A stretch of 64,000 bases of DNA, taken from contig NZ_CP102288.1 in the NCBI RefSeq assembly GCF_025151535.1, positions 2,010,501 through 2,074,500 on the forward strand, in the 5' to 3' direction. Source of the stretch: Segatella copri DSM 18205 (GTDB lineage: Bacteria > Bacteroidota > Bacteroidia > Bacteroidales > Bacteroidaceae). The position numbers were made by a program, and so were the translations under genes. Shown here piece after piece: positions 1 to 64,000 of the stretch (position 1 is the first letter of the stretch; every line of letters starts with the position of its first letter). Below the pieces are notes generated by a model. The model was not told the DNA's origin. It searched no databases and saw only the letters and a list, made by a program, of their open reading frames with translations.

Positions 1-141
1 AAAACGAGTCGCATAAAGGCTTTTGTCTTCAGATTCATCTCCGTACCTGCCAAGTGGATCATGACTGCAAGGCAATACGTGCTGAATATCTACACAGAGA
101 ACCGAGCTTATGCAAAACCCTTCAAAACAGAATTCGGATAA
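1..141 (+). pseudogene. C-terminal end of an IS1380-like transposase (runs off window edge)
   Basis: Frame 1 is open from the first base and ends at TAA 139-141. It reads as the last ~46 residues of a transposase, including RIKAFVFRFISVPAKWI, a tail I associate with IS1380-family transposases of Bacteroides and Prevotella. The rest lies outside the window, so I cannot tell whether the copy is intact. No clear terminal inverted repeat was found between 142 and 380. A different frame (54-257) is also open but looks like a shadow. The family assignment rests on resemblance of a short tail only. Confidence 0.5.
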
Positions 142-388
142 GAATCCTTTCTTTCCGGTTTGAATCTGCGTATTACCTCAAGTCGCATCGTGGGGTAAGG
201 GGATGGTGGCTACATATTGATGTTGTGCTGTTGCTTTTTACTGAAAGCTGCTACTAACGACTCATAAATCTACCCTTAATCGTGTATTGGATGATAGTTG
301 CGGATTTTAGGATAAAAAAGAGTGATTCAAAGTCCATTTCCTTGAAAAAACTTCAAAAAACCGCAGGCTTAAGAGTTAAGACAGAAGA

Positions 389-425
389 AAAGCTCGCCAA
401 GACGTTCAAAATCTTAGCGAGCTTT
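389..425. terminator. Hairpin terminator
   Basis: Nine-base perfect stem AAAGCTCGC / GCGAGCTTT with a 19-nt loop, followed by a T-rich stretch on the plus strand. It sits between the transposase remnant and the glycosidase remnant. Confidence 0.5.
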
Positions 426-430
426 CTCTT

Positions 431-526
431 TTAATATTTGCCGGGAACCACACGCATGGTATTGGTCTGGGAATCCCAACCCTCGAAACTCTGGCGAGGC
501 AGACTGATGGTTTGTCTTAAATGTTA
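431..526 (-). pseudogene. Glycoside hydrolase family 3-like C-terminal scrap
   Basis: On the minus strand about 30 codons between two stops read ISLPRQSFEGWDSQTNT, then MRVVPGKY and TAA. The pattern (hydrophobic strand, F..WD..T, then V.PG.Y) resembles the fibronectin-III-like C-terminal domain of GH3 beta-glucosidases. There is no start codon, ribosome-binding site or upstream coding continuity, so this is read as debris left by rearrangement. The family call is weak because of the short length. Confidence 0.3.
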
Positions 527-600
527 TAATCTTTGTTCTTGTGATTGTTTTCAATCTCGGTGACAAAGTTACATTTTTATTTTTGAAACCGCCTCCCATT

Positions 601-639
601 TTGGCAGCAAAGTTTAAATCAATTATACTTTGCTGCCAA
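601..639. promoter_or_regulatory. 13-bp perfect inverted repeat, candidate activator site
   Basis: TTGGCAGCAAAGT (601-613) is repeated exactly in inverse orientation at 627-639 with a 13-nt spacer. It ends 20 bp upstream of the sigma-54 promoter of the hsp20 gene. An inverted repeat in this place is what one expects for an enhancer-binding protein site; a terminator is possible but there is no T-run. Confidence 0.5.
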
Positions 640-659
640 TATTGTCATCAATCCGACAC

Positions 660-675
660 TGGCACGCAAGTTGCT
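660..675 (+). promoter_or_regulatory. Sigma-54 (RpoN) promoter of hsp20
   Basis: TGGCACG-N4-TTGCT matches the -24/-12 consensus of sigma-54 at every conserved base, with the GG and GC dinucleotides correctly spaced. Predicted transcription start is about 686, giving a purine-rich leader of ~155 nt before the hsp20 start. No TAnnTTTG element competes in this stretch. Confidence 0.75.
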
Positions 676-842
676 CAACATAAGAGTGAAAGCTGAAGCT
701 AAAGACGAAGGAGTTCGAAAGAACAACGGAGTTTCGAGGCGAAGGCAATCAAAAGAACAGATAAATAAATAACAAACAGAAATCCCGACGGAGCCGTAAG
801 GAACCGAGAGGACGAGTAAAATAAAATGTGGAGGTTTTAATT

Positions 843-1277
843 ATGTTGTTAGCACGTAGAAATAATGATTCAGATTGGTTGAGTAACTTCTTTGATGATA
901 CTTTATTCAATACCGAAGTAATGTCACGTATGAATGCTACTGCTCCTGCCATTAACATCAAGGAGACAGATAAGAATTATACCATGGAGGTTGCTGCTCC
1001 TGGCTTGAAGAAAGAGTGGGTTCGTGTAAACATCGATAACGATGGTAATCTGAACATCGCCATTGAGAACAAGATGGAACACAAGGATGAAGACAAGCAC
1101 GAGCACTATCTGCGCCGCGAATTCTCTTACAGCAACTACCAGCAGTGTTATACGCTGCCTGAGGATGCTGATCGTGAGAAGATTTCAGCAAAGGTAGCTG
1201 ATGGTATACTCGAGGTCGAGATTCCAAAGCTTACTCCTAAGGAGGCTAAGACTACAAAGAACATCGAAGTCAAATAA
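843..1277 (+). CDS. Small heat-shock protein, Hsp20/alpha-crystallin family
   Basis: 144-residue ATP-independent holdase that binds unfolding proteins in the cytoplasm. The alpha-crystallin domain runs from about residue 35 (PAINIKETDKNYTMEVAAPG) to 135 and carries the usual A-x-V-x-DGILEVEIPK block near its end. The N-terminus MLLARRNNDSDWLSNFFDD is typical of Bacteroidota members. ATG 843 is chosen because GGAGG at 830-834 lies 8 nt upstream; an upstream GTG at 828 overlaps that site and is not credible. The gene is monocistronic, driven by a sigma-54 promoter and closed by a terminator at 1298-1335, suggesting control by an RpoN-dependent activator rather than a classical heat-shock factor. 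Confidence 0.93.
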   Translation: MLLARRNNDSDWLSNFFDDTLFNTEVMSRMNATAPAINIKETDKNYTMEVAAPGLKKEWVRVNIDNDGNLNIAIENKMEHKDEDKHEHYLRREFSYSNYQQCYTLPEDADREKISAKVADGILEVEIPKLTPKEAKTTKNIEVK

Positions 1278-1297
1278 TCATCTCCCATAAATGATGG

Positions 1298-1335
1298 AGG
1301 CAGATTCCAAAGCAATTTGGAACCTGCCTTTTTTT
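1298..1335 (+). terminator. Rho-independent terminator of hsp20
   Basis: Stem AGGCAG-TTCCAAA paired with TTTGGAA-CTGCCT around a GCAA loop, one opposed mismatch, followed by seven Ts. Confidence 0.85.
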
Positions 1336-1443
1336 GTGTCCTTACCTGAACCATCGCATTTTTCATCTACCTTATTATCATGATTTTCATGGAGCAGCCA
1401 AAAGTTTTTCACCATAAATCTTTTTTCTTCCATAATTAATATG

Positions 1444-1451
1444 TAATTTTG
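1444..1451 (+). promoter_or_regulatory. Bacteroidota -7 element upstream of the P-type ATPase
   Basis: TAATTTTG matches TAnnTTTG; the start of transcription would be near 1458, about 58 nt before the ATG. Confidence 0.6.
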
Positions 1452-1515
1452 CAGGCAGAAAAGCAGATATGAAAGCTTCTGCTTATAGAATTCAGAACAT
1501 TTATATAAGAAACAG

Positions 1516-3501
1516 ATGAAGAAAACAATTCCAGTAATAGGCATGGCTTGCAGCGTATGCTCTGCCAATGTAGAAAAGAAGCTGCAGTCGCTAGAAGGCA
1601 TCAACTCCGCCTCGGTATCCCTGGCGAGCCGAACTGCCCTGGTAGATTATAACCCCGATATCATCTCTCTGGAAGATATGAAACGGGAAATCAGCAATGC
1701 CGGCTACGACCTCGTTATCGAAAACGACAGAAGCGTGGAGGAAATCAACCGCCGTGAGTTCACCCTCCTGCGCCGCCGAACCCTCGTTTCCTGGCTCTTC
1801 GCCATTCTGACCATGTGTTTCTCCATGGGCTGGATTTCCCTGGGCATGGAGCAGAATATGATTTCAGATGGCGCTGCCTCGGCTCATCACTCGAGTTCCT
1901 TCGCCAACCAGATCTGTCTGCTCCTGGCACTCGCCAACCTGCTCTACTGCGGCAAACAGTTTTATGTTTCCGCCTGGAAGCAGCTTTTGCATCATACGGC
2001 AAACATGGATTCGCTCGTAGCACTCAGCACCCTCATCGCCTTCCTCTTCAGCACCTTCAACACCTTCTTCGGAGAAATGGTATGGGGAGCGAGAGGCATA
2101 GAATGGCACACTTATTTTGATGCTTCCGTGATGATAATCACCTTCGTGCTGACCGGCAGATGCCTGGAAGAAAAGGCAAAGGACAGTACGGCGAACAGCA
2201 TTCGCCAGTTGATGGGAATGCAGCCGAAAACCGCCCGACTGGTGACTTACGAGAAGATAGAAGGCACTAACGACTACAAGATGGAGGAAGTTCCGATTTC
2301 CACCATTCAGATAGGCGACATGATAGAAGTTAGAGCCGGAGAGAAAATTCCGGTGGATGGCGTGGTTACCCAGGCAGAGAGTTTCATGACTCCCGATGCA
2401 GCCTATGTAGATGAAGCGATGATTAGCGGCGAACCGACTCCGGCGATGAAAAAGGCAGGCGACAACGTGCTGGCTGGCACCATTCCGAGTCAGGGAAAGC
2501 TCCGCATGAGAGCCAAGCAGATTGGCGAGAACACCGCCCTGGCACACATCATCCGCATGGTTCAGGAGGCGCAGGGCAGTAAGGCGCCCGTGCAGCGCAT
2601 CGTGGATAAGGCGGCTCTGATTTTCGTTCCAGCCGTGGCAGCCATTGCCCTCATCACCTTTTTAATATGGTGGCTGATAGGCGGCAACGCAGCTCTTCCA
2701 CAGGCCATCCTTTCAGCCGTAGCCGTATTGGTCATCGCCTGTCCATGTGCCATGGGCTTAGCTACTCCTACCGCCCTGATGGTGGGCATCGGCAAGGCGG
2801 CGCAGAAGCAGATTCTTATCAAGGACGCGTCGGCACTGGAGAATCTCCACAAGATCAACGCCCTCGTCATCGACAAGACCGGCACTCTCACCATTCCTAA
2901 CCAGAACATCGATTTCACCAAACAGGAGGATTTGGATCTGGAGACGAGAGAGACCCTCAAGCCTCATGCCCAAGAAGCAATGAAGCAGTTGCAGGAAAGG
3001 GGAATAGAGGTCTATATGATGAGTGGCGACAAGGAGGAAGCGGCTCACTACTGGGCTGAGAAAGCCGGCATCAAGCATTACCAGAGCAAGGTGCTGCCTG
3101 GTGACAAGCAGGCTTTGGTAAAGAAACTTCAGGACGAAGGCAAGCAGGTAGCGATGGTGGGCGACGGAATCAACGACACCCAGGCTTTGGCCCTTGCCAA
3201 CGTGAGCATGGCGATAGGAAAGGGAACGGATGTGGCGATGGATGTGGCACAGATTACGCTGATGAGCGACGACCTGCTGGCGCTTCCGGAAGCCGTAAAA
3301 CTGAGCCAGAAGACGGTTCACATGATTTGGCAGAATCTCTTCTGGGCGTTCATCTACAATATCATCTGCATCCCGTTGGCAGCCGGCGCCCTTCATATCT
3401 TCGGCATTGATTTCCAGATAACCCCAATGTGGGCAAGTGCCCTGATGGCCTTCTCAAGTGTAAGCGTAGTGCTTAATTCGCTGAGGCTGAGATTGGCGTA
3501 A
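1516..3501 (+). CDS. Cation-translocating P1B-type ATPase lacking the N domain
   Basis: 661 residues. Order of parts: heavy-metal-associated domain with CxxC (C12-C15), transmembrane helices from about residue 85, actuator loop with SGEPTP (304-309), the copper-type CPC motif (409-411), phosphorylation motif DKTGTLT (453-459), hinge motif GDGIND (549-554), and two final helices. CPC plus the N-terminal CxxC point to Cu(I) export. Only about 45 residues separate DKTGTLT from MMSGD; canonical family members carry roughly 100 more residues there, holding the ATP-binding N domain with its HP motif, and no such motif is seen. The frame is uninterrupted and codon use normal, so this is not a fresh frameshift. 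Either a conserved short variant or a pump that cannot bind ATP in the usual way. Confidence 0.85.
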   Translation: MKKTIPVIGMACSVCSANVEKKLQSLEGINSASVSLASRTALVDYNPDIISLEDMKREISNAGYDLVIENDRSVEEINRREFTLLRRRTLVSWLFAILTMCFSMGWISLGMEQNMISDGAASAHHSSSFANQICLLLALANLLYCGKQFYVSAWKQLLHHTANMDSLVALSTLIAFLFSTFNTFFGEMVWGARGIEWHTYFDASVMIITFVLTGRCLEEKAKDSTANSIRQLMGMQPKTARLVTYEKIEGTNDYKMEEVPISTIQIGDMIEVRAGEKIPVDGVVTQAESFMTPDAAYVDEAMISGEPTPAMKKAGDNVLAGTIPSQGKLRMRAKQIGENTALAHIIRMVQEAQGSKAPVQRIVDKAALIFVPAVAAIALITFLIWWLIGGNAALPQAILSAVAVLVIACPCAMGLATPTALMVGIGKAAQKQILIKDASALENLHKINALVIDKTGTLTIPNQNIDFTKQEDLDLETRETLKPHAQEAMKQLQERGIEVYMMSGDKEEAAHYWAEKAGIKHYQSKVLPGDKQALVKKLQDEGKQVAMVGDGINDTQALALANVSMAIGKGTDVAMDVAQITLMSDDLLALPEAVKLSQKTVHMIWQNLFWAFIYNIICIPLAAGALHIFGIDFQITPMWASALMAFSSVSVVLNSLRLRLA

Positions 3502-3534
3502 AATGATAGAAAATGGGAAAAGTCTGAGACTTTC

Positions 3535-3592
3535 AAAATATATAAAAGCGACTTCTTGGCATTAAAACCAAGAAGTCGCTTTTATATATTTT
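3535..3592. terminator. Bidirectional terminator, 25-bp perfect stem
   Basis: Arms 3535-3559 and 3568-3592 are exact inverse complements with an 8-nt loop; A-rich on one side and T-rich on the other, so it can stop transcription both from the ATPase gene and from the convergent GIY-YIG gene whose severed end abuts it. Confidence 0.9.
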
Positions 3593-3729
3593 TACTTAAG
3601 TTCTTTCTCTTTTCTCAATTCATCAAGTACCTTACCTTTATAGGAAAAGTACTTAGCTCCTTGATATGCGCCAGAAGGAGTTTGTTTCTCTATCGGCAAG
3701 AAAGTTCCTACAAAAGGAGAGAGTTTGTA
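3592..3729 (-). pseudogene. Severed 3' end of the GIY-YIG/T5orf172 gene
   Basis: If the IS21 element and one copy of its target duplication are removed, the minus-strand frame of the truncated gene at 6354-6878 continues directly here. It gives 43 more codons, beginning LSPFVGTFLP, with AYQGAKYFSYKGKVLDELR further on, and ending at TAA 3592-3594 right before the shared terminator. The added stretch completes a C-terminal domain whose pattern resembles RAMA-type domains of restriction-modification proteins. This piece has no start and is dead on its own. Confidence 0.85.
3724..3729. repeat. Target-site duplication of IS21 element, left copy
   Basis: TTTGTA directly abuts the left IS end and is repeated at 6357-6362. 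Confidence 0.85.
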
Positions 3730-3747
3730 TGACAGTATCGGCGAATC

Positions 3748-3844
3748 GGTACCACTGTAGCGCATGAATCGGTACCATCATAGCACTGCATTCGGTACCA
3801 TCGTATCACTTGAATCGGTACCATCATAGCGCACCAATCGGTAT
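3748..3844. repeat. IS21 left-end transposase-binding repeats
   Basis: GGTACC cores at 3748, 3771, 3794 and 3817 plus a degenerate GGTATC near 3839, spaced about 23 bp, each inside a longer unit ATCGGTACCATCATAGC. Confidence 0.85.
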
Positions 3845-3886
3845 CAAAAAGATGTAAAGTTCTGCTCATGTATAATAATCACCGCC

Positions 3887-3894
3887 TATCTTTG
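3887..3894 (+). promoter_or_regulatory. -7 element of istA
   Basis: TATCTTTG. Transcription would start near 3900, which is downstream of the earlier in-frame ATG at 3868 and supports ATG 3922 as the istA start. Confidence 0.65.
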
Positions 3895-3921
3895 CAGAAG
3901 AATTTTAAAATCTGTATAGAT

Positions 3922-5478
3922 ATGGCACAAAGTAATGTAAACATGAGCAAATTAAAACGTTCATTTCAAATGCTAGCGGCAAAAATACCGCAACGCACCA
4001 TTTGCGAGCAACTACACATGGGACGTGGCGTACTGAATCGTTACAAGACCCTGGCGGATTCCCAAGGTTTGTCCTATGGCGTGATAGGCCGCATGAGTGA
4101 CGGGGAAATAGAATCTTTCCTCCAGTTGTCCAAACCCACAGCAGCCCCATCCTCCCAACGTCAGGTGCTGGACGGGCTGTTGCCTGAATATGTGTCAGAC
4201 TTGTCGCATAACCGCTACCTCACCATTCAAGCCCTGCACGAGTCATACAAGAAGGAGCATCCCGACGGATATGGATACACCCAGTTCAAGAAGTCAATCC
4301 GTGAGTATCAGTACTCACACAACCTCAGCTTCCATAACACCTATATTCCTGGGGAAGAGATGCAGATTGACTTCGCCGGCGATGCCCTGTGGCTTACCGA
4401 CCCGAAGACAGGTGAGCTAACCAAGGTTGTCGTCCTGGTCTGTATCCTGCCATACAGCGGTTTGGGATTTGCCAAGGCTATGTACAACGCTTCCATGGAG
4501 AACTTCTTCGGCGGTATATCCGATGCCTTCTCTTACTTCGGCGGAACAACTCGCATAGCCAAGAGTGACAACATGAAGCAGTGGGTGAAGAAATACGACC
4601 GCTACGAGCCAGCGTTCAATGATGCAGCCGTGGAATGGGCCGCCTACTACGATACAACCCTCCAAACCTGCAGGGTTCGCACTCCCAGGGACAAAGGTCC
4701 AGTCGAGGGACTCGTCCAAAAGACATACAATGCCGTCTACGCTCTGCTACATGACGAGGTGTTTTACAATCTACCGAGTATGAATGCCCGTATCTATGAG
4801 TTGATGGACGGCTTCAATGAAAAGCCGTCCAGAACGACAGGGAGAAGCAGACGTGACATCTTCGAGGCGGAAGAGCAACCAACGTTGGGTAAACTGCCCA
4901 TGGCTCCATACCGCTTCAGATATCGCAAGGAGGTGAAACTGTCCGGTACCTATCACGTCATGGTTGACAAGCACAACTATAGCGTGCCATACCAGTATGT
5001 CGGGCAAAAGGTGAGCGTACTGTGGGACTTGGATACCGTGGAGGTTTACTCCGGGAGTTCTCGCATAGCCATCCATCAGCGTCGCCAAGGATCTGGATAC
5101 AGCACGCTTGACGAGCATATGCCAGACAAACATCTTGCCTACAAGCACGGACAGGGATATAATGCCGCCTATTTCCTGGAGGAGGCGGCATTGGTCGGCA
5201 GCAACACCACTGCCGCAGTCCAATCCATCCTCAATCGCACGAAGCATGTCGAGCAGTCGTACAAGTCCTGCCAAGGAGTCCTGTCTCTCAAGCGCAAGTA
5301 TGGCAAGGAGCGCCTGGAGAAGGCCTGCAAGCGTCTGGCAGGTTGTTCATCCATCACCTACACGACCATCCGCAATGTGTTGGAGAAGAACCTTGACCAA
5401 GTTGACGGGGAAGAAACAGTCTCAAATGTGCCACAGAACGACTATGTGAGAGGCGCGGAGGCATTTATGAACATTTAA
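3922..5478 (+). CDS. istA: IS21-family transposase IstA
   Basis: 518-residue DDE transposase that cuts and joins the element ends together with IstB. An N-terminal helix-turn-helix region (about residues 8-60, MSKLKRSFQMLAAKIPQRTI) is followed by the rve-type catalytic core: first Asp in MQIDFAGDALWL, second in AKSDNMKQW, and the Glu in DKGPVEGLVQKTYNAVYA. The C-terminal part binds the terminal repeats. The start at 3922 fits the promoter position and the MAQSN N-terminus. istB follows 14 nt downstream, the normal IS21 arrangement. No internal stop or frameshift is visible. Confidence 0.95.
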   Translation: MAQSNVNMSKLKRSFQMLAAKIPQRTICEQLHMGRGVLNRYKTLADSQGLSYGVIGRMSDGEIESFLQLSKPTAAPSSQRQVLDGLLPEYVSDLSHNRYLTIQALHESYKKEHPDGYGYTQFKKSIREYQYSHNLSFHNTYIPGEEMQIDFAGDALWLTDPKTGELTKVVVLVCILPYSGLGFAKAMYNASMENFFGGISDAFSYFGGTTRIAKSDNMKQWVKKYDRYEPAFNDAAVEWAAYYDTTLQTCRVRTPRDKGPVEGLVQKTYNAVYALLHDEVFYNLPSMNARIYELMDGFNEKPSRTTGRSRRDIFEAEEQPTLGKLPMAPYRFRYRKEVKLSGTYHVMVDKHNYSVPYQYVGQKVSVLWDLDTVEVYSGSSRIAIHQRRQGSGYSTLDEHMPDKHLAYKHGQGYNAAYFLEEAALVGSNTTAAVQSILNRTKHVEQSYKSCQGVLSLKRKYGKERLEKACKRLAGCSSITYTTIRNVLEKNLDQVDGEETVSNVPQNDYVRGAEAFMNI

Positions 5479-5492
5479 ACATATATAGTAAC

Positions 5493-6224
5493 ATGAACTT
5501 ACAAGAAACCATCATACAACTCAACGAGTTGAAGCTCAGAGGTATGTCATCCTCCTTCGAGGCCATGACCAGCCTTCCTGTACAGAACCGCCCATCCCTG
5601 GAAGTCGCCATCTCCAAGATGGTGGATGCAGAGGTGCAGGACAGACGAGATCGAAAGACCGCCATGTATCTAAAAATCAGCAAGCTTAGATATACGGCAC
5701 TCTTAGAGGATGTCATCTGTGGAACAGACCGCAACTTCACCAAGGATGACCTTGCCGCCATTGCCGACTGTGCCTTTATACGCAGGCATGAGAACTTGCT
5801 CATACAAGGAAAGTGCGGCTGCGGAAAATCCTTCCTTGCCTGTGCCCTTGGAAGACAGGCTTGCATGCTAGGCTACAGAACTCTCTATCTCAATATGAAC
5901 AGCTTTGTGGAGAAAGTTGCACTCAGCAAGCTGGATGGGTCGTACCTGAGGATGATAACCAATCTGGAAAAGTATGACTTGCTCATATGGGATGACTTCG
6001 GGTTGCAGCCAATGGATGACAAGACCAGACTCGCAATGCTCCAAATCCTAGAAGAGAGATACGAGAGAAAGTCCGTCATTATCGCCTCACAGCTTCCCAT
6101 TGCCAAATGGTATGATTACATAGGTGATCCTACCTTGGCAGATGCCATTATGGACCGTTTGGTGGCAAATGCAAGTAAAATAGAGTTAAAAGGCGAATCT
6201 ATGCGCCAGAAATTGAAAAAATAA
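5493..6224 (+). CDS. istB: IS21-family helper ATPase IstB
   Basis: 243-residue AAA+ ATPase, DnaC/DnaA-like, that assembles on target DNA and activates IstA. Walker A is GKCGCGKSF, Walker B LLIWDDFGL, followed by an arginine-finger region near RYERKSVI. Length is typical of IstB (about 240-260). The gene is co-transcribed with istA. A TACCTTTG element just after its stop (6228-6235) could fire outward, antisense to the interrupted gene. Confidence 0.95.
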   Translation: MNLQETIIQLNELKLRGMSSSFEAMTSLPVQNRPSLEVAISKMVDAEVQDRRDRKTAMYLKISKLRYTALLEDVICGTDRNFTKDDLAAIADCAFIRRHENLLIQGKCGCGKSFLACALGRQACMLGYRTLYLNMNSFVEKVALSKLDGSYLRMITNLEKYDLLIWDDFGLQPMDDKTRLAMLQILEERYERKSVIIASQLPIAKWYDYIGDPTLADAIMDRLVANASKIELKGESMRQKLKK

Positions 6225-6261
6225 ATTACCTTTGCAAATTGAAAAGCAGAACTGAAATCTT

Positions 6262-6338
6262 GGTACCGCTTGCAGCGATACAAGCGGTACCGATTGCAGT
6301 GATAGCATGGTACCGATTACACCGCTACGCGTGGTACC
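6262..6338. repeat. IS21 right-end transposase-binding repeats
   Basis: GGTACC cores at 6262, 6286, 6309 and 6333, period 23-24 bp, inverse orientation relative to the left-end array. Confidence 0.85.
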
Positions 6339-6353
6339 GATACAGCGCTATCG

Positions 6354-6878
6354 TCATTTGTAGATTCTGTTCTGATACTCCACCGTATCATCACTTGCCA
6401 CTCTAACCTCAATACCAGTTGGAATAAAAGTAACTATCTCACCTATTTTAATACCAACCATGCTAAACTTAAAACGTGGACGTTTATGAGTTTTCTCCAC
6501 ATCCTTCTGCACTTTCGGCTCATTAGAAACCTTTGGCTTATTATCCTCATACTCCGTAACCACCGCATCATCTATGGTTTGAGCAATATCTTTGAAGATA
6601 TCCAGAGCTATTTGTGGGGCGACATTGAAGAACTCTCGGTTCTGTCGGATACGCAAATCCGTCAAACGATCTATCGTTTTATGCACCAACTTCTCCACCT
6701 CGTTATACTTTGCAGTCTTCATGGTTGCAAAGATTTCGAAAGGCAGAGGCACAGCCGTATTATCAAGTTCCTTCGATCGGACATCCACCGGACGGGAACT
6801 CTTACCTATCTTCACCCAATCCTCGCGAAAGCTCGGATTGGTGAGGATATAAACGTAACCGATATTATCTTTGTTCAT
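6354..6878 (-). pseudogene. GIY-YIG (T5orf172) nuclease-like gene, 3' end cut off by IS21
   Basis: 174 codons remain; the TGA stop is supplied by the IS end, straight after RIYK. The N-terminus (GYVYILTN, then VKIGKSS, RSKELDN, EKLVHKTIDR and REFF near residue 82) matches the T5orf172/MUG113 branch of GIY-YIG endonucleases. From about residue 135 a second domain begins (RFKFSMVGIKIGEIVTF). Its end lies at 3592-3723, so the ancestral protein had about 217 residues. The gene starts 7 nt after the stop of the nuclease-methylase-specificity gene, clearly the same operon, suggesting an accessory restriction factor. The catalytic half is intact; whether the truncated product is active is unknown. 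Confidence 0.85.
6357..6362. repeat. Target-site duplication of IS21 element, right copy
   Basis: TTTGTA, identical to 3724-3729. Confidence 0.85.
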
Positions 6879-6885
6879 TGTTTCG

Positions 6886-9800
6886 TTACTTTAAATATTT
6901 GTCCAAGATGGCTTGCTTGGCAGAGGAAGCATTGGCAACGTACTGCTTAGCCTTTGAGATTTCTTCATCTATCTTGCTCAACTTTTCGACGACTTCTTTT
7001 TGGACTTCTATTGATGGAACCTGAATTATCAAAGAACGTATTCGTTCTGTCGAAGCTCTGTTAGCACGAGAAAATCGTTGCTTTTCGCCTTCTTTTTGTA
7101 GCGGATATACAAGATAACGAGATAAAACTTCGTTCTCATTCAATACTCGAATTACGCCACAATGATCTGTAGGACAGAATAACTGATCTTTACCAATAAA
7201 GTTCACCATCCAATCACCATCTATACCCCATAAAACAGAAGGTTGAGAGAAATCATTTAAAACAGAATGCTCAGACTTTCCAAAAGACTCAAAAACATTG
7301 GCACTATAAATGTCAAAACGTCCCGTATCTACAACTTCTTTCTTCAACACTCTTCGTCCAATAGATATATTAAAAACAGCAGAATCCAATCTCAAAGCCC
7401 TATTAGCTTTTGATTGTGCATCTTCAAACAAATGTAACTTTCGTTCTTCATTATATTGAATTTGCTGCAAGAGCTCAACCATTCTGTTATTAACCTTCTC
7501 ACATTCCTCCACGATTTTCTTTTGAATATCCATTGGAGGAAGTGGAATCTCAAATGAACAATACTGTTGAGAGTTGATATTTTGTCTTGCAGTTCCACCC
7601 TTTGTCTTTTCTACCCAATCATTGTATTCTTTAGAACACAACAAATTATATACAAATAATGGAATTACTTTACTTTCATCAAATCTAAACCTAATGAGAT
7701 AACCTGCATATAAAGCCTTTCCATATTCATTTTTATAATAGAAAGCTTTACCGGCAGTCGCACCAGATCTTGCAAAAAGCACATCTCCTTCCTTTAATAT
7801 ATATTGCTTTTCTACTTCTGCAACAGTTTTCCAATCATCATTTAATGTACCATCCTCATTAATATCTGTGATTCGTATATAACGATAATCCATAAGAGGA
7901 TTTCCTTCTACAGCCTTTTGGTTTGCGCCATACTGAGGCGTACCATTTATGAGACTCCCAAGCTTTACCAAAGGAAACTTACTATCAAACTTTTCAACGG
8001 AAGAAACACTTGTCTTAAACTCTTTATTAAATGCTGTACGAGAGAAATCAATCATATCCACCAATTTTGCCTTACTTACATATTCAGCTAAATCGCTAGG
8101 AATCATTATATTTTCTCCCATAAAGTTTTTGCGAATCAATGTATTAATCTTATCATCATCAGCAAGATTAGAAGGATTAAACAAAGGAGTTTGAATTCCA
8201 CCAATACCACGAATCTGATTCATTGTATCGTCTTCTTCCTCATCCTCACTATCTTCATCCGTCTTACTTTTGCCAACATTGAGATATTGTATTCCCTCAT
8301 TACCTTTACTGCCACTCCATCCATAGCCTAAGAATGTCTTGATTCCTGCAGTTGTTGTAGGAGTCTTTATCAGTAATACCGGTTGTGATACAGTATAAGC
8401 CAAGACATAATAATAGACTTTTTCTTTCTCAATAGCAGTTACAAAATCCAAGAATGCCTGCTCCTTGATTTTATTCTGCTCCAACAAAGGTAAAGCCTTA
8501 TAAGCTTTTGTATTTGCACGTGAAAGATATTTATTTCTGATAGTCTTCGCTTCATCGCTAACATCTTTCATCGCATTTCTCTGATTGCCAAAGAATGAGA
8601 CATAATAAGCCTGCACAGTCTCTGTATTCAAGAAACTATCATTTATCGAGCCACCAATAAAAGCCTTGTAATCTTCCAATTTGTAATCACAATGTTTGCA
8701 ATAGCAATCCAACAGATACTCATCTTTATAGACTGCATTGGTTTCGTTTCTCTGTGCAAACCAGCTATCTACTCTATACTTATAATGCTCATAATCAGGA
8801 GTATTAGTCTCCTTACGACGTAAGAACATAGTTACTGTATTCGTACCCGTTTGCCCAAAAGTACCACTTCCAAATTCCGCCAAAGCAACAATATCGAAGT
8901 TTTTTAAAATAATTTCACGAGCATGAGCATGCATACCATTTCTATTAAGCATAGACACAGGCAAGATGATACCAGCCACACCTCCCGTCTTCATCAATTG
9001 CGCAGCTCTTTCTATAAAGAATGCCTCAATGACATTATTCTTATCAGTATTAACATTCGCATTATACAAAGAATAATGCTTGCGCTGCTCATCCGTAAGT
9101 GTATCCAAGAAACCAGAAACGGCATAAGGAGGATTAGCTACCAATACTTCGTATTTTCCATCATGCACATCAGGATGCTTTACCAAAGCATCTGCATAAA
9201 CGATATTTATGTCATCCTGTCCATACATGAAAGCTGAAACTTTTGATACTTTTGAAAGACGATACTCCTTTTCAATACCTGTGATTCGAGCATAATACTC
9301 CTCCAAAGGAATATCCTTACGATATTTTTCTACAAACTCCTTTATTCTAACAGCATACTCTGTAAGGAAATGGCCTGCTCCACAAGCATAATCAATAGCC
9401 CATGGAATATCTTCATTGTCTCTAATGATATGTTCCAAAGGCAAAGAAGAAACAATAAAACGAACAATAGGCATCGGAGTGAAGAATTGTCCCTCACTCT
9501 GCTTAATACCTCTATTCAAAAAACCTTCAAACAGATCTCCCAAAAACTGATTTTGCTTTGTACCATCTGTTTTCAAACGAATATCCTGGAGCATCTTCAC
9601 CATTTTTCTAAGCACAACTGCATTTTGGCGGAAGAGTTTCTCATTATGCACGCTAATGAAAGAAAAATCATTATCTGAGAAGAATTTCAATGCACGGAAA
9701 TACTCCTTAATAGTCTTCTTTGTTGCATCGGGATCATTCTTAAATCGTCTGAAAGCAAGATCTATCTGCTTATTTTCGATGTAAGTTACCTCTTCTTTCA

Positions 9801-10779
9801 AGAAACGCATCATACCATCGCGATAAAGTCGCTGCAAACGATCCTGAAGCTGGAAATCATCATCGTATGCAGTACCTTTCCAGTAGAAATGCAAATCTTC
9901 TGGATTATTGGTTTCGTCAACAACTTTTGCCAAAAAGAGATTGACCAGCTTATCAAAAGCATTCTCACGTCCACTCACATTATGCTGACGTAAAATTAAA
10001 GCAAACTCATGATACTTCTTCTGGATTTCATTATTATCAACCTCTGTCAAATCTTTGAGTGTATATTTATTTTTACCTATTTCGTATGGCAAGATATCAC
10101 TTTCAAACAAGCCTCTTGTTGCATGCTCACAACTATAGGTATCTCTCCATACACGATAACGTTGCTTGTCATTTTTATCTTGATAACTTTGGGCAGACTG
10201 GTCTGACTCCAACAAATCTTTGTTGTCTTGAACATTTATCAATTTATACTCAGACTTTATCTTTCCATCTACTATATCAGAAGTATAAAGACACAAAAAC
10301 TTAGTCTGAGGCTCCTGCTGAAAATAAGAGAATAGCTGCGCACCATCGTCTAAAGTATCATTCCAAGCGTCAGTAAATTGTGCACCAGCAGTCTTGCACT
10401 CTATGATAAGCAATGACTGTTTATCCACTTCACTACCAATTATCACATCATCAGAATATGTACGCACCCAAATGTCTGCAAAGCCACCTTTTTGACTATG
10501 TCCCAATTTCCATTGAGGTTCCAGCTCTATATGATTTGCACTATACCCCATAGACAACAATCTGTCCACACACTCTAAGACAACCAGATTTTCCGGATCA
10601 CTCAGATTGGAAGTTGTCTCACGAGTTACAGTAATACCACTATTCTCATAATAAATACGTCCTCTCTCCACATCAACCTGTAAGGGATGCAGAGTAGTAT
10701 CATACTTCTTTATATATTTATTACCTTCCAGTTTAAAGCCGAGAAGGTTTAACAATTCTCCTATTTGTTCTTTTACCAT
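6886..10779 (-). CDS. Single-chain restriction-modification protein: nuclease, N6-adenine methylase and specificity domains
   Basis: 1297 residues combining the three activities of a type I system in one chain, as in type IIG-like enzymes. Residues ~60-135 resemble the HsdR N-terminal PD-(D/E)XK fold (GGFADIWV, then LLIIECKTAG with E127-K129). Residues ~380-720 form an HsdM-like methylase: GQFFTP, motif I DYACGAGHF (463-471) and motif IV NPPY (549-552), specific for adenine N6. An acidic linker near 842-852 follows. Two HsdS-like target-recognition domains lie at ~935-1085 and ~1136-1265, each followed by a conserved helix (PPMDIQKKIVEECEKV and EVQKEVVEKLSKI), implying a bipartite target. No translocase helicase is present. 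A GIY-YIG gene follows in the operon. The frame is intact. Confidence 0.88.
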   Translation of the reverse strand: MVKEQIGELLNLLGFKLEGNKYIKKYDTTLHPLQVDVERGRIYYENSGITVTRETTSNLSDPENLVVLECVDRLLSMGYSANHIELEPQWKLGHSQKGGFADIWVRTYSDDVIIGSEVDKQSLLIIECKTAGAQFTDAWNDTLDDGAQLFSYFQQEPQTKFLCLYTSDIVDGKIKSEYKLINVQDNKDLLESDQSAQSYQDKNDKQRYRVWRDTYSCEHATRGLFESDILPYEIGKNKYTLKDLTEVDNNEIQKKYHEFALILRQHNVSGRENAFDKLVNLFLAKVVDETNNPEDLHFYWKGTAYDDDFQLQDRLQRLYRDGMMRFLKEEVTYIENKQIDLAFRRFKNDPDATKKTIKEYFRALKFFSDNDFSFISVHNEKLFRQNAVVLRKMVKMLQDIRLKTDGTKQNQFLGDLFEGFLNRGIKQSEGQFFTPMPIVRFIVSSLPLEHIIRDNEDIPWAIDYACGAGHFLTEYAVRIKEFVEKYRKDIPLEEYYARITGIEKEYRLSKVSKVSAFMYGQDDINIVYADALVKHPDVHDGKYEVLVANPPYAVSGFLDTLTDEQRKHYSLYNANVNTDKNNVIEAFFIERAAQLMKTGGVAGIILPVSMLNRNGMHAHAREIILKNFDIVALAEFGSGTFGQTGTNTVTMFLRRKETNTPDYEHYKYRVDSWFAQRNETNAVYKDEYLLDCYCKHCDYKLEDYKAFIGGSINDSFLNTETVQAYYVSFFGNQRNAMKDVSDEAKTIRNKYLSRANTKAYKALPLLEQNKIKEQAFLDFVTAIEKEKVYYYVLAYTVSQPVLLIKTPTTTAGIKTFLGYGWSGSKGNEGIQYLNVGKSKTDEDSEDEEEDDTMNQIRGIGGIQTPLFNPSNLADDDKINTLIRKNFMGENIMIPSDLAEYVSKAKLVDMIDFSRTAFNKEFKTSVSSVEKFDSKFPLVKLGSLINGTPQYGANQKAVEGNPLMDYRYIRITDINEDGTLNDDWKTVAEVEKQYILKEGDVLFARSGATAGKAFYYKNEYGKALYAGYLIRFRFDESKVIPLFVYNLLCSKEYNDWVEKTKGGTARQNINSQQYCSFEIPLPPMDIQKKIVEECEKVNNRMVELLQQIQYNEERKLHLFEDAQSKANRALRLDSAVFNISIGRRVLKKEVVDTGRFDIYSANVFESFGKSEHSVLNDFSQPSVLWGIDGDWMVNFIGKDQLFCPTDHCGVIRVLNENEVLSRYLVYPLQKEGEKQRFSRANRASTERIRSLIIQVPSIEVQKEVVEKLSKIDEEISKAKQYVANASSAKQAILDKYLK

Positions 10780-10812
10780 TTTAAGCAGAGCTTAGTTATT
10801 CCAAATTTGTTG

Positions 10813-10820
10813 CAAAGATA
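10813..10820 (-). promoter_or_regulatory. -7 element of the restriction-modification operon
   Basis: TATCTTTG read on the minus strand, about 34 nt upstream of the ATG. Confidence 0.7.
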
Positions 10821-11283
10821 GCAAAAATAATTAAGAAAGAACCCGATTTTAGATTATTTTCGCTTCATAAAATCAAAGTTTCTTCCTCTACAACTCTTAT
10901 CATCTACTACTTCACCATTAAGTTTGCCTTATATTCCTAACACATTTTGGAGATTTGAATCACAAGCAGCACTTCATATTCGGGCAATTTCTCCTCTATA
11001 CATTATATAATAGTGAGGTGTTCACAGATTTGAGACCAACTTATTTTTCTAGACACCATCTGGAAAATTTGAAGAGTCATCTTCTTTACTTTATCCATAA
11101 AACTATTTCTTTATATTTATACAAAATTGAGCCCACTTTAAAAAGGGGCTCAGTTCTTCACCATTTTTTCTCCCCATACCTTTTCCTTACCCTCTTTTAG
11201 AAAGAAAATCCTAGAATTTCTTGGCAGATTCAATAAAAAAGTGTATCTTCGCAGCAGATTTACAGAATCTAAATTGATAATTT
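10821..11283. other. AT-rich intergenic region, no gene seen
   Basis: Divergent spacer between the restriction gene and the Rpn-type gene. It holds a short hairpin TGAGCCC/GGGCTCA at 11128-11152 followed by a T-rich stretch, and TATCTTCG near 11240, a one-base variant of the -7 element that could serve the downstream gene. An open frame at 10955-11200 has no ribosome-binding site and no recognisable content. Confidence 0.5.
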
Positions 11284-12159
11284 ATGGGTAGATACATCAA
11301 CCCCTTTACCGATTGGGGCTTCAAGCGTCTCTTCGGTCAAGAGTTCAGCAAGGACTTGCTGATTAATTTTTTGAACGACTTGTTTGAAGGTGAGTTTCAA
11401 ATCAAGGACGTAACATTCAAGGATAAGGAACAGCTTGGAGATACTAATGATCTCCGTGGCTGCATCTTTGACATCTATTGTGTTACCGACGATGATAAGC
11501 ATTTCATCGTTGAGATGCAGAACAGATGGGTACCTTTCTTTGTGAACCGTTCCATCTATTATGCTAGTAAGGCTTTTGTTGCCCAACGCAAGAAGTTTGA
11601 TGAAGCAGGTAACCGCACTGCTGTTTTATACCAGTTTGTACCGGTGTATGTGGTTTGCATCATGAATTTTATGCCAAGGGAGCATGAGGTGACAAAGTTT
11701 AGGACAGACGTTGCTTTGAGGGAGAAGTCTAGTGACTCGATGTTTTCTGACAAGCTTCGTTTCATCTATCTTTCTCTTCCTTTCTTTGATAAGAGTGAGG
11801 AAGAATGCGAGACAGGTTTTGAAAAATGGATTTATGTTTTAAAGTATATGGAAGTATTGGAAAGATTGCCTTTTACGGCACAGAAAAAGATATTCGATCA
11901 TCTTGCTAAATTGGCGGATGTTCGTTGCTTGAGTAGTGAGGAGCAGGAAAAATACGATGAAAGTATTAAGGCTGTTGATGATTACTACTCCGGCCTTTAT
12001 GGCTCGTATGTTGAAGGCGAGGAAAAGGGTAGAGCGGAAGGTGAACTGTCTAAAGGTTTGGAAGTAGCCCGCAACTTGTTGGCAATGGGTATTTCTTGGT
12101 CTCAAATCATGCAGGCAACTGGATTGACAGAAGAACAATTGAAGCAACTTCAGTCGTAG
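11284..12159 (+). CDS. Rpn family PD-(D/E)XK nuclease (transposase_31/TIGR01784 type)
   Basis: 291-residue protein. The N-terminus RYINPFTDWGFKRLFGQE is the hallmark of the Rpn/PDDEXK transposase-like family, with the nuclease core at residues ~15-120: D in FKRLFG...IFDIYC, and the IVEMQNR strand supplying the E-x-Q catalytic pair. The C-terminus (GRAEGELSKGLEVARNLLAMG ends in short helical repeats) is usual. Relatives in Enterobacteria promote RecA-independent recombination; that role here is inferred only. The gene is isolated, monocistronic and followed by a long hairpin. Confidence 0.85.
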   Translation: MGRYINPFTDWGFKRLFGQEFSKDLLINFLNDLFEGEFQIKDVTFKDKEQLGDTNDLRGCIFDIYCVTDDDKHFIVEMQNRWVPFFVNRSIYYASKAFVAQRKKFDEAGNRTAVLYQFVPVYVVCIMNFMPREHEVTKFRTDVALREKSSDSMFSDKLRFIYLSLPFFDKSEEECETGFEKWIYVLKYMEVLERLPFTAQKKIFDHLAKLADVRCLSSEEQEKYDESIKAVDDYYSGLYGSYVEGEEKGRAEGELSKGLEVARNLLAMGISWSQIMQATGLTEEQLKQLQS

Positions 12160-12163
12160 TATT

Positions 12164-12219
12164 AGATTTCTGCCTGGTGCTTTGCCGGATTAATCCGACA
12201 AAGCACCAGACAGAAATCT
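12164..12219. terminator. 27-bp hairpin after the Rpn-type gene
   Basis: Arms 12164-12190 and 12193-12219 pair over 27 positions with two mismatches that would be G-U in the minus-strand RNA. No T-run on the plus side. Confidence 0.65.
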
Positions 12220-12274
12220 CCTTCAGCTCTATACACATTATATAATAAATAGGCAGATAAGTAATGCCCAAAGA

Positions 12275-12361
12275 AATCCAAAATACACTTTTCCGATAAA
12301 ACCAATAGTCGAAAACTACACTTTTCCTATGAAAATAGGGGGTTGGAAACCACACTTTTCC
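12275..12361. repeat. Three imperfect tandem units containing ACACTTTTCC
   Basis: Units of about 30 bp at roughly 12283, 12314 and 12350 share the core ACACTTTTCC preceded by AA and followed by an A-rich spacer. On the minus strand an open frame reads RKSVVF and YRKSVF in successive units, but no start signal supports translation. Confidence 0.5.
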
Positions 12362-12472
12362 GAAAAAAGCGGTATTTTACCCTTATAAAACATGGATTTT
12401 AACCCATAAACTACCCTTTTTAGTAAAGGAGTTTTTCATGGCATATTGTAAAGTACTTTTAAGGGATTAGAA

Positions 12473-13071
12473 AACCTTAATGACCGATAATGACCTTGAC
12501 CTTAATGACCTTATCCCCTAAATAGCCAGACTCCATTGTCAACAGAAAATCACATTACCCAAGCAAAAAATGACAAGAAAGACAGAATTGTTTTTTTCAG
12601 AGAAAGAAGGAGAAAAATGCTCTTAGGAGCAAGAAAAAGTGGTTCCGATGGCACTTTTCACCCCTTCAGAAAGCTAAAATAAGAGGGGTAAAAGGTAGGA
12701 TGAAAGGGGAAAAACGAGGAATTTCTTGATATATTTTGTCAAGATTCTCGTAAAACAGCAAGAAAAGCTTGGGTAGAGCGAAGGCGATTCCGTGTGTTTT
12801 AATAGCATTAAACGAGGGAACCAGAACAGTTCTACAAGCTACTATCAAATTGATTATCAACACGATACATTCAATACCACATTCTTCCAGAATAGCTTTC
12901 AGAAGCTCTATCGTGTCATTAAGGGTCAGGGTCATTAAGGGTCATTAAGAAAAAGCAAATGTCATTTAGAGCCATAGTATAATATAAATATATATTTATT
13001 ATTATACTATAGAGACATTTGCGCCCCCGAAAACCTTAATGACCCTTAATGACACTGACCCTTAATGACAC
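12473..13071. repeat. CCTTAATGAC repeat region with large inverted repeat
   Basis: Copies of CCTTAATGAC cluster at 12473-12521, and in inverse orientation at 12913-12949, then again at 13034-13071. Arms 12913-12949 and 13035-13071 are inverse complements over 37 bp with one mismatch, and the 85 bp between them is itself imperfectly palindromic (GCAAATGTC...GACATTTGC and ATAGTATAAT...ATTATACTAT). The 12522-12912 stretch inside holds no convincing gene. It looks like the ends of a small decayed mobile element or a protein-binding array; I cannot identify it. Confidence 0.6.
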
Positions 13072-13233
13072 CACCCCACATTTCCCCGCTTTTCAATCAT
13101 CAAAAGCAATCCAAGGTTACTTTTGCAATCAGATGCACAAATCAAAAACACTTATACCTCTACACATCAGCTACTTACGCACTATTTTTCAACATTCTAC
13201 CGGAAAAAGCTTGCTTTCTGCTTAGAATTTTTG

Positions 13234-13241
13234 TATCTTTG
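13234..13241 (+). promoter_or_regulatory. -7 element of candidate noncoding RNA
   Basis: TATCTTTG, perfect TAnnTTTG, with a TTG about 23 bp upstream; predicted start near 13247. Confidence 0.6.
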
Positions 13242-13246
13242 CACCG

Positions 13247-13400
13247 GCAATCGAAAGAACAGCCTTCTTGCCAAAAGTCGGTCATCTATGACGACCGAGG
13301 CTGGTCTTAATAGATGGCAGGCGCCGGTCATCAATGAAGACCACAAAAATGGGCAGGAAACGGCTTTCTGGGGAATTGTGATTCAAGGAACTCTTAAACG
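13247..13400 (+). ncRNA. Candidate structured noncoding RNA
   Basis: The stretch after a strong promoter has no ribosome-binding site or good ORF start but folds well: CAGCC (13260-13264) pairs with GGCTG (13299-13303), enclosing TCGGTC/GACCGA (13278-13283 / 13293-13298); TGGTCTT (13302-13308) pairs with AAGACCA (13337-13343), enclosing GATG/CATC. It is GC-richer than the surrounding spacer. The 3' end is not defined. A frame open across it (13123-13938) is the antisense shadow of the thioesterase gene. Family unknown. Confidence 0.35.
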
Positions 13401-13476
13401 CAGACTGAGCATGATCAACTTTAAGAACTTTCAAAACTTCAAGAAAGACTCCAGCATTACAAACAAGTGGGGAGAG

Positions 13477-13950
13477 TTATTCCTCCCCCTCTACCTTGCA
13501 GCAGTCGAACCCCATCTCCTTGGCTTTGTCAGGACCGAAGGTGAAGTAGATGGCTTCGCCCTCATCACAAACCTCGCCTTTAGAGTTCTCCAGAGTCAAG
13601 TGGATGGTGACGATATTGCGGCGCTGACTGGCGATGTGACCACGCACCGTAATCTGCGAATCGGTGGTCATCACAGGTTTCTTGTACTTCACGTTGAGCT
13701 GCATCGTCACACCCGTGGTCTGCAGTTTGCGGTTGATAACCCAGCCTGCCACTTCATCCATCAGCATACTGATGATTCCGCCATGCAGGGTATTGATCCA
13801 GCCCTGGTAATTCTCGCCGGGATTCCAGATGGTAAGTACATCCTCACCCTCTTCCCAAAACTCAAGATGCAATCCTACAGGATTGTTGGGGGCACAGCAA
13901 ACGCAGTTGTAGCCCTCCTTGTTCAAATATGGATTTAATATCTTCTTCAT
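13477..13950 (-). CDS. PaaI-family hotdog thioesterase
   Basis: 157-residue single hotdog-fold acyl-CoA thioesterase. The family signature LHGGIISMLMDEVAGW (about residues 55-70) contains the HGG and the downstream Asp/Glu used in catalysis; the rest of the fold (MQLNVKYKKPV, then SKGEVCDEGEAIYFTF) follows the normal order. Cysteines near the N-terminus (NCVCC) are unusual and could bind metal. The gene is monocistronic. The natural substrate cannot be told from the sequence; relatives act on phenylacetyl- or other aryl-CoA esters and on stray acyl-CoAs. Confidence 0.87.
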   Translation of the reverse strand: MKKILNPYLNKEGYNCVCCAPNNPVGLHLEFWEEGEDVLTIWNPGENYQGWINTLHGGIISMLMDEVAGWVINRKLQTTGVTMQLNVKYKKPVMTTDSQITVRGHIASQRRNIVTIHLTLENSKGEVCDEGEAIYFTFGPDKAKEMGFDCCKVEGEE

Positions 13951-14178
13951 TTTCTAACTTTTTTAAACAATGCAAAGGTACGAATAATATCTGATAAGAC
14001 AAAGTTTTTAAAAAATATTATTGTTGGTAGCCGTTTAATACCTAAAAATAAGGACAGAACCTTCCATCCATATAAGAGAACCACAATACCTAGAAATGAG
14101 GATAACAAAGAGCACTTGTCTATTTAGACTAAATAAAAATGCTAATTATTAAGTATTGCAGGATTTTGAAATACCCAG

Positions 14179-14186
14179 TACCTTTG
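14179..14186 (+). promoter_or_regulatory. -7 element of the porin gene
   Basis: TACCTTTG, giving a leader of about 64 nt. The rest of the 305-bp spacer 13951-14255 shows nothing else recognisable. Confidence 0.65.
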
Positions 14187-14255
14187 CAGCCTGAATTAGA
14201 ACGATGCTCGCAGACGGCGGGCAAGTGAACAAGAAATTATACAAAACATTAAGAA

Positions 14256-15296
14256 ATGAAGAGAATTATTTTTATTATTTTAGGCTGTATCCATATCTGC
14301 CTTGCTCATGCACAGAACTTTAACGGACAATATATTTCTGAATGGCAATGGGACCTGAACAAGAATACCAATCTGACTAACCAGCTGAGACTGGAACTGA
14401 GTGTTCCGATAGGAAAAGGAAAGGACTCGTTCGAGGCGGCAACGCTGCATGTGGCAAAGACCAACGATGGCATTATTGACGACTGGCAGGGCTTTTCGAA
14501 CATAGATGCGGATAATAATTTCGCCATGCTTGCCGTGCTGGGCTACATGCACGAGTGGAATTCGGGCCATCTGTTTGTGGGTGTGAGAAACGTGAACGAG
14601 GATTTCTTTACCTCTGATGTTACGGCACTATTCCAGAACAGTTCTGAGGGAATTTTTCCTACGGTTGCTTCAAGCTATCCGATAGCCAACTATCCGTATT
14701 CGGGCTTGACCCTTTACTTTGATGTAACCAAGGGAGGATGGACTTTCAGAAACAGTCTGTATAATGGTGCGGGATATAATGGCTGGAAAGCCCACGACAA
14801 TCCTTTCCTGGTTCGCCCGAAGAAGGATGGAATCTTCAATATGTCGCAGTTGGTGTATGAACATAAAGGTGGAAAATATTTTGCGGGTGCTGCCGTCCAT
14901 ACCCGTCAATATCCGATCAACGAGGATGGCGAAATGGTTTCTGCCGATGAATCCAAGGGCAAGACCACCTGTGCCTGGTGGATTTACGGAGAGCAGAGCG
15001 TTTGGAAGTCAGGTGACAAGAACATTTCGTGCATGGTGCAATATTCCGAGAACACCAGTCATCAGAATGCCTGCTACCGATGCGCAGAGTTGGACGGTGC
15101 CTATCAGGACGAGAAGAACGAGTGCGGCTTGTCGGGCCAGTACGCCCGCTTCCAGCAGGGTTCAGAATATTCGCTGGAAGTAACGTGGAAAAGACAGCTG
15201 ACGGAATCCATTTCCCTTCAGCCATCGTTCCAATACATCAAAAACGACAATGGAGATTTCACGTCGCTCAGTGCCCGACTCTATGTCAGTTTCTAG
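14256..15296 (+). CDS. OprB-like carbohydrate-selective outer-membrane porin
   Basis: 346 residues with a signal peptide (MKRIIFIILGCIHICLAHAQ, cleavage after AHAQ) and a beta-barrel ending in an aromatic residue (SLSARLYVSF), the outer-membrane insertion signal. The segment VGVRNVNEDFF followed by TALFQNSSEGIFPT and YPYSGLTLYFDV matches the central block of OprB-type porins, which pass sugars by diffusion. The gene stands alone and ends in an 11-bp tail-to-tail overlap with the next, convergent gene, so the two messages share antisense ends. Confidence 0.8.
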   Translation: MKRIIFIILGCIHICLAHAQNFNGQYISEWQWDLNKNTNLTNQLRLELSVPIGKGKDSFEAATLHVAKTNDGIIDDWQGFSNIDADNNFAMLAVLGYMHEWNSGHLFVGVRNVNEDFFTSDVTALFQNSSEGIFPTVASSYPIANYPYSGLTLYFDVTKGGWTFRNSLYNGAGYNGWKAHDNPFLVRPKKDGIFNMSQLVYEHKGGKYFAGAAVHTRQYPINEDGEMVSADESKGKTTCAWWIYGEQSVWKSGDKNISCMVQYSENTSHQNACYRCAELDGAYQDEKNECGLSGQYARFQQGSEYSLEVTWKRQLTESISLQPSFQYIKNDNGDFTSLSARLYVSF

Positions 15297-16311
15297 CAAT
15301 CCATTTCGGTAAGACCAGGGTGCCCATCACCAGGAAAGGGTAATAGAAGATGGCACGCCAGAGCATGGCGGCAAGGATGGCTACTGAGGCATCGGGCAGG
15401 AAATCGGCATAATAAAGGCGGAACATCAACTCTGCCACGCCACTTCCGCCAGGCGTAGGACTCAGAATGGAAATCATCCACATCACCCATTGGCGGCACC
15501 AAGCCACCAGCATGTTGCCCTGACAATGAAAGGCAATGAGAATAGCTATCACGATGGCGAATCTCGACAGCCACGCCAGGGAAGTATAACCCATCAGCTG
15601 CAGCCAGAATCTTCCGCCCTCCAGCTTTGCCTCCTCCGAAGCCATCGTCATCTCCTCGGAAAACTTCTCTACCTTGGGCAGGAATCTGCGAAGGAAAGGA
15701 ATCTTGCAGCATCCCTTCAATACCCAGCCCAGAATCTGAGGACGATGCAACAACAAGAGGTAGAGGATGGCCGTCCAGACAGCCACGATAAGGGTGCTGA
15801 CTATGAAGATAACCTGCACTCCGCCCTTAATCCATTCGTTCGTAGCATCCGCAGAAATCCCCACTCCATCAGCCAAGCTGAACAAGAGATGCGATGGAAC
15901 ACAGAAATAGAGCAGCACGCAACTGATGGCAAGAAAAGCCTCATCAGCCAGCAGGGCTGCAAACATGGTGAAGATACTTCTGCCCATAGAAACTCCCTCG
16001 CGATTGAGATAGACAAAAGCCAAACCACTTCCCCCCACCGCCGAAGGAGTGACAGCAGAAGTAAACTCGCAGAGCACATTGATGCGGAACGCCTCGGCTA
16101 CGGATAACTTATGCTGGCAGAGATGACGGAAACGGAGGGTGAGCATCAGATTCTGGACCGCAAAGAGCAACACGCCCATTACTACCCCCAGAAAGAACCT
16201 AGGAGACAAATCTATCCTGCTCAGAACTTCCACATCAAACTCCCGAATCATCATTCCAACAATGACCACCAGTCCGATGGAAGCCGCCAACCATAAATGC
16301 CATTTTTTCAT
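15286..16311 (-). CDS. Flippase-like integral membrane protein (LPG synthase TM / UPF0104 family)
   Basis: 341 residues with about eight hydrophobic helices from residue 5 on. The conserved family blocks are visible: FTSAVTPSAVGGSGLAFVYL (residues ~88-107) and, near the end, LSPTPGGSGVAELMF. These paired glycine-rich loops define the AglD/MprF-type flippase domain (PF03706). No catalytic aminoacyl-transferase domain follows, so the likely role is moving a lipid or lipid-linked substrate across the inner membrane; substrate unknown. Convergent with the porin gene. Confidence 0.85.
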   Translation of the reverse strand: MKKWHLWLAASIGLVVIVGMMIREFDVEVLSRIDLSPRFFLGVVMGVLLFAVQNLMLTLRFRHLCQHKLSVAEAFRINVLCEFTSAVTPSAVGGSGLAFVYLNREGVSMGRSIFTMFAALLADEAFLAISCVLLYFCVPSHLLFSLADGVGISADATNEWIKGGVQVIFIVSTLIVAVWTAILYLLLLHRPQILGWVLKGCCKIPFLRRFLPKVEKFSEEMTMASEEAKLEGGRFWLQLMGYTSLAWLSRFAIVIAILIAFHCQGNMLVAWCRQWVMWMISILSPTPGGSGVAELMFRLYYADFLPDASVAILAAMLWRAIFYYPFLVMGTLVLPKWIARN

Positions 16312-16360
16312 ATTATTCTCAAAATAAAACTATACCTTATTATATATAGTAATATAACGA

Positions 16361-16580
16361 TTAAATGGCTAATCTATTTTGTTGTCTGTCAATTAAATGC
16401 TGATATCTGTCCAAAACTTCTACAGCAATGTCCTCCCAAGAGCACACCAGAGTCTCCGCGGCTACCGTATAGTTCATCTGCACCCAACTGCTCGCCGTCT
16501 ATCGCCGCCTTTGCCAAATCAATCGTCAGCGAATTGCCGAAAGGAGTTTTGCGGATAATGCTGTAATACTTTATACCGCT
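16361..16580 (-). pseudogene. Frameshifted C-terminal gene remnant
   Basis: Two minus-strand frames look coding and join near 16465: one reads SIIRKTPFGNSLTIDLAK and on to GEQLGADE, the other continues YTVAAETLVCSWEDIAVEVL to a stop at 16361-16363. A single-base indel would fuse them. The ending is loosely like the last helices of a family-4 glycosyltransferase, but I would not rely on that. There is no start codon. A TATCTTTG element (16582-16589, minus) lies immediately upstream. Confidence 0.35.
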
Positions 16581-16581
16581 G

Positions 16582-16589
16582 CAAAGATA
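16582..16589 (-). promoter_or_regulatory. Orphan minus-strand -7 element
   Basis: TATCTTTG reading into the gene remnant; no intact gene follows before the flippase gene at 16311, for which it could act as a distal promoter. Confidence 0.4.
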
Positions 16590-16704
16590 TTTAAAGGATG
16601 TTACTTTCGTGTTACAAAGAAATGAAAGAAGAGTGAAAGCATTGCCTTTTTACAAAAAGATTTAAAAAATGGGACTGAATAAGACAAGGTAACGATATTT
16701 TGAT

Positions 16705-16712
16705 TATATTTG
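16705..16712 (+). promoter_or_regulatory. -7 element of the carboxylesterase gene
   Basis: TATATTTG, about 33 nt upstream of the ATG. Confidence 0.65.
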
Positions 16713-16744
16713 CAGTATTATTGCAAAACTAACAGATTTAAGAT

Positions 16745-18400
16745 ATGAAAAAACTACTCTTATCCATCGCCTTTCTGCTCTCTGGTATGGGAATAATGGC
16801 GCAGACTCAGGTTACGACTGCCGAAGGTATCCTCGAAGGAAAAGACCTCTCAGGCATCACAGTATTCAAGGGTATTCCGTTCGCTGCCCCTCCTGTAGGA
16901 AATCTCCGCTGGAAGGCTCCGCAGCCTGTACAGAAATGGCAGGGCGTACGCGAGGCTAAGGAGTTCGGACCGAACCCGATGCAGGAACCCATCTTCGGTG
17001 ATATGAACTTCGGTACGAAGAAATACAGCGAAGATTGTCTGTACCTTAATATATGGACTCCCGCAAAGACCATGAAGGAGCATCTGCCGATACTCATTTA
17101 TTTCAACGGCGGAGGATTGATGGCAGGTAGCGGAAGCGAACCTAGATATGCGGGCGATGCGATGGCGCGCAAGGGCATCATCTCCATCACAGCCAACTAT
17201 CGCGAGGGCATCTTCGGATTCTTCGCCCACCCACAGCTCTCTAAGGAAACATCCTACAAGGGTTCCGGCAACTATGGATTCATGGACCAGGTGGCTGCCA
17301 TCCAGTGGGTAAAGGATAACATCGAGGCTTTCGGCGGCGACCCTAACCGCATCACCATCGTAGGCGAATCGGCAGGTTCCATGTCGGTCAGCGCCCTGAT
17401 GGCTTCCCCTCTCTGTCAGGGACTCTTTGCTCAGGCAATGGGTTCCAGTGGTTCGGTGATGGGATTCAAGAAGGTGGCTACACAGAAGGAAGCCGAGGAG
17501 AAAGGCGTGCAGCTTGCCCAGAAAATAGCCGAGAAGATGGGTAAGGAAACCGGAAAGAAGGTGAAAAAGAACGTAGGAATGAAGAATCTCAACGACCTTC
17601 GTGCCCTTCCTGCCGAGGAATTGATGAAGCTGGCGGGCGTAAGAGCGGTTCCGGTCTATAACATCGACGGATATTTCATGAAAGAACAGCCTGTAGAGGT
17701 ATTTGCCAAAGGCGAGCAGACCAAGGTGCCTCTGCTTATCGGCGGCAACAACCAGGAGATGACTCCATTGGCGGTATTGATGGGCAAGCAGCCAACCGTT
17801 GAGAATCTGAAAGCTGGCGCCAAGGCTACTTTCGGAGAAGAGAACATCGATGAACTCTTCCGCCTCTACGGCATCAATAGCGATAAGGATGTATTGGAAC
17901 AGCTGGGCGTGAATCTGGCTTCGGATATCTTCCTCGATTATTCTACATGGAAGTGGGGCAACATGCACAAGCTGACCGGCGGACAGCCTGTTTACCGCTA
18001 CCGCTATTGCCATCCTCGTCCTGCTATGGCCATCAAGGGCAAGGTGGCTGCATTGGCTGGCGGCGTGGTAGATGCCAAGGAAGATGCGGCTCCTGCGCCA
18101 CAAGACAAGGGAGCCGTTCATTCTGCCGACATCGAGTATGCAATGGGTACATTGCCAACCAACCGCGTGTTCAACTGGCAGCCGGAGGATTATATGATCA
18201 GCGACATCTTCAGCCAGTATTACGCCAATTTCGTAAAGACCGGCAATCCGAATGGTCTGGGTCTGCCTGAGTGGCCATCCACCAACGGCAAGGCAGTAGC
18301 CCCTGTGCTTCAGATAAACGTGAATACCGTCGTAAAAACTGATGCACAGATGGAGAAGCGCTATGATTTCATAGACAAACTGTTTTGGGAGAAGAAATAA
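16745..18400 (+). CDS. Secreted type-B carboxylesterase
   Basis: 551-residue alpha/beta-hydrolase with a signal peptide (MKKLLLSIAFLLSGMGIMAQ). The oxyanion-hole motif NGGGLMAGSG and the nucleophile elbow GESAGSMS (about residues 210-217) are plain; the early block KGIPFAAPPVGNLRWKAP and the SEDCLYLNIWTP block are diagnostic of the carboxylesterase/para-nitrobenzyl-esterase family. In gut Bacteroidota such enzymes often remove acyl or feruloyl groups from plant glycans; that role is inferred and no polysaccharide locus is adjacent. Length and order are normal. Large antisense ORFs in this gene reflect its GC bias. Confidence 0.92.
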   Translation: MKKLLLSIAFLLSGMGIMAQTQVTTAEGILEGKDLSGITVFKGIPFAAPPVGNLRWKAPQPVQKWQGVREAKEFGPNPMQEPIFGDMNFGTKKYSEDCLYLNIWTPAKTMKEHLPILIYFNGGGLMAGSGSEPRYAGDAMARKGIISITANYREGIFGFFAHPQLSKETSYKGSGNYGFMDQVAAIQWVKDNIEAFGGDPNRITIVGESAGSMSVSALMASPLCQGLFAQAMGSSGSVMGFKKVATQKEAEEKGVQLAQKIAEKMGKETGKKVKKNVGMKNLNDLRALPAEELMKLAGVRAVPVYNIDGYFMKEQPVEVFAKGEQTKVPLLIGGNNQEMTPLAVLMGKQPTVENLKAGAKATFGEENIDELFRLYGINSDKDVLEQLGVNLASDIFLDYSTWKWGNMHKLTGGQPVYRYRYCHPRPAMAIKGKVAALAGGVVDAKEDAAPAPQDKGAVHSADIEYAMGTLPTNRVFNWQPEDYMISDIFSQYYANFVKTGNPNGLGLPEWPSTNGKAVAPVLQINVNTVVKTDAQMEKRYDFIDKLFWEKK

Positions 18401-18460
18401 TTCTCTCATTACATTGAATCAATCGGAATACAGATTTCATTGAATAAACCAGAAATAGAG

Positions 18461-18754
18461 ATGTTTCAGAAATTCATTATCAACAGAGACGGAGTACTGA
18501 AGTTCGGGCGTGTCTACCTGCACCGTGACATGCTGTTACCCGGCGAGCAATGCACCTACGGGGGCGGTTTGTGGAAGATAGATGAAGGCAGAGGCGCCAT
18601 CGTGCTCTACGGCAGAAGTTTCGACTTCGGTCCTCCCGATTTCGACTTTGTGAAACAGATAGACTGGACGGGCTTGGGCGGCACCCCTCGCCCGCTCTTC
18701 TATCTGCCTCATTGGCCTAGCGAAGAAGAGATTGTGCCAGTCATCATCAATTAA
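18461..18754 (+). CDS. Small conserved hypothetical protein
   Basis: 97 residues from ATG 18461 (MFQKFIINRDGVLKFGRVYL); an upstream in-frame TTG at 18440 is possible but less likely. Acidic, rich in Gly, Pro and aromatic residues (GGGLWKIDEG, YGRSFDFGPPDFDF, PLFYLPHWPSEEE), no signal peptide or membrane helix. Its compact patterned sequence looks selected for, but I do not recognise the family. It starts 60 nt after the esterase stop, on the same strand, with no terminator between, so it may share that transcript. Confidence 0.7.
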   Translation: MFQKFIINRDGVLKFGRVYLHRDMLLPGEQCTYGGGLWKIDEGRGAIVLYGRSFDFGPPDFDFVKQIDWTGLGGTPRPLFYLPHWPSEEEIVPVIIN

Positions 18755-18815
18755 GAAAATAGTATAATATTCTATAATTTTCTGTGTAAAACTTGCGGAT
18801 AACAGAATAAAACAC

Positions 18816-18823
18816 TATTTTTG
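18816..18823 (+). promoter_or_regulatory. -7 element of the NlpE-like gene
   Basis: TATTTTTG fits TAnnTTTG; leader about 75 nt. Confidence 0.6.
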
Positions 18824-18903
18824 CGAAGAGAAATCCTTCTCGGGGAAAGTGCTCTCTAAGAGAAGAGATTCCGTAATAAGTAACAATTAAAAAGCAGTAT
18901 AGT

Positions 18904-19368
18904 ATGAAAAAGAAATTAGTTTTGACAGCAGCCGTCATCGCTGCATTGTCAGTTGTCTCCTGCAATGGCAAGAAGACAAATAGCCAGGGGGCTGACCAGG
19001 ATAGCCTCAGTTATGCTGAAAATGATTCGCTCAATTCCAACGATGTCATTCTCGATTCCATCGCCGGCACCTACGAGGGAACTCTCCCTGCTGCCGACTG
19101 TCCGGGCATCAAGACCGTTTTGACGCTCAACGCCGACAGCACCTACCAGTACTCAGCCGACTATCTGGAGCGCAAGGATGGTCACGACGAAGCGAGCGGT
19201 ATCTTCAAGGTATTGGCTAACAACGTGGTAGAAATCACTCGTCCATCGAGCGGCGAGACATCTTACTACAAGGTAAAGGATGCCAACAGCCTCATCATGA
19301 CCGATTCGCTGGGCAATGAGCCTGAAGGTGCCATGGCTAAGCACTATGTGCTGACTAAGAAAAGGTAA
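18904..19368 (+). CDS. NlpE N-terminal-domain lipoprotein
   Basis: 154 residues. Lipobox LSVVSC places the acylated cysteine at residue 20. After a Ser/Asp-rich linker, the block GTYEGTLPAADCPGIKTVLT (about 56-75) is the NlpE N-terminal signature, including the TYEGxLPxADC core. In E. coli NlpE senses surface contact and lipoprotein-trafficking stress through Cpx; Bacteroidota have many single-domain versions of unknown job. The second NlpE domain and its CxxC are absent, which is usual here. Monocistronic, ending just before a short spacer with the TerC promoter. Confidence 0.85.
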   Translation: MKKKLVLTAAVIAALSVVSCNGKKTNSQGADQDSLSYAENDSLNSNDVILDSIAGTYEGTLPAADCPGIKTVLTLNADSTYQYSADYLERKDGHDEASGIFKVLANNVVEITRPSSGETSYYKVKDANSLIMTDSLGNEPEGAMAKHYVLTKKR

Positions 19369-19486
19369 AACGCCTTTTTTGCCGGTTCTCACAGCGCCAT
19401 TATTACAAACCTGTTACATTCCTGCCTTTCAAGTTAAAATCAATTAAGTTTTGCACCGGAACCTTCGCTATTCCAGATATTTTTCC

Positions 19487-19494
19487 TAATTTTG
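19487..19494 (+). promoter_or_regulatory. -7 element of the TerC gene
   Basis: TAATTTTG; leader about 70 nt. Confidence 0.6.
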
Positions 19495-19568
19495 CGCCCA
19501 CGTTTCTAACAGATGAAATGATTTTAAGATTCAATGGTATATACTAAATAGATTAAGGATAAAGAAAA

Positions 19569-20573
19569 ATGGAACATGTTTTTACTGAATCGATGTTTTT
19601 GGTAGGATTCGTGATTTTCATCGCAGCCATACTCGTATTAGACATGCTGGTCATCGACCGAAAGGCACATGTGGTGTCTATCAAGGAAGCCGGTTCATGG
19701 ACGGCTGTATGGATTATTCTCGCGCTCGCCTTCGCAGTATTCATCTATTTTCATGGAGACATGGTGCACGGCATCGAGAACTTCGACGACCTGAAGCTGA
19801 TAGCCTCGCGCTATGCTTCGCATCTCAAACTGGACCCGAACGACTATGAGGGGAGTCTGCAGCAATACCGGCACTATATGACCATCTCCTACATCTCGGG
19901 TTATCTGATAGAGAAAACACTCTCGGTAGATAATCTCTTCGTGATGATGATGATTTTCACCTCGTTCGGAGTAGACAAGAAAGATTACCAGCACGTACTG
20001 AACTGGGGTATCCTGGGAGCCATCGTGCTGCGCTTCGTCTTCATCTTTGCGGGTGCTGCGCTTATCAGCCGGTTCGCCTGGATATTACTCGTATTCGGAG
20101 GATTTCTGGTTTACAGCGGTGCCAAGATGTTCCTCAACAGGAACAAGAAGGAGGAAATCAATGCCCTGGAGCATCCGGTAGTGAAGTTCATGCAGAAGCG
20201 CCTGCATCTGGGTCCGCTGGTGATGACGGTGGTGTTCATCGAGTTCTGCGACCTGATTTTCGCCTTCGACAGCATCCCAGCCGTATTCTCGGTATCGCTC
20301 GACCCGTTCGTGGTGTTCTTCTCGAATATCTTCGCCATCCTGGGCTTGCGTGCCCTCTTCTTCCTGCTGGCAGCGATAGCAGACAAGTTCCGCTATCTGA
20401 AGGTGGGTGTGAGTGTGCTGCTGGTGTTCATCGGTGTGAAGATGCTCATCCACGATTTCTTCGAGATTGATGCAGTCAGTTCGCTGGTATTTATCATCCT
20501 CGTACTGCTCGTCAGCATCGGGGCTTCGGTGGTGATTCCGCAGAAACAGGAAGCGTTGGAAAATACGAAATAA
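19569..20573 (+). CDS. TerC family integral membrane protein
   Basis: 334 residues, nine hydrophobic segments. Family motifs with the acidic residues thought to bind metal are present: EKTLSVDNLFV (about residues 116-126), FIEFCDLIFAFDSIPAVFSV (about 225-244) and a late FIGVKMLIHDFFEI. TerC/Alx/MeeY proteins export manganese or act near the Sec translocon; the tellurite name is historical. Starts at an ATG with a weak GGATAAAGAAAA leader sequence. Followed by two successive hairpins. Confidence 0.92.
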   Translation: MEHVFTESMFLVGFVIFIAAILVLDMLVIDRKAHVVSIKEAGSWTAVWIILALAFAVFIYFHGDMVHGIENFDDLKLIASRYASHLKLDPNDYEGSLQQYRHYMTISYISGYLIEKTLSVDNLFVMMMIFTSFGVDKKDYQHVLNWGILGAIVLRFVFIFAGAALISRFAWILLVFGGFLVYSGAKMFLNRNKKEEINALEHPVVKFMQKRLHLGPLVMTVVFIEFCDLIFAFDSIPAVFSVSLDPFVVFFSNIFAILGLRALFFLLAAIADKFRYLKVGVSVLLVFIGVKMLIHDFFEIDAVSSLVFIILVLLVSIGASVVIPQKQEALENTK

Positions 20574-20587
20574 GCAAACCATTCGTA

Positions 20588-20615
20588 AAGGAGATTATCA
20601 TCAGGTAATCTCCTT
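20588..20615. terminator. Hairpin after TerC gene
   Basis: Perfect 10-bp stem AAGGAGATTA / TAATCTCCTT with an 8-nt loop. Confidence 0.6.
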
Positions 20616-20630
20616 CCAGGAAAACATAAA

Positions 20631-20675
20631 AAGGGCGATTGCTATTCCCCACGCAAGGGATAAGCAATCGCCCTT
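20631..20675. terminator. Second hairpin, likely bidirectional terminator
   Basis: Arms 20631-20649 and 20657-20675 pair over 19 positions with two mismatches, A-rich before and T-rich after; serves both the TerC gene and the convergent isomerase-like gene. Confidence 0.8.
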
Positions 20676-20771
20676 ATCTTTTATGAACTCAGTTTAGAAA
20701 GAAGAGCAAATGAATTGGCTTTCCCTTCGGCCGCCGAACTTTGTTTCTTCACTCTTCCCTCTTCACTCAAT

Positions 20772-22250
20772 TTACTTCCAAGGATTCTCTGTTGGGTAAG
20801 GCAGGCTAGCTGGCTGGTTGTAAGCGATATCCTTGATGCCAAGATACTTGAATACCTCGAACAAGGTCTTACCTACGTGAGAGAATGCTACGGCTCCGTG
20901 GTGTGGATAACCCTTCTGAATCAATACGTGACGATAGAAGCGGCCCATCTCGTTGATGGCGAAGATACCGATACCACCGAATGAACGGGTAGGAACATCG
21001 AGAACCTCACCCTCTGCGATGTAGCTGCGGAGGTTGCCCTGAGAATCGCACTGCAGACGGTAGAATGTGATATCAGAAGCTGCGATATCACCCTCCAAAG
21101 TACCACGGGTGAAGTCTGGTTTACAACCATTCTCCAACAAACGGTTCTGGATGAGCTGATACTTAATCTTACGGTTTGAGCACATCTTGCACTGTGGAGT
21201 GTTACCGCAGTGGAAGCCCATGAAGGTATCAGTCAACTTATAATCGTACTTGCCCTTGATGTCCTCATCATAGATATACTGAGGAACAGAGTTGTTGATA
21301 TCGAGCAATGTAACGGTATCGTCAGAAGCACACATACCGATGTACTCAGACAATGCACCATAGACATCAACCTCGCAAGCTACAGGAATACCGCGGCTAA
21401 CGAGACGGCTGTTTACATAGCAAGGCTCGAAACCGAACTGGCTTGGGAATGCAGGCCAGCACTTGTCAGCGAATGCTACATACTGGCGAGAACCCTTGTG
21501 AGCCTCTGCCCAGTCGAGCAATGTCAACTCAAACTGTGCCATTCTGCGGCTGAGATCAGGATAGTAGCAGCCTTCGCCCATCTCCTTGGCCATATCAGCG
21601 CAAACCTCGTCGATACGTGGATCGTTCGCATGCTCCTTATAAGCTACAAGGAGGTCGAGCTCTGAGTTCTCCTCAATCTCTACACCCAGTTCGTACAAGC
21701 CCTTGATTGGAGCGTTGCAAGCGAAGAAGTCCTGAGGACGTGGACCGAATGTGATAATCTTCAAGCCCTTCAAACCGAGGATGACGCGAGCTACTGGTAC
21801 GAAGTCTGCAATCATCTTAGCTACTTCCTCTGCTGTACCAACAGGGTACTCAGGGATGTAACCCTTCAAATGACGCATACCGAGGTTGTAAGAGCAGTTG
21901 AGCATACCGCAGTATGCATCACCACGACCATTGATCATATCGCCGTCACCTTCAGCAGCTGCTACGAACATAACAGGACCGTCGAAGTTCTTTGCAATCA
22001 AAGTTTCAGGGGTCTCAGGACCGAAGTTACCAAGGAATACAACCAAGGCGTTGCAGCCCTGCTCCTTTACTTCGGCCACAGCCTTGAGCATATCTTTCTC
22101 GTTCTCAACTGTAGTCTGACAGTTGAAAATTTCACCCTTGTACTCTTTTACGATGTTCTCACGGCGCTGAGTAGAAAGCGCGATTGGAAAACAGTCACGG
22201 CTAACGGCAATAATACCGAGCTTTACTTGTGGAATGTTGTTGCTTACCAT
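20772..22250 (-). CDS. L-fucose/L-arabinose isomerase family protein
   Basis: 492 residues. The long FucI/AraA-like fold is recognisable from the N-terminal Rossmann-like part (LGIIAVSRDCF), the central block GDGDMINGRGDAYCGMLNC, and the C-terminal VDVYGALSEYIGM / GFHCGN segment. These supply acidic and His residues for a metal-dependent ketol isomerase. The protein is not a canonical FucI (about 590 aa), and no fucose kinase, aldolase or permease is adjacent, so the substrate is open. CGNTPQCKMCSNRKI adds a cysteine cluster that could bind a metal. Own promoter at 22347-22354. Confidence 0.82.
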   Translation of the reverse strand: MVSNNIPQVKLGIIAVSRDCFPIALSTQRRENIVKEYKGEIFNCQTTVENEKDMLKAVAEVKEQGCNALVVFLGNFGPETPETLIAKNFDGPVMFVAAAEGDGDMINGRGDAYCGMLNCSYNLGMRHLKGYIPEYPVGTAEEVAKMIADFVPVARVILGLKGLKIITFGPRPQDFFACNAPIKGLYELGVEIEENSELDLLVAYKEHANDPRIDEVCADMAKEMGEGCYYPDLSRRMAQFELTLLDWAEAHKGSRQYVAFADKCWPAFPSQFGFEPCYVNSRLVSRGIPVACEVDVYGALSEYIGMCASDDTVTLLDINNSVPQYIYDEDIKGKYDYKLTDTFMGFHCGNTPQCKMCSNRKIKYQLIQNRLLENGCKPDFTRGTLEGDIAASDITFYRLQCDSQGNLRSYIAEGEVLDVPTRSFGGIGIFAINEMGRFYRHVLIQKGYPHHGAVAFSHVGKTLFEVFKYLGIKDIAYNQPASLPYPTENPWK

Positions 22251-22346
22251 AATTTTAGTTTATTACTTAAGTTTTTGTATAAATTGCTTATATTTATTGA
22301 TTCTTTTCTAATTTGTTTGGCTGACAATTATTCATTGTTCCGAGCA

Positions 22347-22354
22347 CAAAGGTA
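22347..22354 (-). promoter_or_regulatory. -7 element of the isomerase-like gene
   Basis: TACCTTTG on the minus strand, leader about 90 nt. Confidence 0.65.
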
Positions 22355-22398
22355 CAAATATATTTTGTATCACCAAGCGTTTTAAGGAATTTTTTATT

Positions 22399-22432
22399 CA
22401 AAAAAATGGCGCAAAACCGAAATTCTGCGCCA
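22399..22432 (-). terminator. Terminator of the ravA-viaA-like operon
   Basis: TGGCGCA / TGCGCCA 7-bp stem (22407-22413 with 22426-22432) followed by seven Ts on the minus strand. Confidence 0.7.
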
Positions 22433-22527
22433 AATGTAACATATGATAAAGTTCTTGATACATTTTATACGTATCTCTTTTATCATCTGATACCCTTTTT
22501 CTGTCTTTCTCTGCTTTAATATCTTCT

Positions 22528-24177
22528 TTAATATCTTCGCAGCGGGCGGTACCGGATAGTGTAAATCTGATTGAAGTACTCCTTCCAGCTGTTCGGCTCC
22601 TTGTCGTCATCACGCACGATGCGGATGCCGTAGAATCGGGTACCCGTCTCCTTGTATTCCCTGAATCGGGACAGCAGCTGCTGTGGCGGATCTGGAATCA
22701 GGAAGTCGGTAATCCAAAGCACATCGGCATTCACGTAATGGAGTCCGTCGTTGTCGAGAAGGTCGAACATCTGGGTCATCATCTTCTTTGCCGATGTTCC
22801 GCCTCCGATAAATGGAAGGTGGGTTGTGGTAGGCTGCCGCCGGATGCCTCGCCCGGTATGCGCCTGTCCATCTCCGTCGGACGGAGATGCATCTGCTTCG
22901 GCTGATTCCATCATAGTGATTCCAATTCTCTTCAGGCGCTCTGCCTTGCGCTTCGCCATTAGGTCGATGGCACGGGTACTGACGGAGAAATCTATCAGGA
23001 AGCAGTCTCGCTCCAGATCTTCTGCCGTTTCTTCCAGCAGAGAGATGAGTGTAGAGGATATCCTTTCGGGCGTGCCATACATACTGGCTGAGGTGTCCAA
23101 ACAGACGATCATCGGACCCTTGCGGGAGGCATGGGTAAAGCCCAGTTTGCGGGATGGTTTCGACATTTCGCTCTTATAACGGAAGGTCTGGAGTCTTCGC
23201 GTGCGATACTTATAGATAAAGAGGCCCTCCATATCTTCATCGCTGTACTGTGCCAGTTCGAGCGGGAGAAGGGAGTTGAGATCATCGCCCACGGTAATGC
23301 CCTCGATATCGCTACCCGCAGAATGCTCCATCTTCATCTCTACGCCCGATGCGATGGTGAGCCGGTCTTTGCCGTTGGCATCGGCTACTCGTCCCATCTT
23401 TGCCACAATTTCCTTGATTTCGGGATATTTGTCCTGAATCTTCACCTGGTTCAGACGGCGTTCAAACTCCGTTTCAGTCCATCCGTTCGTCATCAGTTCC
23501 CAGGCTTGTACGGCTCGCTGCTCCGAAACGCCCTTCGTCTTCATGTTGCGGGTTATCTGGTCCATCATGCGCACCAGTCCTGTTTCGAAGTTGTTCTGAC
23601 GGAGCGAGATGAAGTCCTTCAGCTTGTTCAATATCTGATGGTCGATGCAGACCTTCCAGTCTCTTACCAGCCTTTCCCAGTTTTCGGGTTTCGAAGCCCC
23701 GTCTCCAGTCATCAGCTTGAGGAAGAAAGGCTTATCAAACCCATCTTCAGCATGTTCCTGTTCCAGCTGGTCGAGCAAGGGGAGCCACACCTGTTCATCC
23801 CTTCTCTTAAAGGGAGCCCAATCGAGCACATCATCTGCCCGATGACTCTCGGTCCAGGCACGCTGGCGCTGGAACCGCATGTGATGGACGCATTCCACGA
23901 TGAATTTTCCTACGCTATCATAGAACACCTTGCTCTTAATCTTGCTGTTCACCACCTGTCGCACGAATTTCTGCACCTCTTCGCCAGTTTCTTCTATGGT
24001 TACTTTCAGGGTAAAGAGATGAATAAGATAATCCTTCAGCGGGTCTTCCTTCAAATTCCAAGGCATGGCGGTGCCTGTCGGATCAGGAATCTTCACCTGT
24101 CCCGACTTGCAGAAGTCATCCAGCATCTTCAAGTAATACTGTGCCTCCGCCAAGTCCTTGTTATTCTGGTATTTCAT
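22528..24177 (-). CDS. ViaA-like VWA-domain (CoxE family) protein
   Basis: 549 residues. The N-terminal two-thirds is helical; a von Willebrand A domain fills the C-terminal third, with the MIDAS metal-site motif DTSASM and a later IGGGTS. It is encoded in one operon with a MoxR/RavA-type AAA+ ATPase, as ViaA is with RavA in E. coli, where the pair acts on respiratory complexes (fumarate reductase, Nuo) and sensitises cells to aminoglycosides under low oxygen. The stretch RRQPTTTHLPF between strand and MIDAS-3 is a low-complexity insertion. The name is by domain order and context; sequence identity to ViaA cannot be measured here. Confidence 0.8.
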   Translation of the reverse strand: MKYQNNKDLAEAQYYLKMLDDFCKSGQVKIPDPTGTAMPWNLKEDPLKDYLIHLFTLKVTIEETGEEVQKFVRQVVNSKIKSKVFYDSVGKFIVECVHHMRFQRQRAWTESHRADDVLDWAPFKRRDEQVWLPLLDQLEQEHAEDGFDKPFFLKLMTGDGASKPENWERLVRDWKVCIDHQILNKLKDFISLRQNNFETGLVRMMDQITRNMKTKGVSEQRAVQAWELMTNGWTETEFERRLNQVKIQDKYPEIKEIVAKMGRVADANGKDRLTIASGVEMKMEHSAGSDIEGITVGDDLNSLLPLELAQYSDEDMEGLFIYKYRTRRLQTFRYKSEMSKPSRKLGFTHASRKGPMIVCLDTSASMYGTPERISSTLISLLEETAEDLERDCFLIDFSVSTRAIDLMAKRKAERLKRIGITMMESAEADASPSDGDGQAHTGRGIRRQPTTTHLPFIGGGTSAKKMMTQMFDLLDNDGLHYVNADVLWITDFLIPDPPQQLLSRFREYKETGTRFYGIRIVRDDDKEPNSWKEYFNQIYTIRYRPLRRY

Positions 24178-24189
24178 AGGAGTAAATCC

Positions 24190-24684
24190 TTATTTTTTCT
24201 CCATCAGATATTCTGCGAAGATTCTTGCAGCACTCTCTACTTTGGCTGCGCAAGGGCGAGACTTGTAATATTCTGCCGTTCTTGCCGAAGCCACATAGCT
24301 GGACTGCGCTTTCTCGTGGCCCTTCAAGCCGAGGATTTCGGCACAGATGATACTGCCGTTCTGCTCCTTCGATTTGGCGAGCAAATCCTGCACCACCTTA
24401 TAGCATGCCGACTTGCCCTCGCGGTCATCCCCCTCGGTCTGTCCGCAATCCAAGCCAACGAGCACCACGATGCCCGAAACGGCACCGCACATCATTCTCA
24501 TTCTGCCTACTCCACCACCGAAGCCGGCACCAATGCGCTTCGCCATCTCATCATCAAGACCATATAAATCGGCAAAGGCAGCCACTACCGACTGGCAGCA
24601 GCCATAGCCCTGCATAAAGTTATCCACAGCCTGGTGAACACGCGCCTCCAACTCTGGAGTCAATATTTTCTGTTCATTCATCAT
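24190..24684 (-). CDS. C_GCAxxG_C_C family redox protein
   Basis: 164 residues. The family signature is complete: GYGCCQSVV (about residues 26-34), the Gly-rich GAGFGGGVGRMRMMCGAVSG (52-71), then LDCGQTEGD, a further Cys at SACYKV, and a late RPCAAKVESAA. These spaced cysteines suggest an iron-sulfur or other redox cofactor. It lies between the RavA-like and ViaA-like genes with 12-nt and 40-nt gaps, so all three are co-transcribed. This insertion of a redox protein fits the idea that the RavA-ViaA pair serves respiratory complexes, but that link is inference. Confidence 0.88.
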   Translation of the reverse strand: MMNEQKILTPELEARVHQAVDNFMQGYGCCQSVVAAFADLYGLDDEMAKRIGAGFGGGVGRMRMMCGAVSGIVVLVGLDCGQTEGDDREGKSACYKVVQDLLAKSKEQNGSIICAEILGLKGHEKAQSSYVASARTAEYYKSRPCAAKVESAARIFAEYLMEKK

Positions 24685-24724
24685 GTTTAGATTCTTCTAT
24701 ATATAATAATGTAATAGGAGGCGA

Positions 24725-25945
24725 TTAAACCTCATAGAGTTTCATCGTATCCTGACGGGTAAATGCCAACTCCTTATAGAAATCGCGGAGATAAGCCGAT
24801 ATTTCCGCCTTATCATCAGCAGATGCGAAGAGATTCTCGCCCAACTGCCTTTCCAGCGAGCTCAAGCCATCCGAAAGGTTTTCTATCTCTCCCTCGTAAT
24901 CCCTTCCATCCTCCGGATTCCTGCGTACACGATGATATTTGATGTCCTCAGCAAGCGCATTCTTCATCTCCACGAGTTTATCTGCAAAAGGAGAAAAGAG
25001 GGCACGGATCACGATGTTTCGGATAGCATCCCGCTCTTCCGGTTCCTGCCACAGACAATGGTAGATAGGCAGCAAATCGCAGATATCCACCTCTTCCCTA
25101 TCCTGCATAAAGGCTGAAGTGCGAAGCAGGCGGACGATATTCTTCCATCTTCGGTCACTCACATAAATGTTTCTGCGCTCGGCAGCCTCATCCACATTCA
25201 CGGCTCTCAGAGATTTACGAATGGCAGAAATTGCATCAAGCACCTCCTCCTTCACGCCAATCTTACAGATTTTCTCCGCCCATTCAGCATACTCCTCAGC
25301 AGTAATCTTCAAATCAGAAAAATCTGCGTTATCTGCGAAATCTGCGTGACCTAAAACCCCTGTAGAACCAGAGAAATCTGCGTGAGATTCCAGCAGCATC
25401 GCCCGGAAATTCTTCTCCAGCTTAATCGGTCGGCTTTCTATTCTGATAACGAATCGGTCCCAGAGCGCCTCCAGTCCTTCTCCCTTAGCCGGCAACTCAT
25501 TGCTTGCAGCCACGAGAAGTTTCAGAGGAAGATGCATTTCCCGATTGCCGTTTCTGAAGATTTTCTCGTTAATCACCGTAAGGAGCGTGTTCTGGATAGC
25601 AGGTCCCGCCTTCCAGATTTCATCCAGGAAAACCACATCGGCAGTAGGCAGATAACCCTCCACCGCACGTTCGTAAGTATCCGAAGTCTTCAGTTTCTGA
25701 ATGCTCACCGGACCGAAAATTTCATCGGGAGTAGAGAATCGCGACATCAGATACTCAAAGCTCTGAGCCTCCCTGAATGCCGTCTTCAACTGTCTGGCCA
25801 CCATACTCTTTGCCACACCCGGAGGTCCCAGCAGGATGATACTCTCACCTGCCAGAGCAGCCAGGAGCGAGAGCGATATCTCCGTCTCCTTCTCATAAAT
25901 GCCCCGGTTCATCTCACCGAGTAATTGTTTGAATCTTTCAAGCAT
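24725..25945 (-). CDS. RavA-like MoxR-family AAA+ ATPase
   Basis: 406 residues. AAA+ core with Walker A GPPGVAKS (40-47), the FEYLMSRFSTPDEIFGP block characteristic of RavA, Walker B DVVFLDEIWKA (about 103-113), sensor-1 VAASNELP and the lid region that follows. A coiled/helical C-terminal segment (ENLSDGLSSLERQL) replaces the LARA domain of E. coli RavA, which is ~90 residues longer. First gene of a three-gene operon ending with a ViaA-like protein. Expected to be a hexameric chaperone-like ATPase. Confidence 0.87.
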   Translation of the reverse strand: MLERFKQLLGEMNRGIYEKETEISLSLLAALAGESIILLGPPGVAKSMVARQLKTAFREAQSFEYLMSRFSTPDEIFGPVSIQKLKTSDTYERAVEGYLPTADVVFLDEIWKAGPAIQNTLLTVINEKIFRNGNREMHLPLKLLVAASNELPAKGEGLEALWDRFVIRIESRPIKLEKNFRAMLLESHADFSGSTGVLGHADFADNADFSDLKITAEEYAEWAEKICKIGVKEEVLDAISAIRKSLRAVNVDEAAERRNIYVSDRRWKNIVRLLRTSAFMQDREEVDICDLLPIYHCLWQEPEERDAIRNIVIRALFSPFADKLVEMKNALAEDIKYHRVRRNPEDGRDYEGEIENLSDGLSSLERQLGENLFASADDKAEISAYLRDFYKELAFTRQDTMKLYEV

Positions 25946-25984
25946 ATTCTTACTTTTCTATTCAGAATCGTATAAAGACGAAAA

Positions 25985-26020
25985 GAAGTTAAGAGATAAA
26001 ATTCATTATCCCTTAACTTC
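25985..26020 (-). terminator. Terminator of asd
   Basis: 14-bp stem with one mismatch (25985-25998 with 26007-26020), followed by TTCTTTTCG on the minus strand. Confidence 0.65.
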
Positions 26021-26051
26021 CTCATATTCTTTTATATAAATAAGGTATGGC

Positions 26052-27065
26052 TTACTTTACGTTGCCCACCTTAATCAAGTACTCAGCAATCTGAACAGCG
26101 TTCAGGGCAGCACCCTTACGAATCTGGTCGCCAGTCAACCACAATGTGTTACCATTGTCATCAGCCAGATCCTTGCGGATACGACCTACATATACATCGT
26201 CCTTACCGGCGCTCTCCAATGGCATTGGATAAACGTAGTTCTGGGCATCATCCTTTACAGTTACGCCTGGAGCAGCCTCCAAAGCCTTGCGGATGTCCTC
26301 TACTGCCAATGGCTTCTCAGTCTCGAACCAAACACTCTCTGAGTGAGAACGGAGTGAAGAAACGCGAACGCAGGTAGCACTGGTGCGAACATCAGAGTGC
26401 ATAATCTTGCGGGTCTCGTTATACATCTTCATCTCCTCCTTGGTATAATCGTTAGGAGTCATCTTGTCAATCTGTGGGATGACATTATATGCCAACTGAT
26501 GAGGGAACTTATTGATATGCTCAGTCTTACCAGTCTCGATGATATCCTTATACTGCTGCTCAAGTTCAGCCATGGCAGCAGCACCAGCACCTGAAGCACT
26601 CTGGTAAGAAGAGATATGAATCTTCTTGATATGGCTCAAGTTATCGATAGGCTTCAACACTACAACCATCATGATGGTGGTACAGTTAGGGTTGGCGATG
26701 ATGTTGCGAGGGCGGTTCAGGGCATCCTCAGCATTTACCTCAGGCACAACCAGAGGCACGTCGTCGCACATACGGAATGCGCTAGAGTTATCAATCATCA
26801 CGGCACCATACTTGGTGATAGTCTCGGCAAACTCCTCTGAAGTGCCGCCACCAGCAGATGTGAAAGCAATATCGACATCTTTAAAGTCATCGTTATGCTG
26901 CAAAAGTTTGACCTCATAGTCCTTTCCCTTGAAGTTGTATTTTCGTCCGGCAGAACGCTCAGAACCAAACAACACCAAATCATCCATAGGGAAATTTCTC
27001 TCAGCAAGGATACGCAGGAATTCCTGTCCAACTGCGCCACTTGCACCAACAATTGCTACTTTCAT
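26052..27065 (-). CDS. asd: Aspartate-semialdehyde dehydrogenase
   Basis: 337 residues. Catalyses the NADPH-dependent reduction of aspartyl phosphate to the semialdehyde, the branch point for lysine/diaminopimelate, threonine and methionine synthesis. Visible: nucleotide-binding [10 protein letters not shown] at the N-terminus, the catalytic cysteine in NPNCTT (about residue 130), [13 protein letters not shown], and the late [15 protein letters not shown] with the active-site His. Length and order are standard. Monocistronic, with a long (~150 nt) leader from a promoter at 27220-27227. Confidence 0.95.
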
Positions 27066-27219
27066 AATCGAATCTTTTAATTTATAAAGTTGTTATAAGT
27101 GTAAACTGTGGAAGAGAAAGCCAGCCTCCTTATCATCTTCATGATTCCTCATTTTCTGATAGCTTCATGATTTCTCATCTTCTGATAGCCGGAAACTGCT
27201 TATTTTCTCAAATCCGCTG

Positions 27220-27227
27220 CAAAGTTA
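27220..27227 (-). promoter_or_regulatory. -7 element of asd
   Basis: TAACTTTG on the minus strand. Confidence 0.6.
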
Positions 27228-27345
27228 AGACTTTTTCTACAATATCAAGCATAAATTCCCAAAAATTATTGCTTTTTGCTGCAAATTTATCATTTCTGCT
27301 TACTTTTCTGCAAGAATATGCAGAAAATTGGAGAAAAATAGTTGC

Positions 27346-27496
27346 TTATCGTATTCATCAATCAATACGACAGCCCTCATTTCTGTCTTCTGATAAGCTT
27401 TCCCCAACACTGCCTTAAAGCGACTACCTAAAGTCTCGGCCAACTCCTCACGTCCATAGATACGTTCTACTCTTGTATTCCTATAGGATATTTCAT
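27346..27496 (-). pseudogene. Internally deleted AAA-ATPase/PD-(D/E)XK paralogue
   Basis: From the ATG at 27494-27496 the minus strand reads MKYPIGIQ then hits a stop; directly beyond, sequence matching codons ~105-155 of the intact paralogue at 34566-36152 appears (ERIYGREELAETLGSRF and the RAVVLID region). The upstream ~90 bp, including TAACTTTG, is also nearly identical between the two loci. About 300 bp of the 5' coding region is therefore missing, and everything after codon ~155 is gone too. Confidence 0.85.
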
Positions 27497-27724
27497 ATTG
27501 CTGCCGTTTTTAAAATCTTTCGACAAAGTTACAAAAAATAATGATACAAGCAAAGGAATAGCCCGAAAAAATAGTGAGATAGTAGAATCTATTACATTTT
27601 TATGAGAGACTTTTTCCAGACCACACATACATTTTTATTAGGATACACAAATGGGGAAACTAAATATTTTTAATGTTTTTCGAAGTTTTTAACTAAAACG
27701 TTTGGCGATTACAGATTTTTTATC

Positions 27725-27732
27725 TACCTTTG
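27725..27732 (+). promoter_or_regulatory. -7 element of candidate RNA/leader
   Basis: TACCTTTG; predicted start near 27739, more than 400 nt before the next start codon. Confidence 0.65.
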
Positions 27733-27738
27733 CAGCGA

Positions 27739-28104
27739 TTCTTAAATACTCTTGTAAAAGAGAGTTGAAGTTCGCGCCGATTGTAAAGGACAAGATTATC
27801 TGTCGTAACGATGACGATTGGTTTGGGGACTAAAGGATCAAGACATAAGGGAAAGGCGTTTACTTACGCTTTGTTTTGGCTCTTCGAAACTTCGCAACTT
27901 TCAAAGTCAAATCAAAAACGAAAGCAACAGTAGATGTCCAAGTGGGTAGATTGTACACCTTAACATCCTATTTTTTGATAGGATGCAGGGATTGTTATAT
28001 ACTATCGGCGTGGGCTTCTGCGTTGCTCGTTCAGACTTGATGAGCAGTGCGAAGGCCTCGAAGAGCGGGATGAGTGACGAGTACAGACTCCCGCGCTTTT
28101 TTTA
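27739..28104 (+). ncRNA. Candidate ~365-nt structured RNA ending in a terminator
   Basis: Begins after a good promoter and ends with a stem (GCGGGA 28065-28070 / TCCCGC 28089-28094) and seven Ts at 28097-28103. Just before lies an 18-bp hairpin, 28013-28030 with 28040-28057, that pairs at 17 of 18 positions only because many pairs are G-U, as in RNA-selected structure. A smaller hairpin CATCCTAT/ATAGGATG sits at 27964-27985. No ribosome-binding site or convincing ORF is inside; the frame that runs through to the next gene is probably chance. It could be an independent RNA or a riboswitch-like leader of the envelope operon that follows. Confidence 0.5.
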
Positions 28105-28162
28105 TGTCCTACTTTCAAATGTTATATCACAAGCTTTGGAGAGTCGGCTTGTATATATAATA

Positions 28163-29179
28163 ATGTATATGAGCACTAGAAAATTAAATGCTTTGCTATT
28201 ACTTTTAGGTCTCTCATTGCCTGCTATGGCTCAATCTGTAGACTACTCTATTGTTGCCGTTGGCGAAGAAAGCGGACTTGATTTCAAGAAAATCACTTCA
28301 GACAACGATTGCTTGTGCATGCCGGAAGTTAAAAGAAGAGGCAAGAAAATAACATGGTGGTCTGGCAGAGTTATCGCCATGTCACCTACTGAAGAAAAAT
28401 TAGCTTTCTTATCCTATAAGACCAACAATTCAAACATCTATCTGAAAAATCTGACAGGTGCTGGAACTACGCAGCAGCGCACCAATCGCCAGCAAGTAAT
28501 AGATTTTTCTTATTCGCCTGACGGACAGAAAATCTGTTTCACCGAAAAGAATGGTTCTTCCAATCGCATTTTCATCACAGACGCAAACAAAGGATATGGT
28601 TGCCGACAGGTAACAGCAAACGAGTTTGACTTTTCTCCATCTTACAATGCCGACATGAGTCAAATCTTATTTTGCCGTAAAGAAAACTCTGGCAGCTTTG
28701 GCATTTGGAATTATCAATTCAACGACAACTCTTTCTCCAACTTTACGTCTGGATTCAATGCCATACCAGTTCCTAACACCACAGACATTCTCTGTGTAAG
28801 ATCTTCAGGCATTGGAAACAATGAGATATGGAGAATCAATACAGAAACAGGAGTTGAAGAATGCATCGTATCAGAAGGGAACCGCAGCTTCACCTCTCCT
28901 ACTATTTCGCCTGACGGAAAATGGATTTTGATGGTAGGCAGCAGTATGAAAGTTGTTGATGTAGCGGGACAGAATAACCCAAATAAGGTATACCCTAATA
29001 CAGACATCTTCGTTTGCCATATAGACGGAAGTAATCTAACCCAGATTACCTACCATGCTGCAGATGATTTGAGCCCTGTATGGAGTAAAGACGGCAAATA
29101 CATCTATTTTGTATCACAACGTGGCAGCAGCACTCAAACAGCCAATGTTTGGAGGATTCCATTTATGATAAAGAACTAA
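28163..29179 (+). CDS. Exported TolB-like beta-propeller (PD40) protein
   Basis: 338 residues from ATG 28163 (or 336 from ATG 28169). Signal peptide KLNALLLLLGLSLPAMAQ. Repeats of the WD40-like PD40 type are visible: DFSYSPDGQKICFT, FSPSYNADMSQILFC, SPTISPDGKWILMV, LSPVWSKDGKYIYFVS. These form a periplasmic beta-propeller, usually a protein- or glycan-binding scaffold. An open frame extends upstream to 27983 but passes through the terminator-like structure, so it is rejected. First gene of an envelope operon with an OM barrel, a TonB receptor and a DUF4249 lipoprotein. Confidence 0.8.
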   Translation: MYMSTRKLNALLLLLGLSLPAMAQSVDYSIVAVGEESGLDFKKITSDNDCLCMPEVKRRGKKITWWSGRVIAMSPTEEKLAFLSYKTNNSNIYLKNLTGAGTTQQRTNRQQVIDFSYSPDGQKICFTEKNGSSNRIFITDANKGYGCRQVTANEFDFSPSYNADMSQILFCRKENSGSFGIWNYQFNDNSFSNFTSGFNAIPVPNTTDILCVRSSGIGNNEIWRINTETGVEECIVSEGNRSFTSPTISPDGKWILMVGSSMKVVDVAGQNNPNKVYPNTDIFVCHIDGSNLTQITYHAADDLSPVWSKDGKYIYFVSQRGSSTQTANVWRIPFMIKN

Positions 29180-29211
29180 AGTAATTGTTTCATTTTTAAA
29201 TAACAAACATC

Positions 29212-29994
29212 ATGAAAATTAAATTTTTAGCATTAGTAGCAGCGATGATGATCAGTACCACATCGTTTGCACAGTTTTCACAGAGCAAAAGCTCTTCTAA
29301 CAGCAGTAACGAAATCTCCAAGGGTTGGAACAGCCTGTATGTGCAGTACAACAGTATTGGCACCAGCTACAGTCTTTCATCATTCGACTATGGAGATGAA
29401 GATCAGAAAGCGATAGACAATAGCGGTTTGAGCGACAAACTCAATGCATTCTCTATCGGTTACAACCGCGCTATCAATGTGGCACCTTCCATTCCTCTGT
29501 ATGTTGAGTTTGGTGCAGCCCTTCAGTATGCATTCTATTCAGATGAAGCATCAAATGAAGATAAAGGCAGCTATTATACTGATAAATATACCGTAAAATA
29601 TACGGGCCATATACTTACAGCCAAAGTTCCTGTAAGTTTGCTTTACCACATTGCAATTCCAAATTCAGATTTTGCCTTTGAGCCTTTCGCTGGCGTGGAC
29701 TTCAAATACAACATCTCTGGTTCTGGCAAACAGAAAGAGACTGAGGAGTATTCCTATAGAGGAGATGATCCTGAAATCGATGAAGAGACTACTAAGATAG
29801 ACAATTTCTTCGATAAGAAGAAGTGCGATGGTCATCCAGCTAACAGATTCCAGGCAGGTTGGCACGTAGGTGCAAACTTTGTTTACAAGAAGGCATTTAT
29901 CGGTATCTCATACGGTCAGGACTTCTCTAAGTTCCATGACGACATCGACTTGAAGTTCAATACATTGTCAGCAACATTAGGTTGCAGATTCTAA
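29212..29994 (+). CDS. Outer-membrane beta-barrel protein (PorT/OmpA-barrel type)
   Basis: 260 residues with signal peptide MKIKFLALVAAMMISTTSFA. Alternating hydrophobic strands throughout and a C-terminal strand LSATLGCRF ending in Phe, as outer-membrane barrels do. An Asp/Glu-rich loop (ETEEYSYRGDDPEIDEETTKID) probably faces outward. No catalytic motif. It starts 32 nt after the propeller gene and is followed by a hairpin at 30008-30045, so expression of the receptor downstream may be attenuated. Confidence 0.78.
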   Translation: MKIKFLALVAAMMISTTSFAQFSQSKSSSNSSNEISKGWNSLYVQYNSIGTSYSLSSFDYGDEDQKAIDNSGLSDKLNAFSIGYNRAINVAPSIPLYVEFGAALQYAFYSDEASNEDKGSYYTDKYTVKYTGHILTAKVPVSLLYHIAIPNSDFAFEPFAGVDFKYNISGSGKQKETEEYSYRGDDPEIDEETTKIDNFFDKKKCDGHPANRFQAGWHVGANFVYKKAFIGISYGQDFSKFHDDIDLKFNTLSATLGCRF

Positions 29995-30007
29995 TTTATA
30001 TTTTACT

Positions 30008-30045
30008 CGTAGCATTCTCCAAACTTATTTTAGGAGGATGCTACG
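30008..30045 (+). terminator. Intra-operon hairpin, possible attenuator
   Basis: CGTAGCATTCTCC pairs with GGAGGATGCTACG, 13 bp with one mismatch, and sits 14 nt before the receptor start; it is followed by only four Ts, so read-through is likely. Confidence 0.5.
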
Positions 30046-30059
30046 AACTTTTACGCTCT

Positions 30060-32093
30060 ATGAGAAGATATACACTCCTTCTATTGTTTTCCTTTATGAC
30101 TTTAGGGATAATGAATGCACAGAACCTAAAGGATAGTACTTACGAGAAAAGCCAGTCATTGAACGATGTCAACATCACCGCCAAGAAAATTTCTTCTTTC
30201 TTGAAAAGACAAGATGCGACTACCAAACTCGATATTACTTTCATCAATACCCTGCCTAAGATATTAGGCAATACAGACCCTATACATTACCTGCAGACCA
30301 TGCCCGGCATCTCGACCAACAACGAATATGATGCGGGCATACATATCATGGGATGCAGCACAGGACACAACCTGGTGGGTATCAACGGCATACCTGTTTA
30401 CAACGCTGGACACCTTCTTGGACTGTTCTCAACATTCAATCCTTCTCATTTCCAATCCCTCACAGTTGCCACATCGCCAACCAGTGCTGATTTCACAGAG
30501 AGAATCGGTGGTATGGTTTCTTTAAACTCCATTGATACAATTAGCCATAAGATACATGGCAATATAGCAGTAGGACCAATGTCATCGCAAGGCACATTAC
30601 ATTTGCCATTATCCACAAACAGCACCCTTATCCTGTCAGCCCGTATGGCATACCTCAACTTATTATATAGCAAATGGCTTACATTCGACGGAGACAAATT
30701 CAAATATGACTTTAACGACGTGAATCTAACCTATCTTTGGCAACCTAACACAAAAGACAAGGTTTCTATCGACTTTTATACAGGAGGCGACCATGTGAAC
30801 CTCAATATGCCTTACTATCCAGCTGAACTGAAACTCGGCTGGAACAACCTCCTGTTATCTGCCCAATACGAACGGACGTACAATGCCAACGCTAAGACCA
30901 GACAGCAGATATACATCACCTCATATAGCAATGACACTAAGTTTGTACGTGGAAATGAACAGCTTCTTTTGCCAAGCAAGATAACAACAATAGGAGTTGT
31001 CAACCATAGCCAACTGCATCATTGGGGGCTTGGCTATGAACTGAGATATCATGACATTGAACCCCAATCACCTGCCGTTAGCAATTACTATACCAGCAGG
31101 AGCACCAATACGACAGAAAATGCAGCAGAACTATCTGCATACGCAGACTACAAGATAGGAAATGAAAGTCTTTATGCCATCATTGGTGGCAGAGAATGTA
31201 TATACTGGGCATCAAGACAGAAAGCTGACTTTCATTTTTCACCCAACGTTTCCTTCCACTTTCAGGGAGTTTCTTCCAAAGTAGTGATGAACCTATATAG
31301 ACGCTGGCAAAATCTACACCAAACAGGAATATCACAGATAGGATTGCCTTTTGAGTTTTGGGTAAGCTCAGATGATTTTATCAAACCAGAATACGCAGAC
31401 GGTATAAACATCCTGGGAGAAAAAGCCATCGGCAAAAGTGGTTATACCATCAATCTGGAACTGTTTTACAAAAAGCTGTATAATCAAGTGGAATATACCG
31501 GCGACCTGCTAGATTTCAGCAAGTCAACTTATGACTTAAAAAATTATGTAAGACAAGGCAAAGGTTGCAATTATGGTTTTGGAATCATGATTAACAAGCG
31601 ATTTGGAAGCATAAATGGGTGGATAGGCTATACTTACACTCATGCATCCCGTACAATAGAAGGATCAACAGGAAAAGAGACATTCCCGGCATCCAACGAA
31701 CGTCCGCATGAGTTAAATATGGTCTTATCCTACAAGACCAGTAAGCACTTAGTACTCAGCAGCACATTCGTATATGCATCAGGCACACCATTCACAGCCT
31801 CAAAGTCATTTTATGCCATAGACGGCAACATTATATCCCAATACAACGGATACAACCAGAATCGACTTCCTGCATATTCCCGTCTAGACCTATCAGCAGA
31901 TTATACATTTTGCAAAAAGAATCATTCGGAGTATGGAGTAAACTTTTCTTTATACAACGCCCTCAACCATAGAAATCCAATCTACTACAGGTTGCATTTC
32001 CATGAAGTTGACAAAGAAAAGACTTACAGTTACAAACCGCTGAGCTTTGCGGTCAAAGTTCTTCCATCCATCAATTTCTATTGCAAATTTTAA
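30060..32093 (+). CDS. TonB-dependent outer-membrane receptor
   Basis: 677 residues from ATG 30060 (signal peptide RYTLLLLFSFMTLGIMNAQ); the longer frame from 29982 would put the hairpin inside the gene. The plug domain lies at about 30-160 (LNDVNITAKKISSFLK, NTDPIHYLQTMPGIST, MGCSTGHNLVGINGIPVYN) and a 22-strand-type barrel follows to the terminal VLPSINFYCKF. There is no N-terminal carboxypeptidase-like domain and no SusD partner, so this is not a SusC/SusD system. Its DUF4249 neighbour is a common partner of such receptors. The substrate is unknown. Confidence 0.87.
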   Translation: MRRYTLLLLFSFMTLGIMNAQNLKDSTYEKSQSLNDVNITAKKISSFLKRQDATTKLDITFINTLPKILGNTDPIHYLQTMPGISTNNEYDAGIHIMGCSTGHNLVGINGIPVYNAGHLLGLFSTFNPSHFQSLTVATSPTSADFTERIGGMVSLNSIDTISHKIHGNIAVGPMSSQGTLHLPLSTNSTLILSARMAYLNLLYSKWLTFDGDKFKYDFNDVNLTYLWQPNTKDKVSIDFYTGGDHVNLNMPYYPAELKLGWNNLLLSAQYERTYNANAKTRQQIYITSYSNDTKFVRGNEQLLLPSKITTIGVVNHSQLHHWGLGYELRYHDIEPQSPAVSNYYTSRSTNTTENAAELSAYADYKIGNESLYAIIGGRECIYWASRQKADFHFSPNVSFHFQGVSSKVVMNLYRRWQNLHQTGISQIGLPFEFWVSSDDFIKPEYADGINILGEKAIGKSGYTINLELFYKKLYNQVEYTGDLLDFSKSTYDLKNYVRQGKGCNYGFGIMINKRFGSINGWIGYTYTHASRTIEGSTGKETFPASNERPHELNMVLSYKTSKHLVLSSTFVYASGTPFTASKSFYAIDGNIISQYNGYNQNRLPAYSRLDLSADYTFCKKNHSEYGVNFSLYNALNHRNPIYYRLHFHEVDKEKTYSYKPLSFAVKVLPSINFYCKF

Positions 32094-32104
32094 ACAGACA
32101 AGTT

Positions 32105-32950
32105 ATGAAAAAAATATTTGAAGTTCTAATTATAACACTTCTTTTTATGGTTAGCTGCACATCAGATACAATCCCAGACTACCAGCCTCAAATCGTAGTA
32201 GAAGGTTGGATAGAAAACGGACATGCCCCTGTAGTCCGCCTTTATTGTACAGTACCCGTAAACAACAACGAGAACAAACAGGAGGACCTATACAATAATA
32301 CCATCGATGATGCCAACGTAGCCATAACTTGCGATGACCAAACATACGTATTGCATCATGAGATAAATAACAGCTATGAGTCTTCAAGTATTTATACCAG
32401 CAACGAACTTACAGGCATTGCAGGAAGAAGTTACAAACTCACCATTGAGACCAAGGACGGGAAAAAACTAGAAGCAACAACATCCATTCCTTATCCACCC
32501 GAGATTTTAGAGAAAGGTATCAGCCAAGATCTCGGCAAGGGAAAATATAATCTCTATGCCAAGATAGAAGACGATTTAGCTCAACACAGATTCTATAAGG
32601 TATTTGTCAATTTAGATAAGACACATCAAGAAGAGTTTCACAGCTCTTTCTTGGGAGAAAGCGACAATGAGCTTTTCGACAAGCCAAATCCTAAATTACC
32701 GATATATGGCTTTTCCAGAAACAAAAAGGAGAACAGCCACGTTTCCTTTCTGACAAACGAGCAAGTTTCCGTTAAATTATGCAGAGTGGATAATTTTGCT
32801 TACAACTATTGGAGCGAATATGCAAAGATGTTAGAACTATCAAGAAACCCAATATTCACCTACCAACATAACCTCCCCACAAACATAAAAGGAGGAATTG
32901 GTTACTGGCTGGGATATGGAGCTTCACGATTTTCAATCACCATTCCTTAG
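32105..32950 (+). CDS. DUF4249 lipoprotein
   Basis: 281 residues. Lipobox LLFMVSC. The N-terminal strand set (QPQIVVEGWIENGHAPVVRL, then DDANVAITCDDQ and LTGIAGRSYKLTIET) is the DUF4249 pattern, a beta-rich domain found next to TonB receptors in Bacteroidota and thought to sit on the outer membrane. Family members are often longer (about 300-400), so the protein may be slightly short at its C-terminus (ends RFSITIP). Starts 11 nt after the receptor stop. Confidence 0.85.
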   Translation: MKKIFEVLIITLLFMVSCTSDTIPDYQPQIVVEGWIENGHAPVVRLYCTVPVNNNENKQEDLYNNTIDDANVAITCDDQTYVLHHEINNSYESSSIYTSNELTGIAGRSYKLTIETKDGKKLEATTSIPYPPEILEKGISQDLGKGKYNLYAKIEDDLAQHRFYKVFVNLDKTHQEEFHSSFLGESDNELFDKPNPKLPIYGFSRNKKENSHVSFLTNEQVSVKLCRVDNFAYNYWSEYAKMLELSRNPIFTYQHNLPTNIKGGIGYWLGYGASRFSITIP

Positions 32951-32951
32951 T

Positions 32952-33138
32952 TCATTTGATAGAGATTCTTTCAAACATACGTTTGTCTTTTTCGAAATGC
33001 AAAATTGCAAAAATATCACCATGATTGTAGGATAAGGGCAGAAAAGCTGACACCATATACATGATTCCCAGACCAATACCTGCCAAAACGACCAGGCTGC
33101 CTAAGGAAACCAAAGTATATTTTTAATCTTTTCTTCAT
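32952..33138 (-). pseudogene. Small membrane protein gene with a one-base frameshift
   Basis: The minus-strand ATG begins MKKRLK and then leaves the good frame. Removing one A from the AAAAA run at 33120-33124 (T on the plus strand) restores a 61-residue protein: a single membrane helix (LGSLVVLAGIGLGIMYMV) then FLPLSYNHGDIFAILHFEK and a basic/acidic tail ending ERISIK. Either a recent frameshift, a homopolymer sequencing error, or slippage-dependent expression. A 40-bp stretch of it (33006-33045) recurs exactly at 37617-37656. Family not recognised. Confidence 0.6.
33006..33045. repeat. 40-bp repeat, copy 1 (inside the small membrane gene)
   Basis: Identical over 40 bp to 37617-37656; encodes FLPLSYNHGDIFA on the minus strand here. 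Confidence 0.85.
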
Positions 33139-33286
33139 TACATTTTATCTTTTAGTTGTTTTCAGGGGGACAAAGATAATGAATTTATCCGAAACAGCAT
33201 AGAAAGTTGGGGGATAAATGTATGAAATGCCATTCTGTATGTACCAAATGACAAAGAGGAGGCGTCATAAGTCTAAATTACAGTTG

Positions 33287-33374
33287 GCGCATAACAGTTG
33301 ACCTACGCATGCACATCACCTGTTGTGCAAGCGCATATCAGCTGCTATGCAAGCGCACAACAGCTGTTGTGCGA
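33287..33374. repeat. 22-bp palindromic tandem repeat array A
   Basis: Four units. The last two are exact 22-mers beginning GCGCA (33331-33352 and 33353-33374) with a CAGCTG core flanked by inverse-complementary arms; the first two are more diverged. Each unit can form its own hairpin. No gene between 33139 and 33530. Confidence 0.75.
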
Positions 33375-33530
33375 CCGGAGATACTAACTAACTCAAAAAC
33401 ATATACTATCTTTTCTAACAACTTATACTATGTTTTCCAACAACATATCAGTAACATTCCAACAAACAAAAAAGGGTGAATCATTTACTTATGACACACC
33501 CTCTTTGCTAAATCAGACACACAACTGATC

Positions 33531-33764
33531 TTATCTTATAATATTATACTCAAACTCATAATCCCCATTCTTCAGCCATTAGGGAACATCTTCTCTATTT
33601 TTCACAAGGCCTTCAATATGAAACTCCAGACTTTCCTTTGCTTCTTTTTGCAAAGCTTCAAAGGTTGGTGCTGTAAAAACCACCGCTCCTGGTACATTAC
33701 TACCAAGAGAACCGCCATAATTTCTGTCGCACCACGCAACGTCAACAATAATCTTTTCCATCAT
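33531..33764 (-). pseudogene. HicB-like antitoxin gene with premature TAA
   Basis: Codons 1-61 (MMEKIIVDVAWCDRNYGGSL, then VPGAVVFTAPTFEALQKEAK and ESLEFHIEGL) follow the HicB N-terminal fold. After EDVP comes TAA (33579-33581), yet the same frame continues WLKNGDYEFEYNIIR to a second TAA at 33531-33533, exactly the WL.nG.Y....Y ending HicB proteins have. A GAA to TAA change would explain it. Intact length would be 77 residues. No HicA toxin gene is adjacent. Third gene of a coupled trio (3-nt gap to the preceding stop). Confidence 0.75.
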
Positions 33765-33767
33765 GTA

Positions 33768-33941
33768 CTACTTTAGATTTTCCAAATCTCCCCCACAATA
33801 CATCATAGCTAGACCCGCTCCGTACCAACTCCGTACCCTCTCCGTACCAACTCTTAGTCTCTGCATAGTTTGCAAGGTTTGCTGCAAACTTTGCAAAGAA
33901 TTGGCATTAATCGTGTCTAGAGACAATGTTTCGACTACCAT
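33768..33941 (-). CDS. 57-residue protein, middle gene of a coupled trio
   Basis: MVVETLSLDTINANSLQSLQ then a Gln/Leu-rich amphipathic stretch, RLRVGTERVRSWYGAGLAM, MYCGGDLENLK. Its ATG overlaps the stop of the 51-residue gene by 7 nt (ATGGTAG), and the HicB-like gene starts 3 nt after its own stop, indicating translational coupling. The sequence is repeat-flavoured (CTTTGCAAAGTTTGC) but the tight overlaps argue for a real gene. Function unknown; a toxin-antitoxin or phage-defence context is guesswork. Confidence 0.55.
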   Translation of the reverse strand: MVVETLSLDTINANSLQSLQQTLQTMQRLRVGTERVRSWYGAGLAMMYCGGDLENLK

Positions 33942-34090
33942 ACTTCTATCCCAATAGGTTCTTTGCCTGTACGTTCAAGACAACTATTCCTTACCAAGGT
34001 TTCTAGCTTTTCAACCATCTTACGTTTGGTTTCCTTAGAAGCATTCCAACGACGCAACGCTTCTTCTCTTGTTAACTTTGTTGTATTCAT
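33935..34090 (-). CDS. 51-residue basic helical protein, first gene of a coupled trio
   Basis: MNTTKLTREEALRRWNASKE, then TKRKMVEKLETLVRNSCLER and TGKEPIGIEVW. A strong ribosome-binding site AGGAGGAAT lies 6 nt before the ATG. Mostly helical, charged, no membrane segment. Too short for standard ORF cut-offs, so easily missed. The position at the head of an operon with a HicB-like gene suggests a small regulator, but no family is recognised. Confidence 0.65.
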   Translation of the reverse strand: MNTTKLTREEALRRWNASKETKRKMVEKLETLVRNSCLERTGKEPIGIEVW

Positions 34091-34254
34091 TCTTTATTCC
34101 TCCTTTTTTTAGTTCAAATTACAATTGCAAAAATACCTCCCGTCAATATTTATAACCAAAATTCATATACCTACAAGTTGGGAATCTAGCGATAAAAACA
34201 AGAGGATTGAGAGGCCGGAATTCTCTGTTTTCTGCTCTATATTAAGAACAAGAC

Positions 34255-34365
34255 CTATAGTTGTACGACTATAAAGTTACAGTTGTACGACTATACATGC
34301 TATGGTTGTACAACTATAGAGTTATGGTTGTACAACTATAGGGGTTATAGTCGTACAACTATAGA
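34255..34365. repeat. 22-24-bp palindromic tandem repeat array B
   Basis: Five units around the core AGTTGTAC(A/G)ACTAT, period 22-24 bp, each near-palindromic. With array A it brackets the three-gene trio. The rest of 34091-34565 shows no gene. Confidence 0.75.
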
Positions 34366-34565
34366 TTTTCCTCAACGGCATCATCTTGTCAAGAAATCGC
34401 AAATACCTGATTATCAATAAGTTCTTATTTCTCTTCATATTTTCGATATTCTCAAAGAAACAATAAGCGTCTGAAAATACGAGAATCTCAGGCAAGCTAA
34501 TGTAAAAAAGTTTCATTCTTAACAACACCACATCACTACATCTTCGGGATATTCTTACGGATTAC

Positions 34566-36152
34566 TTACTTCATTTTCCACCCATCAATGGTTCCCGTCT
34601 TCGATGAGAAGTTGCAGCCTATCTGATAAATCTTTCTGCCATCTGCTGCATATTCCCTGGCATAGCCCATATTCTCTATCTGCTTCAGGGCTTCCTCTGC
34701 CGAACCATCACGCTTGAACTCGAAGATGTAGATATAGTTCTGGGTCTCTACCACACAATCTACCCTACCTTCGCTTTGCTGTTTTTCAATGAACACCGTG
34801 AAACAGCTGATCATTCTCAATACGAGATAGAAGGTGTATTGGAAGTAACGCTCCTTCTCGCGTTCATCGTCCTTACGACGCTGGTTATAAGGAATGCTGG
34901 CAAAGAAGGAAGTCATCAGATTCTCCAACTGATGGCAATCGCCCTTCGACATCACATCTATTACCTGAATGACCCAGGCATCCGTTGACTTCGATGGCTT
35001 CAGATAACTAGAAGCTACCAGCGTCAGGAACCCGCTTCGCACTTCATCATTCGGGAAATCCAGGAGATAGGAATCGGTATCCATATTCCAGTCCTTAATG
35101 GTAAGATAACCGCTCTGATAAATCATAGGCAACGGTGCTTCCACATCTGCCTTGTAGTCGATAAAACTACTCGTAGGATAAAACCTGTTCACCATCTCGT
35201 TGATGTTCTCATCAAAATGAGACAATAGGCGAACAAGATAGGTTGGCGAACCGGTGCGGAACCAATAATCTGCCAGAATCTTCTTGCTCAAAGCATTCAA
35301 GATACTGAAAGGATTATAGATATCAAGCATATTAGGACTGAAATGATAACCATCAAACTTCCTCTTCAGCTTGTATTTCATCCCATCCTCCGTCGTCTTG
35401 TATCTCACGGCCATCGCCTTGATTTGTTCATCAAAGGTAGAATACAATTCATCTTCCGTAATTCCACAAAGTGCCTCGTAATGCTCATCCATACTGATGT
35501 CGTTAGGCTGATTGAAACCACTGAACACGCTTACTTGTGAGAACTTGGTGACACCCGTGAGCAAGACAAACTGCAGGTCATCATCAGCTTCCTTAAACAC
35601 AGAATATACGCCTTTGAGCAGATTGCGATTATAATCCTCCAAAGTCATCTTTCCATATTCATTCTGCACAGAAATATCCATATCCATCACATCAAGCAAA
35701 GGCTTGTCATATTCATCAATGAGTACGACAGCTCTCATTCCTGTTTTCTTATGAGCATTCCCTAACACAGCCTTAAAGCGACTCCCTAAAGTCTCAGCCA
35801 ACTCCTCACGCCCATAGATACGTTCTGCCATGGCAACAAACTCCTCCAACACTTTGTCTAACGCATAAGGCTCTACAAAGTTTTGACCACCAAAAGAAAG
35901 ATGAAACACAGGATATTGCTTCCATTCCTTCTCCAGCTTGTCGATGGCAAGCCCTTTAAAAAGTTCCTTCTTACCCTCGAAATAGCATTTCAAGGTAGAT
36001 ACGAGCAACGACTTTCCAAATCGTCGAGGACGACTCAGAAAGTATATTTTACCATTAGTCACTAAGTCATAGACCAATGCCGTCTTATCGAGATAAACAT
36101 AATCATCTTCTATGATTTGTTCGAAACTCTGTATGCCGATAGGATATTTCAT
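34566..36152 (-). CDS. AAA-ATPase with C-terminal PD-(D/E)XK domain (DUF1703 type)
   Basis: 528 residues. The N-terminus MKYPIGIQSFEQIIEDDYVY and LSRPRRFGKSLLVSTLKCYF (Walker A variant GKS) define the predicted AAA-ATPase family PF09820; Walker B is AVVLIDEYDKPL (about residues 141-152). The C-terminal GRVDCVVETQNYIYIFEFKRDGSAEEALKQI is the PF08011 nuclease-like domain with its E-F-K. These proteins are abundant and multi-copy in gut Bacteroidota; function unknown, selfish or defence roles suggested. A broken paralogue lies at 27346-27496. Confidence 0.88.
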   Translation of the reverse strand: MKYPIGIQSFEQIIEDDYVYLDKTALVYDLVTNGKIYFLSRPRRFGKSLLVSTLKCYFEGKKELFKGLAIDKLEKEWKQYPVFHLSFGGQNFVEPYALDKVLEEFVAMAERIYGREELAETLGSRFKAVLGNAHKKTGMRAVVLIDEYDKPLLDVMDMDISVQNEYGKMTLEDYNRNLLKGVYSVFKEADDDLQFVLLTGVTKFSQVSVFSGFNQPNDISMDEHYEALCGITEDELYSTFDEQIKAMAVRYKTTEDGMKYKLKRKFDGYHFSPNMLDIYNPFSILNALSKKILADYWFRTGSPTYLVRLLSHFDENINEMVNRFYPTSSFIDYKADVEAPLPMIYQSGYLTIKDWNMDTDSYLLDFPNDEVRSGFLTLVASSYLKPSKSTDAWVIQVIDVMSKGDCHQLENLMTSFFASIPYNQRRKDDEREKERYFQYTFYLVLRMISCFTVFIEKQQSEGRVDCVVETQNYIYIFEFKRDGSAEEALKQIENMGYAREYAADGRKIYQIGCNFSSKTGTIDGWKMK

Positions 36153-36178
36153 ATTGCTGCCTTTTTAAATTCTTTCGG

Positions 36179-36186
36179 CAAAGTTA
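36179..36186 (-). promoter_or_regulatory. -7 element of the AAA-ATPase gene
   Basis: TAACTTTG on the minus strand, conserved upstream of the deleted paralogue as well. Confidence 0.6.
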
Positions 36187-36283
36187 CAAAAAATAATGAT
36201 ACAAGCAAAAGAATAGCCCGAAAAAAAATAACGAGATTGCAAAATACCATATTTGTGGGATTGTTGACAAGGAAAAAAAATAA

Positions 36284-36291
36284 TACCTTTG
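36284..36291 (+). promoter_or_regulatory. -7 element of the symporter gene
   Basis: TACCTTTG, 27 nt before the ATG. Confidence 0.65.
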
Positions 36292-36317
36292 CCTTTTGAA
36301 AATAATAGTTTAAAATC

Positions 36318-37610
36318 ATGGTAGAAACAATGAATAATATTGGAAATAGACAGCCGGATAACAATGCTGGCTGCAGTAAGCAAAAAGGAGTGAAGAATAA
36401 GCAAACCCAGCAGCTGGTACTATGGATTGGCGCTTTGATAGTAGGCGCAGTCTTAGGTATATTCGGCATCAGCTGGCTGGATGGTCTGATGAACTTCATA
36501 GCCACGGTCTATACCCGCTTATTCCAGCTTCTGGCAGTACCAACCATAGCCTTGGCAGTTATCACAACCCTGGCATCCTTGGGCAACCAGGCAGATACCG
36601 GTAAGATATTCCGCCACGCCATCACCTACACCCTGCTCACGACGATAGCAGCTGCAGCAGTGGGACTGGTGCTCTACAACATCGTTTCTCCAGGCAATTT
36701 ACCTACCGCCTTGGTACAGAGCGGTATGGCGGATGTTCCCCAAAAGCTGGGAGAAACCAGCTATTATGACCATATTCTTGGGGTAATACCCAACAACATC
36801 ATCAAGCCGTTTGCCGAAGGAAATGTACTCTCTATATTGATTTTGGCGGCAGCAGCAGGTATTGCTTTAGCCAAGATGCCATCAAGCGATAAGAAAGAAG
36901 TCGTGATGAAGGGATTGTTTGGATTACAGGATCTGCTCTTCATGCTGATTCATGGATTAATCTGGGCTCTGCCTCTGGGTATCGTTGCCTTTGCAGCACA
37001 ACTCTCAGCCCAATTCTCTGCGGGTATCGTGATGGCTTCTCTAGGAAAGTACGTAGCTGTTATCCTGGGAGGTAATGTCATTCAATTCTTCATCATCCTT
37101 CCGCTCTTCCTCTTGGCAAGAGGCTTGAATCCAGTGCGCACTTTGGGTAAGATGATGCCGGCAGTATTAATGGCTCTGTTTACAAAGAGTTCTGCTGCTA
37201 CGTTGCCGGTGACGATGCAGACAGCAGAAGACAGACTGGGAGTTTCCAATCAGGTTTCCCGCTTCGTATTGCCTATCTGTACTACCATCAACATGAATGG
37301 TTGCGCTGCGTTTATCCTCGTAACCTCCTTATTCCTGATGCAGAATGGAGGAATGCCTTTACCTTGGACTACGATGATTCTCTGGCTCTTCATTTCAGTT
37401 ATCTCAGCAGTGGGTAATGCAGGAGTACCGATGGGATGTTATTTTCTTACCCTATCTCTGATGTCCGGCATCAATGCTCCTATCGGCATCATGGGCATCA
37501 TCCTGCCAATCTATACCATCATCGACATGATTGAAACGGCAGAAAACGTATGGTCTGATTCCTGTGTCTGTGCCATGGTGGATAGGGATTTGAAAAGACA
37601 GAAACAATAG
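36318..37610 (+). CDS. Dicarboxylate/amino acid:cation symporter (SDF/DAACS family)
   Basis: 430 residues, eight or so helices plus two re-entrant loops. Family signatures are clear: the serine-rich loop KSSAATLPVTMQTAE (about residues 292-306), the NMNGCAAF motif (about 330-337) that binds substrate and Na+, and GNAGVPMGCYFLTL near the end. It imports a C4-dicarboxylate or acidic/neutral amino acid with Na+ or H+ across the inner membrane; the exact substrate is not decidable here. The hydrophilic N-terminus (about 30 residues) is ordinary. Monocistronic. Confidence 0.92.
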   Translation: MVETMNNIGNRQPDNNAGCSKQKGVKNKQTQQLVLWIGALIVGAVLGIFGISWLDGLMNFIATVYTRLFQLLAVPTIALAVITTLASLGNQADTGKIFRHAITYTLLTTIAAAAVGLVLYNIVSPGNLPTALVQSGMADVPQKLGETSYYDHILGVIPNNIIKPFAEGNVLSILILAAAAGIALAKMPSSDKKEVVMKGLFGLQDLLFMLIHGLIWALPLGIVAFAAQLSAQFSAGIVMASLGKYVAVILGGNVIQFFIILPLFLLARGLNPVRTLGKMMPAVLMALFTKSSAATLPVTMQTAEDRLGVSNQVSRFVLPICTTINMNGCAAFILVTSLFLMQNGGMPLPWTTMILWLFISVISAVGNAGVPMGCYFLTLSLMSGINAPIGIMGIILPIYTIIDMIETAENVWSDSCVCAMVDRDLKRQKQ

Positions 37611-37616
37611 TGAGCA

Positions 37617-37656
37617 TGCAAAAATATCACCATGATTGTAGGATAAGGGCAGAAAA
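37617..37656. repeat. 40-bp repeat, copy 2
   Basis: Exact copy of 33006-33045, here isolated just after the symporter stop and before the antiporter promoter; only the fragment of the small membrane gene is present. Confidence 0.85.
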
Positions 37657-37681
37657 ACTTTGTGCTTTCAAGATTTATTCG

Positions 37682-37689
37682 TACTTTTG
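37682..37689 (+). promoter_or_regulatory. -7 element of the antiporter gene
   Basis: TACTTTTG, leader about 72 nt. Confidence 0.6.
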
Positions 37690-37766
37690 CAGTCAAAAAC
37701 AGAAAGGGAGGGATGAATGCTGATGCAGAAATCCCTCTTTAAGTATAACAAAAAAGAAGAAAGCCT

Positions 37767-39908
37767 ATGTTCCATATCGCTCAATACTTCCCTATCACAG
37801 ACCCTACGTTGATATTCTTCGTAGTGCTCCTCATCATCCTCTTTGCCCCTATCATCATGGGTAAACTCCGTATCCCGCACATCATCGGTATGGTGCTGGC
37901 AGGTGTGCTCATAGGCAAATACGGACTGAATATCCTAGAGCGCGACTCTTCGTTTGAACTCTTCGGAAAGGTGGGACTCTATTACATCATGTTCCTCGCT
38001 GCACTGGAGATGGATATGGAAGGCATGAAAAAGAACAAGTCGCGACTGCTTATCTATGGCCTGCTCACCTGTTTTATACCGTTCTTCCTCACATACGGCA
38101 TGAGTATCTGGCTGCTCCACTACTCTGCCAAGGCTTCCTTCCTGCTGAGCTGCATCATGGCATCCAATACGCTGATTGCCTATCCTATCGTTTCGAGATA
38201 CGGACTGCAACAGAAACCGAGCGTTACGCTGAGTGTGGGATCGAGCATGATTTCGCTGCTCATAGCCCTGATTATGCTTGCCGGACTGGTAGCATCGTTC
38301 AGCAAGCATGACGGCGTACTGTTCTGGGTATTCTTCACCCTCAAGTTTGCTGTCTATTGTGGCGTGATGATCATGCTGATTCCCCGACTTACAAGATGGT
38401 TTTTGCGAAGATACAGCGATGCGGTGATGCAGTTTATCTTCGTACTTTCGATGCTCTTTATGAGTGCGGCACTTTCGCAGATAGTGGGCATTGAGGGCGT
38501 TTTCGGTGCTTTCTTCGCCGGTCTGATATTAAACAGATATATTCCGCATGTTTCGCCACTGATGAACCGCCTCGAGTTTATCGGCAATGCCCTCTTCATT
38601 CCTTATTTCCTGATAGGTGTGGGCATGCTGATCAATATCAATCTGCTGTTTCAGGGCAGTCATATTCTGTGGGTAGTATTCTGCATCGCCTTCTTCGGAA
38701 CCCTGGGCAAAGCCATCGCAGCCTATATCGCCTGTCTGGGTTTCCGATTACCACTTTCTTCGGGTCACATGATGTTCGGACTCACTTCGGCTCATGCTGC
38801 AGGAAGTATCGCCATGGTGATGGTGGGTATGCATCTGCTCGTAGCACCGGGCACTTATCTCGTAAACGATGATATGCTCAATGGTGTGGTTATGATGATT
38901 CTGATTACCTGCATCATCTCATCCATCCTTACCGACCGGTCTTCGCAGAAGATTATCCTGAGAGACAAGGAACTGCCTGATGCGGAAGACGACAAGAAGG
39001 TGAGCGATGAGAAGATTCTGGTTCCGGTGAAATATCCTGAATATGCCGACAACCTGATGAATCTGGCGTTTCTGGTGAGAAACCAGAAACTGAACAGGGG
39101 ACTCATCTGCCTGAATGTGGTATATGAAGACAAGGATATGCGATACAACCAGGAACAGGGAAGACGGATTCTGGAACATTGCAGTCAGCTGGCTGCAGCT
39201 ACCGATGTGATGACGCAGACCCAGGTTCGTATTGCCGCCAACATCGCCAACGGCATCAAGCATGCCTTCAACGAGTTCCAATGTTCTGAGATTATCATCG
39301 GAATGCACATGCATCCTGAGGTTTCGCCGAAGTTCTGGGGAGAATTCCACCAGAGTCTCTTCAACGGATTGAGCCGACAGATTATCATGGCACGCATCAG
39401 ACAGCCGTTGAATACATTGAGAAGAATACAGGTAGCCGTACCTTCGAGAGCAGAGTTTGAGCCGGGTTTCTACCGCTGGCTGGAACGACTAGCCCGACTT
39501 GCCGGCAACCTAGACTGCCGCATCCAGTTTCATGGCAGAGAAGAGAGTCTGGCGCTCATCAATGAATATATCAAGAACCGGCATCCGGAAGTGCGTGCCG
39601 ATTATACCCAGATGATTCACTGGAACGAGTTGCCGCAGCTGGCTTCGCAGATATCTCCAGACCACCTGTTCGTGATAGTAACCGCCCGTAAGGGAACCGT
39701 ATCTTACAAGACAGCACTGGAGCGTCTGCCGGAGGAAATCACGAAATACTTCTCAGGTACCAACCTGATGATTATCTTCCCCGACCAGCATGGTGATTCC
39801 TACGGTGACCAGCTTACCTTCGCTGAGCCTCAGCATCAGGAAGAGATCAGTGCTTACGAATCATTCCTGCAATGGTTTAAGAAGAAATGCAACTTTAAAA
39901 AAATGTAA
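37767..39908 (+). CDS. CPA2-family cation/proton antiporter with cytoplasmic stress-protein-like domain
   Basis: 713 residues. Residues ~1-395 form the 12-13 helix Na+/H+ exchanger domain (IGMVLAGVLIGKYGLNILERD, FLAALEMDMEGMKK, GVFGAFFAGLILNR, FGLTSAHAAGSIAMVMVGM). From ~410 to the end lies a soluble region with a Usp-like fold (KILVPVKYPEYADNLMNLAF; SEIIIGMHMHP). This order is normal for Bacteroidota CPA2 antiporters, presumed to exchange Na+ or K+ for H+ in pH and osmotic control. Single gene. Confidence 0.9.
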   Translation: MFHIAQYFPITDPTLIFFVVLLIILFAPIIMGKLRIPHIIGMVLAGVLIGKYGLNILERDSSFELFGKVGLYYIMFLAALEMDMEGMKKNKSRLLIYGLLTCFIPFFLTYGMSIWLLHYSAKASFLLSCIMASNTLIAYPIVSRYGLQQKPSVTLSVGSSMISLLIALIMLAGLVASFSKHDGVLFWVFFTLKFAVYCGVMIMLIPRLTRWFLRRYSDAVMQFIFVLSMLFMSAALSQIVGIEGVFGAFFAGLILNRYIPHVSPLMNRLEFIGNALFIPYFLIGVGMLININLLFQGSHILWVVFCIAFFGTLGKAIAAYIACLGFRLPLSSGHMMFGLTSAHAAGSIAMVMVGMHLLVAPGTYLVNDDMLNGVVMMILITCIISSILTDRSSQKIILRDKELPDAEDDKKVSDEKILVPVKYPEYADNLMNLAFLVRNQKLNRGLICLNVVYEDKDMRYNQEQGRRILEHCSQLAAATDVMTQTQVRIAANIANGIKHAFNEFQCSEIIIGMHMHPEVSPKFWGEFHQSLFNGLSRQIIMARIRQPLNTLRRIQVAVPSRAEFEPGFYRWLERLARLAGNLDCRIQFHGREESLALINEYIKNRHPEVRADYTQMIHWNELPQLASQISPDHLFVIVTARKGTVSYKTALERLPEEITKYFSGTNLMIIFPDQHGDSYGDQLTFAEPQHQEEISAYESFLQWFKKKCNFKKM

Positions 39909-39951
39909 AGACAGCTTCGTTTCTTAAAATATGTTTAAGAGAAACCGAAAA

Positions 39952-40008
39952 CACCCTTCACCTTTAATAAATTGATCTACAGAATGTTAAATAAAAAGGT
40001 GAAGGGTG
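39952..40008. terminator. Hairpin after the antiporter gene
   Basis: CACCCTTCACCTTT and AAAGGTGAAGGGTG are perfect 14-bp inverse complements 29 nt apart; another CACCCTTCACC copy follows at about 40140. Confidence 0.6.
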
Positions 40009-40181
40009 AAGGTTTGAAAACTCTATTTATATATGTACGCGTGGGTAAAGGAAAAAAGGGTAAAATCAAAAAGTACCCTAGGGTCAAAAATCGAAAAAGC
40101 CCTAAAAAGAATATAATATAAAGATTTAAAATATACCCTTCACCCTTCACCTCGTCACCCAACACAGCTTCCAAGTCTTCT

Positions 40182-40283
40182 TTATCGAAGATATTTTCTT
40201 ATCCTTCGGAGATATTCTGCTATCTTTCGGAGATAATTTCTTATCTATCGGAGTTATCTTTTTATCCTTCGGAGATATTTTCA
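40182..40283. repeat. 21-bp tandem repeat array
   Basis: Five units based on TTATCCTTCGGAGATATT. On the minus strand they read as a heptad ISPKDKK / ITPIDKK / LSPKDSR / ISPKDKK within an open frame 40147-40347, but no ribosome-binding site precedes that frame, so translation is doubtful. Confidence 0.7.
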
Positions 40284-40368
40284 GAATGATTTCATGGTAT
40301 TTTCTGTACTTTATTTCCCGAATCCACGCAAATCGCACAAATCGCATAGGTAGGAAACGGAAATGTTG

Positions 40369-40376
40369 TATCTTTG
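40369..40376 (+). promoter_or_regulatory. Distal -7 element upstream of the AraC-type regulator
   Basis: TATCTTTG about 110 nt before the ATG; a second element lies closer. Confidence 0.5.
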
Positions 40377-40451
40377 CAACGTCAATCAGAAGTAATGCTG
40401 GATTCCTGAAAAAAACGACATAAAAATTTGGAAGTTAGAATTATCCAGCGT

Positions 40452-40459
40452 AATTTTGC
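40452..40459 (+). promoter_or_regulatory. Proximal -7 element of the AraC-type regulator
   Basis: TAATTTTG, 27 nt before the ATG. Confidence 0.6.
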
Positions 40460-40486
40460 AGATGAAAATCATAAAACAGAAACAAT

Positions 40487-41362
40487 ATGCAAACAAGTAA
40501 ATACCTATTAGCAACAAAAAGAGATGCCGAATGGGGACTCACCATCAGCACCGTGGGACGAGAAGAAATCGCCCCAGGAGAAGCCTATCCAACAAAAGGA
40601 CATGCTGACGGATATTACTTCGATCTTCAGAAGGGAAGAATACTCGACGAATACCAACTGCTTTACCAGCCAGAAGGTGAAGGAGTGTTCTGTTCTGCCC
40701 ATCTCCCGGAAACAAAGATCAAGGCTGGAGACATCTTCCTGCTCTTTCCCGGTGAATGGCATAGCTATCATCCATCAGGCACCAAGGGTTGGAAAAGCTA
40801 TTGGATCGGCTTCAAGGGCAAGAACATCGACGACCGCGTGAAAGCAGGGTTTCTTTCTCCTGAAAAGCCAATCTACCATGTAGGTTACAGTAACGAGATT
40901 ATCGCTCTCTACGAAGAGGCTTACAAAACCGCACAGGAAGAGGTTGCTTTTGCACAACAGACTATGGCGGGTATCGTAAACCATCTGATAGGCAAAATGT
41001 ATTCTCTGGAGAGAAATATCGTGTTGAGCAAGGATACCAAGCATGTTGACATGATCAATAAAGCCCGTTTGCGTATCCGAGAATCGCTTGAAGATACGCT
41101 CACCATCCAGGAGATTGCGCAGGAACTGGGCATCAGCTACTCTTCTTTCCGCAAGCTCTTCAAGGAGCATACCGGATTCGCTCCCGCCCTCTATCAGCAG
41201 AATCTGAAACTGCAGAGAGCCAAAGAACTGCTGTCTACCACCGACGAGAGCATCAAGGAGATTGCATACCGGCTCAATTTCGAATCGCCTGACTATTTCT
41301 CTGCCAAATTCAAAATTCAGACGGGCATGAAGCCATCAGATTTCAGAAATATGACGAGATAG
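40487..41362 (+). CDS. AraC-family regulator of the rhamnose locus
   Basis: 291 residues. N-terminal cupin-type ligand domain (about 20-110: FLLFPGEWHSYHPSGTKGWKSYWIGFKG), C-terminal double helix-turn-helix (about 190-290: LTIQEIAQELGISYSSFRKLFKEHTG, then IKEIAYRLNFESPDYFSAKFK). Placed 105 nt upstream of the rhamnulokinase gene, same strand, with a separate promoter for the latter, so it most likely senses L-rhamnose and activates the locus; the assignment of ligand rests on position. Confidence 0.87.
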   Translation: MQTSKYLLATKRDAEWGLTISTVGREEIAPGEAYPTKGHADGYYFDLQKGRILDEYQLLYQPEGEGVFCSAHLPETKIKAGDIFLLFPGEWHSYHPSGTKGWKSYWIGFKGKNIDDRVKAGFLSPEKPIYHVGYSNEIIALYEEAYKTAQEEVAFAQQTMAGIVNHLIGKMYSLERNIVLSKDTKHVDMINKARLRIRESLEDTLTIQEIAQELGISYSSFRKLFKEHTGFAPALYQQNLKLQRAKELLSTTDESIKEIAYRLNFESPDYFSAKFKIQTGMKPSDFRNMTR

Positions 41363-41417
41363 TCAAAAAATAAGGCTCTAAAATCAATTTCTCTTGTTCC
41401 ATATCCCTTTTTTGGTC

Positions 41418-41425
41418 TACCTTTG
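41418..41425 (+). promoter_or_regulatory. -7 element of the rhaB operon
   Basis: TACCTTTG, leader about 36 nt. Confidence 0.65.
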
Positions 41426-41467
41426 CAAACGTGAACAAATAACAGCAACTTAAAGACAAAATTCATA

Positions 41468-42967
41468 ATGGAACAAAAGAAATACTTCTTCGCGGTAGAC
41501 TTAGGTGCTACCAGCGGAAGAACCATAGTAGGAAGCTTGTCAGACGGCAAGTTTGACTTAGAGGAGCTGACCCGTTTCGACAACAACCTGATCGAAACAG
41601 GCGGTCACTTCTATTGGGATATCTACGCCCTCTACTTTGAGATTATCAAAGGATTGAAACTCGTAGCACAGCGTGGCATCCACATCCAGAGCATCGGTAT
41701 TGATACCTGGGGATGCGACTTTGTATATGTAGACAAGAACGGAGATATCCTACGCAACCCGATGGCGTATCGCGACCCTCATACCATGGGCATCATGGAG
41801 AAATACTTTGATGAGAAAATCAGCAAGGAGAAGGTTTACGAAAAGACCGGCATCCAGTTTATGAATTTCAACTCATTGTTCCAGATGTATGCCATGCGCA
41901 AGGCAGGAAACGTGGCTCTGGAGAATGCCGACAAGATTCTCTTCATCCCTGATGCACTGAGCTATATGCTCACCGGCAACGCCATCTGCGAATATACCGT
42001 AGCATCTACTTCTCAGATTCTGAATCCGATGACCGGCGATTTCGACATCGACCTCGTGGAAAGTATCGGATTGAAGAGAGAACAGTTTGGCAAGATGACC
42101 CATCCTGCTACCATCATCGGCACACTGACCGAAGAGGTACAGAAGATAACAGGACTGAATGCCGTTCCCGTCATCGCAGTAGCAGGTCATGATACAGCCA
42201 GTGCCGTAGCAGCCGTTCCTGCCAAGAACGAGGAGTTTGCCTATTTGAGTTCAGGAACCTGGAGCCTGATGGGCATCGAGACCAAGAACGCCATCATCAA
42301 CGAGAAGAGCTATGAGCTCAACTTCACCAACGAGGGCGGCATTGAGGGCACTACCCGATTCCTGAAGAACATCTGCGGCATGTGGATTTACGAGCGTTGC
42401 CGCAAGGAATGGAAAGACGAGGCTGCTGCCAACCAGAAAGATATGACTTGCCTGGGTCATGCAGAACTTATAGCTGAAGCCATGAAGCAGCCAGCCTTCC
42501 AAAGCATCATCAACCCGGATGATACCTGTTTTGCCAACCCATCGAGCATGGTAGAAGCCATCAAGCAGTATTGCGAAAAGACCGGTCAGCATGTTCCTCA
42601 GAGCTATGGCGAATTCTGCCGCTGCATCTTCGAGAGTCTTGCCCTCCGCTATCGCCAGGTATTCACATGGTTCAAGGATTTCGCCGACATCGACCTCAAT
42701 GTGCTCCACATCATCGGTGGAGGTTCGCTCAACCAATATCTCAACCAGTTTACTGCCAACAGTTGTGGTGTAACCGTATTGGCAGGTCCTCAGGAAGGCA
42801 CCGCCATCGGCAACATCATGCTCCAGGCAAAGGCATCGGGCTTGGTAAAGGATATTTGGGAAATGCGCCAGATTATCGCCAACTCGCTGGAGCTTAAGAC
42901 ATTCGAGCCACAGAACAAGGAAGCATGGGATGCGGCTTACGAGAAGTTTTTAAAGGTAAAAAAGTAA
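41468..42967 (+). CDS. rhaB: Rhamnulokinase
   Basis: 499-residue FGGY-family kinase phosphorylating L-rhamnulose at C1. The N-terminal phosphate-1 loop AVDLGATSGRTIVG, the IDTWGCDFVYVD strand, MAYRDPHT, the GHDTASAVAAVP block (about 239-250) with its catalytic Asp, and the C-terminal adenosine motif HIIGGGSLNQYLNQFTAN are all present. Length is normal. First gene of rhaB-rhaA-rhaT; spacing to rhaA is 49 nt, with an A/G-rich repeat between. Confidence 0.93.
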   Translation: MEQKKYFFAVDLGATSGRTIVGSLSDGKFDLEELTRFDNNLIETGGHFYWDIYALYFEIIKGLKLVAQRGIHIQSIGIDTWGCDFVYVDKNGDILRNPMAYRDPHTMGIMEKYFDEKISKEKVYEKTGIQFMNFNSLFQMYAMRKAGNVALENADKILFIPDALSYMLTGNAICEYTVASTSQILNPMTGDFDIDLVESIGLKREQFGKMTHPATIIGTLTEEVQKITGLNAVPVIAVAGHDTASAVAAVPAKNEEFAYLSSGTWSLMGIETKNAIINEKSYELNFTNEGGIEGTTRFLKNICGMWIYERCRKEWKDEAAANQKDMTCLGHAELIAEAMKQPAFQSIINPDDTCFANPSSMVEAIKQYCEKTGQHVPQSYGEFCRCIFESLALRYRQVFTWFKDFADIDLNVLHIIGGGSLNQYLNQFTANSCGVTVLAGPQEGTAIGNIMLQAKASGLVKDIWEMRQIIANSLELKTFEPQNKEAWDAAYEKFLKVKK

Positions 42968-43016
42968 AAGGGTAAAAAGGTAAAAATAAACAATAATAAC
43001 AAAATACATAAAAACA

Positions 43017-44270
43017 ATGAAAGCAGATTTGATTTTAAAGAATTACGAGATTGCAAAGGAGCGCTATGCTGCTCTGGGTGTAGATACAGACAAGGCTATT
43101 GAGACTTTGGAGAAAACTCCTATCTCTCTGCACTGCTGGCAGGCTGACGATGTAGTTGGCTTCGAGCGCGGCGAGGCTGCTTCTGGTGGTATCCAGAGCA
43201 CTGGTAACTATCCTGGCAAGGCTCGCAACATCGACGAACTCCGTCAGGACATCGAGAAGGTGAACTCTCTCCTGGCTGGTACTTTCCGTCTCAACCTTCA
43301 TGAGATTTACGGTGAGTTCGGTGGCAAGCAGATTGACCGTAACGAGGTAACCGTAGACCAGTTTACAGGCTGGATGCAGTGGGCTAAGGAGCAGAACATG
43401 AAGCTCGACTTCAACTCTACTTCTTTCTCTCACCCTAAGAGTGGCAGCCTCTCATTGTCAAATCCTGCCCCAGCTATCCGCGAGTTCTGGATTGAGCACA
43501 CCAAGCGTTGCCGCCGCATTGCAGACGCTATGGGTAAGTTCCAGAACGACCCATGTATCATGAACATCTGGGTACACGATGGTTCTAAGGACATCACTGT
43601 AGAGAAGGGACGCTATCGTGAGATTTTGAAGAACTCTCTCGATGAGATCTTAGCAGAGGAGTTGCCTAACATGAAGTCTTGTCTCGAAGCTAAGCTCTTC
43701 GGTATTGGCTTGGAGGCTTACACCGTAGGTTCTCACGACTTCTACGCTGGCTACTGCGCTAAGAACAACGTGATGTACACTCTCGATACAGGTCACTATG
43801 AGCCAACAGAGAACGTATCTGATGCAGTTTCTGCACTCCTGCTCTTCGTTCCTGAGCTGATGCTCCACGTATCTCGCCCAATGCACTGGGATTCAGACCA
43901 CGTAACCCTCTTCGATGACAACACACGCAACCTCTTCTCAGAGTTGGTTCGTGCCAACGCACTCGACCGTGCTCACATCGGTCTCGACTACTTCGACGGT
44001 TCTATCAACCGCATCGGTGCTTACATCATCGGTGTTCGTGCTGCCCAGAAGTCATTGTTGCAGGCATTCCTTGAGCCACTTGATACCCTCCGCAAGTACG
44101 AGGACGAGGGCAAGCTCTTCCAGCGCCTGGCTCTCCTCGAAGAAGAGAAGACATTGCCATTCGGTGCAGTATATGATTACTTCAACTTGAAGAACAACAT
44201 CCCTGTTGGCGAAGAGTACATCGCAGACATCGAGAAGTACGAGGCTGAGGTACTCGCAAAGCGAGTTTAA
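43017..44270 (+). CDS. rhaA: L-rhamnose isomerase
   Basis: 417 residues. Converts L-rhamnose to L-rhamnulose with Mn2+/Zn2+. Recognisable blocks are SLHCWQADDVVGFE (about 37-50), NLHEIYGEFGG, LDFNSTSFSHPKSG, NIWVHDGSKD and LDTGHYEPTENVSD, which contribute the metal ligands. Length matches the family (about 415-420). Uses the highly expressed codon pattern of central catabolic genes. Lies between kinase and transporter genes. Confidence 0.95.
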   Translation: MKADLILKNYEIAKERYAALGVDTDKAIETLEKTPISLHCWQADDVVGFERGEAASGGIQSTGNYPGKARNIDELRQDIEKVNSLLAGTFRLNLHEIYGEFGGKQIDRNEVTVDQFTGWMQWAKEQNMKLDFNSTSFSHPKSGSLSLSNPAPAIREFWIEHTKRCRRIADAMGKFQNDPCIMNIWVHDGSKDITVEKGRYREILKNSLDEILAEELPNMKSCLEAKLFGIGLEAYTVGSHDFYAGYCAKNNVMYTLDTGHYEPTENVSDAVSALLLFVPELMLHVSRPMHWDSDHVTLFDDNTRNLFSELVRANALDRAHIGLDYFDGSINRIGAYIIGVRAAQKSLLQAFLEPLDTLRKYEDEGKLFQRLALLEEEKTLPFGAVYDYFNLKNNIPVGEEYIADIEKYEAEVLAKRV

Positions 44271-44286
44271 GAACGATTTAACTGAA

Positions 44287-44367
44287 GAGTGAAGAACGAA
44301 GAACGAAGAATTCAATAGTCTTATGGCTAAAAAAACACATGAATTCTTCACTCTTCGTTCTTCACTC
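44287..44367. repeat. 28-bp imperfect inverted repeat between rhaA and rhaT
   Basis: GAGTGAAGAACGAAGAA-type simple sequence at 44287-44314 pairs with 44340-44367 at 26 of 28 positions. Could lower expression of rhaT relative to rhaBA. Similar TTCACTCTTCGTTC strings occur at about 55505 and 20748. Confidence 0.7.
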
Positions 44368-44398
44368 AAAATCGCTCTTCACTTAATTACTAAACAAT

Positions 44399-45430
44399 AT
44401 GGAAATATTAATAGGACTTTTAATCATAGCCATCGGCGCATTCTGCCAGTCCAGCTGTTACGTTCCAATCAACAAGATTAAGGATTGGAGTTGGGAATCC
44501 TACTGGGTAGTTCAGGGTGTGTTCGCATGGCTTATTTTGCCTTTCTTAGGCGCAATGCTCGCTGTTCCAAGCGGCCATTCCTTCTTTGAATTATTCGACG
44601 GTTATGGCTTCAACGTAGCAATGACCATGCTCTTCGGTGTACTCTGGGGCATAGGTGGACTGACCTTCGGTCTTTCCATGCGCTATCTGGGAGTAGCATT
44701 GGGACAGAGCATCGCCTTGGGAACCTGTGCAGGTCTCGGCACCATCATGGGACCTGTATTGCTCAACATCTTCTTCCCGGAGATGGACGCCCTCTCATCG
44801 CTTACTTTCAGCGTAATTCTCGGCGTGGTAGTCACTCTTCTCGGTATCGCCATCATCGGTGTGGCAGGTAGTATGAAGGCGGCATCGCTCTCAGAAGAAG
44901 AGAAGAAGGCGGCAGTAAAGGACTTCAACTTCCCTAAGGGACTTGCCATCGCCTTGCTGGCTGGTTTCATGAGCGGCTGCTTCAATGTGGGTCTCGCCTT
45001 CGGTTCCGATATCCATTTCGGCAGTTTCACTCCTGATATGTACAAGACCTTGCCAGCCACCTTCCTGGTTACCCTAGGTGGTTTCATCACCAATGCCATC
45101 TACTGTTTCTATCAGAACACCAAGAATCATACTTGGAGCGATTACAAGAACCAGGAGGTTTGGAGCAATAACATTCTCTATTGTGCCTTGGCTGGTGCCT
45201 TGTGGTACAGCCAGTTCTTCGGACTGTCACTGGGCAAGGGGTTCCTCACCGAATCTCCTACCCTCATGACCCTATCGTTCTGCATTCTGATGGCGCTCAA
45301 CGTAGTATTCTCGAATGTATGGGGCATCATCCTAAAGGAATGGAAAGGCTGCTCAAAGAAGACCATCTCCGTATTAATTGTCGGCATCATCGTCTTGATT
45401 ATCTCAAGCTTCTTGCCACAACTTATATAA
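44399..45430 (+). CDS. rhaT: L-rhamnose/proton symporter
   Basis: 343 residues, ten hydrophobic helices of the drug/metabolite-transporter type. RhaT features: the N-terminal GAFCQSSCYVPINKIKDWSWE, GGLTFGLSMRYLGVALGQSI, and FMSGCFNVGLAFG. Imports L-rhamnose with H+. Third gene of the operon; a clean terminator follows, shared with the convergent aldolase gene. Confidence 0.94.
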   Translation: MEILIGLLIIAIGAFCQSSCYVPINKIKDWSWESYWVVQGVFAWLILPFLGAMLAVPSGHSFFELFDGYGFNVAMTMLFGVLWGIGGLTFGLSMRYLGVALGQSIALGTCAGLGTIMGPVLLNIFFPEMDALSSLTFSVILGVVVTLLGIAIIGVAGSMKAASLSEEEKKAAVKDFNFPKGLAIALLAGFMSGCFNVGLAFGSDIHFGSFTPDMYKTLPATFLVTLGGFITNAIYCFYQNTKNHTWSDYKNQEVWSNNILYCALAGALWYSQFFGLSLGKGFLTESPTLMTLSFCILMALNVVFSNVWGIILKEWKGCSKKTISVLIVGIIVLIISSFLPQLI

Positions 45431-45440
45431 CAAAAAAGGA

Positions 45441-45475
45441 ACCCCGAGTATTTCACAATGCTCGGGGTCTTTTTA
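45441..45475. terminator. Rho-independent terminator between rhaT and rhaD
   Basis: ACCCCGAG / CTCGGGGT 8-bp stem, A-run before and T-run after, so it works in both directions. Confidence 0.9.
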
Positions 45476-45551
45476 CTAAACTTAATTATCTAAACCAAAA
45501 ATTCTTATAGAAAACAATCTTTAAAACTTATTTCTTTATCTAAAGCCTATA

Positions 45552-46361
45552 TTATCTTGGCAAATTAAATGCCTTGGTCATCTCAGCCATTTCCTCCTGG
45601 CTCATACCATCAGGCTCGAATCCCATGCACTTGGAATCGATGTAAATCTTGGCGCTCTTAGAGAGTACGTCAATCTGGTCGAAGGCATCCATCACGTCCA
45701 AGCCCTTGGCAAAGACACCATGCTTCTCCCACATCACTACATCATAATCCTCCAACTCCTTCAAGGTCTCCTCAGCAAGCTTCAAACTGCCTGGCAACTG
45801 ATAAGGAACGATACCCAAACCGAGTGGACAGAAAGCCTTGGTCTCTGGAATCATGCTCCAGAGCAGGTTGCTCAACACATCCCTGCCCATGAACTTCTTG
45901 TTGTGGCTCATGGCGATAAGCTCGATAGGGTGAGTATGAACAGTAGCCTTATAGTTGGAACCCTTCTCGATGAGACGGGCATGAACGCTCAAGTGACTAG
46001 GCAACTCAGATGTTGGCATTACAGGATTATTTGCGATGATAACATAGCTGGCGCAATCGTCGAGGATGCGGATGATAGAACCGTTCTCCATAGGCCAGCG
46101 AGCCAAGTCGCGCATACGCTTACCTGTACCCTTGCAGAAGAAATAGCAACCTTTTAAGGCTGGCAATGCTGTACCAATCTGCTTTACTTCGCTGATGGCA
46201 GGCAAAGCCTTGATTTCGTCATCAACCAAGTCGGTAACGTTTACAGTGATGTTACCACCATTACGCTCAGCCCAACCATTCTGCCAGAGGTATCCAGCAA
46301 CTTCAGCTATCTTCTCGACCTCCTTTTTCAAGGCAGGACGACCTTCTAAAACACTATTCAT
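45552..46361 (-). CDS. rhaD: Rhamnulose-1-phosphate aldolase
   Basis: 269-residue class II aldolase of the AraD/FucA fold, splitting L-rhamnulose 1-phosphate into dihydroxyacetone phosphate and L-lactaldehyde. Zn-binding histidines sit in the ATVHTHPIELIAMS block (about residues 138-151) and the later His in MWEKHGVFAKG. N-terminal WAERNGGNITVNV binds the phosphate. It is convergent with rhaBAT and has its own promoter at 46399-46406, so the regulator must act at two places. Confidence 0.93.
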   Translation of the reverse strand: MNSVLEGRPALKKEVEKIAEVAGYLWQNGWAERNGGNITVNVTDLVDDEIKALPAISEVKQIGTALPALKGCYFFCKGTGKRMRDLARWPMENGSIIRILDDCASYVIIANNPVMPTSELPSHLSVHARLIEKGSNYKATVHTHPIELIAMSHNKKFMGRDVLSNLLWSMIPETKAFCPLGLGIVPYQLPGSLKLAEETLKELEDYDVVMWEKHGVFAKGLDVMDAFDQIDVLSKSAKIYIDSKCMGFEPDGMSQEEMAEMTKAFNLPR

Positions 46362-46398
46362 ATTAATCTTGTTATTAGCTTATTTAAAATTTCTGCTG

Positions 46399-46406
46399 CA
46401 AAAGTA
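46399..46406 (-). promoter_or_regulatory. -7 element of rhaD
   Basis: TACTTTTG on the minus strand, leader about 30 nt. Confidence 0.65.
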
Positions 46407-46493
46407 ATCATTTCCGCCCATATCCAACCTATTCTTTTGATATTTGGGCTATGACATTTGGCATAACCCTCAAAATCGTGAAAAATGCAGAAA

Positions 46494-46523
46494 GCGGCTT
46501 CTTGCATCACGCAAGAAAACCGC
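46494..46523 (-). terminator. Terminator of the blaI-blaR1 operon
   Basis: GCGG and TTCTTGC arms (46494-46505 with 46511-46523) around ATCAC; on the minus strand a T-rich tract follows. Confidence 0.65.
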
Positions 46524-46641
46524 CCTTTTCATTCTACATGTCAATAGAGAATACATACCCTATCGCTGAGATGAGATTTATGCTCTTTTTCATTGAGTTG
46601 AGATATATGCTCTTATTATAACCTGAGATTGATATTCTACT

Positions 46642-48090
46642 TTACTTCTTTTTCCCTGGGGTTGCATCTTTCCAAAGAGAGAATTTTACAGGGACCATAT
46701 ATCTTACACTTACAGGTTTACCATTCTGTGTACCCGGAGTCCACTTAGGCATTCCCTTCACGACTCTCAATGCCTCAGCATCAAGTTCCGGATCTATAGA
46801 TTTGGCTATCTTGGCATGCGTAACGCTGCCATCCTTCTAGACGATAAAGGTTACGATCACACGACCCTGCTTTTTGGCCTTGACTGCGGAAGCAGGATAT
46901 TTGATGTTATCAGCCAGATACTTCATCAACATTAACTGACCACCAGGAAAAAACGGCATCGTCTCTGGTATATCATACACTACGCTCTTAGTCGTATCGG
47001 CAGGAGCTGTCGCATCAGAAGTCTTTGCTTCCGCCTTCAGTTCAGCTTCCGCCTTTGCCAATTCTGCAGCCTCGGCAGCTTTCATTTCAGCCGTCTCTGA
47101 TGGGTTCATCATCTCGACAGCATCCTTTGCCATCGGATTCGCCACAGCCACATCAGCATTCAGAGCCTGCTCAGTCTTCTGCTGAACCTCAGCTACTACT
47201 GGAATCTGCTCGCCAATCTCACGAGCCACACTCTCGATGTTGCTCACCATGAGCAACACTCCTGCCAAAGGTGCGAAAAGGAGGTACTTCGCCTTGCCTA
47301 TTTCACTTGTTCTACGTTTGTTCATCATTTTAATTCTTTTTTTAAGAGGTAATAAATTAAAATTATTGGCAATCTTGGTCGATTCATTCGGCTGTCGATA
47401 TGCCAAACCTAGAAGGTGATACTGATAGGATTTGCGCGCGTTGCCATCAGATAAAACACTTTCATCGGCTAAATATTCCAAATTCATTCTTACTTCCTGC
47501 TTCATCAGCCAGGCAAACGGATTAAACCAGCAGGCGATGGAGAAAAGCTCAGAGAAGAGGGTATCCAGGGAATGGAGAACCGAAACATGGGTGCATTCAT
47601 GAACCATCACTTCATGCAACTGCCTACCCTCCAGGGTAGATGGATACAAAAACACCCAGCGGAAGAAGGAGAACGGACTCCCCTCGCCCTTGAGCAGATG
47701 TACCGTGATGCCTTCCACCTCTTGTTTCCGGGAAATAACCACAAGGCGGATGATGCTGAAGAGCTGCCATACCAACCGCAATGAGAGGACGGCTACTCCT
47801 ACCCAATAGATGCCCAGCAGCATATCCATCCAGGTTATGCCGGAAGCCTGAGCCTTTACAACCACCACGGGATAAAACGTGTCGGCATATACATTCGCCA
47901 TACTCACCATCGTAGGGGTATCGCGTACCCAATATTCCAGATTGAGCGCCGGAACCATCAGGGCGACGGCATAGATGAGCCAGAGGGTAAGGCGGCGAAG
48001 ACCGAAGAAGGTATCGCGGCTCACCGTGAGGCGATAAAACCCATAAAGGAGCATCAGGGCTACATTGATTTTTATAAGATATATTGCCAT
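46642..48090 (-). pseudogene. BlaR1/MecR1 M56 peptidase-TonB fusion with premature TAG
   Basis: The frame reads 417 codons to TAG 46837-46839, then continues in the same frame for 64 codons to TAA 46642-46644. The front part has four helices and the M56 zinc-peptidase motif HECTH (VMVHECTHVSVLHSLD). After an Ala/Glu-rich linker begins a TonB C-terminal domain: FFPGGQLMLMKYLADNIKYP, GRVIVTFIV, stop, KDGSVTHAKIAKSIDPELD, MPKWTPGTQNGKPVSV. The position of the stop is normally Glu (VEKDGSV), so GAG to TAG is likely. The peptidase/sensor half may still be made; the TonB domain is lost. Operon partner of blaI 77 nt upstream. Confidence 0.85.
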
Positions 48091-48167
48091 ACAGTTTCGA
48101 TTTTTGTTTGAAATGAACTTAATAATTATTCTTCCGAAAGCTTGATTTATTCAGCAAAGTTCTCGAG

Positions 48168-48530
48168 TTATTCTTCCGAATTCTCGATTTCACGGATGAT
48201 ATCCTTGAGGTCCTCAGGACTGATTTTCTCGTCCTTGGCAAAGAAGGAAACCATTTCCTTGAAGGAATTCTTGAAGTAATTGTTCACGAAACCCGACAGG
48301 AACTTCCGCTTGTAATCGCTCTCGGCTATGAGTGGAGAATAGACATAACCCTTACCATCCCGCTCCGCCTTGACATATTCCTTGCGCTTCAGATTGTTCA
48401 CAATAGAAGCCACTGTAGTATAAGGTGGACGAGGTTCTGGCAACAGTTCCATAATCTGTTTCACGGCACATCGTCCCAATTGCCATATCCGAAGCATAAT
48501 ATCTTCTTCCTGATTCGTCAGCTTTTCCAT
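48168..48530 (-). CDS. BlaI/MecI/CopY-family repressor
   Basis: 120 residues: winged-helix DNA-binding domain (TNQEEDIMLRIWQLGRCAVKQIMELLPEPRPPYTTVASIVNNLKRKEYV is split across helices 1-3 and the wing) and a C-terminal dimer helix set (SFKEMVSFFAKDEKISPEDLK). It should bind the three TACGA-N5-TCGTA palindromes upstream and be inactivated by proteolysis triggered by its BlaR1 partner, here truncated. No beta-lactamase or other obvious target besides this operon is in the window. Confidence 0.9.
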   Translation of the reverse strand: MEKLTNQEEDIMLRIWQLGRCAVKQIMELLPEPRPPYTTVASIVNNLKRKEYVKAERDGKGYVYSPLIAESDYKRKFLSGFVNNYFKNSFKEMVSFFAKDEKISPEDLKDIIREIENSEE

Positions 48531-48588
48531 ATTTCTATCTTTATTCTTTTAAATTCAACATTCTTGTTTCTAAATCACGCTGCAAATC

Positions 48589-48603
48589 TACGAACTTTTC
48601 GTA
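48589..48603. promoter_or_regulatory. BlaI operator 1
   Basis: TACGAACTTTTCGTA, palindrome TACGA-N5-TCGTA. Confidence 0.8.
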
Positions 48604-48658
48604 TAAGTAAAAAACAACCTACGTTAAAAAACATAAATTCAACTACATTTTAACGTTT

Positions 48659-48673
48659 TACGAGCTTTTCGTA
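48659..48673. promoter_or_regulatory. BlaI operator 2
   Basis: TACGAGCTTTTCGTA; differs from operator 1 only in the spacer. Confidence 0.8.
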
Positions 48674-48692
48674 ATACTAAAACATAGAAAAT

Positions 48693-48707
48693 TACGAGTT
48701 TATCGTA
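48693..48707. promoter_or_regulatory. BlaI operator 3
   Basis: TACGAGTTTATCGTA; starts 34 bp from the start of operator 2, about three helical turns. Confidence 0.8.
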
Positions 48708-48750
48708 GATTACATATAAAAAGAACCAATATATAATAATACACGATCAG

Positions 48751-48993
48751 TGCCAGTGCAACAACATCTCCATCAAGAACATCCAGATGGATTGCGACAA
48801 CTTCTTCGATGTGGGTAAGAGCGATAAATACCGCCTAGTAGATTTCACCTTCCAGGATATCACCTGCACCGACAAGAAGATGGCATTCGATGCCAACCTT
48901 ATCGAGAACACCATAGCGAAGAAAGTGAATATCACTCCTCGCGAAAAGAGCAACGGATTGAAGACCACCGGCGATGCCGACGGGTTGAAATAA
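48751..48993 (+). pseudogene. C-terminal remnant of a GH28 polygalacturonase-like gene
   Basis: About 80 codons with no credible start: CQCNNISIKNIQMDCDNFFD, VGKSDKYRLVDFTFQDITC, FDANLIENTIAKKVNI. The short parallel-beta-helix turns and the CDNFFDV.KSDKYRLV string are what GH28 pectinases of Prevotella show near their C-terminus. The catalytic region is missing. Ends at a proper TAA. Debris of a lost pectin-degradation locus. Confidence 0.6.
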
Positions 48994-49133
48994 CACATAC
49001 ATTTTATAGAAAGTAATACAGAATTGAGTACTGAAACGAGCTTAATTTGCAAGAATAAGGCGCGTTTTGTTTTTTTATATCCCTCCTTATTTCTTTTTAT
49101 CTCTTAAAATTAGGCATTTCCAAATATTTTGCT

Positions 49134-49141
49134 TAATTTTG
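49134..49141 (+). promoter_or_regulatory. -7 element of lolD
   Basis: TAATTTTG; its position rules out the in-frame start at 49129. Confidence 0.65.
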
Positions 49142-49167
49142 CCTGCAAAATAATTTTGAGTAAGAAA

Positions 49168-49926
49168 ATGATAGATATAAAAGGTATAACCAAGAGCTTC
49201 GGCTCCCTGCAGGTGCTTAAGGGCATCGACCTGCATATTGACAAGGGCGAGGTGGTAAGTATCGTCGGACCTAGTGGTGCCGGGAAGACTACACTTCTCC
49301 AGATTATCGGTACCCTCGACAAGCCTGATAGTGGCAGCATCATGGTTGATGGCATCGATGTAAGAAGCCTCAGCATCAAGAAACTGAGCGATTTCCGCAA
49401 CCAGCATCTCGGTTTCGTATTCCAGTTCCACCAACTTCTCCCTGAGTTCACCGCCTTGGAGAACATCATGATTCCTGCCTTCATTGCAGGCAAGAGCCGA
49501 AAAGAAGCCAAGGAGCGTGCCGAGGAGTTACTGGCGTTCATGGGCTTGAGCGATAGAGCCAGTCACAAGCCTGCCGAGTTATCTGGTGGTGAGAAACAGC
49601 GTGTAGCCGTGGCGAGAGCTTTGGTCAATAATCCTGCCGTCATCCTTGCCGATGAGCCATCAGGAAGTCTCGACACCAAGAACAAGGCTGAGCTTCACCA
49701 GCTCTTCTTCGACCTCAGAGACAAGTTCGGCCAGACTTTCGTCATCGTAACTCATGATGAGGGCCTTGCTGCCATCACCGACCGCACCATCCATCTCAAG
49801 GATGGAATGATTGAGAAGACGGTGGAAGCAGGAGCTGCTGATAGCCAGGAAGAAACTGCAGAAGTTGCAGAAGCCCCAACAACAGAAGAAAAAACTGAAG
49901 ATAATATTATATGGCAAAAAAGATAA
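49168..49926 (+). CDS. lolD: ABC transporter ATP-binding protein, LolD type
   Basis: 252 residues from ATG 49168 ([20 protein letters not shown]). Walker [10 protein letters not shown] (about 36-44), Q-loop QFHQLLPEF, signature [15 protein letters not shown], Walker [13 protein letters not shown], switch His in VTHDEG. The LolD/FtsE/MacB subfamily motif ENIMIPAF supports LolD, which powers release of lipoproteins from the inner membrane. A ~35-residue Glu/Ala-rich C-terminal tail is extra. The LolCE permease gene is not adjacent. Its last 16 nt overlap the next gene, so the two are coupled. Confidence 0.85.
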
Positions 49927-50753
49927 AACTCGGCGATTACAATCGCCTTCGCATCGTAAAGAAAGTTGATTTCGGTCTGTATCTCGATGGTGGCGACGAG
50001 GGAGAAATCCTCCTTCCATCCCGCTACGTACCTGAAGACGCAGGCATCGGCGACGAGTTGGATGTCTTCATCTATCTCGATCAGGAAGAGCGCCTCATAG
50101 CAACCACCGAAACTCCTTTGGCAAAGGTGGGCGATTTCGCCTATCTCGAAGTGAAATGGGTCAACGAATACGGAGCCTTCCTGGGCTGGGGGCTGATGAA
50201 GGACATCTTCTGCCCATTCCGCGAGCAGAAGAAACGTATGTTGCTCGGCAACTCCTACATCGTGCATATCCACATCGATGAGGAGAGCTACCGCATCGTT
50301 GCCTCTGCCAAGATTGAGCGTTATCTCAACGAAGACCATCCTCACTACAAGCATGGTGACGAGGTGGATCTCCTCATCTGGCAGAAGACCGACCTGGGCT
50401 TCAAGGTTATCATCGACAACCAGTATCCGGGTCTGCTCTATCAGGACCAGATTTTCCAGTACATCCATACGGGTGACAAGATGAAGGGCTACATCGGAAG
50501 AGTTCGTCCTGACGGAAAGATAGACGTCACCCTGCAGAAAACCGGCATCCAGCAGACTGCCGATTTCGCCGAAACCCTCTACCAGTATCTCCTGGACAAC
50601 GATGGCGAGTGTAACCTTGGCGACAAGAGCGAGGCCGACGACATCTACGAGCGTTTCCACGTGAGCAAGAAGGTTTACAAGCGTGCCGTGGGCGACCTCT
50701 ACAAGAAGCGCCTCATCACCGTAAGCCCGATGAGCATCCGATTGGCAGAATAA
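49911..50753 (+). CDS. CvfB-like S1-domain RNA-binding protein
   Basis: 280 residues with three S1-type beta-barrel domains ([29 protein letters not shown] style start; second near 75-135 with [18 protein letters not shown]; third near 150-215 with [20 protein letters not shown]) and a C-terminal winged helix ([23 protein letters not shown]). This order defines CvfB/YitL, an RNA-binding regulator of virulence genes in Staphylococcus. Target RNAs here are unknown. Translated in overlap with lolD. Confidence 0.9.
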
Positions 50754-50768
50754 AGCAGATTAGAAGTA

Positions 50769-50826
50769 TATATAATTAAGGTGGACAATGCTTTTTAAAA
50801 ATAGCAATGTCCACCTTAATTATATA
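50769..50826. terminator. Long terminator after the CvfB-like gene
   Basis: Arms 50769-50792 and 50803-50826 pair over 24 bp with one mismatch; loop TTTTTAAAAA-like. Confidence 0.9.
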
Positions 50827-50981
50827 GAAAGCAATAAGCTAATTGAATTATTCATACGCTTATGTTACAAATCAGTGAGAAAGATACGACTTTTTAGTAT
50901 TACTTTATAGACAGATATGTTAAAACAAGCAGAACATAAAAAATAGTTTATGTAATGTTTGGTTATTAAAAGAGTTTTATG

Positions 50982-50989
50982 TACCTTTG
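50982..50989 (+). promoter_or_regulatory. -7 element of the DUF5053 pair
   Basis: TACCTTTG, leader about 40 nt. Confidence 0.65.
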
Positions 50990-51035
50990 CATCGTGATCA
51001 GCTAACATGATATACTACAATTAAAAATTCAACAA

Positions 51036-51203
51036 ATGAATGAAGAAGAGTTAGAAAAGCAGATTAGAATAAAGAAAAAACTGCTTAGTGATTACATCAG
51101 ATTGAGAGATGCATACAACATTGATGACGAAACTTATTGGAAGTTTACAGACAGCGTTTTAGACCAGCTTTCAGATCTGATTAAGAAAAGAAAAAAGAAT
51201 TAA
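51036..51203 (+). CDS. 55-residue helical hypothetical protein
   Basis: MNEEELEKQIRIKKKLLSDY, then IRLRDAYNIDDETYWKF and a Lys-rich tail KKRKKN. Coiled-coil-like, basic, no membrane segment. It follows a good promoter and precedes the DUF5053 gene by 50 nt, with a small AAATCC/GGATTT hairpin between (about 51206-51226). Below usual ORF length cut-offs. Function unknown. Confidence 0.6.
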   Translation: MNEEELEKQIRIKKKLLSDYIRLRDAYNIDDETYWKFTDSVLDQLSDLIKKRKKN

Positions 51204-51253
51204 GAAATCCCATCCTTCGGGATTTGGGAGAGGATTAAAAAACAAGATAAGAT

Positions 51254-51655
51254 ATGAATAATAACACAGATTTACTTAAAGAATACGCTTCTCTTGCAGG
51301 TAAGGAAGACGAAAAGAGCGAAACTCGAAAAACTGAGATTTTAAACTACATCAAATTACATGCTGATGATAGTGACAGAGAGGAGGCTAAGGCTTTCATA
51401 AACCAAAAGATGGAACAGCTTCAGAGTGAAGTTCTAACATTGCGTGACCAACTTGCAGAGGATGATTACAAGTTGCTGCCACTTAGATACATCGCACAAA
51501 AATACTTCGGCAAAAGTGCTGCATGGCTCTCTCAGCGTCTCAACGGCTCAGAGGTTCGTGGTCATGTTTACACGCTCAATGCAGAGCAGAAAAGCATTTT
51601 CAATCGTGCCGTTCAGGAAATAGGACAACGCATCAGCTCTTTGCAGTTGGCATAG
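51254..51655 (+). CDS. DUF5053 protein
   Basis: 133 residues. Helical N-terminus with charged coiled-coil character, then the conserved C-terminal block LPLRYIAQKYFGKSAAWLSQ followed by RLNGSEVRGHVYTLN. This is the DUF5053 signature, seen in Bacteroidota chromosomes, often near integrated elements. The block resembles a small helix-turn-helix, so DNA binding is plausible. No phage structural gene is nearby. Confidence 0.8.
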   Translation: MNNNTDLLKEYASLAGKEDEKSETRKTEILNYIKLHADDSDREEAKAFINQKMEQLQSEVLTLRDQLAEDDYKLLPLRYIAQKYFGKSAAWLSQRLNGSEVRGHVYTLNAEQKSIFNRAVQEIGQRISSLQLA

Positions 51656-51661
51656 GGTTAA

Positions 51662-51766
51662 CTTTATCACACAAACGTCTCCGACACGATTCCGTGCTGG
51701 GGACTTCTTATGCTTTTTGTCTTGCTTCCAAGCCTCCAGTTTACTGATGATATTTCGTCTAAACAT
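51662..51766 (-). pseudogene. N-terminal remnant of an AAA ATPase (DUF4143 type)
   Basis: Minus strand reads MFRRNIISKLEAWKQDKKHK, then ARNRVGDVCVIK where intact relatives have a GARQVGKTxVI Walker A. The P-loop lysine context is degraded and the frame ends soon after. Remnant only; family by resemblance of the first ~35 residues. Confidence 0.45.
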
Positions 51767-51886
51767 ACGCATTTGTTTCAAATCAGGGGCAAAGATACTA
51801 CTTTTTTGTCGTAAATCAGCGGCAATAGCGTTAAAGTTTGTTGTAAATCAGGGGCAACTAGGCATATCATTTAAAAAGGTGGCGCA

Positions 51887-53470
51887 TCAAATGAGATGCG
51901 TCACCTTTATTTTCTTATACGGTTTACCACCCAAACCAAGGGCAGCCATCGTATGATCCTTGATAATCAACTCGCCTTTCTGCAAACCAGCTATCGCCGA
52001 CTTGATTTCCTGGAAGTCTTTACCCGACACACCAAAGAGATCCTTGATGATACTGTCAGAAATCGTCTGCTGCTTCATAATGAGCGGATACTGTGCATTG
52101 GCATAGAAATCGAAAAACTTACTCTTGTAACTATCCATGTTTTGAGTGGCAAAGATGATGCTCAATCCCTTGTTTCTACCCACTGCTATCAGATTGCGAA
52201 GCGGCTGATTATCGAAGTCCAGCATATAGTGAGCCTCATCGATAATCGTGAAGTGGCGAATCTGTACATAATCCTCATTAACCGCCTGCTTCGGCAACAG
52301 CTCATAGATATTATTGAGCTTAGAAATGATGAAATACACGATAGCCCTGGCTATCGGACCATCTTTCGGGAAAGCATCCATCTTCACGACAAAACACTCA
52401 TCTATCAGATTCGCCTTATCTTCCGATGCAAACAGATGATTGCGAATCAACTGCTTCAAAACCGAAGTGATGCTGTCATCCTTATCCGGATTCTGCATTC
52501 TTTGCTGATACTTCATCAGCATCAGCTCAAAAGTGATAGGCTTGCCTGCCGTCTGCTTATAAGCCTCAACAATAGCTTCACTCAGTCGATTACTCATGGA
52601 TGCGCTCACCGTTGCACGATCTACAGCGCAGAGTGCACCAGCCATCTCCGTGGAATAGAGATTGATTTCGTTGATGGTCCTGCCCGTAAAATCCTTGAAC
52701 GGCGTGAAAGGCAATGGCGCAACCACAGGATCGAGAATGCAACTCCTATCTACATCGAAGTGAACAAGCCAACTAGCATTCGACGGGTCTGAGAATTCAC
52801 CCTTATAATCGAACAAAAGGAAGTTGACGGGATAAGGCGTTTCCGTGGAGAGATTACGAAACTGCTGAATCAACACAGCCAGAAGATTGGTCTTACCTGA
52901 ACCCGTGGTACCAGCCACCAGAATCTGTGCATTCGATACCGAACGCCCGTTGATATTCAGTTTCGCTTCCATATCCTCTGCATACTCGCCTATCAGCAAC
53001 TCCAGGGCAGGAATGCCACTTCCGCCATGTCGCCTGTCGCTGGCAGCAAAGAGGAAAGCATTCAGATTCTCATCTTCCGAAAGATAAGCGATACCCCGAT
53101 AGATTTCCTTCGCCACGATGCGACCCACGATACTGGCATTCTGCCAATCCACCTCACAATCTCTATATCTCAACTTCAACAAAGCCGAAAAAAGCGACTT
53201 CTTATTGTCCTTGGTAAAGAAACTAGGCATGATGCGCTGAGAAGATTTCGACAATACGATTTCTCCCAAACCATCCACACTTCTCTTCTCCGTTAAGCTC
53301 AAACTGGCTATCAGGCAGATTCGCATCACCTTATTCAGGGTTAGCATGGCATCCCTCTCCCCTTCCACTTGCCGCGAAAGGTTCAAACGCTTCTCCAGTT
53401 TCTCCTTCAAAGGCATGATGGCTTCTACCATACCTTCTGCCTGTCGTATATTCTCTAATGCTACTTCCAT
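51887..53470 (-). CDS. DndE-like/HerA-like ATPase, last gene of the Mod-Res-DndD operon
   Basis: 527 residues. Walker A is AGTTGSGKT (186-194), Walker B HFTIIDEAHYML (about 415-426), sensor block LSIIFATQNMDSYKS: a HerA/FtsK-type DNA-translocating ATPase. Residues ~20-100 (LTLNKVMRICLIASLSLTEK, VDGLGEIVL) resemble the DndE fold, where small proteins bind nicked DNA in phosphorothioation systems. In known dnd loci the HerA-type ATPase (DptH) works in restriction. Here it is encoded 28 nt after a DndD-like gene and downstream of a type III Mod/Res pair. The DndE resemblance is my reading of a short region and needs a profile search. Confidence 0.75.
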   Translation of the reverse strand: MEVALENIRQAEGMVEAIMPLKEKLEKRLNLSRQVEGERDAMLTLNKVMRICLIASLSLTEKRSVDGLGEIVLSKSSQRIMPSFFTKDNKKSLFSALLKLRYRDCEVDWQNASIVGRIVAKEIYRGIAYLSEDENLNAFLFAASDRRHGGSGIPALELLIGEYAEDMEAKLNINGRSVSNAQILVAGTTGSGKTNLLAVLIQQFRNLSTETPYPVNFLLFDYKGEFSDPSNASWLVHFDVDRSCILDPVVAPLPFTPFKDFTGRTINEINLYSTEMAGALCAVDRATVSASMSNRLSEAIVEAYKQTAGKPITFELMLMKYQQRMQNPDKDDSITSVLKQLIRNHLFASEDKANLIDECFVVKMDAFPKDGPIARAIVYFIISKLNNIYELLPKQAVNEDYVQIRHFTIIDEAHYMLDFDNQPLRNLIAVGRNKGLSIIFATQNMDSYKSKFFDFYANAQYPLIMKQQTISDSIIKDLFGVSGKDFQEIKSAIAGLQKGELIIKDHTMAALGLGGKPYKKIKVTHLI

Positions 53471-53498
53471 ATTTATATTGCTCCGTCAATATGAAACA

Positions 53499-55499
53499 TT
53501 ATTCATTACACATTACTCCAAAGTATCCTTCCTCCACGTGGGTGCTCTGACTTTCCACATCTCTTACCAGTGTATAAGAACGGGAAAGGAATGGTTCCAG
53601 CTTCATGTAATCCTTATCCTTTCTGATTTCCGAAGTGGTGCAGAGCAGGATGGTTTGCTCGGCAAGTCCCGGGAAGTATTCTTCCATCAGCACATCACGG
53701 CTCTCCTCATCCAATACGCCCATCACCGTGTCTATCATCACAGGTGGATTATAGTCGCCCAGATTTCGAAGCACCTTCAGCAACACCTGGATAAAGATTT
53801 GCTTGGATGCCGCATTCAATTGGTTGAGCGAGATTTCATTTCCTGCCTTGTGATAGAGACGGATGGTGAAATTCTCCATACTGTCTGATAGCTCCACCTT
53901 GGCGATGCAGCCCTTGTAGGAAATGAGGAGTTTGTTGAGTTGCTCCTTCATATCCTCCTCAATCTTTTCCTTCTTGCGCTTGAGCAGAGTGTCGGCAACA
54001 TCCTCAAAGAAAGGCTTAAGTTTCACCAACATGTCATATTTTACATCTGGTTCCTGCTGTATCTGCACATCAAACTGGTGAATCTTCCGCTCCAGTTTCT
54101 CAATGCTCATCTTTCTGTCATCCGCCTCCTTCTTCAAGATTTCAAGTTCACGGCTAGCCTCCTCGTATGCCTTGATGATTTCGGTATTGCCGCTTACCAT
54201 GCTACGACGGAGCAGAGCTATCTGACTCTGCTGATTATCATAGTTCTCCAACCGCTTTTCCAAATCATAACGACTGTCATTAAGGGCGATAAACTCATTC
54301 ACAGCATTGGCACCCAGCAGATTCTTGAGCGCATCAAACTCGCTTTCATCCAGAAAAGCATAGTCATCCTTGCGCTGCAAAGCTTCCTGCTGACTCTTCA
54401 GGTAAGCCACCACATCGTCATCCTCCACGGAATCCGGACAGAGGCACTTTGATTTCAGATAACCAAGAATCTTGGTAGTTACCTCACGCATCTGCTCCAG
54501 GGAGAGCACCCCTTCACGTTCCTGCTTCAAGGCTTCTTTCTGTCGGATGATGTCATTCACCTCGTTTGTGATTCCCTGTGCAAGTTTCGGAAAGAACACG
54601 TTGATTTCCAAGGTCTCCACCACCTGCTTCAATTGGGCATTATATCGCTTTGACAACTCCTGCGTATCTTTCACGCTGGCCTCCAGATCCTGAATCTTTC
54701 GTGCAGTCTCGGCAGAATCCTTAGCACCTTCCTTGGCAGCATCATATTCAGCCTGAATGGAAACCAGATATTTGTACTTATCATCCTGGTGCTTGGTATT
54801 CTCCTCCTGCAAAGCCACCAGTTGGTTGCGCTGCTCGCAAAGACCATTATATTCCTCAGCCTCCTTTTGTGCCTCCAGTCTCCTTGCCGCCCATTCCTGC
54901 TGCTGATGCTCGGCAGCATTTTTCAATTGCAGATACTTGTTGAATCCCATCACATTCTGGATATTATCCTTGATGATTTGGGCAAAAACATTCTCCTTCA
55001 AGAGCTCGCTCGACTGCATAGCATCGAATAGGAAATACTTACTGAGTTCCTGTGGCAGGTTTGCCTTGATGATTTTATTCACCTGCTGCTCGTTGATGGC
55101 ACGCTGCTGCGGAGGCGTAGCCGTACCATAGGAGAAAAGCGTGCCATCCATATTGAGCAGCACATTCTCCACAGGCTTGTTGGCAGGATTAAGCTTATAA
55201 GTGCGACGCAGCAGATACTGCTGCTTGCGTCCGAGCACCATACCTTCGAAAGAGAGTTCAAGCACGATGGTAGGCTCCACCTTTCCCAAGGCACCATTGT
55301 TCAGGAGTTCCTGAAAATGCGCCTTGTTCTGAATTTTGAGTCCATATAGAGCCCCACAGATAGCCTCGAACAGCGTGGTCTTACCACCACCATTCATACC
55401 ACCTATCAGGATGATGGGCTGATCGGGGTTCACCGACAAATCCAAGTCAAGACTCAGATAAGTCTTATAGTTCTTGATTTTGATTCTTTTGATAATCAT
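53499..55499 (-). CDS. DndD-like SMC/Rad50-type ATPase
   Basis: 666 residues. N-terminal Walker A GGMNGGGKTT (33-42) in IILIGGMNGGGKTTLFEAI, a long coiled-coil middle (about 190-560) with a turn bearing KCLCPD (zinc-hook-like, only CxC), a signature replaced by LNAASKQIF, and a C-terminal Walker B VMIDTVMGVLDEE followed by YFPGLAEQTILLCTTSEI. The last block and LSRSYTLV match DndD of DNA phosphorothioation systems, not Rad50 or SbcC. DndD normally provides ATPase activity for sulfur insertion, but the sulfur-transfer genes dndA/dndC are absent here. 38 nt from the 71-aa gene. Confidence 0.82.
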   Translation of the reverse strand: MIIKRIKIKNYKTYLSLDLDLSVNPDQPIILIGGMNGGGKTTLFEAICGALYGLKIQNKAHFQELLNNGALGKVEPTIVLELSFEGMVLGRKQQYLLRRTYKLNPANKPVENVLLNMDGTLFSYGTATPPQQRAINEQQVNKIIKANLPQELSKYFLFDAMQSSELLKENVFAQIIKDNIQNVMGFNKYLQLKNAAEHQQQEWAARRLEAQKEAEEYNGLCEQRNQLVALQEENTKHQDDKYKYLVSIQAEYDAAKEGAKDSAETARKIQDLEASVKDTQELSKRYNAQLKQVVETLEINVFFPKLAQGITNEVNDIIRQKEALKQEREGVLSLEQMREVTTKILGYLKSKCLCPDSVEDDDVVAYLKSQQEALQRKDDYAFLDESEFDALKNLLGANAVNEFIALNDSRYDLEKRLENYDNQQSQIALLRRSMVSGNTEIIKAYEEASRELEILKKEADDRKMSIEKLERKIHQFDVQIQQEPDVKYDMLVKLKPFFEDVADTLLKRKKEKIEEDMKEQLNKLLISYKGCIAKVELSDSMENFTIRLYHKAGNEISLNQLNAASKQIFIQVLLKVLRNLGDYNPPVMIDTVMGVLDEESRDVLMEEYFPGLAEQTILLCTTSEIRKDKDYMKLEPFLSRSYTLVRDVESQSTHVEEGYFGVMCNE

Positions 55500-55537
55500 A
55501 ATCTATTCTTCACTCTTCGTTCTTCATTCTTGGTTCT

Positions 55538-55753
55538 TTACTTGATCTGAGAAATCGCCTCGGCGATAATCTTCTCAGTATCCTCGTCATTCATTTCTAT
55601 CTTATCCACCTTGGCTGCATGATATTTGCGCAGGATTTCCTCGCTCATCCAGTCGAAGTCAATCTCATGCTTCTCGCATAGCGTCCTGATCAGGTCGAGG
55701 TCTTCCTTTCGGATGCCATAGTGCAAGAATTTTCCATCTAGTCCCTTTGCCAT
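55538..55753 (-). CDS. 71-residue DNA-modification-system-associated small protein
   Basis: MAKGLDGKFLHYGIRKEDLD, then LIRTLCEKHEIDFDWMSEEI and a Lys/Glu helical tail. Acidic-basic mixed, helical, no membrane segment. Sits between the res and dndD-like genes with gaps of 37 and 38 nt, and so is part of the operon. Proteins of this look recur with DndD-like plus HerA-like ATPases in my knowledge of such loci, where their role is unproven; an adaptor between Res/Mod and the ATPases is a reasonable guess. Confidence 0.75.
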   Translation of the reverse strand: MAKGLDGKFLHYGIRKEDLDLIRTLCEKHEIDFDWMSEEILRKYHAAKVDKIEMNDEDTEKIIAEAISQIK

Positions 55754-55790
55754 CGTTATTACACCTTATTATAAATGTAGCGTTTATGAC

Positions 55791-58145
55791 TTATTTATAT
55801 TCTTTCGGATAGAAGCTATCCCACTCCACAATGTCTGTAGTGTTTTCTATCTTCAGCGGACAATACTTCCAGTTGTTATTTCTCTCGATAATGATGCCAC
55901 CTTTCAGATGCTTGTCCTTGTTCTCTTCGCTCGCCATATAGTCGATGAGGGCATTATGCTTTTCTACGGCATCCACATCACTTCCAGCACTCTTGGTATC
56001 GAAGAGGAAGATCTGACCATTCTTCATACGAATCACGAAATCTACATAGAATAGGGCTTTGTGCCCCTCCTTGTTCTCGTAACTGATGGCATAATGTTGC
56101 CTGCCGGCATCACCATTTTTATACCACCAGTCAATATACTCCCTGTTGGCTTCCAGGAAAGCTTCGAAACGCTCTTCAGGCTTAGAGGCATTCTTCAATT
56201 CTACGAATGGCAAAAGAGCATGATCTCGTACCTCATCCTTGATGTGATGGCTTTCTTCCTTATAGAGTCGTTCCACTGGAACCTCCCAGTCATAAGTTTT
56301 ATAAAACTTTGCATTCTGCAGATTCTGCCGCTCCTCAAGTATTTTCTGATAACGATTCAAGGCACGGTCTATCAAATCTGCAAATACCTCCTTATTACCA
56401 TGATAAAGAATCACCTTCACGGCATCCGTCTCAAAGAGTTCAAACAAGTCTTCCATCAGTTCCTTCAAGGCAAAAGCCAATGTCGTGACACTCACCTTCT
56501 CAAACTTCGAACCAATACACTTGGCACAGAAAGCATTGAATGAATTGTTCAATTCCTGCATCGTGCGGACATATCTTGCCTTCTTATCCACATGAGTCTC
56601 ACCAGTCTCGCCCGTGATACTGACATCCTCTATCAAATCGATTCCAATGCTTCTTACCTTAAAGGTAATCTTATCCTCACATGCCTTTCTGTTTTTGGCA
56701 TAAATGCTCTCTGCAGCCTCAACATCTTCGGAATCTTCTTCATCCACATTGCCCTCCAAGTCATCTATCGTGAAAAGAGATAACTGGCGGTTCTTAACCA
56801 GAAGAATATCTTCAAAGACTTTTGCAAGTACCTTCTTGAAATCTGGTCCCAGTCGCTTACGTGCAATGGCAGGACGCTCACAATATTCAGAACGCAGCAC
56901 CACATTGCATAGATTCTCTCGACGAACAGCATGAATATTCGACATATAGTCCATATCATCTTGCACAATCTTGATGATGTCTTTGCTGAGATTGGTATAT
57001 ACATAGCCCCAATTCAGTCGGTCGTCCTCATAGAAATGCTGCTCAGGCATACGAAGAATGCGTCCCACGGTCTGAGCGGTGAAAGTAAAACTCTCTATCT
57101 TTCGGAAGATGAGGAGCACAGCGGCACGAGGGCAGTCCCATCCCAGAGCGATGGCCTGCTTGAAGAGTAACACCTCGGTCAGATTATCCGGTTTCTCTAT
57201 ACCATCCAGATTCTCCTTTTCGTTGCTGAGCCATATCGCCAACTTGCCATTGTCAACATTGATATTCTTGATGGTGTCCAGATATTGCATCACCTCTTCC
57301 TTGATACTTTCATCATCCTTATCCATCTTATCTTTATCATTAGGCAACTGAATAAGCAGCAGAGGATTGATATGAACACCTATCTTGCGATAAGCCTCAG
57401 CCAACTCTTCCCGCTTCTTGAACGCAAGGCTCACCAGATGCTGGTTCAAAGAGCCATTCGGATCCGTAAAGTTCAAGGCAGGATTCAATACCACACCCTG
57501 TTTAATCATACCTTCTCTAACAACAGCCTCTCTAGGTATTTTCACATCCAAATCGCCTTTTGTCTCAGGGGTTGCCGAGATACGGAGCTCAACTTTTGGA
57601 TTGATGTTCTTCAACACCTTCTCTGTCTTGTTGGCGAGTTTGCTGGCAAACATGTGCTCTTCGTCGATGATAACGACGATAGGAATATTCTGTTCTTCCT
57701 GGGTTCTGCGAGTAAGATCATAGAGCGAAGCACTCTGCTCCGTATCACGTATCATCACGGCATTATCCTTATTGATACTCTCCCAATTGACGAAAAGGAT
57801 TTCTCCCGGATGAATGTAGCCTTCGGCAGAATGGTCGAGGTCGTCATAGATGACCGGATGCAACTCCTGTCCTTCCGTAAAGAAGGATTTCATCTTAAAG
57901 TAGCTCTGCTCATGAAGCTTGTTGGGAGCAATCCAAATATACGCCAACTCTTTATAAGGTACATCCGTACGGTCTCTCAACTCTGCATTCAGTCGGAGCA
58001 ACATTTCTGATGCCATCACCGTCTTGCCGGCACCTGTTGGAGCCTTAAATACGAGTGTATGGCGCATACCTGAATAGGTAAGCAAATCAATGGTCTTATC
58101 TACCAATTCCTTGACTGCTTTCTGCTGATATTGTATCTGTTTCAT
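55791..58145 (-). CDS. Type III restriction enzyme-like Res subunit (DEAD/DEAH helicase-nuclease)
   Basis: 784 residues, superfamily 2 helicase. Motif I APTGAGKT (35-42), motif II DEEH (161-164), motif III SATPE, and motif VI QTVGRILRMPEQ are in order. The C-terminal part ends with FYVDFVIRMKNGQIFLFDTK (about 715-735), a PD-(D/E)XK-like site with D-x-K in place of E-x-K. In type III systems Res and Mod form one complex that cleaves after ATP-driven sliding between head-to-head sites. The start overlaps the mod stop by 4 nt (ATGA), so the two are coupled. Confidence 0.88.
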   Translation of the reverse strand: MKQIQYQQKAVKELVDKTIDLLTYSGMRHTLVFKAPTGAGKTVMASEMLLRLNAELRDRTDVPYKELAYIWIAPNKLHEQSYFKMKSFFTEGQELHPVIYDDLDHSAEGYIHPGEILFVNWESINKDNAVMIRDTEQSASLYDLTRRTQEEQNIPIVVIIDEEHMFASKLANKTEKVLKNINPKVELRISATPETKGDLDVKIPREAVVREGMIKQGVVLNPALNFTDPNGSLNQHLVSLAFKKREELAEAYRKIGVHINPLLLIQLPNDKDKMDKDDESIKEEVMQYLDTIKNINVDNGKLAIWLSNEKENLDGIEKPDNLTEVLLFKQAIALGWDCPRAAVLLIFRKIESFTFTAQTVGRILRMPEQHFYEDDRLNWGYVYTNLSKDIIKIVQDDMDYMSNIHAVRRENLCNVVLRSEYCERPAIARKRLGPDFKKVLAKVFEDILLVKNRQLSLFTIDDLEGNVDEEDSEDVEAAESIYAKNRKACEDKITFKVRSIGIDLIEDVSITGETGETHVDKKARYVRTMQELNNSFNAFCAKCIGSKFEKVSVTTLAFALKELMEDLFELFETDAVKVILYHGNKEVFADLIDRALNRYQKILEERQNLQNAKFYKTYDWEVPVERLYKEESHHIKDEVRDHALLPFVELKNASKPEERFEAFLEANREYIDWWYKNGDAGRQHYAISYENKEGHKALFYVDFVIRMKNGQIFLFDTKSAGSDVDAVEKHNALIDYMASEENKDKHLKGGIIIERNNNWKYCPLKIENTTDIVEWDSFYPKEYK

Positions 58146-60085
58146 TCGTCGCCTCCTTCCCTGTTATCTTTGATTTCACTTGCTGCCATCGTATATGTTT
58201 GATTTTGAAATAAATCCGATTCTTCGACTGTTCTCGCTTCTGAATCCGTTTCTTCTGCAACATCATCCAGGAGTTGCGCTTGACGCTTCTTTGGCAAAAC
58301 CCTGCGATAAGCATTCAATACGGCATCAGGCATGGCACAAAGCGAGACACAATCTGCCACATCCTCAAACTCATCATCATAAGCATAGCCGTTTGGCGAG
58401 AAGACATAGACCATGAGTTTGCCGTTCTCCTTACTTTCGGCATTCTTGAATTCCTCCTTCATCAACTCTACCAGGGCTTGAATAGCCTCAGCGCGATAAA
58501 TCACCAACATTCGTTTAGTTCCATCATTGCTCTCGAAATAGCGAGCAATCTTGTTGTTGATGTTCTTGCCAGCAAATGGCTTCTCGATATATGTATCGTT
58601 GTGGATGCAAAGCATATCTGTAGAGAGTGCCATCAAATTACGCAGATTCTTCGGACTCTTATCACGAGGCACAAACTTCGTCTTGTAATAACGAAGGTTG
58701 TTGCGGGTTAAGCCAGGAACCTGAGTATGTCCCTTAATAGTTGTATAACCATTAATAACTTTATAGATGCGTGGATGAGCAACTTCTTCACAAATGTTAT
58801 TCTCATTATTAGTAGCAAGAATACCTTTTCGATGTCCTCCATCACCATCATTCATTTTCATAATAGCGTCTAATGTTGTGGCACTACCTGCAAAGAAATC
58901 TAGCACAGTAATATCAGATGGCTTCTCTGTTATAGCAATCAAATATGCTATCAATTCCCATGGCTTACTAAATGGGAAATCAATTCCCATATTATTTAAA
59001 TATGTAGTGGCAGAAGAGTTTAAATAATCATAGATTACATCATCTGGTAGGTTATAATCAATATCACCATCAGTTTCTTCATCCTCATATTTTTTCTCAT
59101 AAACGTTCCAATCCGTATGATTTCCATATGAATCAATCAAAGGAGATTTTTTTGATTCAGAGAACATTATGCGATCTTTCTTTGCAAGATAAGATTGATA
59201 AGACCAACGCCAAACTTTATCTGCTCTTGTCGCAGGAGCTATATGAGCAGCATCTTCATTTTCTAAAGGCATAGTATGACCAGGAGGCAATATTAATGTG
59301 CCATCAGGAGCCTCTATATAATAACGTTGATTCTTACAACCTCTCAAAGGATCTAAAGAAGCTTGAAATAAAGAATGTGCTTTACGAAAGTTTCTTCCAT
59401 TTTCATCAACTAAAGGATATTCTTTCACTTGAAATTCCTTTGTATGAAATCCTTTTACCATTTCTGTATTTTTGCAATACACCAAGATATAATCTTTTGT
59501 AGGTCTAAAATAAGTACCTTGCTTTGAGCCAGATTTAGCAATTCGTGGTAAAAAGCCTAAGCATTGACGTGAAAATATTTCATCACAAAGAATTTTCAAT
59601 TGTGATACCTCATCATCTCCAATAGAGATAAAGATAACACCATCTTCTTTCAATAAAGATTTAGCTATCTTCAATCGCTTATTCATAAATGACAGCCACT
59701 TACTATTATAATAGGCATCTTCTTTATCTACATAAGCATCATTATATTTAAAATCCTTATTGCCAGTATTATAAGGTGGATCGATATAAATGACATCAAT
59801 CTTTCCTGCATGGGTATAGCTAAGGGCTGTAAGGGCTTCGAGGTTATCACCTTCAATAAGAATATGGTTTGGAGCCTCAGCGTCATCGCTGAGGATGGCA
59901 CGTTCAGGTACTTCAACAAGCACAGGCTGGTCATCAAGCATTCTTTGCTCTATATCCTCAGGTTTGTCTTCCCAAACCAAACCATACTTTTTCTTCGAAC
60001 GAAGAAGCTGAAACAACTCCGATTTCTCATCATTTGTAAGACCTTCCAGCTCATTTATCTTCTTTGCGAGTTCGTATTTGTTCAT
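58142..60085 (-). CDS. Type III-like DNA adenine methyltransferase (Mod)
   Basis: 647 residues from ATG 60083-60085 (MNKYELAKKINELEGLTNDE); an upstream in-frame ATG at 60133 adds 16 residues without a ribosome-binding site. Motif IV DPPYNTG (102-108) precedes motif I DFFAGSATT (about 395-405), the beta-class order of type III Mod proteins; between them lies the target-recognition domain. Predicted N6-adenine methylation giving host protection and site recognition for Res. First gene of the five-gene operon, preceded by a ~465-nt structured leader. Confidence 0.9.
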   Translation of the reverse strand: MNKYELAKKINELEGLTNDEKSELFQLLRSKKKYGLVWEDKPEDIEQRMLDDQPVLVEVPERAILSDDAEAPNHILIEGDNLEALTALSYTHAGKIDVIYIDPPYNTGNKDFKYNDAYVDKEDAYYNSKWLSFMNKRLKIAKSLLKEDGVIFISIGDDEVSQLKILCDEIFSRQCLGFLPRIAKSGSKQGTYFRPTKDYILVYCKNTEMVKGFHTKEFQVKEYPLVDENGRNFRKAHSLFQASLDPLRGCKNQRYYIEAPDGTLILPPGHTMPLENEDAAHIAPATRADKVWRWSYQSYLAKKDRIMFSESKKSPLIDSYGNHTDWNVYEKKYEDEETDGDIDYNLPDDVIYDYLNSSATTYLNNMGIDFPFSKPWELIAYLIAITEKPSDITVLDFFAGSATTLDAIMKMNDGDGGHRKGILATNNENNICEEVAHPRIYKVINGYTTIKGHTQVPGLTRNNLRYYKTKFVPRDKSPKNLRNLMALSTDMLCIHNDTYIEKPFAGKNINNKIARYFESNDGTKRMLVIYRAEAIQALVELMKEEFKNAESKENGKLMVYVFSPNGYAYDDEFEDVADCVSLCAMPDAVLNAYRRVLPKKRQAQLLDDVAEETDSEARTVEESDLFQNQTYTMAASEIKDNREGGDE

Positions 60086-60550
60086 AAAGATAGCTACATT
60101 ATTTTGTATGCTCACCCCTATTAGCAAATACATAATAATTTTATTCTGTTTTCATTTCTCTGCAAACCTACAATCTTCCCATAAGCCGACAGAAACTATC
60201 TTAAAAGAAATTGGCGCAGGGGTGTCATTACTCCTTTAACGTTCTTGCAAAACTGGAGGTTTAGGAGACCCGTGACTTAACAAGAACAAGAAGCAAGAGG
60301 ACACACCTACGCCAACATGGTATATATGTATGTAGCACAAGGCACACCCTTCCTATACGAAAGGGCGCACTTGTGCCGTGTATATATACACGTTATGTAG
60401 GCGTCCACTGCCATCTCTCTCCGATAAGTCACTTGAAGTTCCTAATTTCCAGTTTATCAGAAGCGAAACGTAGTAAACGTCTAATTCTAAAAGATATAGC
60501 CAATCCCCAGACTTTTCAGCCAGCATCCCTTTGCCAGCCATCTCGGAAAT
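60086..60550 (-). ncRNA. Long structured leader of the Mod-Res operon, or separate RNA
   Basis: Between the promoter at 60558-60565 and the mod start there is no convincing gene, but several strong foldbacks: GGCGCAGGGGTGTC (60213-60226) with 60299-60313, 13 of 15 positions, enclosing GTTCTTG/CAAGAAC (60241-60247 with 60281-60287); and GCACAAG...CCCTT (60335-60351) with 60361-60376. A minus-strand ORF of 62 codons (60353-60541) starts near the predicted transcript start without a good ribosome-binding site; it may be a leader peptide or chance. Such length and structure suggest regulation of the operon, or an independent RNA that belongs to it. Confidence 0.5.
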
Positions 60551-60551
60551 G

Positions 60552-60626
60552 ACGCTACAAAATTAACGAAAAGAATTGGAAATGCCAAAGAAAAGAACGA
60601 CTTTCTTTAGTTTAAGATACAAAAAA
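60552..60626 (-). repeat. 75-bp direct repeat, copy A, with promoter for the Mod-Res operon
   Basis: Matches 61011-61085 with three mismatches. Contains TAATTTTG on the minus strand (60558-60565), pointing towards the operon. Confidence 0.85.
60558..60565 (-). promoter_or_regulatory. -7 element of the Mod-Res operon
   Basis: TAATTTTG on the minus strand; predicted start about 60550, some 465 nt before mod. Confidence 0.6.
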
Positions 60627-60655
60627 GCCTTTCAGCATCTGAAATACTAAAAGGC
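60621..60655 (-). terminator. Terminator of the 93-aa gene
   Basis: GCCTTT and AAAGGC arms with an inner TTTCAG/CTGAAA, followed by six Ts on the minus strand; insulates the downstream promoter copy. Confidence 0.75.
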
Positions 60656-60706
60656 AAATTTTATTCTAAGACAGTTTGAAGTTCTAATATTATAGCACTG
60701 TCAGAA

Positions 60707-60988
60707 CTATTCCTCCTCTTCTCTAAGTCTTTTCAAAAATTCATCAGCATCCATCGGCTTAGTCCCATTCTTCTTATGAGCTTCCAGTTCATCAAGAGCA
60801 CGGTTGAGGCTTTCTGCCACATAGGCTTCCTGCTCTGCCTGGCTCATATAAGTTTCCTGGTAACTGTTTCCTGATTTGGAGATAGAACTGGCTAATTTAT
60901 CAGCATAGTCTTTGAGCTTGGCGACAAATTCGTCAAGCGTATATTGACCTGTAGAAGGTACTTGAAACTGAATATTAATCGTTTCCAT
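60707..60988 (-). CDS. 93-residue antitoxin-like hypothetical protein
   Basis: METINIQFQVPSTGQYTLDE, then FVAKLKDYADKLASSI, AYVAESLNRALDELEAHKKN and MDADEFLKRLREEEE. A short strand then helices, acidic C-terminus: the build of RelB/ParD-type antitoxins, but no toxin gene follows, and the gene is bounded by its own promoter and terminator. It lies directly upstream of the Mod-Res operon and shares a duplicated promoter with it, so it may regulate or belong to that system. Confidence 0.7.
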   Translation of the reverse strand: METINIQFQVPSTGQYTLDEFVAKLKDYADKLASSISKSGNSYQETYMSQAEQEAYVAESLNRALDELEAHKKNGTKPMDADEFLKRLREEEE

Positions 60989-61010
60989 CTTATTCCTTTC
61001 TTTTAAATTA

Positions 61011-61085
61011 ACGCCACAAAATTAACGAAAAGATTTGGAAATGCCAAAGAAAAGAACGACTTTCTTTAGTTTAAGATACGAAAAA
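61011..61085 (-). repeat. 75-bp direct repeat, copy B, with promoter for the 93-aa gene
   Basis: Carries TAATTTTG (61017-61024, minus) about 29 nt before the gene start; near-identical to copy A 459 bp away. Confidence 0.85.
61017..61024 (-). promoter_or_regulatory. -7 element of the 93-aa gene
   Basis: TAATTTTG on the minus strand. Confidence 0.6.
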
Positions 61086-61246
61086 CATTCAACAACAGAT
61101 TTTGAATGTAGCAAGCTACATGATACAAATAAAATATGTAATCTGCAAGATGCATCATTTTTTCCTTTTCAACCCAGCCTAATAAAACAAGGGAACGAAC
61201 TGCATCGCAACGCAGCCCGCTCCCTTATCTATACAGATGATTGAAT

Positions 61247-61792
61247 TTAATCAACCTTTTCGATAATCTTCATTCCCTCTTCCACTGCCTGCATGTTCAG
61301 CGGAATCAAACCATGATGGCGCTCTGGCAATGACTTGTAAAGCGCCTTGTTCAAACCATCGGTGCTCACAACAGGACAAACCTTCAGCAGACCGCCCAAA
61401 ACAATCATATTGAACACCTTGGAGTTTTTCATCTCGGCAGCCTTGTCCATCGCATCAATGCGATAAATGGTGATGTCCTTGCGCTGTGGAGGATTCATCA
61501 CACCATAGCCATCATAAATCAGGATGCCGCCTGGCTTAATCTTCGGCTCAAACTTGTCGAGCGACGGCTGGTTGAGCACGATGGCTACATCATAATGGCT
61601 CAGGATAGGCGAAGAGATGCGACTGTCGCTCACAATGACCGTTACATTAGCTGTACCGCCACGCTGCTCTGGTCCGTAAGCAGGCATCCAGGTTACCTCC
61701 TTATCCTCCATCAGTCCTGAATAAGCCAGAATCTTTCCCATAGAGAGAACACCCTGACCGCCAAAACCGGATATAATGATTTCTGTCTTCAT
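61247..61792 (-). CDS. 2-oxoacid:ferredoxin oxidoreductase, gamma subunit
   Basis: 181 residues. The start EIIISGFGGQGVLSMGKILA is the hallmark of gamma/KorC-VorA-type subunits, with MPAYGPEQRGGTANVTVIVS (about 37-56) next. Together with the alpha, beta and ferredoxin subunits upstream it oxidises a 2-oxoacid (2-oxoglutarate or branched-chain 2-oxoacids) with CoA to acyl-CoA and CO2, reducing ferredoxin; the reaction also runs reductively in anaerobes. Last gene of the operon. Confidence 0.92.
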   Translation of the reverse strand: MKTEIIISGFGGQGVLSMGKILAYSGLMEDKEVTWMPAYGPEQRGGTANVTVIVSDSRISSPILSHYDVAIVLNQPSLDKFEPKIKPGGILIYDGYGVMNPPQRKDITIYRIDAMDKAAEMKNSKVFNMIVLGGLLKVCPVVSTDGLNKALYKSLPERHHGLIPLNMQAVEEGMKIIEKVD

Positions 61793-61816
61793 TGTTCTAA
61801 TCTTTTGTAAATGCCA

Positions 61817-61849
61817 AATTCAACATTCAACATTCAACATTCAACATTA
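61817..61849. repeat. 7-bp tandem repeat ATTCAAC
   Basis: Four consecutive ATTCAAC units in the 54-nt gap between the beta and gamma genes, possibly length-variable. Confidence 0.75.
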
Positions 61850-62611
61850 CATGTTCGTTGTATCCTTCAGGTCACCCTTAGGATACTGCTTAAACATGTT
61901 CTCTTCCATCCACTTGTTAGCCTCAACAGGTGAGAGTTTCCAACCGCTGTTGCAGGTAGAAACAATCTCTACCAGGCTGGAGCCCTTGCCCTGCATGCTT
62001 GCCTCGAACGCCTTGCGGATAGCCTTCTTTGCCTTCTTGATGCTTGCCACGGTCTCCACACTCTGGCGGGTTACATAACAAGTACCCTGCAGATGGCTTG
62101 CCAACTCGGTAATATTGAGTGGATAACCATGAAGATCAGCCTCTCTACCATAAGGACAGGTAGCAGTCTTCTGACCCAAAAGCGTGGTTGGAGCCATCTG
62201 ACCGCCGGTCATACCATAGATGGCATTATTGATGAAGATGATGGCGATATGCTCACCACGGTTCAGGGCGTGGATAGTTTCGCAGGTACCGATGCACGCC
62301 AAATCGCCATCGCCCTGATAAGTGAAGACAAGACGATCAGGCCACAAGCGCTTGATACCCGTAGCTACAGCAGGTGCACGACCATGAGCAGCCTCCTGCC
62401 AGTCAATATCCAAATAGCGATAAGCAAAGACAGCGCAGCCCACCGGACATACGCCTACCGTCTTATCCTCCATGCCCATCTCCTCGATAACCTCGGCAAC
62501 GAGCTTATGAACTACGCCATGCGAACACCCCGGGCAATAGTGCATCGGGGTATCGTTCATCAGCGTAGGCTTCTTATATACCAGATTCTCTGGTGAAATA
62601 ATATCATTCAT
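61847..62611 (-). CDS. 2-oxoacid:ferredoxin oxidoreductase, beta (TPP-binding) subunit
   Basis: 254 residues. N-terminal MHYCPGCSHGVVHKL binds the iron-sulfur/TPP region, and the thiamine pyrophosphate motif GDGDLACIG...IFINN (about 110-140) is complete, followed by GMTGGQMAPTT. Length is right for KorB/VorB-beta subunits of the four-subunit type. The stop lies beside the ATTCAAC repeat. Confidence 0.93.
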   Translation of the reverse strand: MNDIISPENLVYKKPTLMNDTPMHYCPGCSHGVVHKLVAEVIEEMGMEDKTVGVCPVGCAVFAYRYLDIDWQEAAHGRAPAVATGIKRLWPDRLVFTYQGDGDLACIGTCETIHALNRGEHIAIIFINNAIYGMTGGQMAPTTLLGQKTATCPYGREADLHGYPLNITELASHLQGTCYVTRQSVETVASIKKAKKAIRKAFEASMQGKGSSLVEIVSTCNSGWKLSPVEANKWMEENMFKQYPKGDLKDTTNM

Positions 62612-62669
62612 TTTATTTAATTTATAGTTAATAGTTTACAGTTTATAGGAGGCTATACCCTATCAACTG

Positions 62670-63758
62670 TTAACTATTAACTGTTAACTGTTTTAATGCT
62701 TCAACGATTTCCTCCGGCTCCGGTACGATACCGCCCAGACGACCAAAGTGCTCCACAGGAGTCTGACCATTCACAGCCAGTCGCACATCCTGAACCATCT
62801 GACCGGCATTGATTTCTACAACCAGAATGCCCTTCTTGGTCTTGGCGAGTTCATGAATCTCCTTTTCAGGGAAAGGCCAGAGGGTGATAGGACGGAACAA
62901 TCCTACCTTGATGCCCTGCTCACGCGCACTCTCGATGCTCTTCTCGGCAATACGTGCCGCACTACCGAAGGCTACAATAACATAGTCGGCATCATCCATC
63001 TGCTCGGTTTCATAACGAACCTCGGTTTCACGGATTTTTCTGTATTTCTCCTGAAGAGCAATATTGCGCTCCTCCATCACCTCAGGCTTGAGTTCCAGAG
63101 AGGTCATGATGTTGACTGGACGATTCTTCGGACGGCCGATGGTAGCCCAAGGACATTCCTTCGCAATCTCCTCCTCGGTACGTCGAGGCTTGACAGGAGG
63201 CAGAACCACCTTCTCCATCATCTGACCAATGACACCATCGCTCAGAATCATCGCAGGATTGCGATACTTAAAGGCAAGCGTAAAGGCGAGATCAACGAAA
63301 TCAGCCATCTCCTGAACAGATGCAGGAGCCAGCACAATCACATTATAGTCGCCATTACCACCACCGCGGGTAGCCTGGAAATAATCACTCTGGGATGGCT
63401 GGATGGTACCCAGACCCGGACCGCCACGCTGCACATTGACGATAACGCCCGGAATCTCAGCACCTGCCATGTAAGAGATACCCTCTTGCATCAAAGCCAC
63501 ACCCGGACTTGAAGAAGTGGTAATGACACGCTTACCGGCACCGGCGCCACCATAAACCATGTTGATAGCCGCCACCTCACTTTCAGCCTGCAGAACCACC
63601 ATACCTGATGTTTCCCATGGCTTGAGCAGAGCCAGCGTCTCTATAATCTCACTTTGAGGTGTGATAGGATAGCCGAAGAAACCATCCACACCACATCTGA
63701 TACAGGCATGGGCTATCGCCTCATTGCCTTTCATTAATGTAACTTCCTGATTTGCCAT
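62670..63758 (-). CDS. 2-oxoacid:ferredoxin oxidoreductase, alpha subunit (VorB/KorA type)
   Basis: 362 residues. The start MKGNEAIAHACIRCGVDGFF-GYPITPQSEI and SSPGVALMQEGISYMAGAEIP are the pyrimidine-binding domain of the alpha subunit; domain II follows with YVIVAFGSAARIAEKSI. Database entries of this length are commonly labelled 3-methyl-2-oxobutanoate dehydrogenase VorB, but substrate choice between branched-chain acids and 2-oxoglutarate is not decidable here. It starts 3 nt after the ferredoxin gene stop. Confidence 0.92.
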   Translation of the reverse strand: MANQEVTLMKGNEAIAHACIRCGVDGFFGYPITPQSEIIETLALLKPWETSGMVVLQAESEVAAINMVYGGAGAGKRVITTSSSPGVALMQEGISYMAGAEIPGVIVNVQRGGPGLGTIQPSQSDYFQATRGGGNGDYNVIVLAPASVQEMADFVDLAFTLAFKYRNPAMILSDGVIGQMMEKVVLPPVKPRRTEEEIAKECPWATIGRPKNRPVNIMTSLELKPEVMEERNIALQEKYRKIRETEVRYETEQMDDADYVIVAFGSAARIAEKSIESAREQGIKVGLFRPITLWPFPEKEIHELAKTKKGILVVEINAGQMVQDVRLAVNGQTPVEHFGRLGGIVPEPEEIVEALKQLTVNS

Positions 63759-63761
63759 TAT

Positions 63762-63992
63762 TTAGTCCTCCTTCTTACGATAAACAGTGATACAGCCGTC
63801 CGGACACACGATGGCGCACGAAGTGCAACCAACACACGCATCAGGTACAGCTGCCTCTACATAACGGTAACCATGCACATTGACTTTTTTCTCTGCCAAT
63901 GCGATGACATGCTGAGGACAAGCCTCCACACAGAGCGAGCATCCCTTGCAACGCCCGGTGTCGACTACAATAGCCCCTTTAATCTTACTCAT
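63762..63992 (-). CDS. 2-oxoacid:ferredoxin oxidoreductase, delta (2[4Fe-4S]) subunit
   Basis: 76 residues with two complete iron-sulfur motifs, CKGCSLCVEACP and CVGCTSCAIVCP, carrying electrons from the TPP site to free ferredoxin. First gene of the delta-alpha-beta-gamma operon visible here; its promoter lies beyond the window edge, and further upstream genes are possible. Confidence 0.93.
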   Translation of the reverse strand: MSKIKGAIVVDTGRCKGCSLCVEACPQHVIALAEKKVNVHGYRYVEAAVPDACVGCTSCAIVCPDGCITVYRKKED

Positions 63993-64000
63993 ATTCTAAT

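Follow-up and report, generated by a model that had tools for sequence, protein, structure and literature searches.

What might a Dnd-type motor module be doing in one unit with a methylation-based restriction pair? The question is raised by five minus-strand genes at 51887-60133 of the window, a 64,000-nt stretch of the gut bacterium Segatella copri DSM 18205 (assembly GCF_025151535.1, contig NZ_CP102288.1, positions 2,010,501-2,074,500, forward strand); they encode Mod, Res, a small protein (SP), a DndD-family ATPase and a DndE-HerA fusion. An earlier note had claimed these as a single unit, and family searches and recurrence confirm it. Mod-Res is here called module 1; SP, DndD and DndE-HerA are module 2.

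Module 1 resembles the type III R-M systems EcoP15I and EcoPI in its Mod, in a Res that combines an SF2 helicase with a PD-(D/E)XK nuclease, in mod-res gene order and in an exchangeable target domain. Mod (58142-60085, minus strand; about 647 aa, from an ORF that extends to 60133 with a likely start at 60085) matches Pfam N6_N4_Mtase (1.7e-28), PADLOC MTase_III (1.7e-73) and the type III Mods of the PDB (6k0w, 1.7e-77; 7dsu, 2.5e-76; EcoP15I 4zcf, 3.5e-61), and its DPPYNTG and FAGS-TT motifs are kept in an alignment of 53 sequences. It is a beta-class DNA amino-methyltransferase homologous to type III Mods; adenine as the methylated base is an assumption only. Res (55791-58145, minus strand; 784 aa) overlaps Mod by 4 nt and keeps the SF2 motor and C-terminal PD-(D/E)XK signature that a type III Res requires. 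A PDB profile search with Res returned SF2 helicase fragments only, with no EcoP15I Res at E 0.001, and PbeA is absent from the six PADLOC families listed for it. Type III systems methylate one strand of an asymmetric site, and distant cleavage needs two sites. Unlike them, the present unit carries three more recurring genes of Dnd kind downstream, and its Res is shorter than the 962-aa ORF of a second type III pair in the same genome (L091).

The earlier note had likened the two ATPases to Dnd proteins, and Dnd kinship of all three genes was borne out by PADLOC DndD, Pfam Sp-DndD, a DndE profile comparison and a DptH-type HerA. SP (55538-55753, minus strand; 71 aa) matches Sp-DndD (PF20306) at 28.8 bits against a cut-off of 27.2; tblastn located it in 72 of the 80 loci L100-L179 (80 of 166 relatives), the other 8 being L118 and seven whose sequence stops in or just before DndD. 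The coiled-coil ABC ATPase (53499-55499, minus strand; 666 aa) has intact active-site motifs, with GGxNGGGKTT, LNxASKQ and VMIDTVMGVLD kept among 69 sequences; catalytic motifs are likewise kept in alignments of Mod and Res, and in HerA. PADLOC DndD matches it at 2e-65; TIGR03185 does so at 2e-55 and 188.5 bits, below its cut-off of 245.85. By these comparisons it is a homolog of DndD outside the TIGR03185 equivalog, in a clade of its own (support 100/100) on the DndD side of a tree that is unrooted, has long branches and joins the clade only weakly to the PT-HerA group (84/58).

A CLC at the coiled-coil apex (CxC at residues 352-354) had prompted assignment of this ATPase to the CxC/PbeC clade. 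The assignment was dropped, as the motif is rare in the family and the tree favors the DndD side. Among the 69 sequences, CxC at 352-354 is confined to the window and L100; L127 has C.C or C..C at 370, 18 residues further on; the other 66 have neither, so the zinc hook is not conserved in the family. All five PbeC comparators carry C.C or C..C at this place.

In the fusion (51887-53470, minus strand), residues 1-145 form a DndE-like domain and residues 153-527, approximately, a HerA/FtsK motor of DndH/DptH type. Against six stand-alone DndE proteins, the N-terminal domain scored 30.7 in hhalign (E 2.1e-4, probability 45.5%), whereas 28 controls reached at most 14.6 and the reversed sequence 11.2; this was the sole comparison to exceed its controls. 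Residues are held in common with DndE and the helix order agrees; where DndE strands are expected, only single bridge residues are seen. The domain is, judged by sequence, a DndE (double ribbon-helix-helix) domain, and a divergent one, because Pfam DndE gives no match to it at E 1, the strands are poorly seen, and comparison with the N-terminal parts of PT-type DndE-HerA proteins (E 0.057, score 17.6) stays within controls (best 18.7). L045, a locus without a neighborhood-based class, also entered the DndE comparison. A further profile search matched DndE structures with an alignment (A2) that includes five canonical DndE proteins, and is therefore not independent; the fold-search rows span residues 152-526, i.e. 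the HerA part. The motor is assigned by sequence to the DptH type, closest to the C-terminal domain of DndH/DptH; only positions 1341-1700 of the 1715-position PADLOC DndH model align. This is the likeness to DndFGH (DptFGH); the differences are length (527 aa versus 1389-1715 positions in the matched PADLOC DndH models), the lack of a DndH N-terminal part, and the DndE domain in front.

One way to understand the association, and the explanation that we hold to be best, with moderate confidence, is that Mod-Res recognizes non-self and module 2 is a motif-blind, Pbe-like DNA-handling effector. That is, Mod would mark host sites chosen by its exchangeable target-recognition domain; Mod-Res would find unmarked DNA, probably from phage or plasmid, then translocate on it or cut it; SP and DndD-DndE, which would not themselves recognize Mod's sequence, would most likely be recruited by Res or by DNA that Mod-Res has engaged; DndD dimers would clamp this DNA or draw it into loops; and the ring of HerA would pump it, either stalling replication of the invader or feeding the Res nuclease. 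The families, the intact catalytic motifs, the recurring unit, its two modules with unlike co-divergence, and the lack of coupling to the Mod target are what sequence comparison contributes to this account. The replication block is suggested by analogy with PbeABCD, an SF2 protein, small protein, SMC-like ATPase and DndE-like protein that, according to PMC6459918, stop viral DNA replication in a modification-dependent way. PbeABCD/CxC systems (Halorubrum and Ruegeria loci compared) share the order SF2, small protein, coiled-coil ABC ATPase, DndE, and they too accompany a modification system; pairing of Pbe with methylation was suggested earlier by Xiong et al. (PMC6459918, PMC10853773). They differ from the present unit in that its ATPase belongs to the DndD branch and has no conserved CxC hook, its DndE is fused to HerA, Mod is part of it, and its SF2 slot is filled by a type III Res with PD-(D/E)XK; PbeA has HKD according to PMC10853773 and no PD-(D/E)XK according to PMC6459918.

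A different perspective makes module 2 a backup, normally idle, that a phage would set free by inhibiting or escaping Mod-Res; it would then stall replication or kill the cell, and SP would serve as its inhibitor or as a sensor. For the CxC small protein, a role as negative regulator set free by viral enzymes has been proposed (PMC10853773), and Mod-Res does persist alone, as expected if module 2 were a second layer. We think this unlikely: SP is well conserved (HYGIR, W, YH), whereas the small protein of CxC systems is described as evolving fast, and none of the domains that family searches named in module 2 is a toxin.

How firmly the modules are joined can be judged from other genomes. The survey of gene order that the earlier note had called for covered 80 of 166 related loci. 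In 57 of the 80, sequence extends 7.5 kb or more upstream of DndE-HerA; all five genes are present in 56 of those 57, which upholds its view that the DndD/DndE-HerA part belongs with a methylation system, the two forming a conserved unit. Hosts among the loci examined are nearly always Bacteroidota. A close DndE-HerA occurs in 9 of 199 relatives, so the unit is patchy; its recurrence in other Bacteroidota suggests that foreign DNA is met by a second, built-in weapon. Within the 57, no intact module 2 was found without Mod-Res; L118 is degraded, and two DndE-HerA genes that stand alone (L043, L044) have neither SP nor DndD beside them. L084 and L087, which branch within the cassette clade, have full-length Mod and Res ORFs but no module 2; weaker cases are L085, where the Res match falls in two frames and the contig begins within Mod, and L088, where the contig ends within Mod. 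Since such module-less pairs fall inside the clade, module 2 looks, from the sequences, like an add-on to Mod-Res, and their existence shows that it is dispensable in some hosts. L086 was rejected as a stand-alone pair, as its contig ends 168 bases after Res. Two independent defense systems that merely travel together would also yield stand-alone pairs such as L084 and L087, as well as differing Mod-Res blocks beside one kind of module 2 and the RhuM and Abi_2 insertions that interrupt the operon in some loci. Such independence is quite improbable in the face of the near-constant five-gene set, the lack of an intact module 2 without Mod-Res among loci with enough sequence, and the correlation of Res with DndD identities (r 0.75, with 0 of 999 permutations as high).

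The modules nevertheless differ in co-divergence, some of which may reflect shared ancestry. SP, DndD and HerA co-diverge strongly (r 0.84-0.94; SP-DndD r = 0.87), Res less so (r 0.61-0.75), and the Mod target domain barely (r 0.12-0.15; its r of 0.15 with DndE is small, yet above all 999 permutations). In L100, Segatella copri iA622, the cassette DNA to either side of the target region is 95% and 82% identical to the window's; the region itself (approximately 58861-59579, minus strand) gives no DNA alignment, and the Mod proteins are 20% identical over residues 180-400, against 85% over 45-175 and 64% over 405-485 (numbering of the 663-aa ORF). In 7 of 8 clusters, DndE proteins at least 95% identical accompany unrelated Mod target domains (16-30% identical), and DndD and HerA likewise stay nearly identical across the exchange. 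Conversely, several pairs with target domains 60-67% alike have DndE only 30-46% alike; in L134/L149 both are alike (target domain 89%, DndE 82%). L153 and L165 have very different Mod-Res blocks beside near-same module 2 (Res 44% identical, DndD 93%), so any contact between module 2 and Res must be tolerant. Module 2 is, on these comparisons, uncoupled from the Mod target.

These exchanges argue against the earlier proposal of a second effector that reads the mark, in which DndE would recognize Mod's target in its methylated or unmethylated form while DndD and HerA act as a methylation-directed effector. DndE diversity has been proposed to set Dnd target specificity (PMC10853773), and the restriction of intact module 2, among the 57 loci, to the neighborhood of Mod-Res would suit a reader of its mark; but near-identical DndE beside unrelated target domains, and the converse pairs, make motif-reading very unlikely. 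The exchange test would not touch a reader of methylated bases that is indifferent to sequence context. Finally, a sulfur-modifying phosphorothioate Dnd system with distant sulfur-transfer genes is hardly credible, even though DndD and DndE are core Dnd parts, because the whole 3.3-Mb genome gives no DndC (TIGR03183) or DndB (PF14072) match at E 0.001, the note having seen no DndA, DndB or DndC gene in the window. In the control genomes, the DndC model matched in 5 of 14, none over the cut-off, and the DndB model in 2 of 14, both over it.

The motif-blind effector has several relatives in print. DndC-DndD-DndE-HerA loci (HerA clade 3 of PMC10853773, which cites its reference 24 for DndE-HerA loci; here L046, L047, L048, L050 and L052) likewise place DndD beside a DndE-HerA fusion; they have DndC where the window has Mod-Res, their fusions are only 22-26% identical to the window's, and no SP is listed for L047, L048, L050 or L052. 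DndC was called from Pfam PAPS_reduct in L046, L047 and L050, and from N-terminal likeness to L047 in L048 and L052; the adjoining PAPS reductase removes L046 from the sigma-like group under which the ATPase tree had labeled it. Type III m4C systems (PMC8259958) also conserve an extra helicase-like ATPase with Mod-Res in many genomes, but theirs is encoded by one SF2-type gene on the 5' side of mod; the present unit instead has SP, an ABC ATPase and a HerA motor downstream of res. The DndE-HerA fusion, and DndD/DndE or Pbe cores paired with other modifications, are thus already described (PMC10853773, PMC6459918). No description of the exact five-gene form was found in searchable open-access papers, a scope outside which lie the supplements of PMC6459918 on base-modifying genes near solitary PbeAC; the accessible text of PMC12839542 has no DndD or DndE, and that of PMC5608340, on two Prevotella intermedia strains, no type III or Dnd system.

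More tentatively, the unit may represent a distinct class of R-M system, in which a type III recognizer passes unmarked targets to a motif-blind DndD-DndE-HerA machine. If so, exchange of one Mod target domain would re-aim an unchanged loop-and-pump effector; DndE, which need not match the modified sequence, as the exchange data argue, would recognize a state of the DNA (loop, nick, Res-stalled or unprotected DNA). The unit is self-contained, combining mark, cutter and Dnd-type motor module; in Bacteroidota it is widespread though patchy, and annotation would be likely to break it into a ‘type III R-M’ system and isolated DndD and HerA genes. It also offers a handle on an open question, the role of the DndD-DndE and HerA motors in Dnd, Pbe and DndFGH: the mark here would be an ordinary methyl group, mappable by long reads and switchable by one Mod domain exchange, and nature supplies controls that have or lack the module.

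Among viral contigs, 135 pattern matches included no relative. A look for an empty insertion site took in three relatives that lack a DndE-HerA match; their neighboring oxidoreductase genes align to about 61256, where the alignment stops.

The five minus-strand genes at 51887-60133 of the window form two modules: a type III methyltransferase (Mod) and an SF2 helicase-PD-(D/E)XK nuclease (Res), followed by a 71-aa small protein (SP), a DndD-family ABC ATPase and DndE-HerA, in which a DndE-like N-terminal domain is fused to a DndH/DptH-type HerA motor. Gaps between the ORFs, from Mod to HerA, are -4, 37, 38 and 28 nt, and the motifs are intact; this composition, the divergent DndE domain aside, is virtually certain. 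In profile searches of the window genome (one contig, 3,325,514 bases), neither DndC (TIGR03183) nor DndB (PF14072) was matched at E 0.001.

Parts of such a system have been described. Rakesh, Aravind and Krishnan (PMC10853773) describe the DndD/CxC-DndE core, the small protein and HKD-SF2 nucleases, cytosine methylases replacing phosphorothioation, and fusions of HerA to DndE next to an ATPase related to DndD. According to Xiong et al. (PMC6459918), PbeABCD stops unmodified virus DNA from replicating and requires the modification; they propose that Pbe pairs with methylation, since 155 of the 320 solitary PbeAC have base-modifying genes no more than 10 kb away. A different extra ATPase is linked to type III systems in PMC8259958. 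No description of a type III Mod-Res with SP-DndD-DndE-HerA was found in the literature searched; reference 24 of PMC10853773 may contain one.

The five-gene order, which the earlier note proposed to survey, recurs. A genome-collection scan gave 166 DndE-HerA relatives, the best 80 of which were analysed, with SP located by tblastn. Among these 80, all five genes lie together on one strand in 56 of the 57 loci with at least 7.5 kb upstream, the sole exception (L118) carrying a DndD remnant; all five are present in 61 of the 80, and 18 of the remaining 19 fall short of 7.5 kb upstream. Near-duplicates are part of this set of 80 (L115/L116; L178/L179, the latter pair sharing a contig), and some of its loci, L035 and L110 for example, also occur among those from other genome sets. 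The listed cassettes keep the window's gene order, sometimes with extra genes inserted. Hosts among the best 80 of 166 are almost all Bacteroidota, L148 being unclassified; mis-binning may explain the single metagenome assemblies assigned to Ignavibacteriales, Opitutales, Alphaproteobacteria and Clostridium. The unit is patchy in distribution: at E 0.001, DndE-HerA is matched in 18 of 199 relatives of the window genome, and identity reaches 49% or more in nine of these (window genome included). The other eight close relatives show the five-gene unit as far as contigs extend (L042 is without upstream sequence). Of 392 genomes sampled evenly across the phylum, 14 had DndE-HerA matches, the close ones being only the window genome, L043 and L044. 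These last two genomes, of one genus, have solitary DndE-HerA genes (L043:9767-11497, L044:6718-8469), 49-54% identical to the window's, with no match to DndD, SP, Mod or Res in the surrounding 18 kb.

Individual cassettes vary. Genes are inserted within the operon at L035:2937-3947 (RhuM family, Pfam), L037:6705-7601 (Abi_2, Pfam), L103:4320-5402 and L169:5250-6258; tandem Mod ORFs precede Res in L173 (two full-size) and L156 (one full-size, two shorter); Res is split into helicase and nuclease ORFs in L038:8816-11190 (4-nt overlap) and L164. Pontibacter arcticus NZ_QMDV01000006.1 carries two copies (L178, L179), and the four proteins compared between them are 100% identical. The whole unit is also present on L187 (MT835906.1), a faecal scaffold of 15.6 kb with an unverified 'bacteriophage' label, whose DndD and HerA share 98.6% and 96.4% identity with bacterial loci; the scaffold is either a mobile carrier or bacterial DNA that ended up in a virome.

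The Dnd kinship of the ATPase, claimed earlier, is supported by an unrooted tree built from 41 ATPases. Those of the Mod-Res group make up a single clade (100/100) that falls on the DndD side, and five PbeC/CxC ATPases are set apart from it (100/99); long branches limit finer placement. The N-terminus that was called DndE-like is taken as a divergent DndE. Against it, Pfam DndE finds no match in the N-terminal 150 residues of DndE-HerA. In its favour, a profile built from six stand-alone DndE proteins of annotated dnd operons aligns to it with a score of 30.7 (E 2.1e-4), although the probability is no higher than 45.5%; the best of 28 control segments taken from cassette proteins reaches 14.6, and a reversed alignment 11.2. 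R50, L57, R125 and G126 are common to the window domain and five of the stand-alone proteins in the alignment. A predicted model (pLDDT 78.3, pTM 0.61) has helices at 14-29, 45-57, 83-89, 91-101, 112-130 and 133-145, while residues 9, 11, 73 and 79 are isolated bridge positions; this predicted helix order resembles the published DndE fold, two ribbon-helix-helix units and a C-terminal helix (PMC10853773), though without any full modelled strand.

One kind of core, DndD with DndE-HerA, thus combines with three or more sorts of partner, being found in Mod-Res, DndC and sigma-70 region 4 arrangements. Fusions of DndE and HerA that share 22-26% identity with that of the window lie beside DndC and DndD at L046, L047, L048, L050 and L052 (DndC assigned by Pfam for L046, L047 and L050, and by likeness to L047 for L048 and L052), an arrangement already described. 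Fusions in the same identity range lie beside a 60-64-aa SP, DndD and a 666-734-aa sigma-70 region 4 protein at L049 (3750-9798; helicase-associated and weak RpoA-CTD matches in that protein) and L051 (3688-9522; PLD-like gene upstream), with neither methylase nor DndC seen between or adjoining the genes.

The earlier note further suggested that the Dnd part perhaps reads Mod methylation; for reading of the Mod motif this is not supported. If DndE read the Mod motif, DndE and the target-recognition domain of Mod should change together. Of eight clusters of loci whose DndE is at least 95% identical, seven contain target domains with identities of 16-30% (a near-identical pair is present as well in one of these seven, and the eighth cluster consists of an identical copy on the same contig). 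The window and L100 (Segatella copri iA622, the closest named relative by DndE-HerA among the best 80 of 166, at 98%) share 99% identity in DndE, 98% in HerA, 99% in DndD and 98% in Res, versus 20% in the target domain; their DNA aligns over 51805-58861 (95.4%) and 59579-60657 (82%), with nothing aligned between. Converse cases exist: the target domain is 63% and DndE 38% identical between the window and L140, 67% and 30% for L170/L178, and 60% and 33% for L146/L165. One pair, L134/L149, is alike in both (89% and 82%). Judged on protein identities, the two mostly change separately, and coupling to the motif is lacking. Type III Mods are known to exchange their target domains; what is new here is that such exchange is not followed by the Dnd module.

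Pairwise protein identities among 48 complete cassettes (999 permutations) give the same division into modules. SP, DndD and HerA correlate with one another at 0.84-0.94, DndE with these three at 0.70-0.84, Res with the same three at 0.61-0.75, and the target domain with SP, DndD, HerA and DndE at 0.12-0.15. Correlations of DndD with HerA, DndE and Res were equalled in none of the 999 permutations; those of the target domain with DndD and DndE also exceed all shuffles, and are thus small, not zero. Whole Mod-Res blocks can differ beside nearly the same second module, as in L153 and L165 (DndD 93%, Res 44%).

Mod-Res also occurs alone. At L084, L085, L087 and L088 (L086, at a contig end, was dropped), SP, DndD and HerA had no tblastn match; among the four, only L084 and L087 have full-length Mod and Res. 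Genome G140 carries both forms, a cassette (L035) and stand-alone Mod-Res (L087). A tree built from 79 Res proteins nests the stand-alone forms at several places inside the cassette clade, and they are read as probable losses of the accessory module; replacement by recombination is a possible alternative origin. The window genome has two more distant type III-like pairs (G000:C1:1048537-1050843, L091; 1942957-1944186, L099), and no Dnd module was seen in the stretches fetched around such distant pairs.

The favoured scheme would have Mod-Res determine which DNA is foreign, and SP-DndD-DndE-HerA work on that DNA by clamping, looping and pumping it; the outcome would be a replication block, or delivery of the DNA to the nuclease. 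We give this recruitment and action roughly even chances.

Upstream of the cassette, an 80-nt direct repeat (window 60547-60626 and 61006-61085, 94% identical) flanks a 93-aa gene. At 51548-51781, minus strand, lies what appears by eye to be the remnant of a 462-aa ATPase-like gene, a longer form of which adjoins the L100 cassette (11690-13078).
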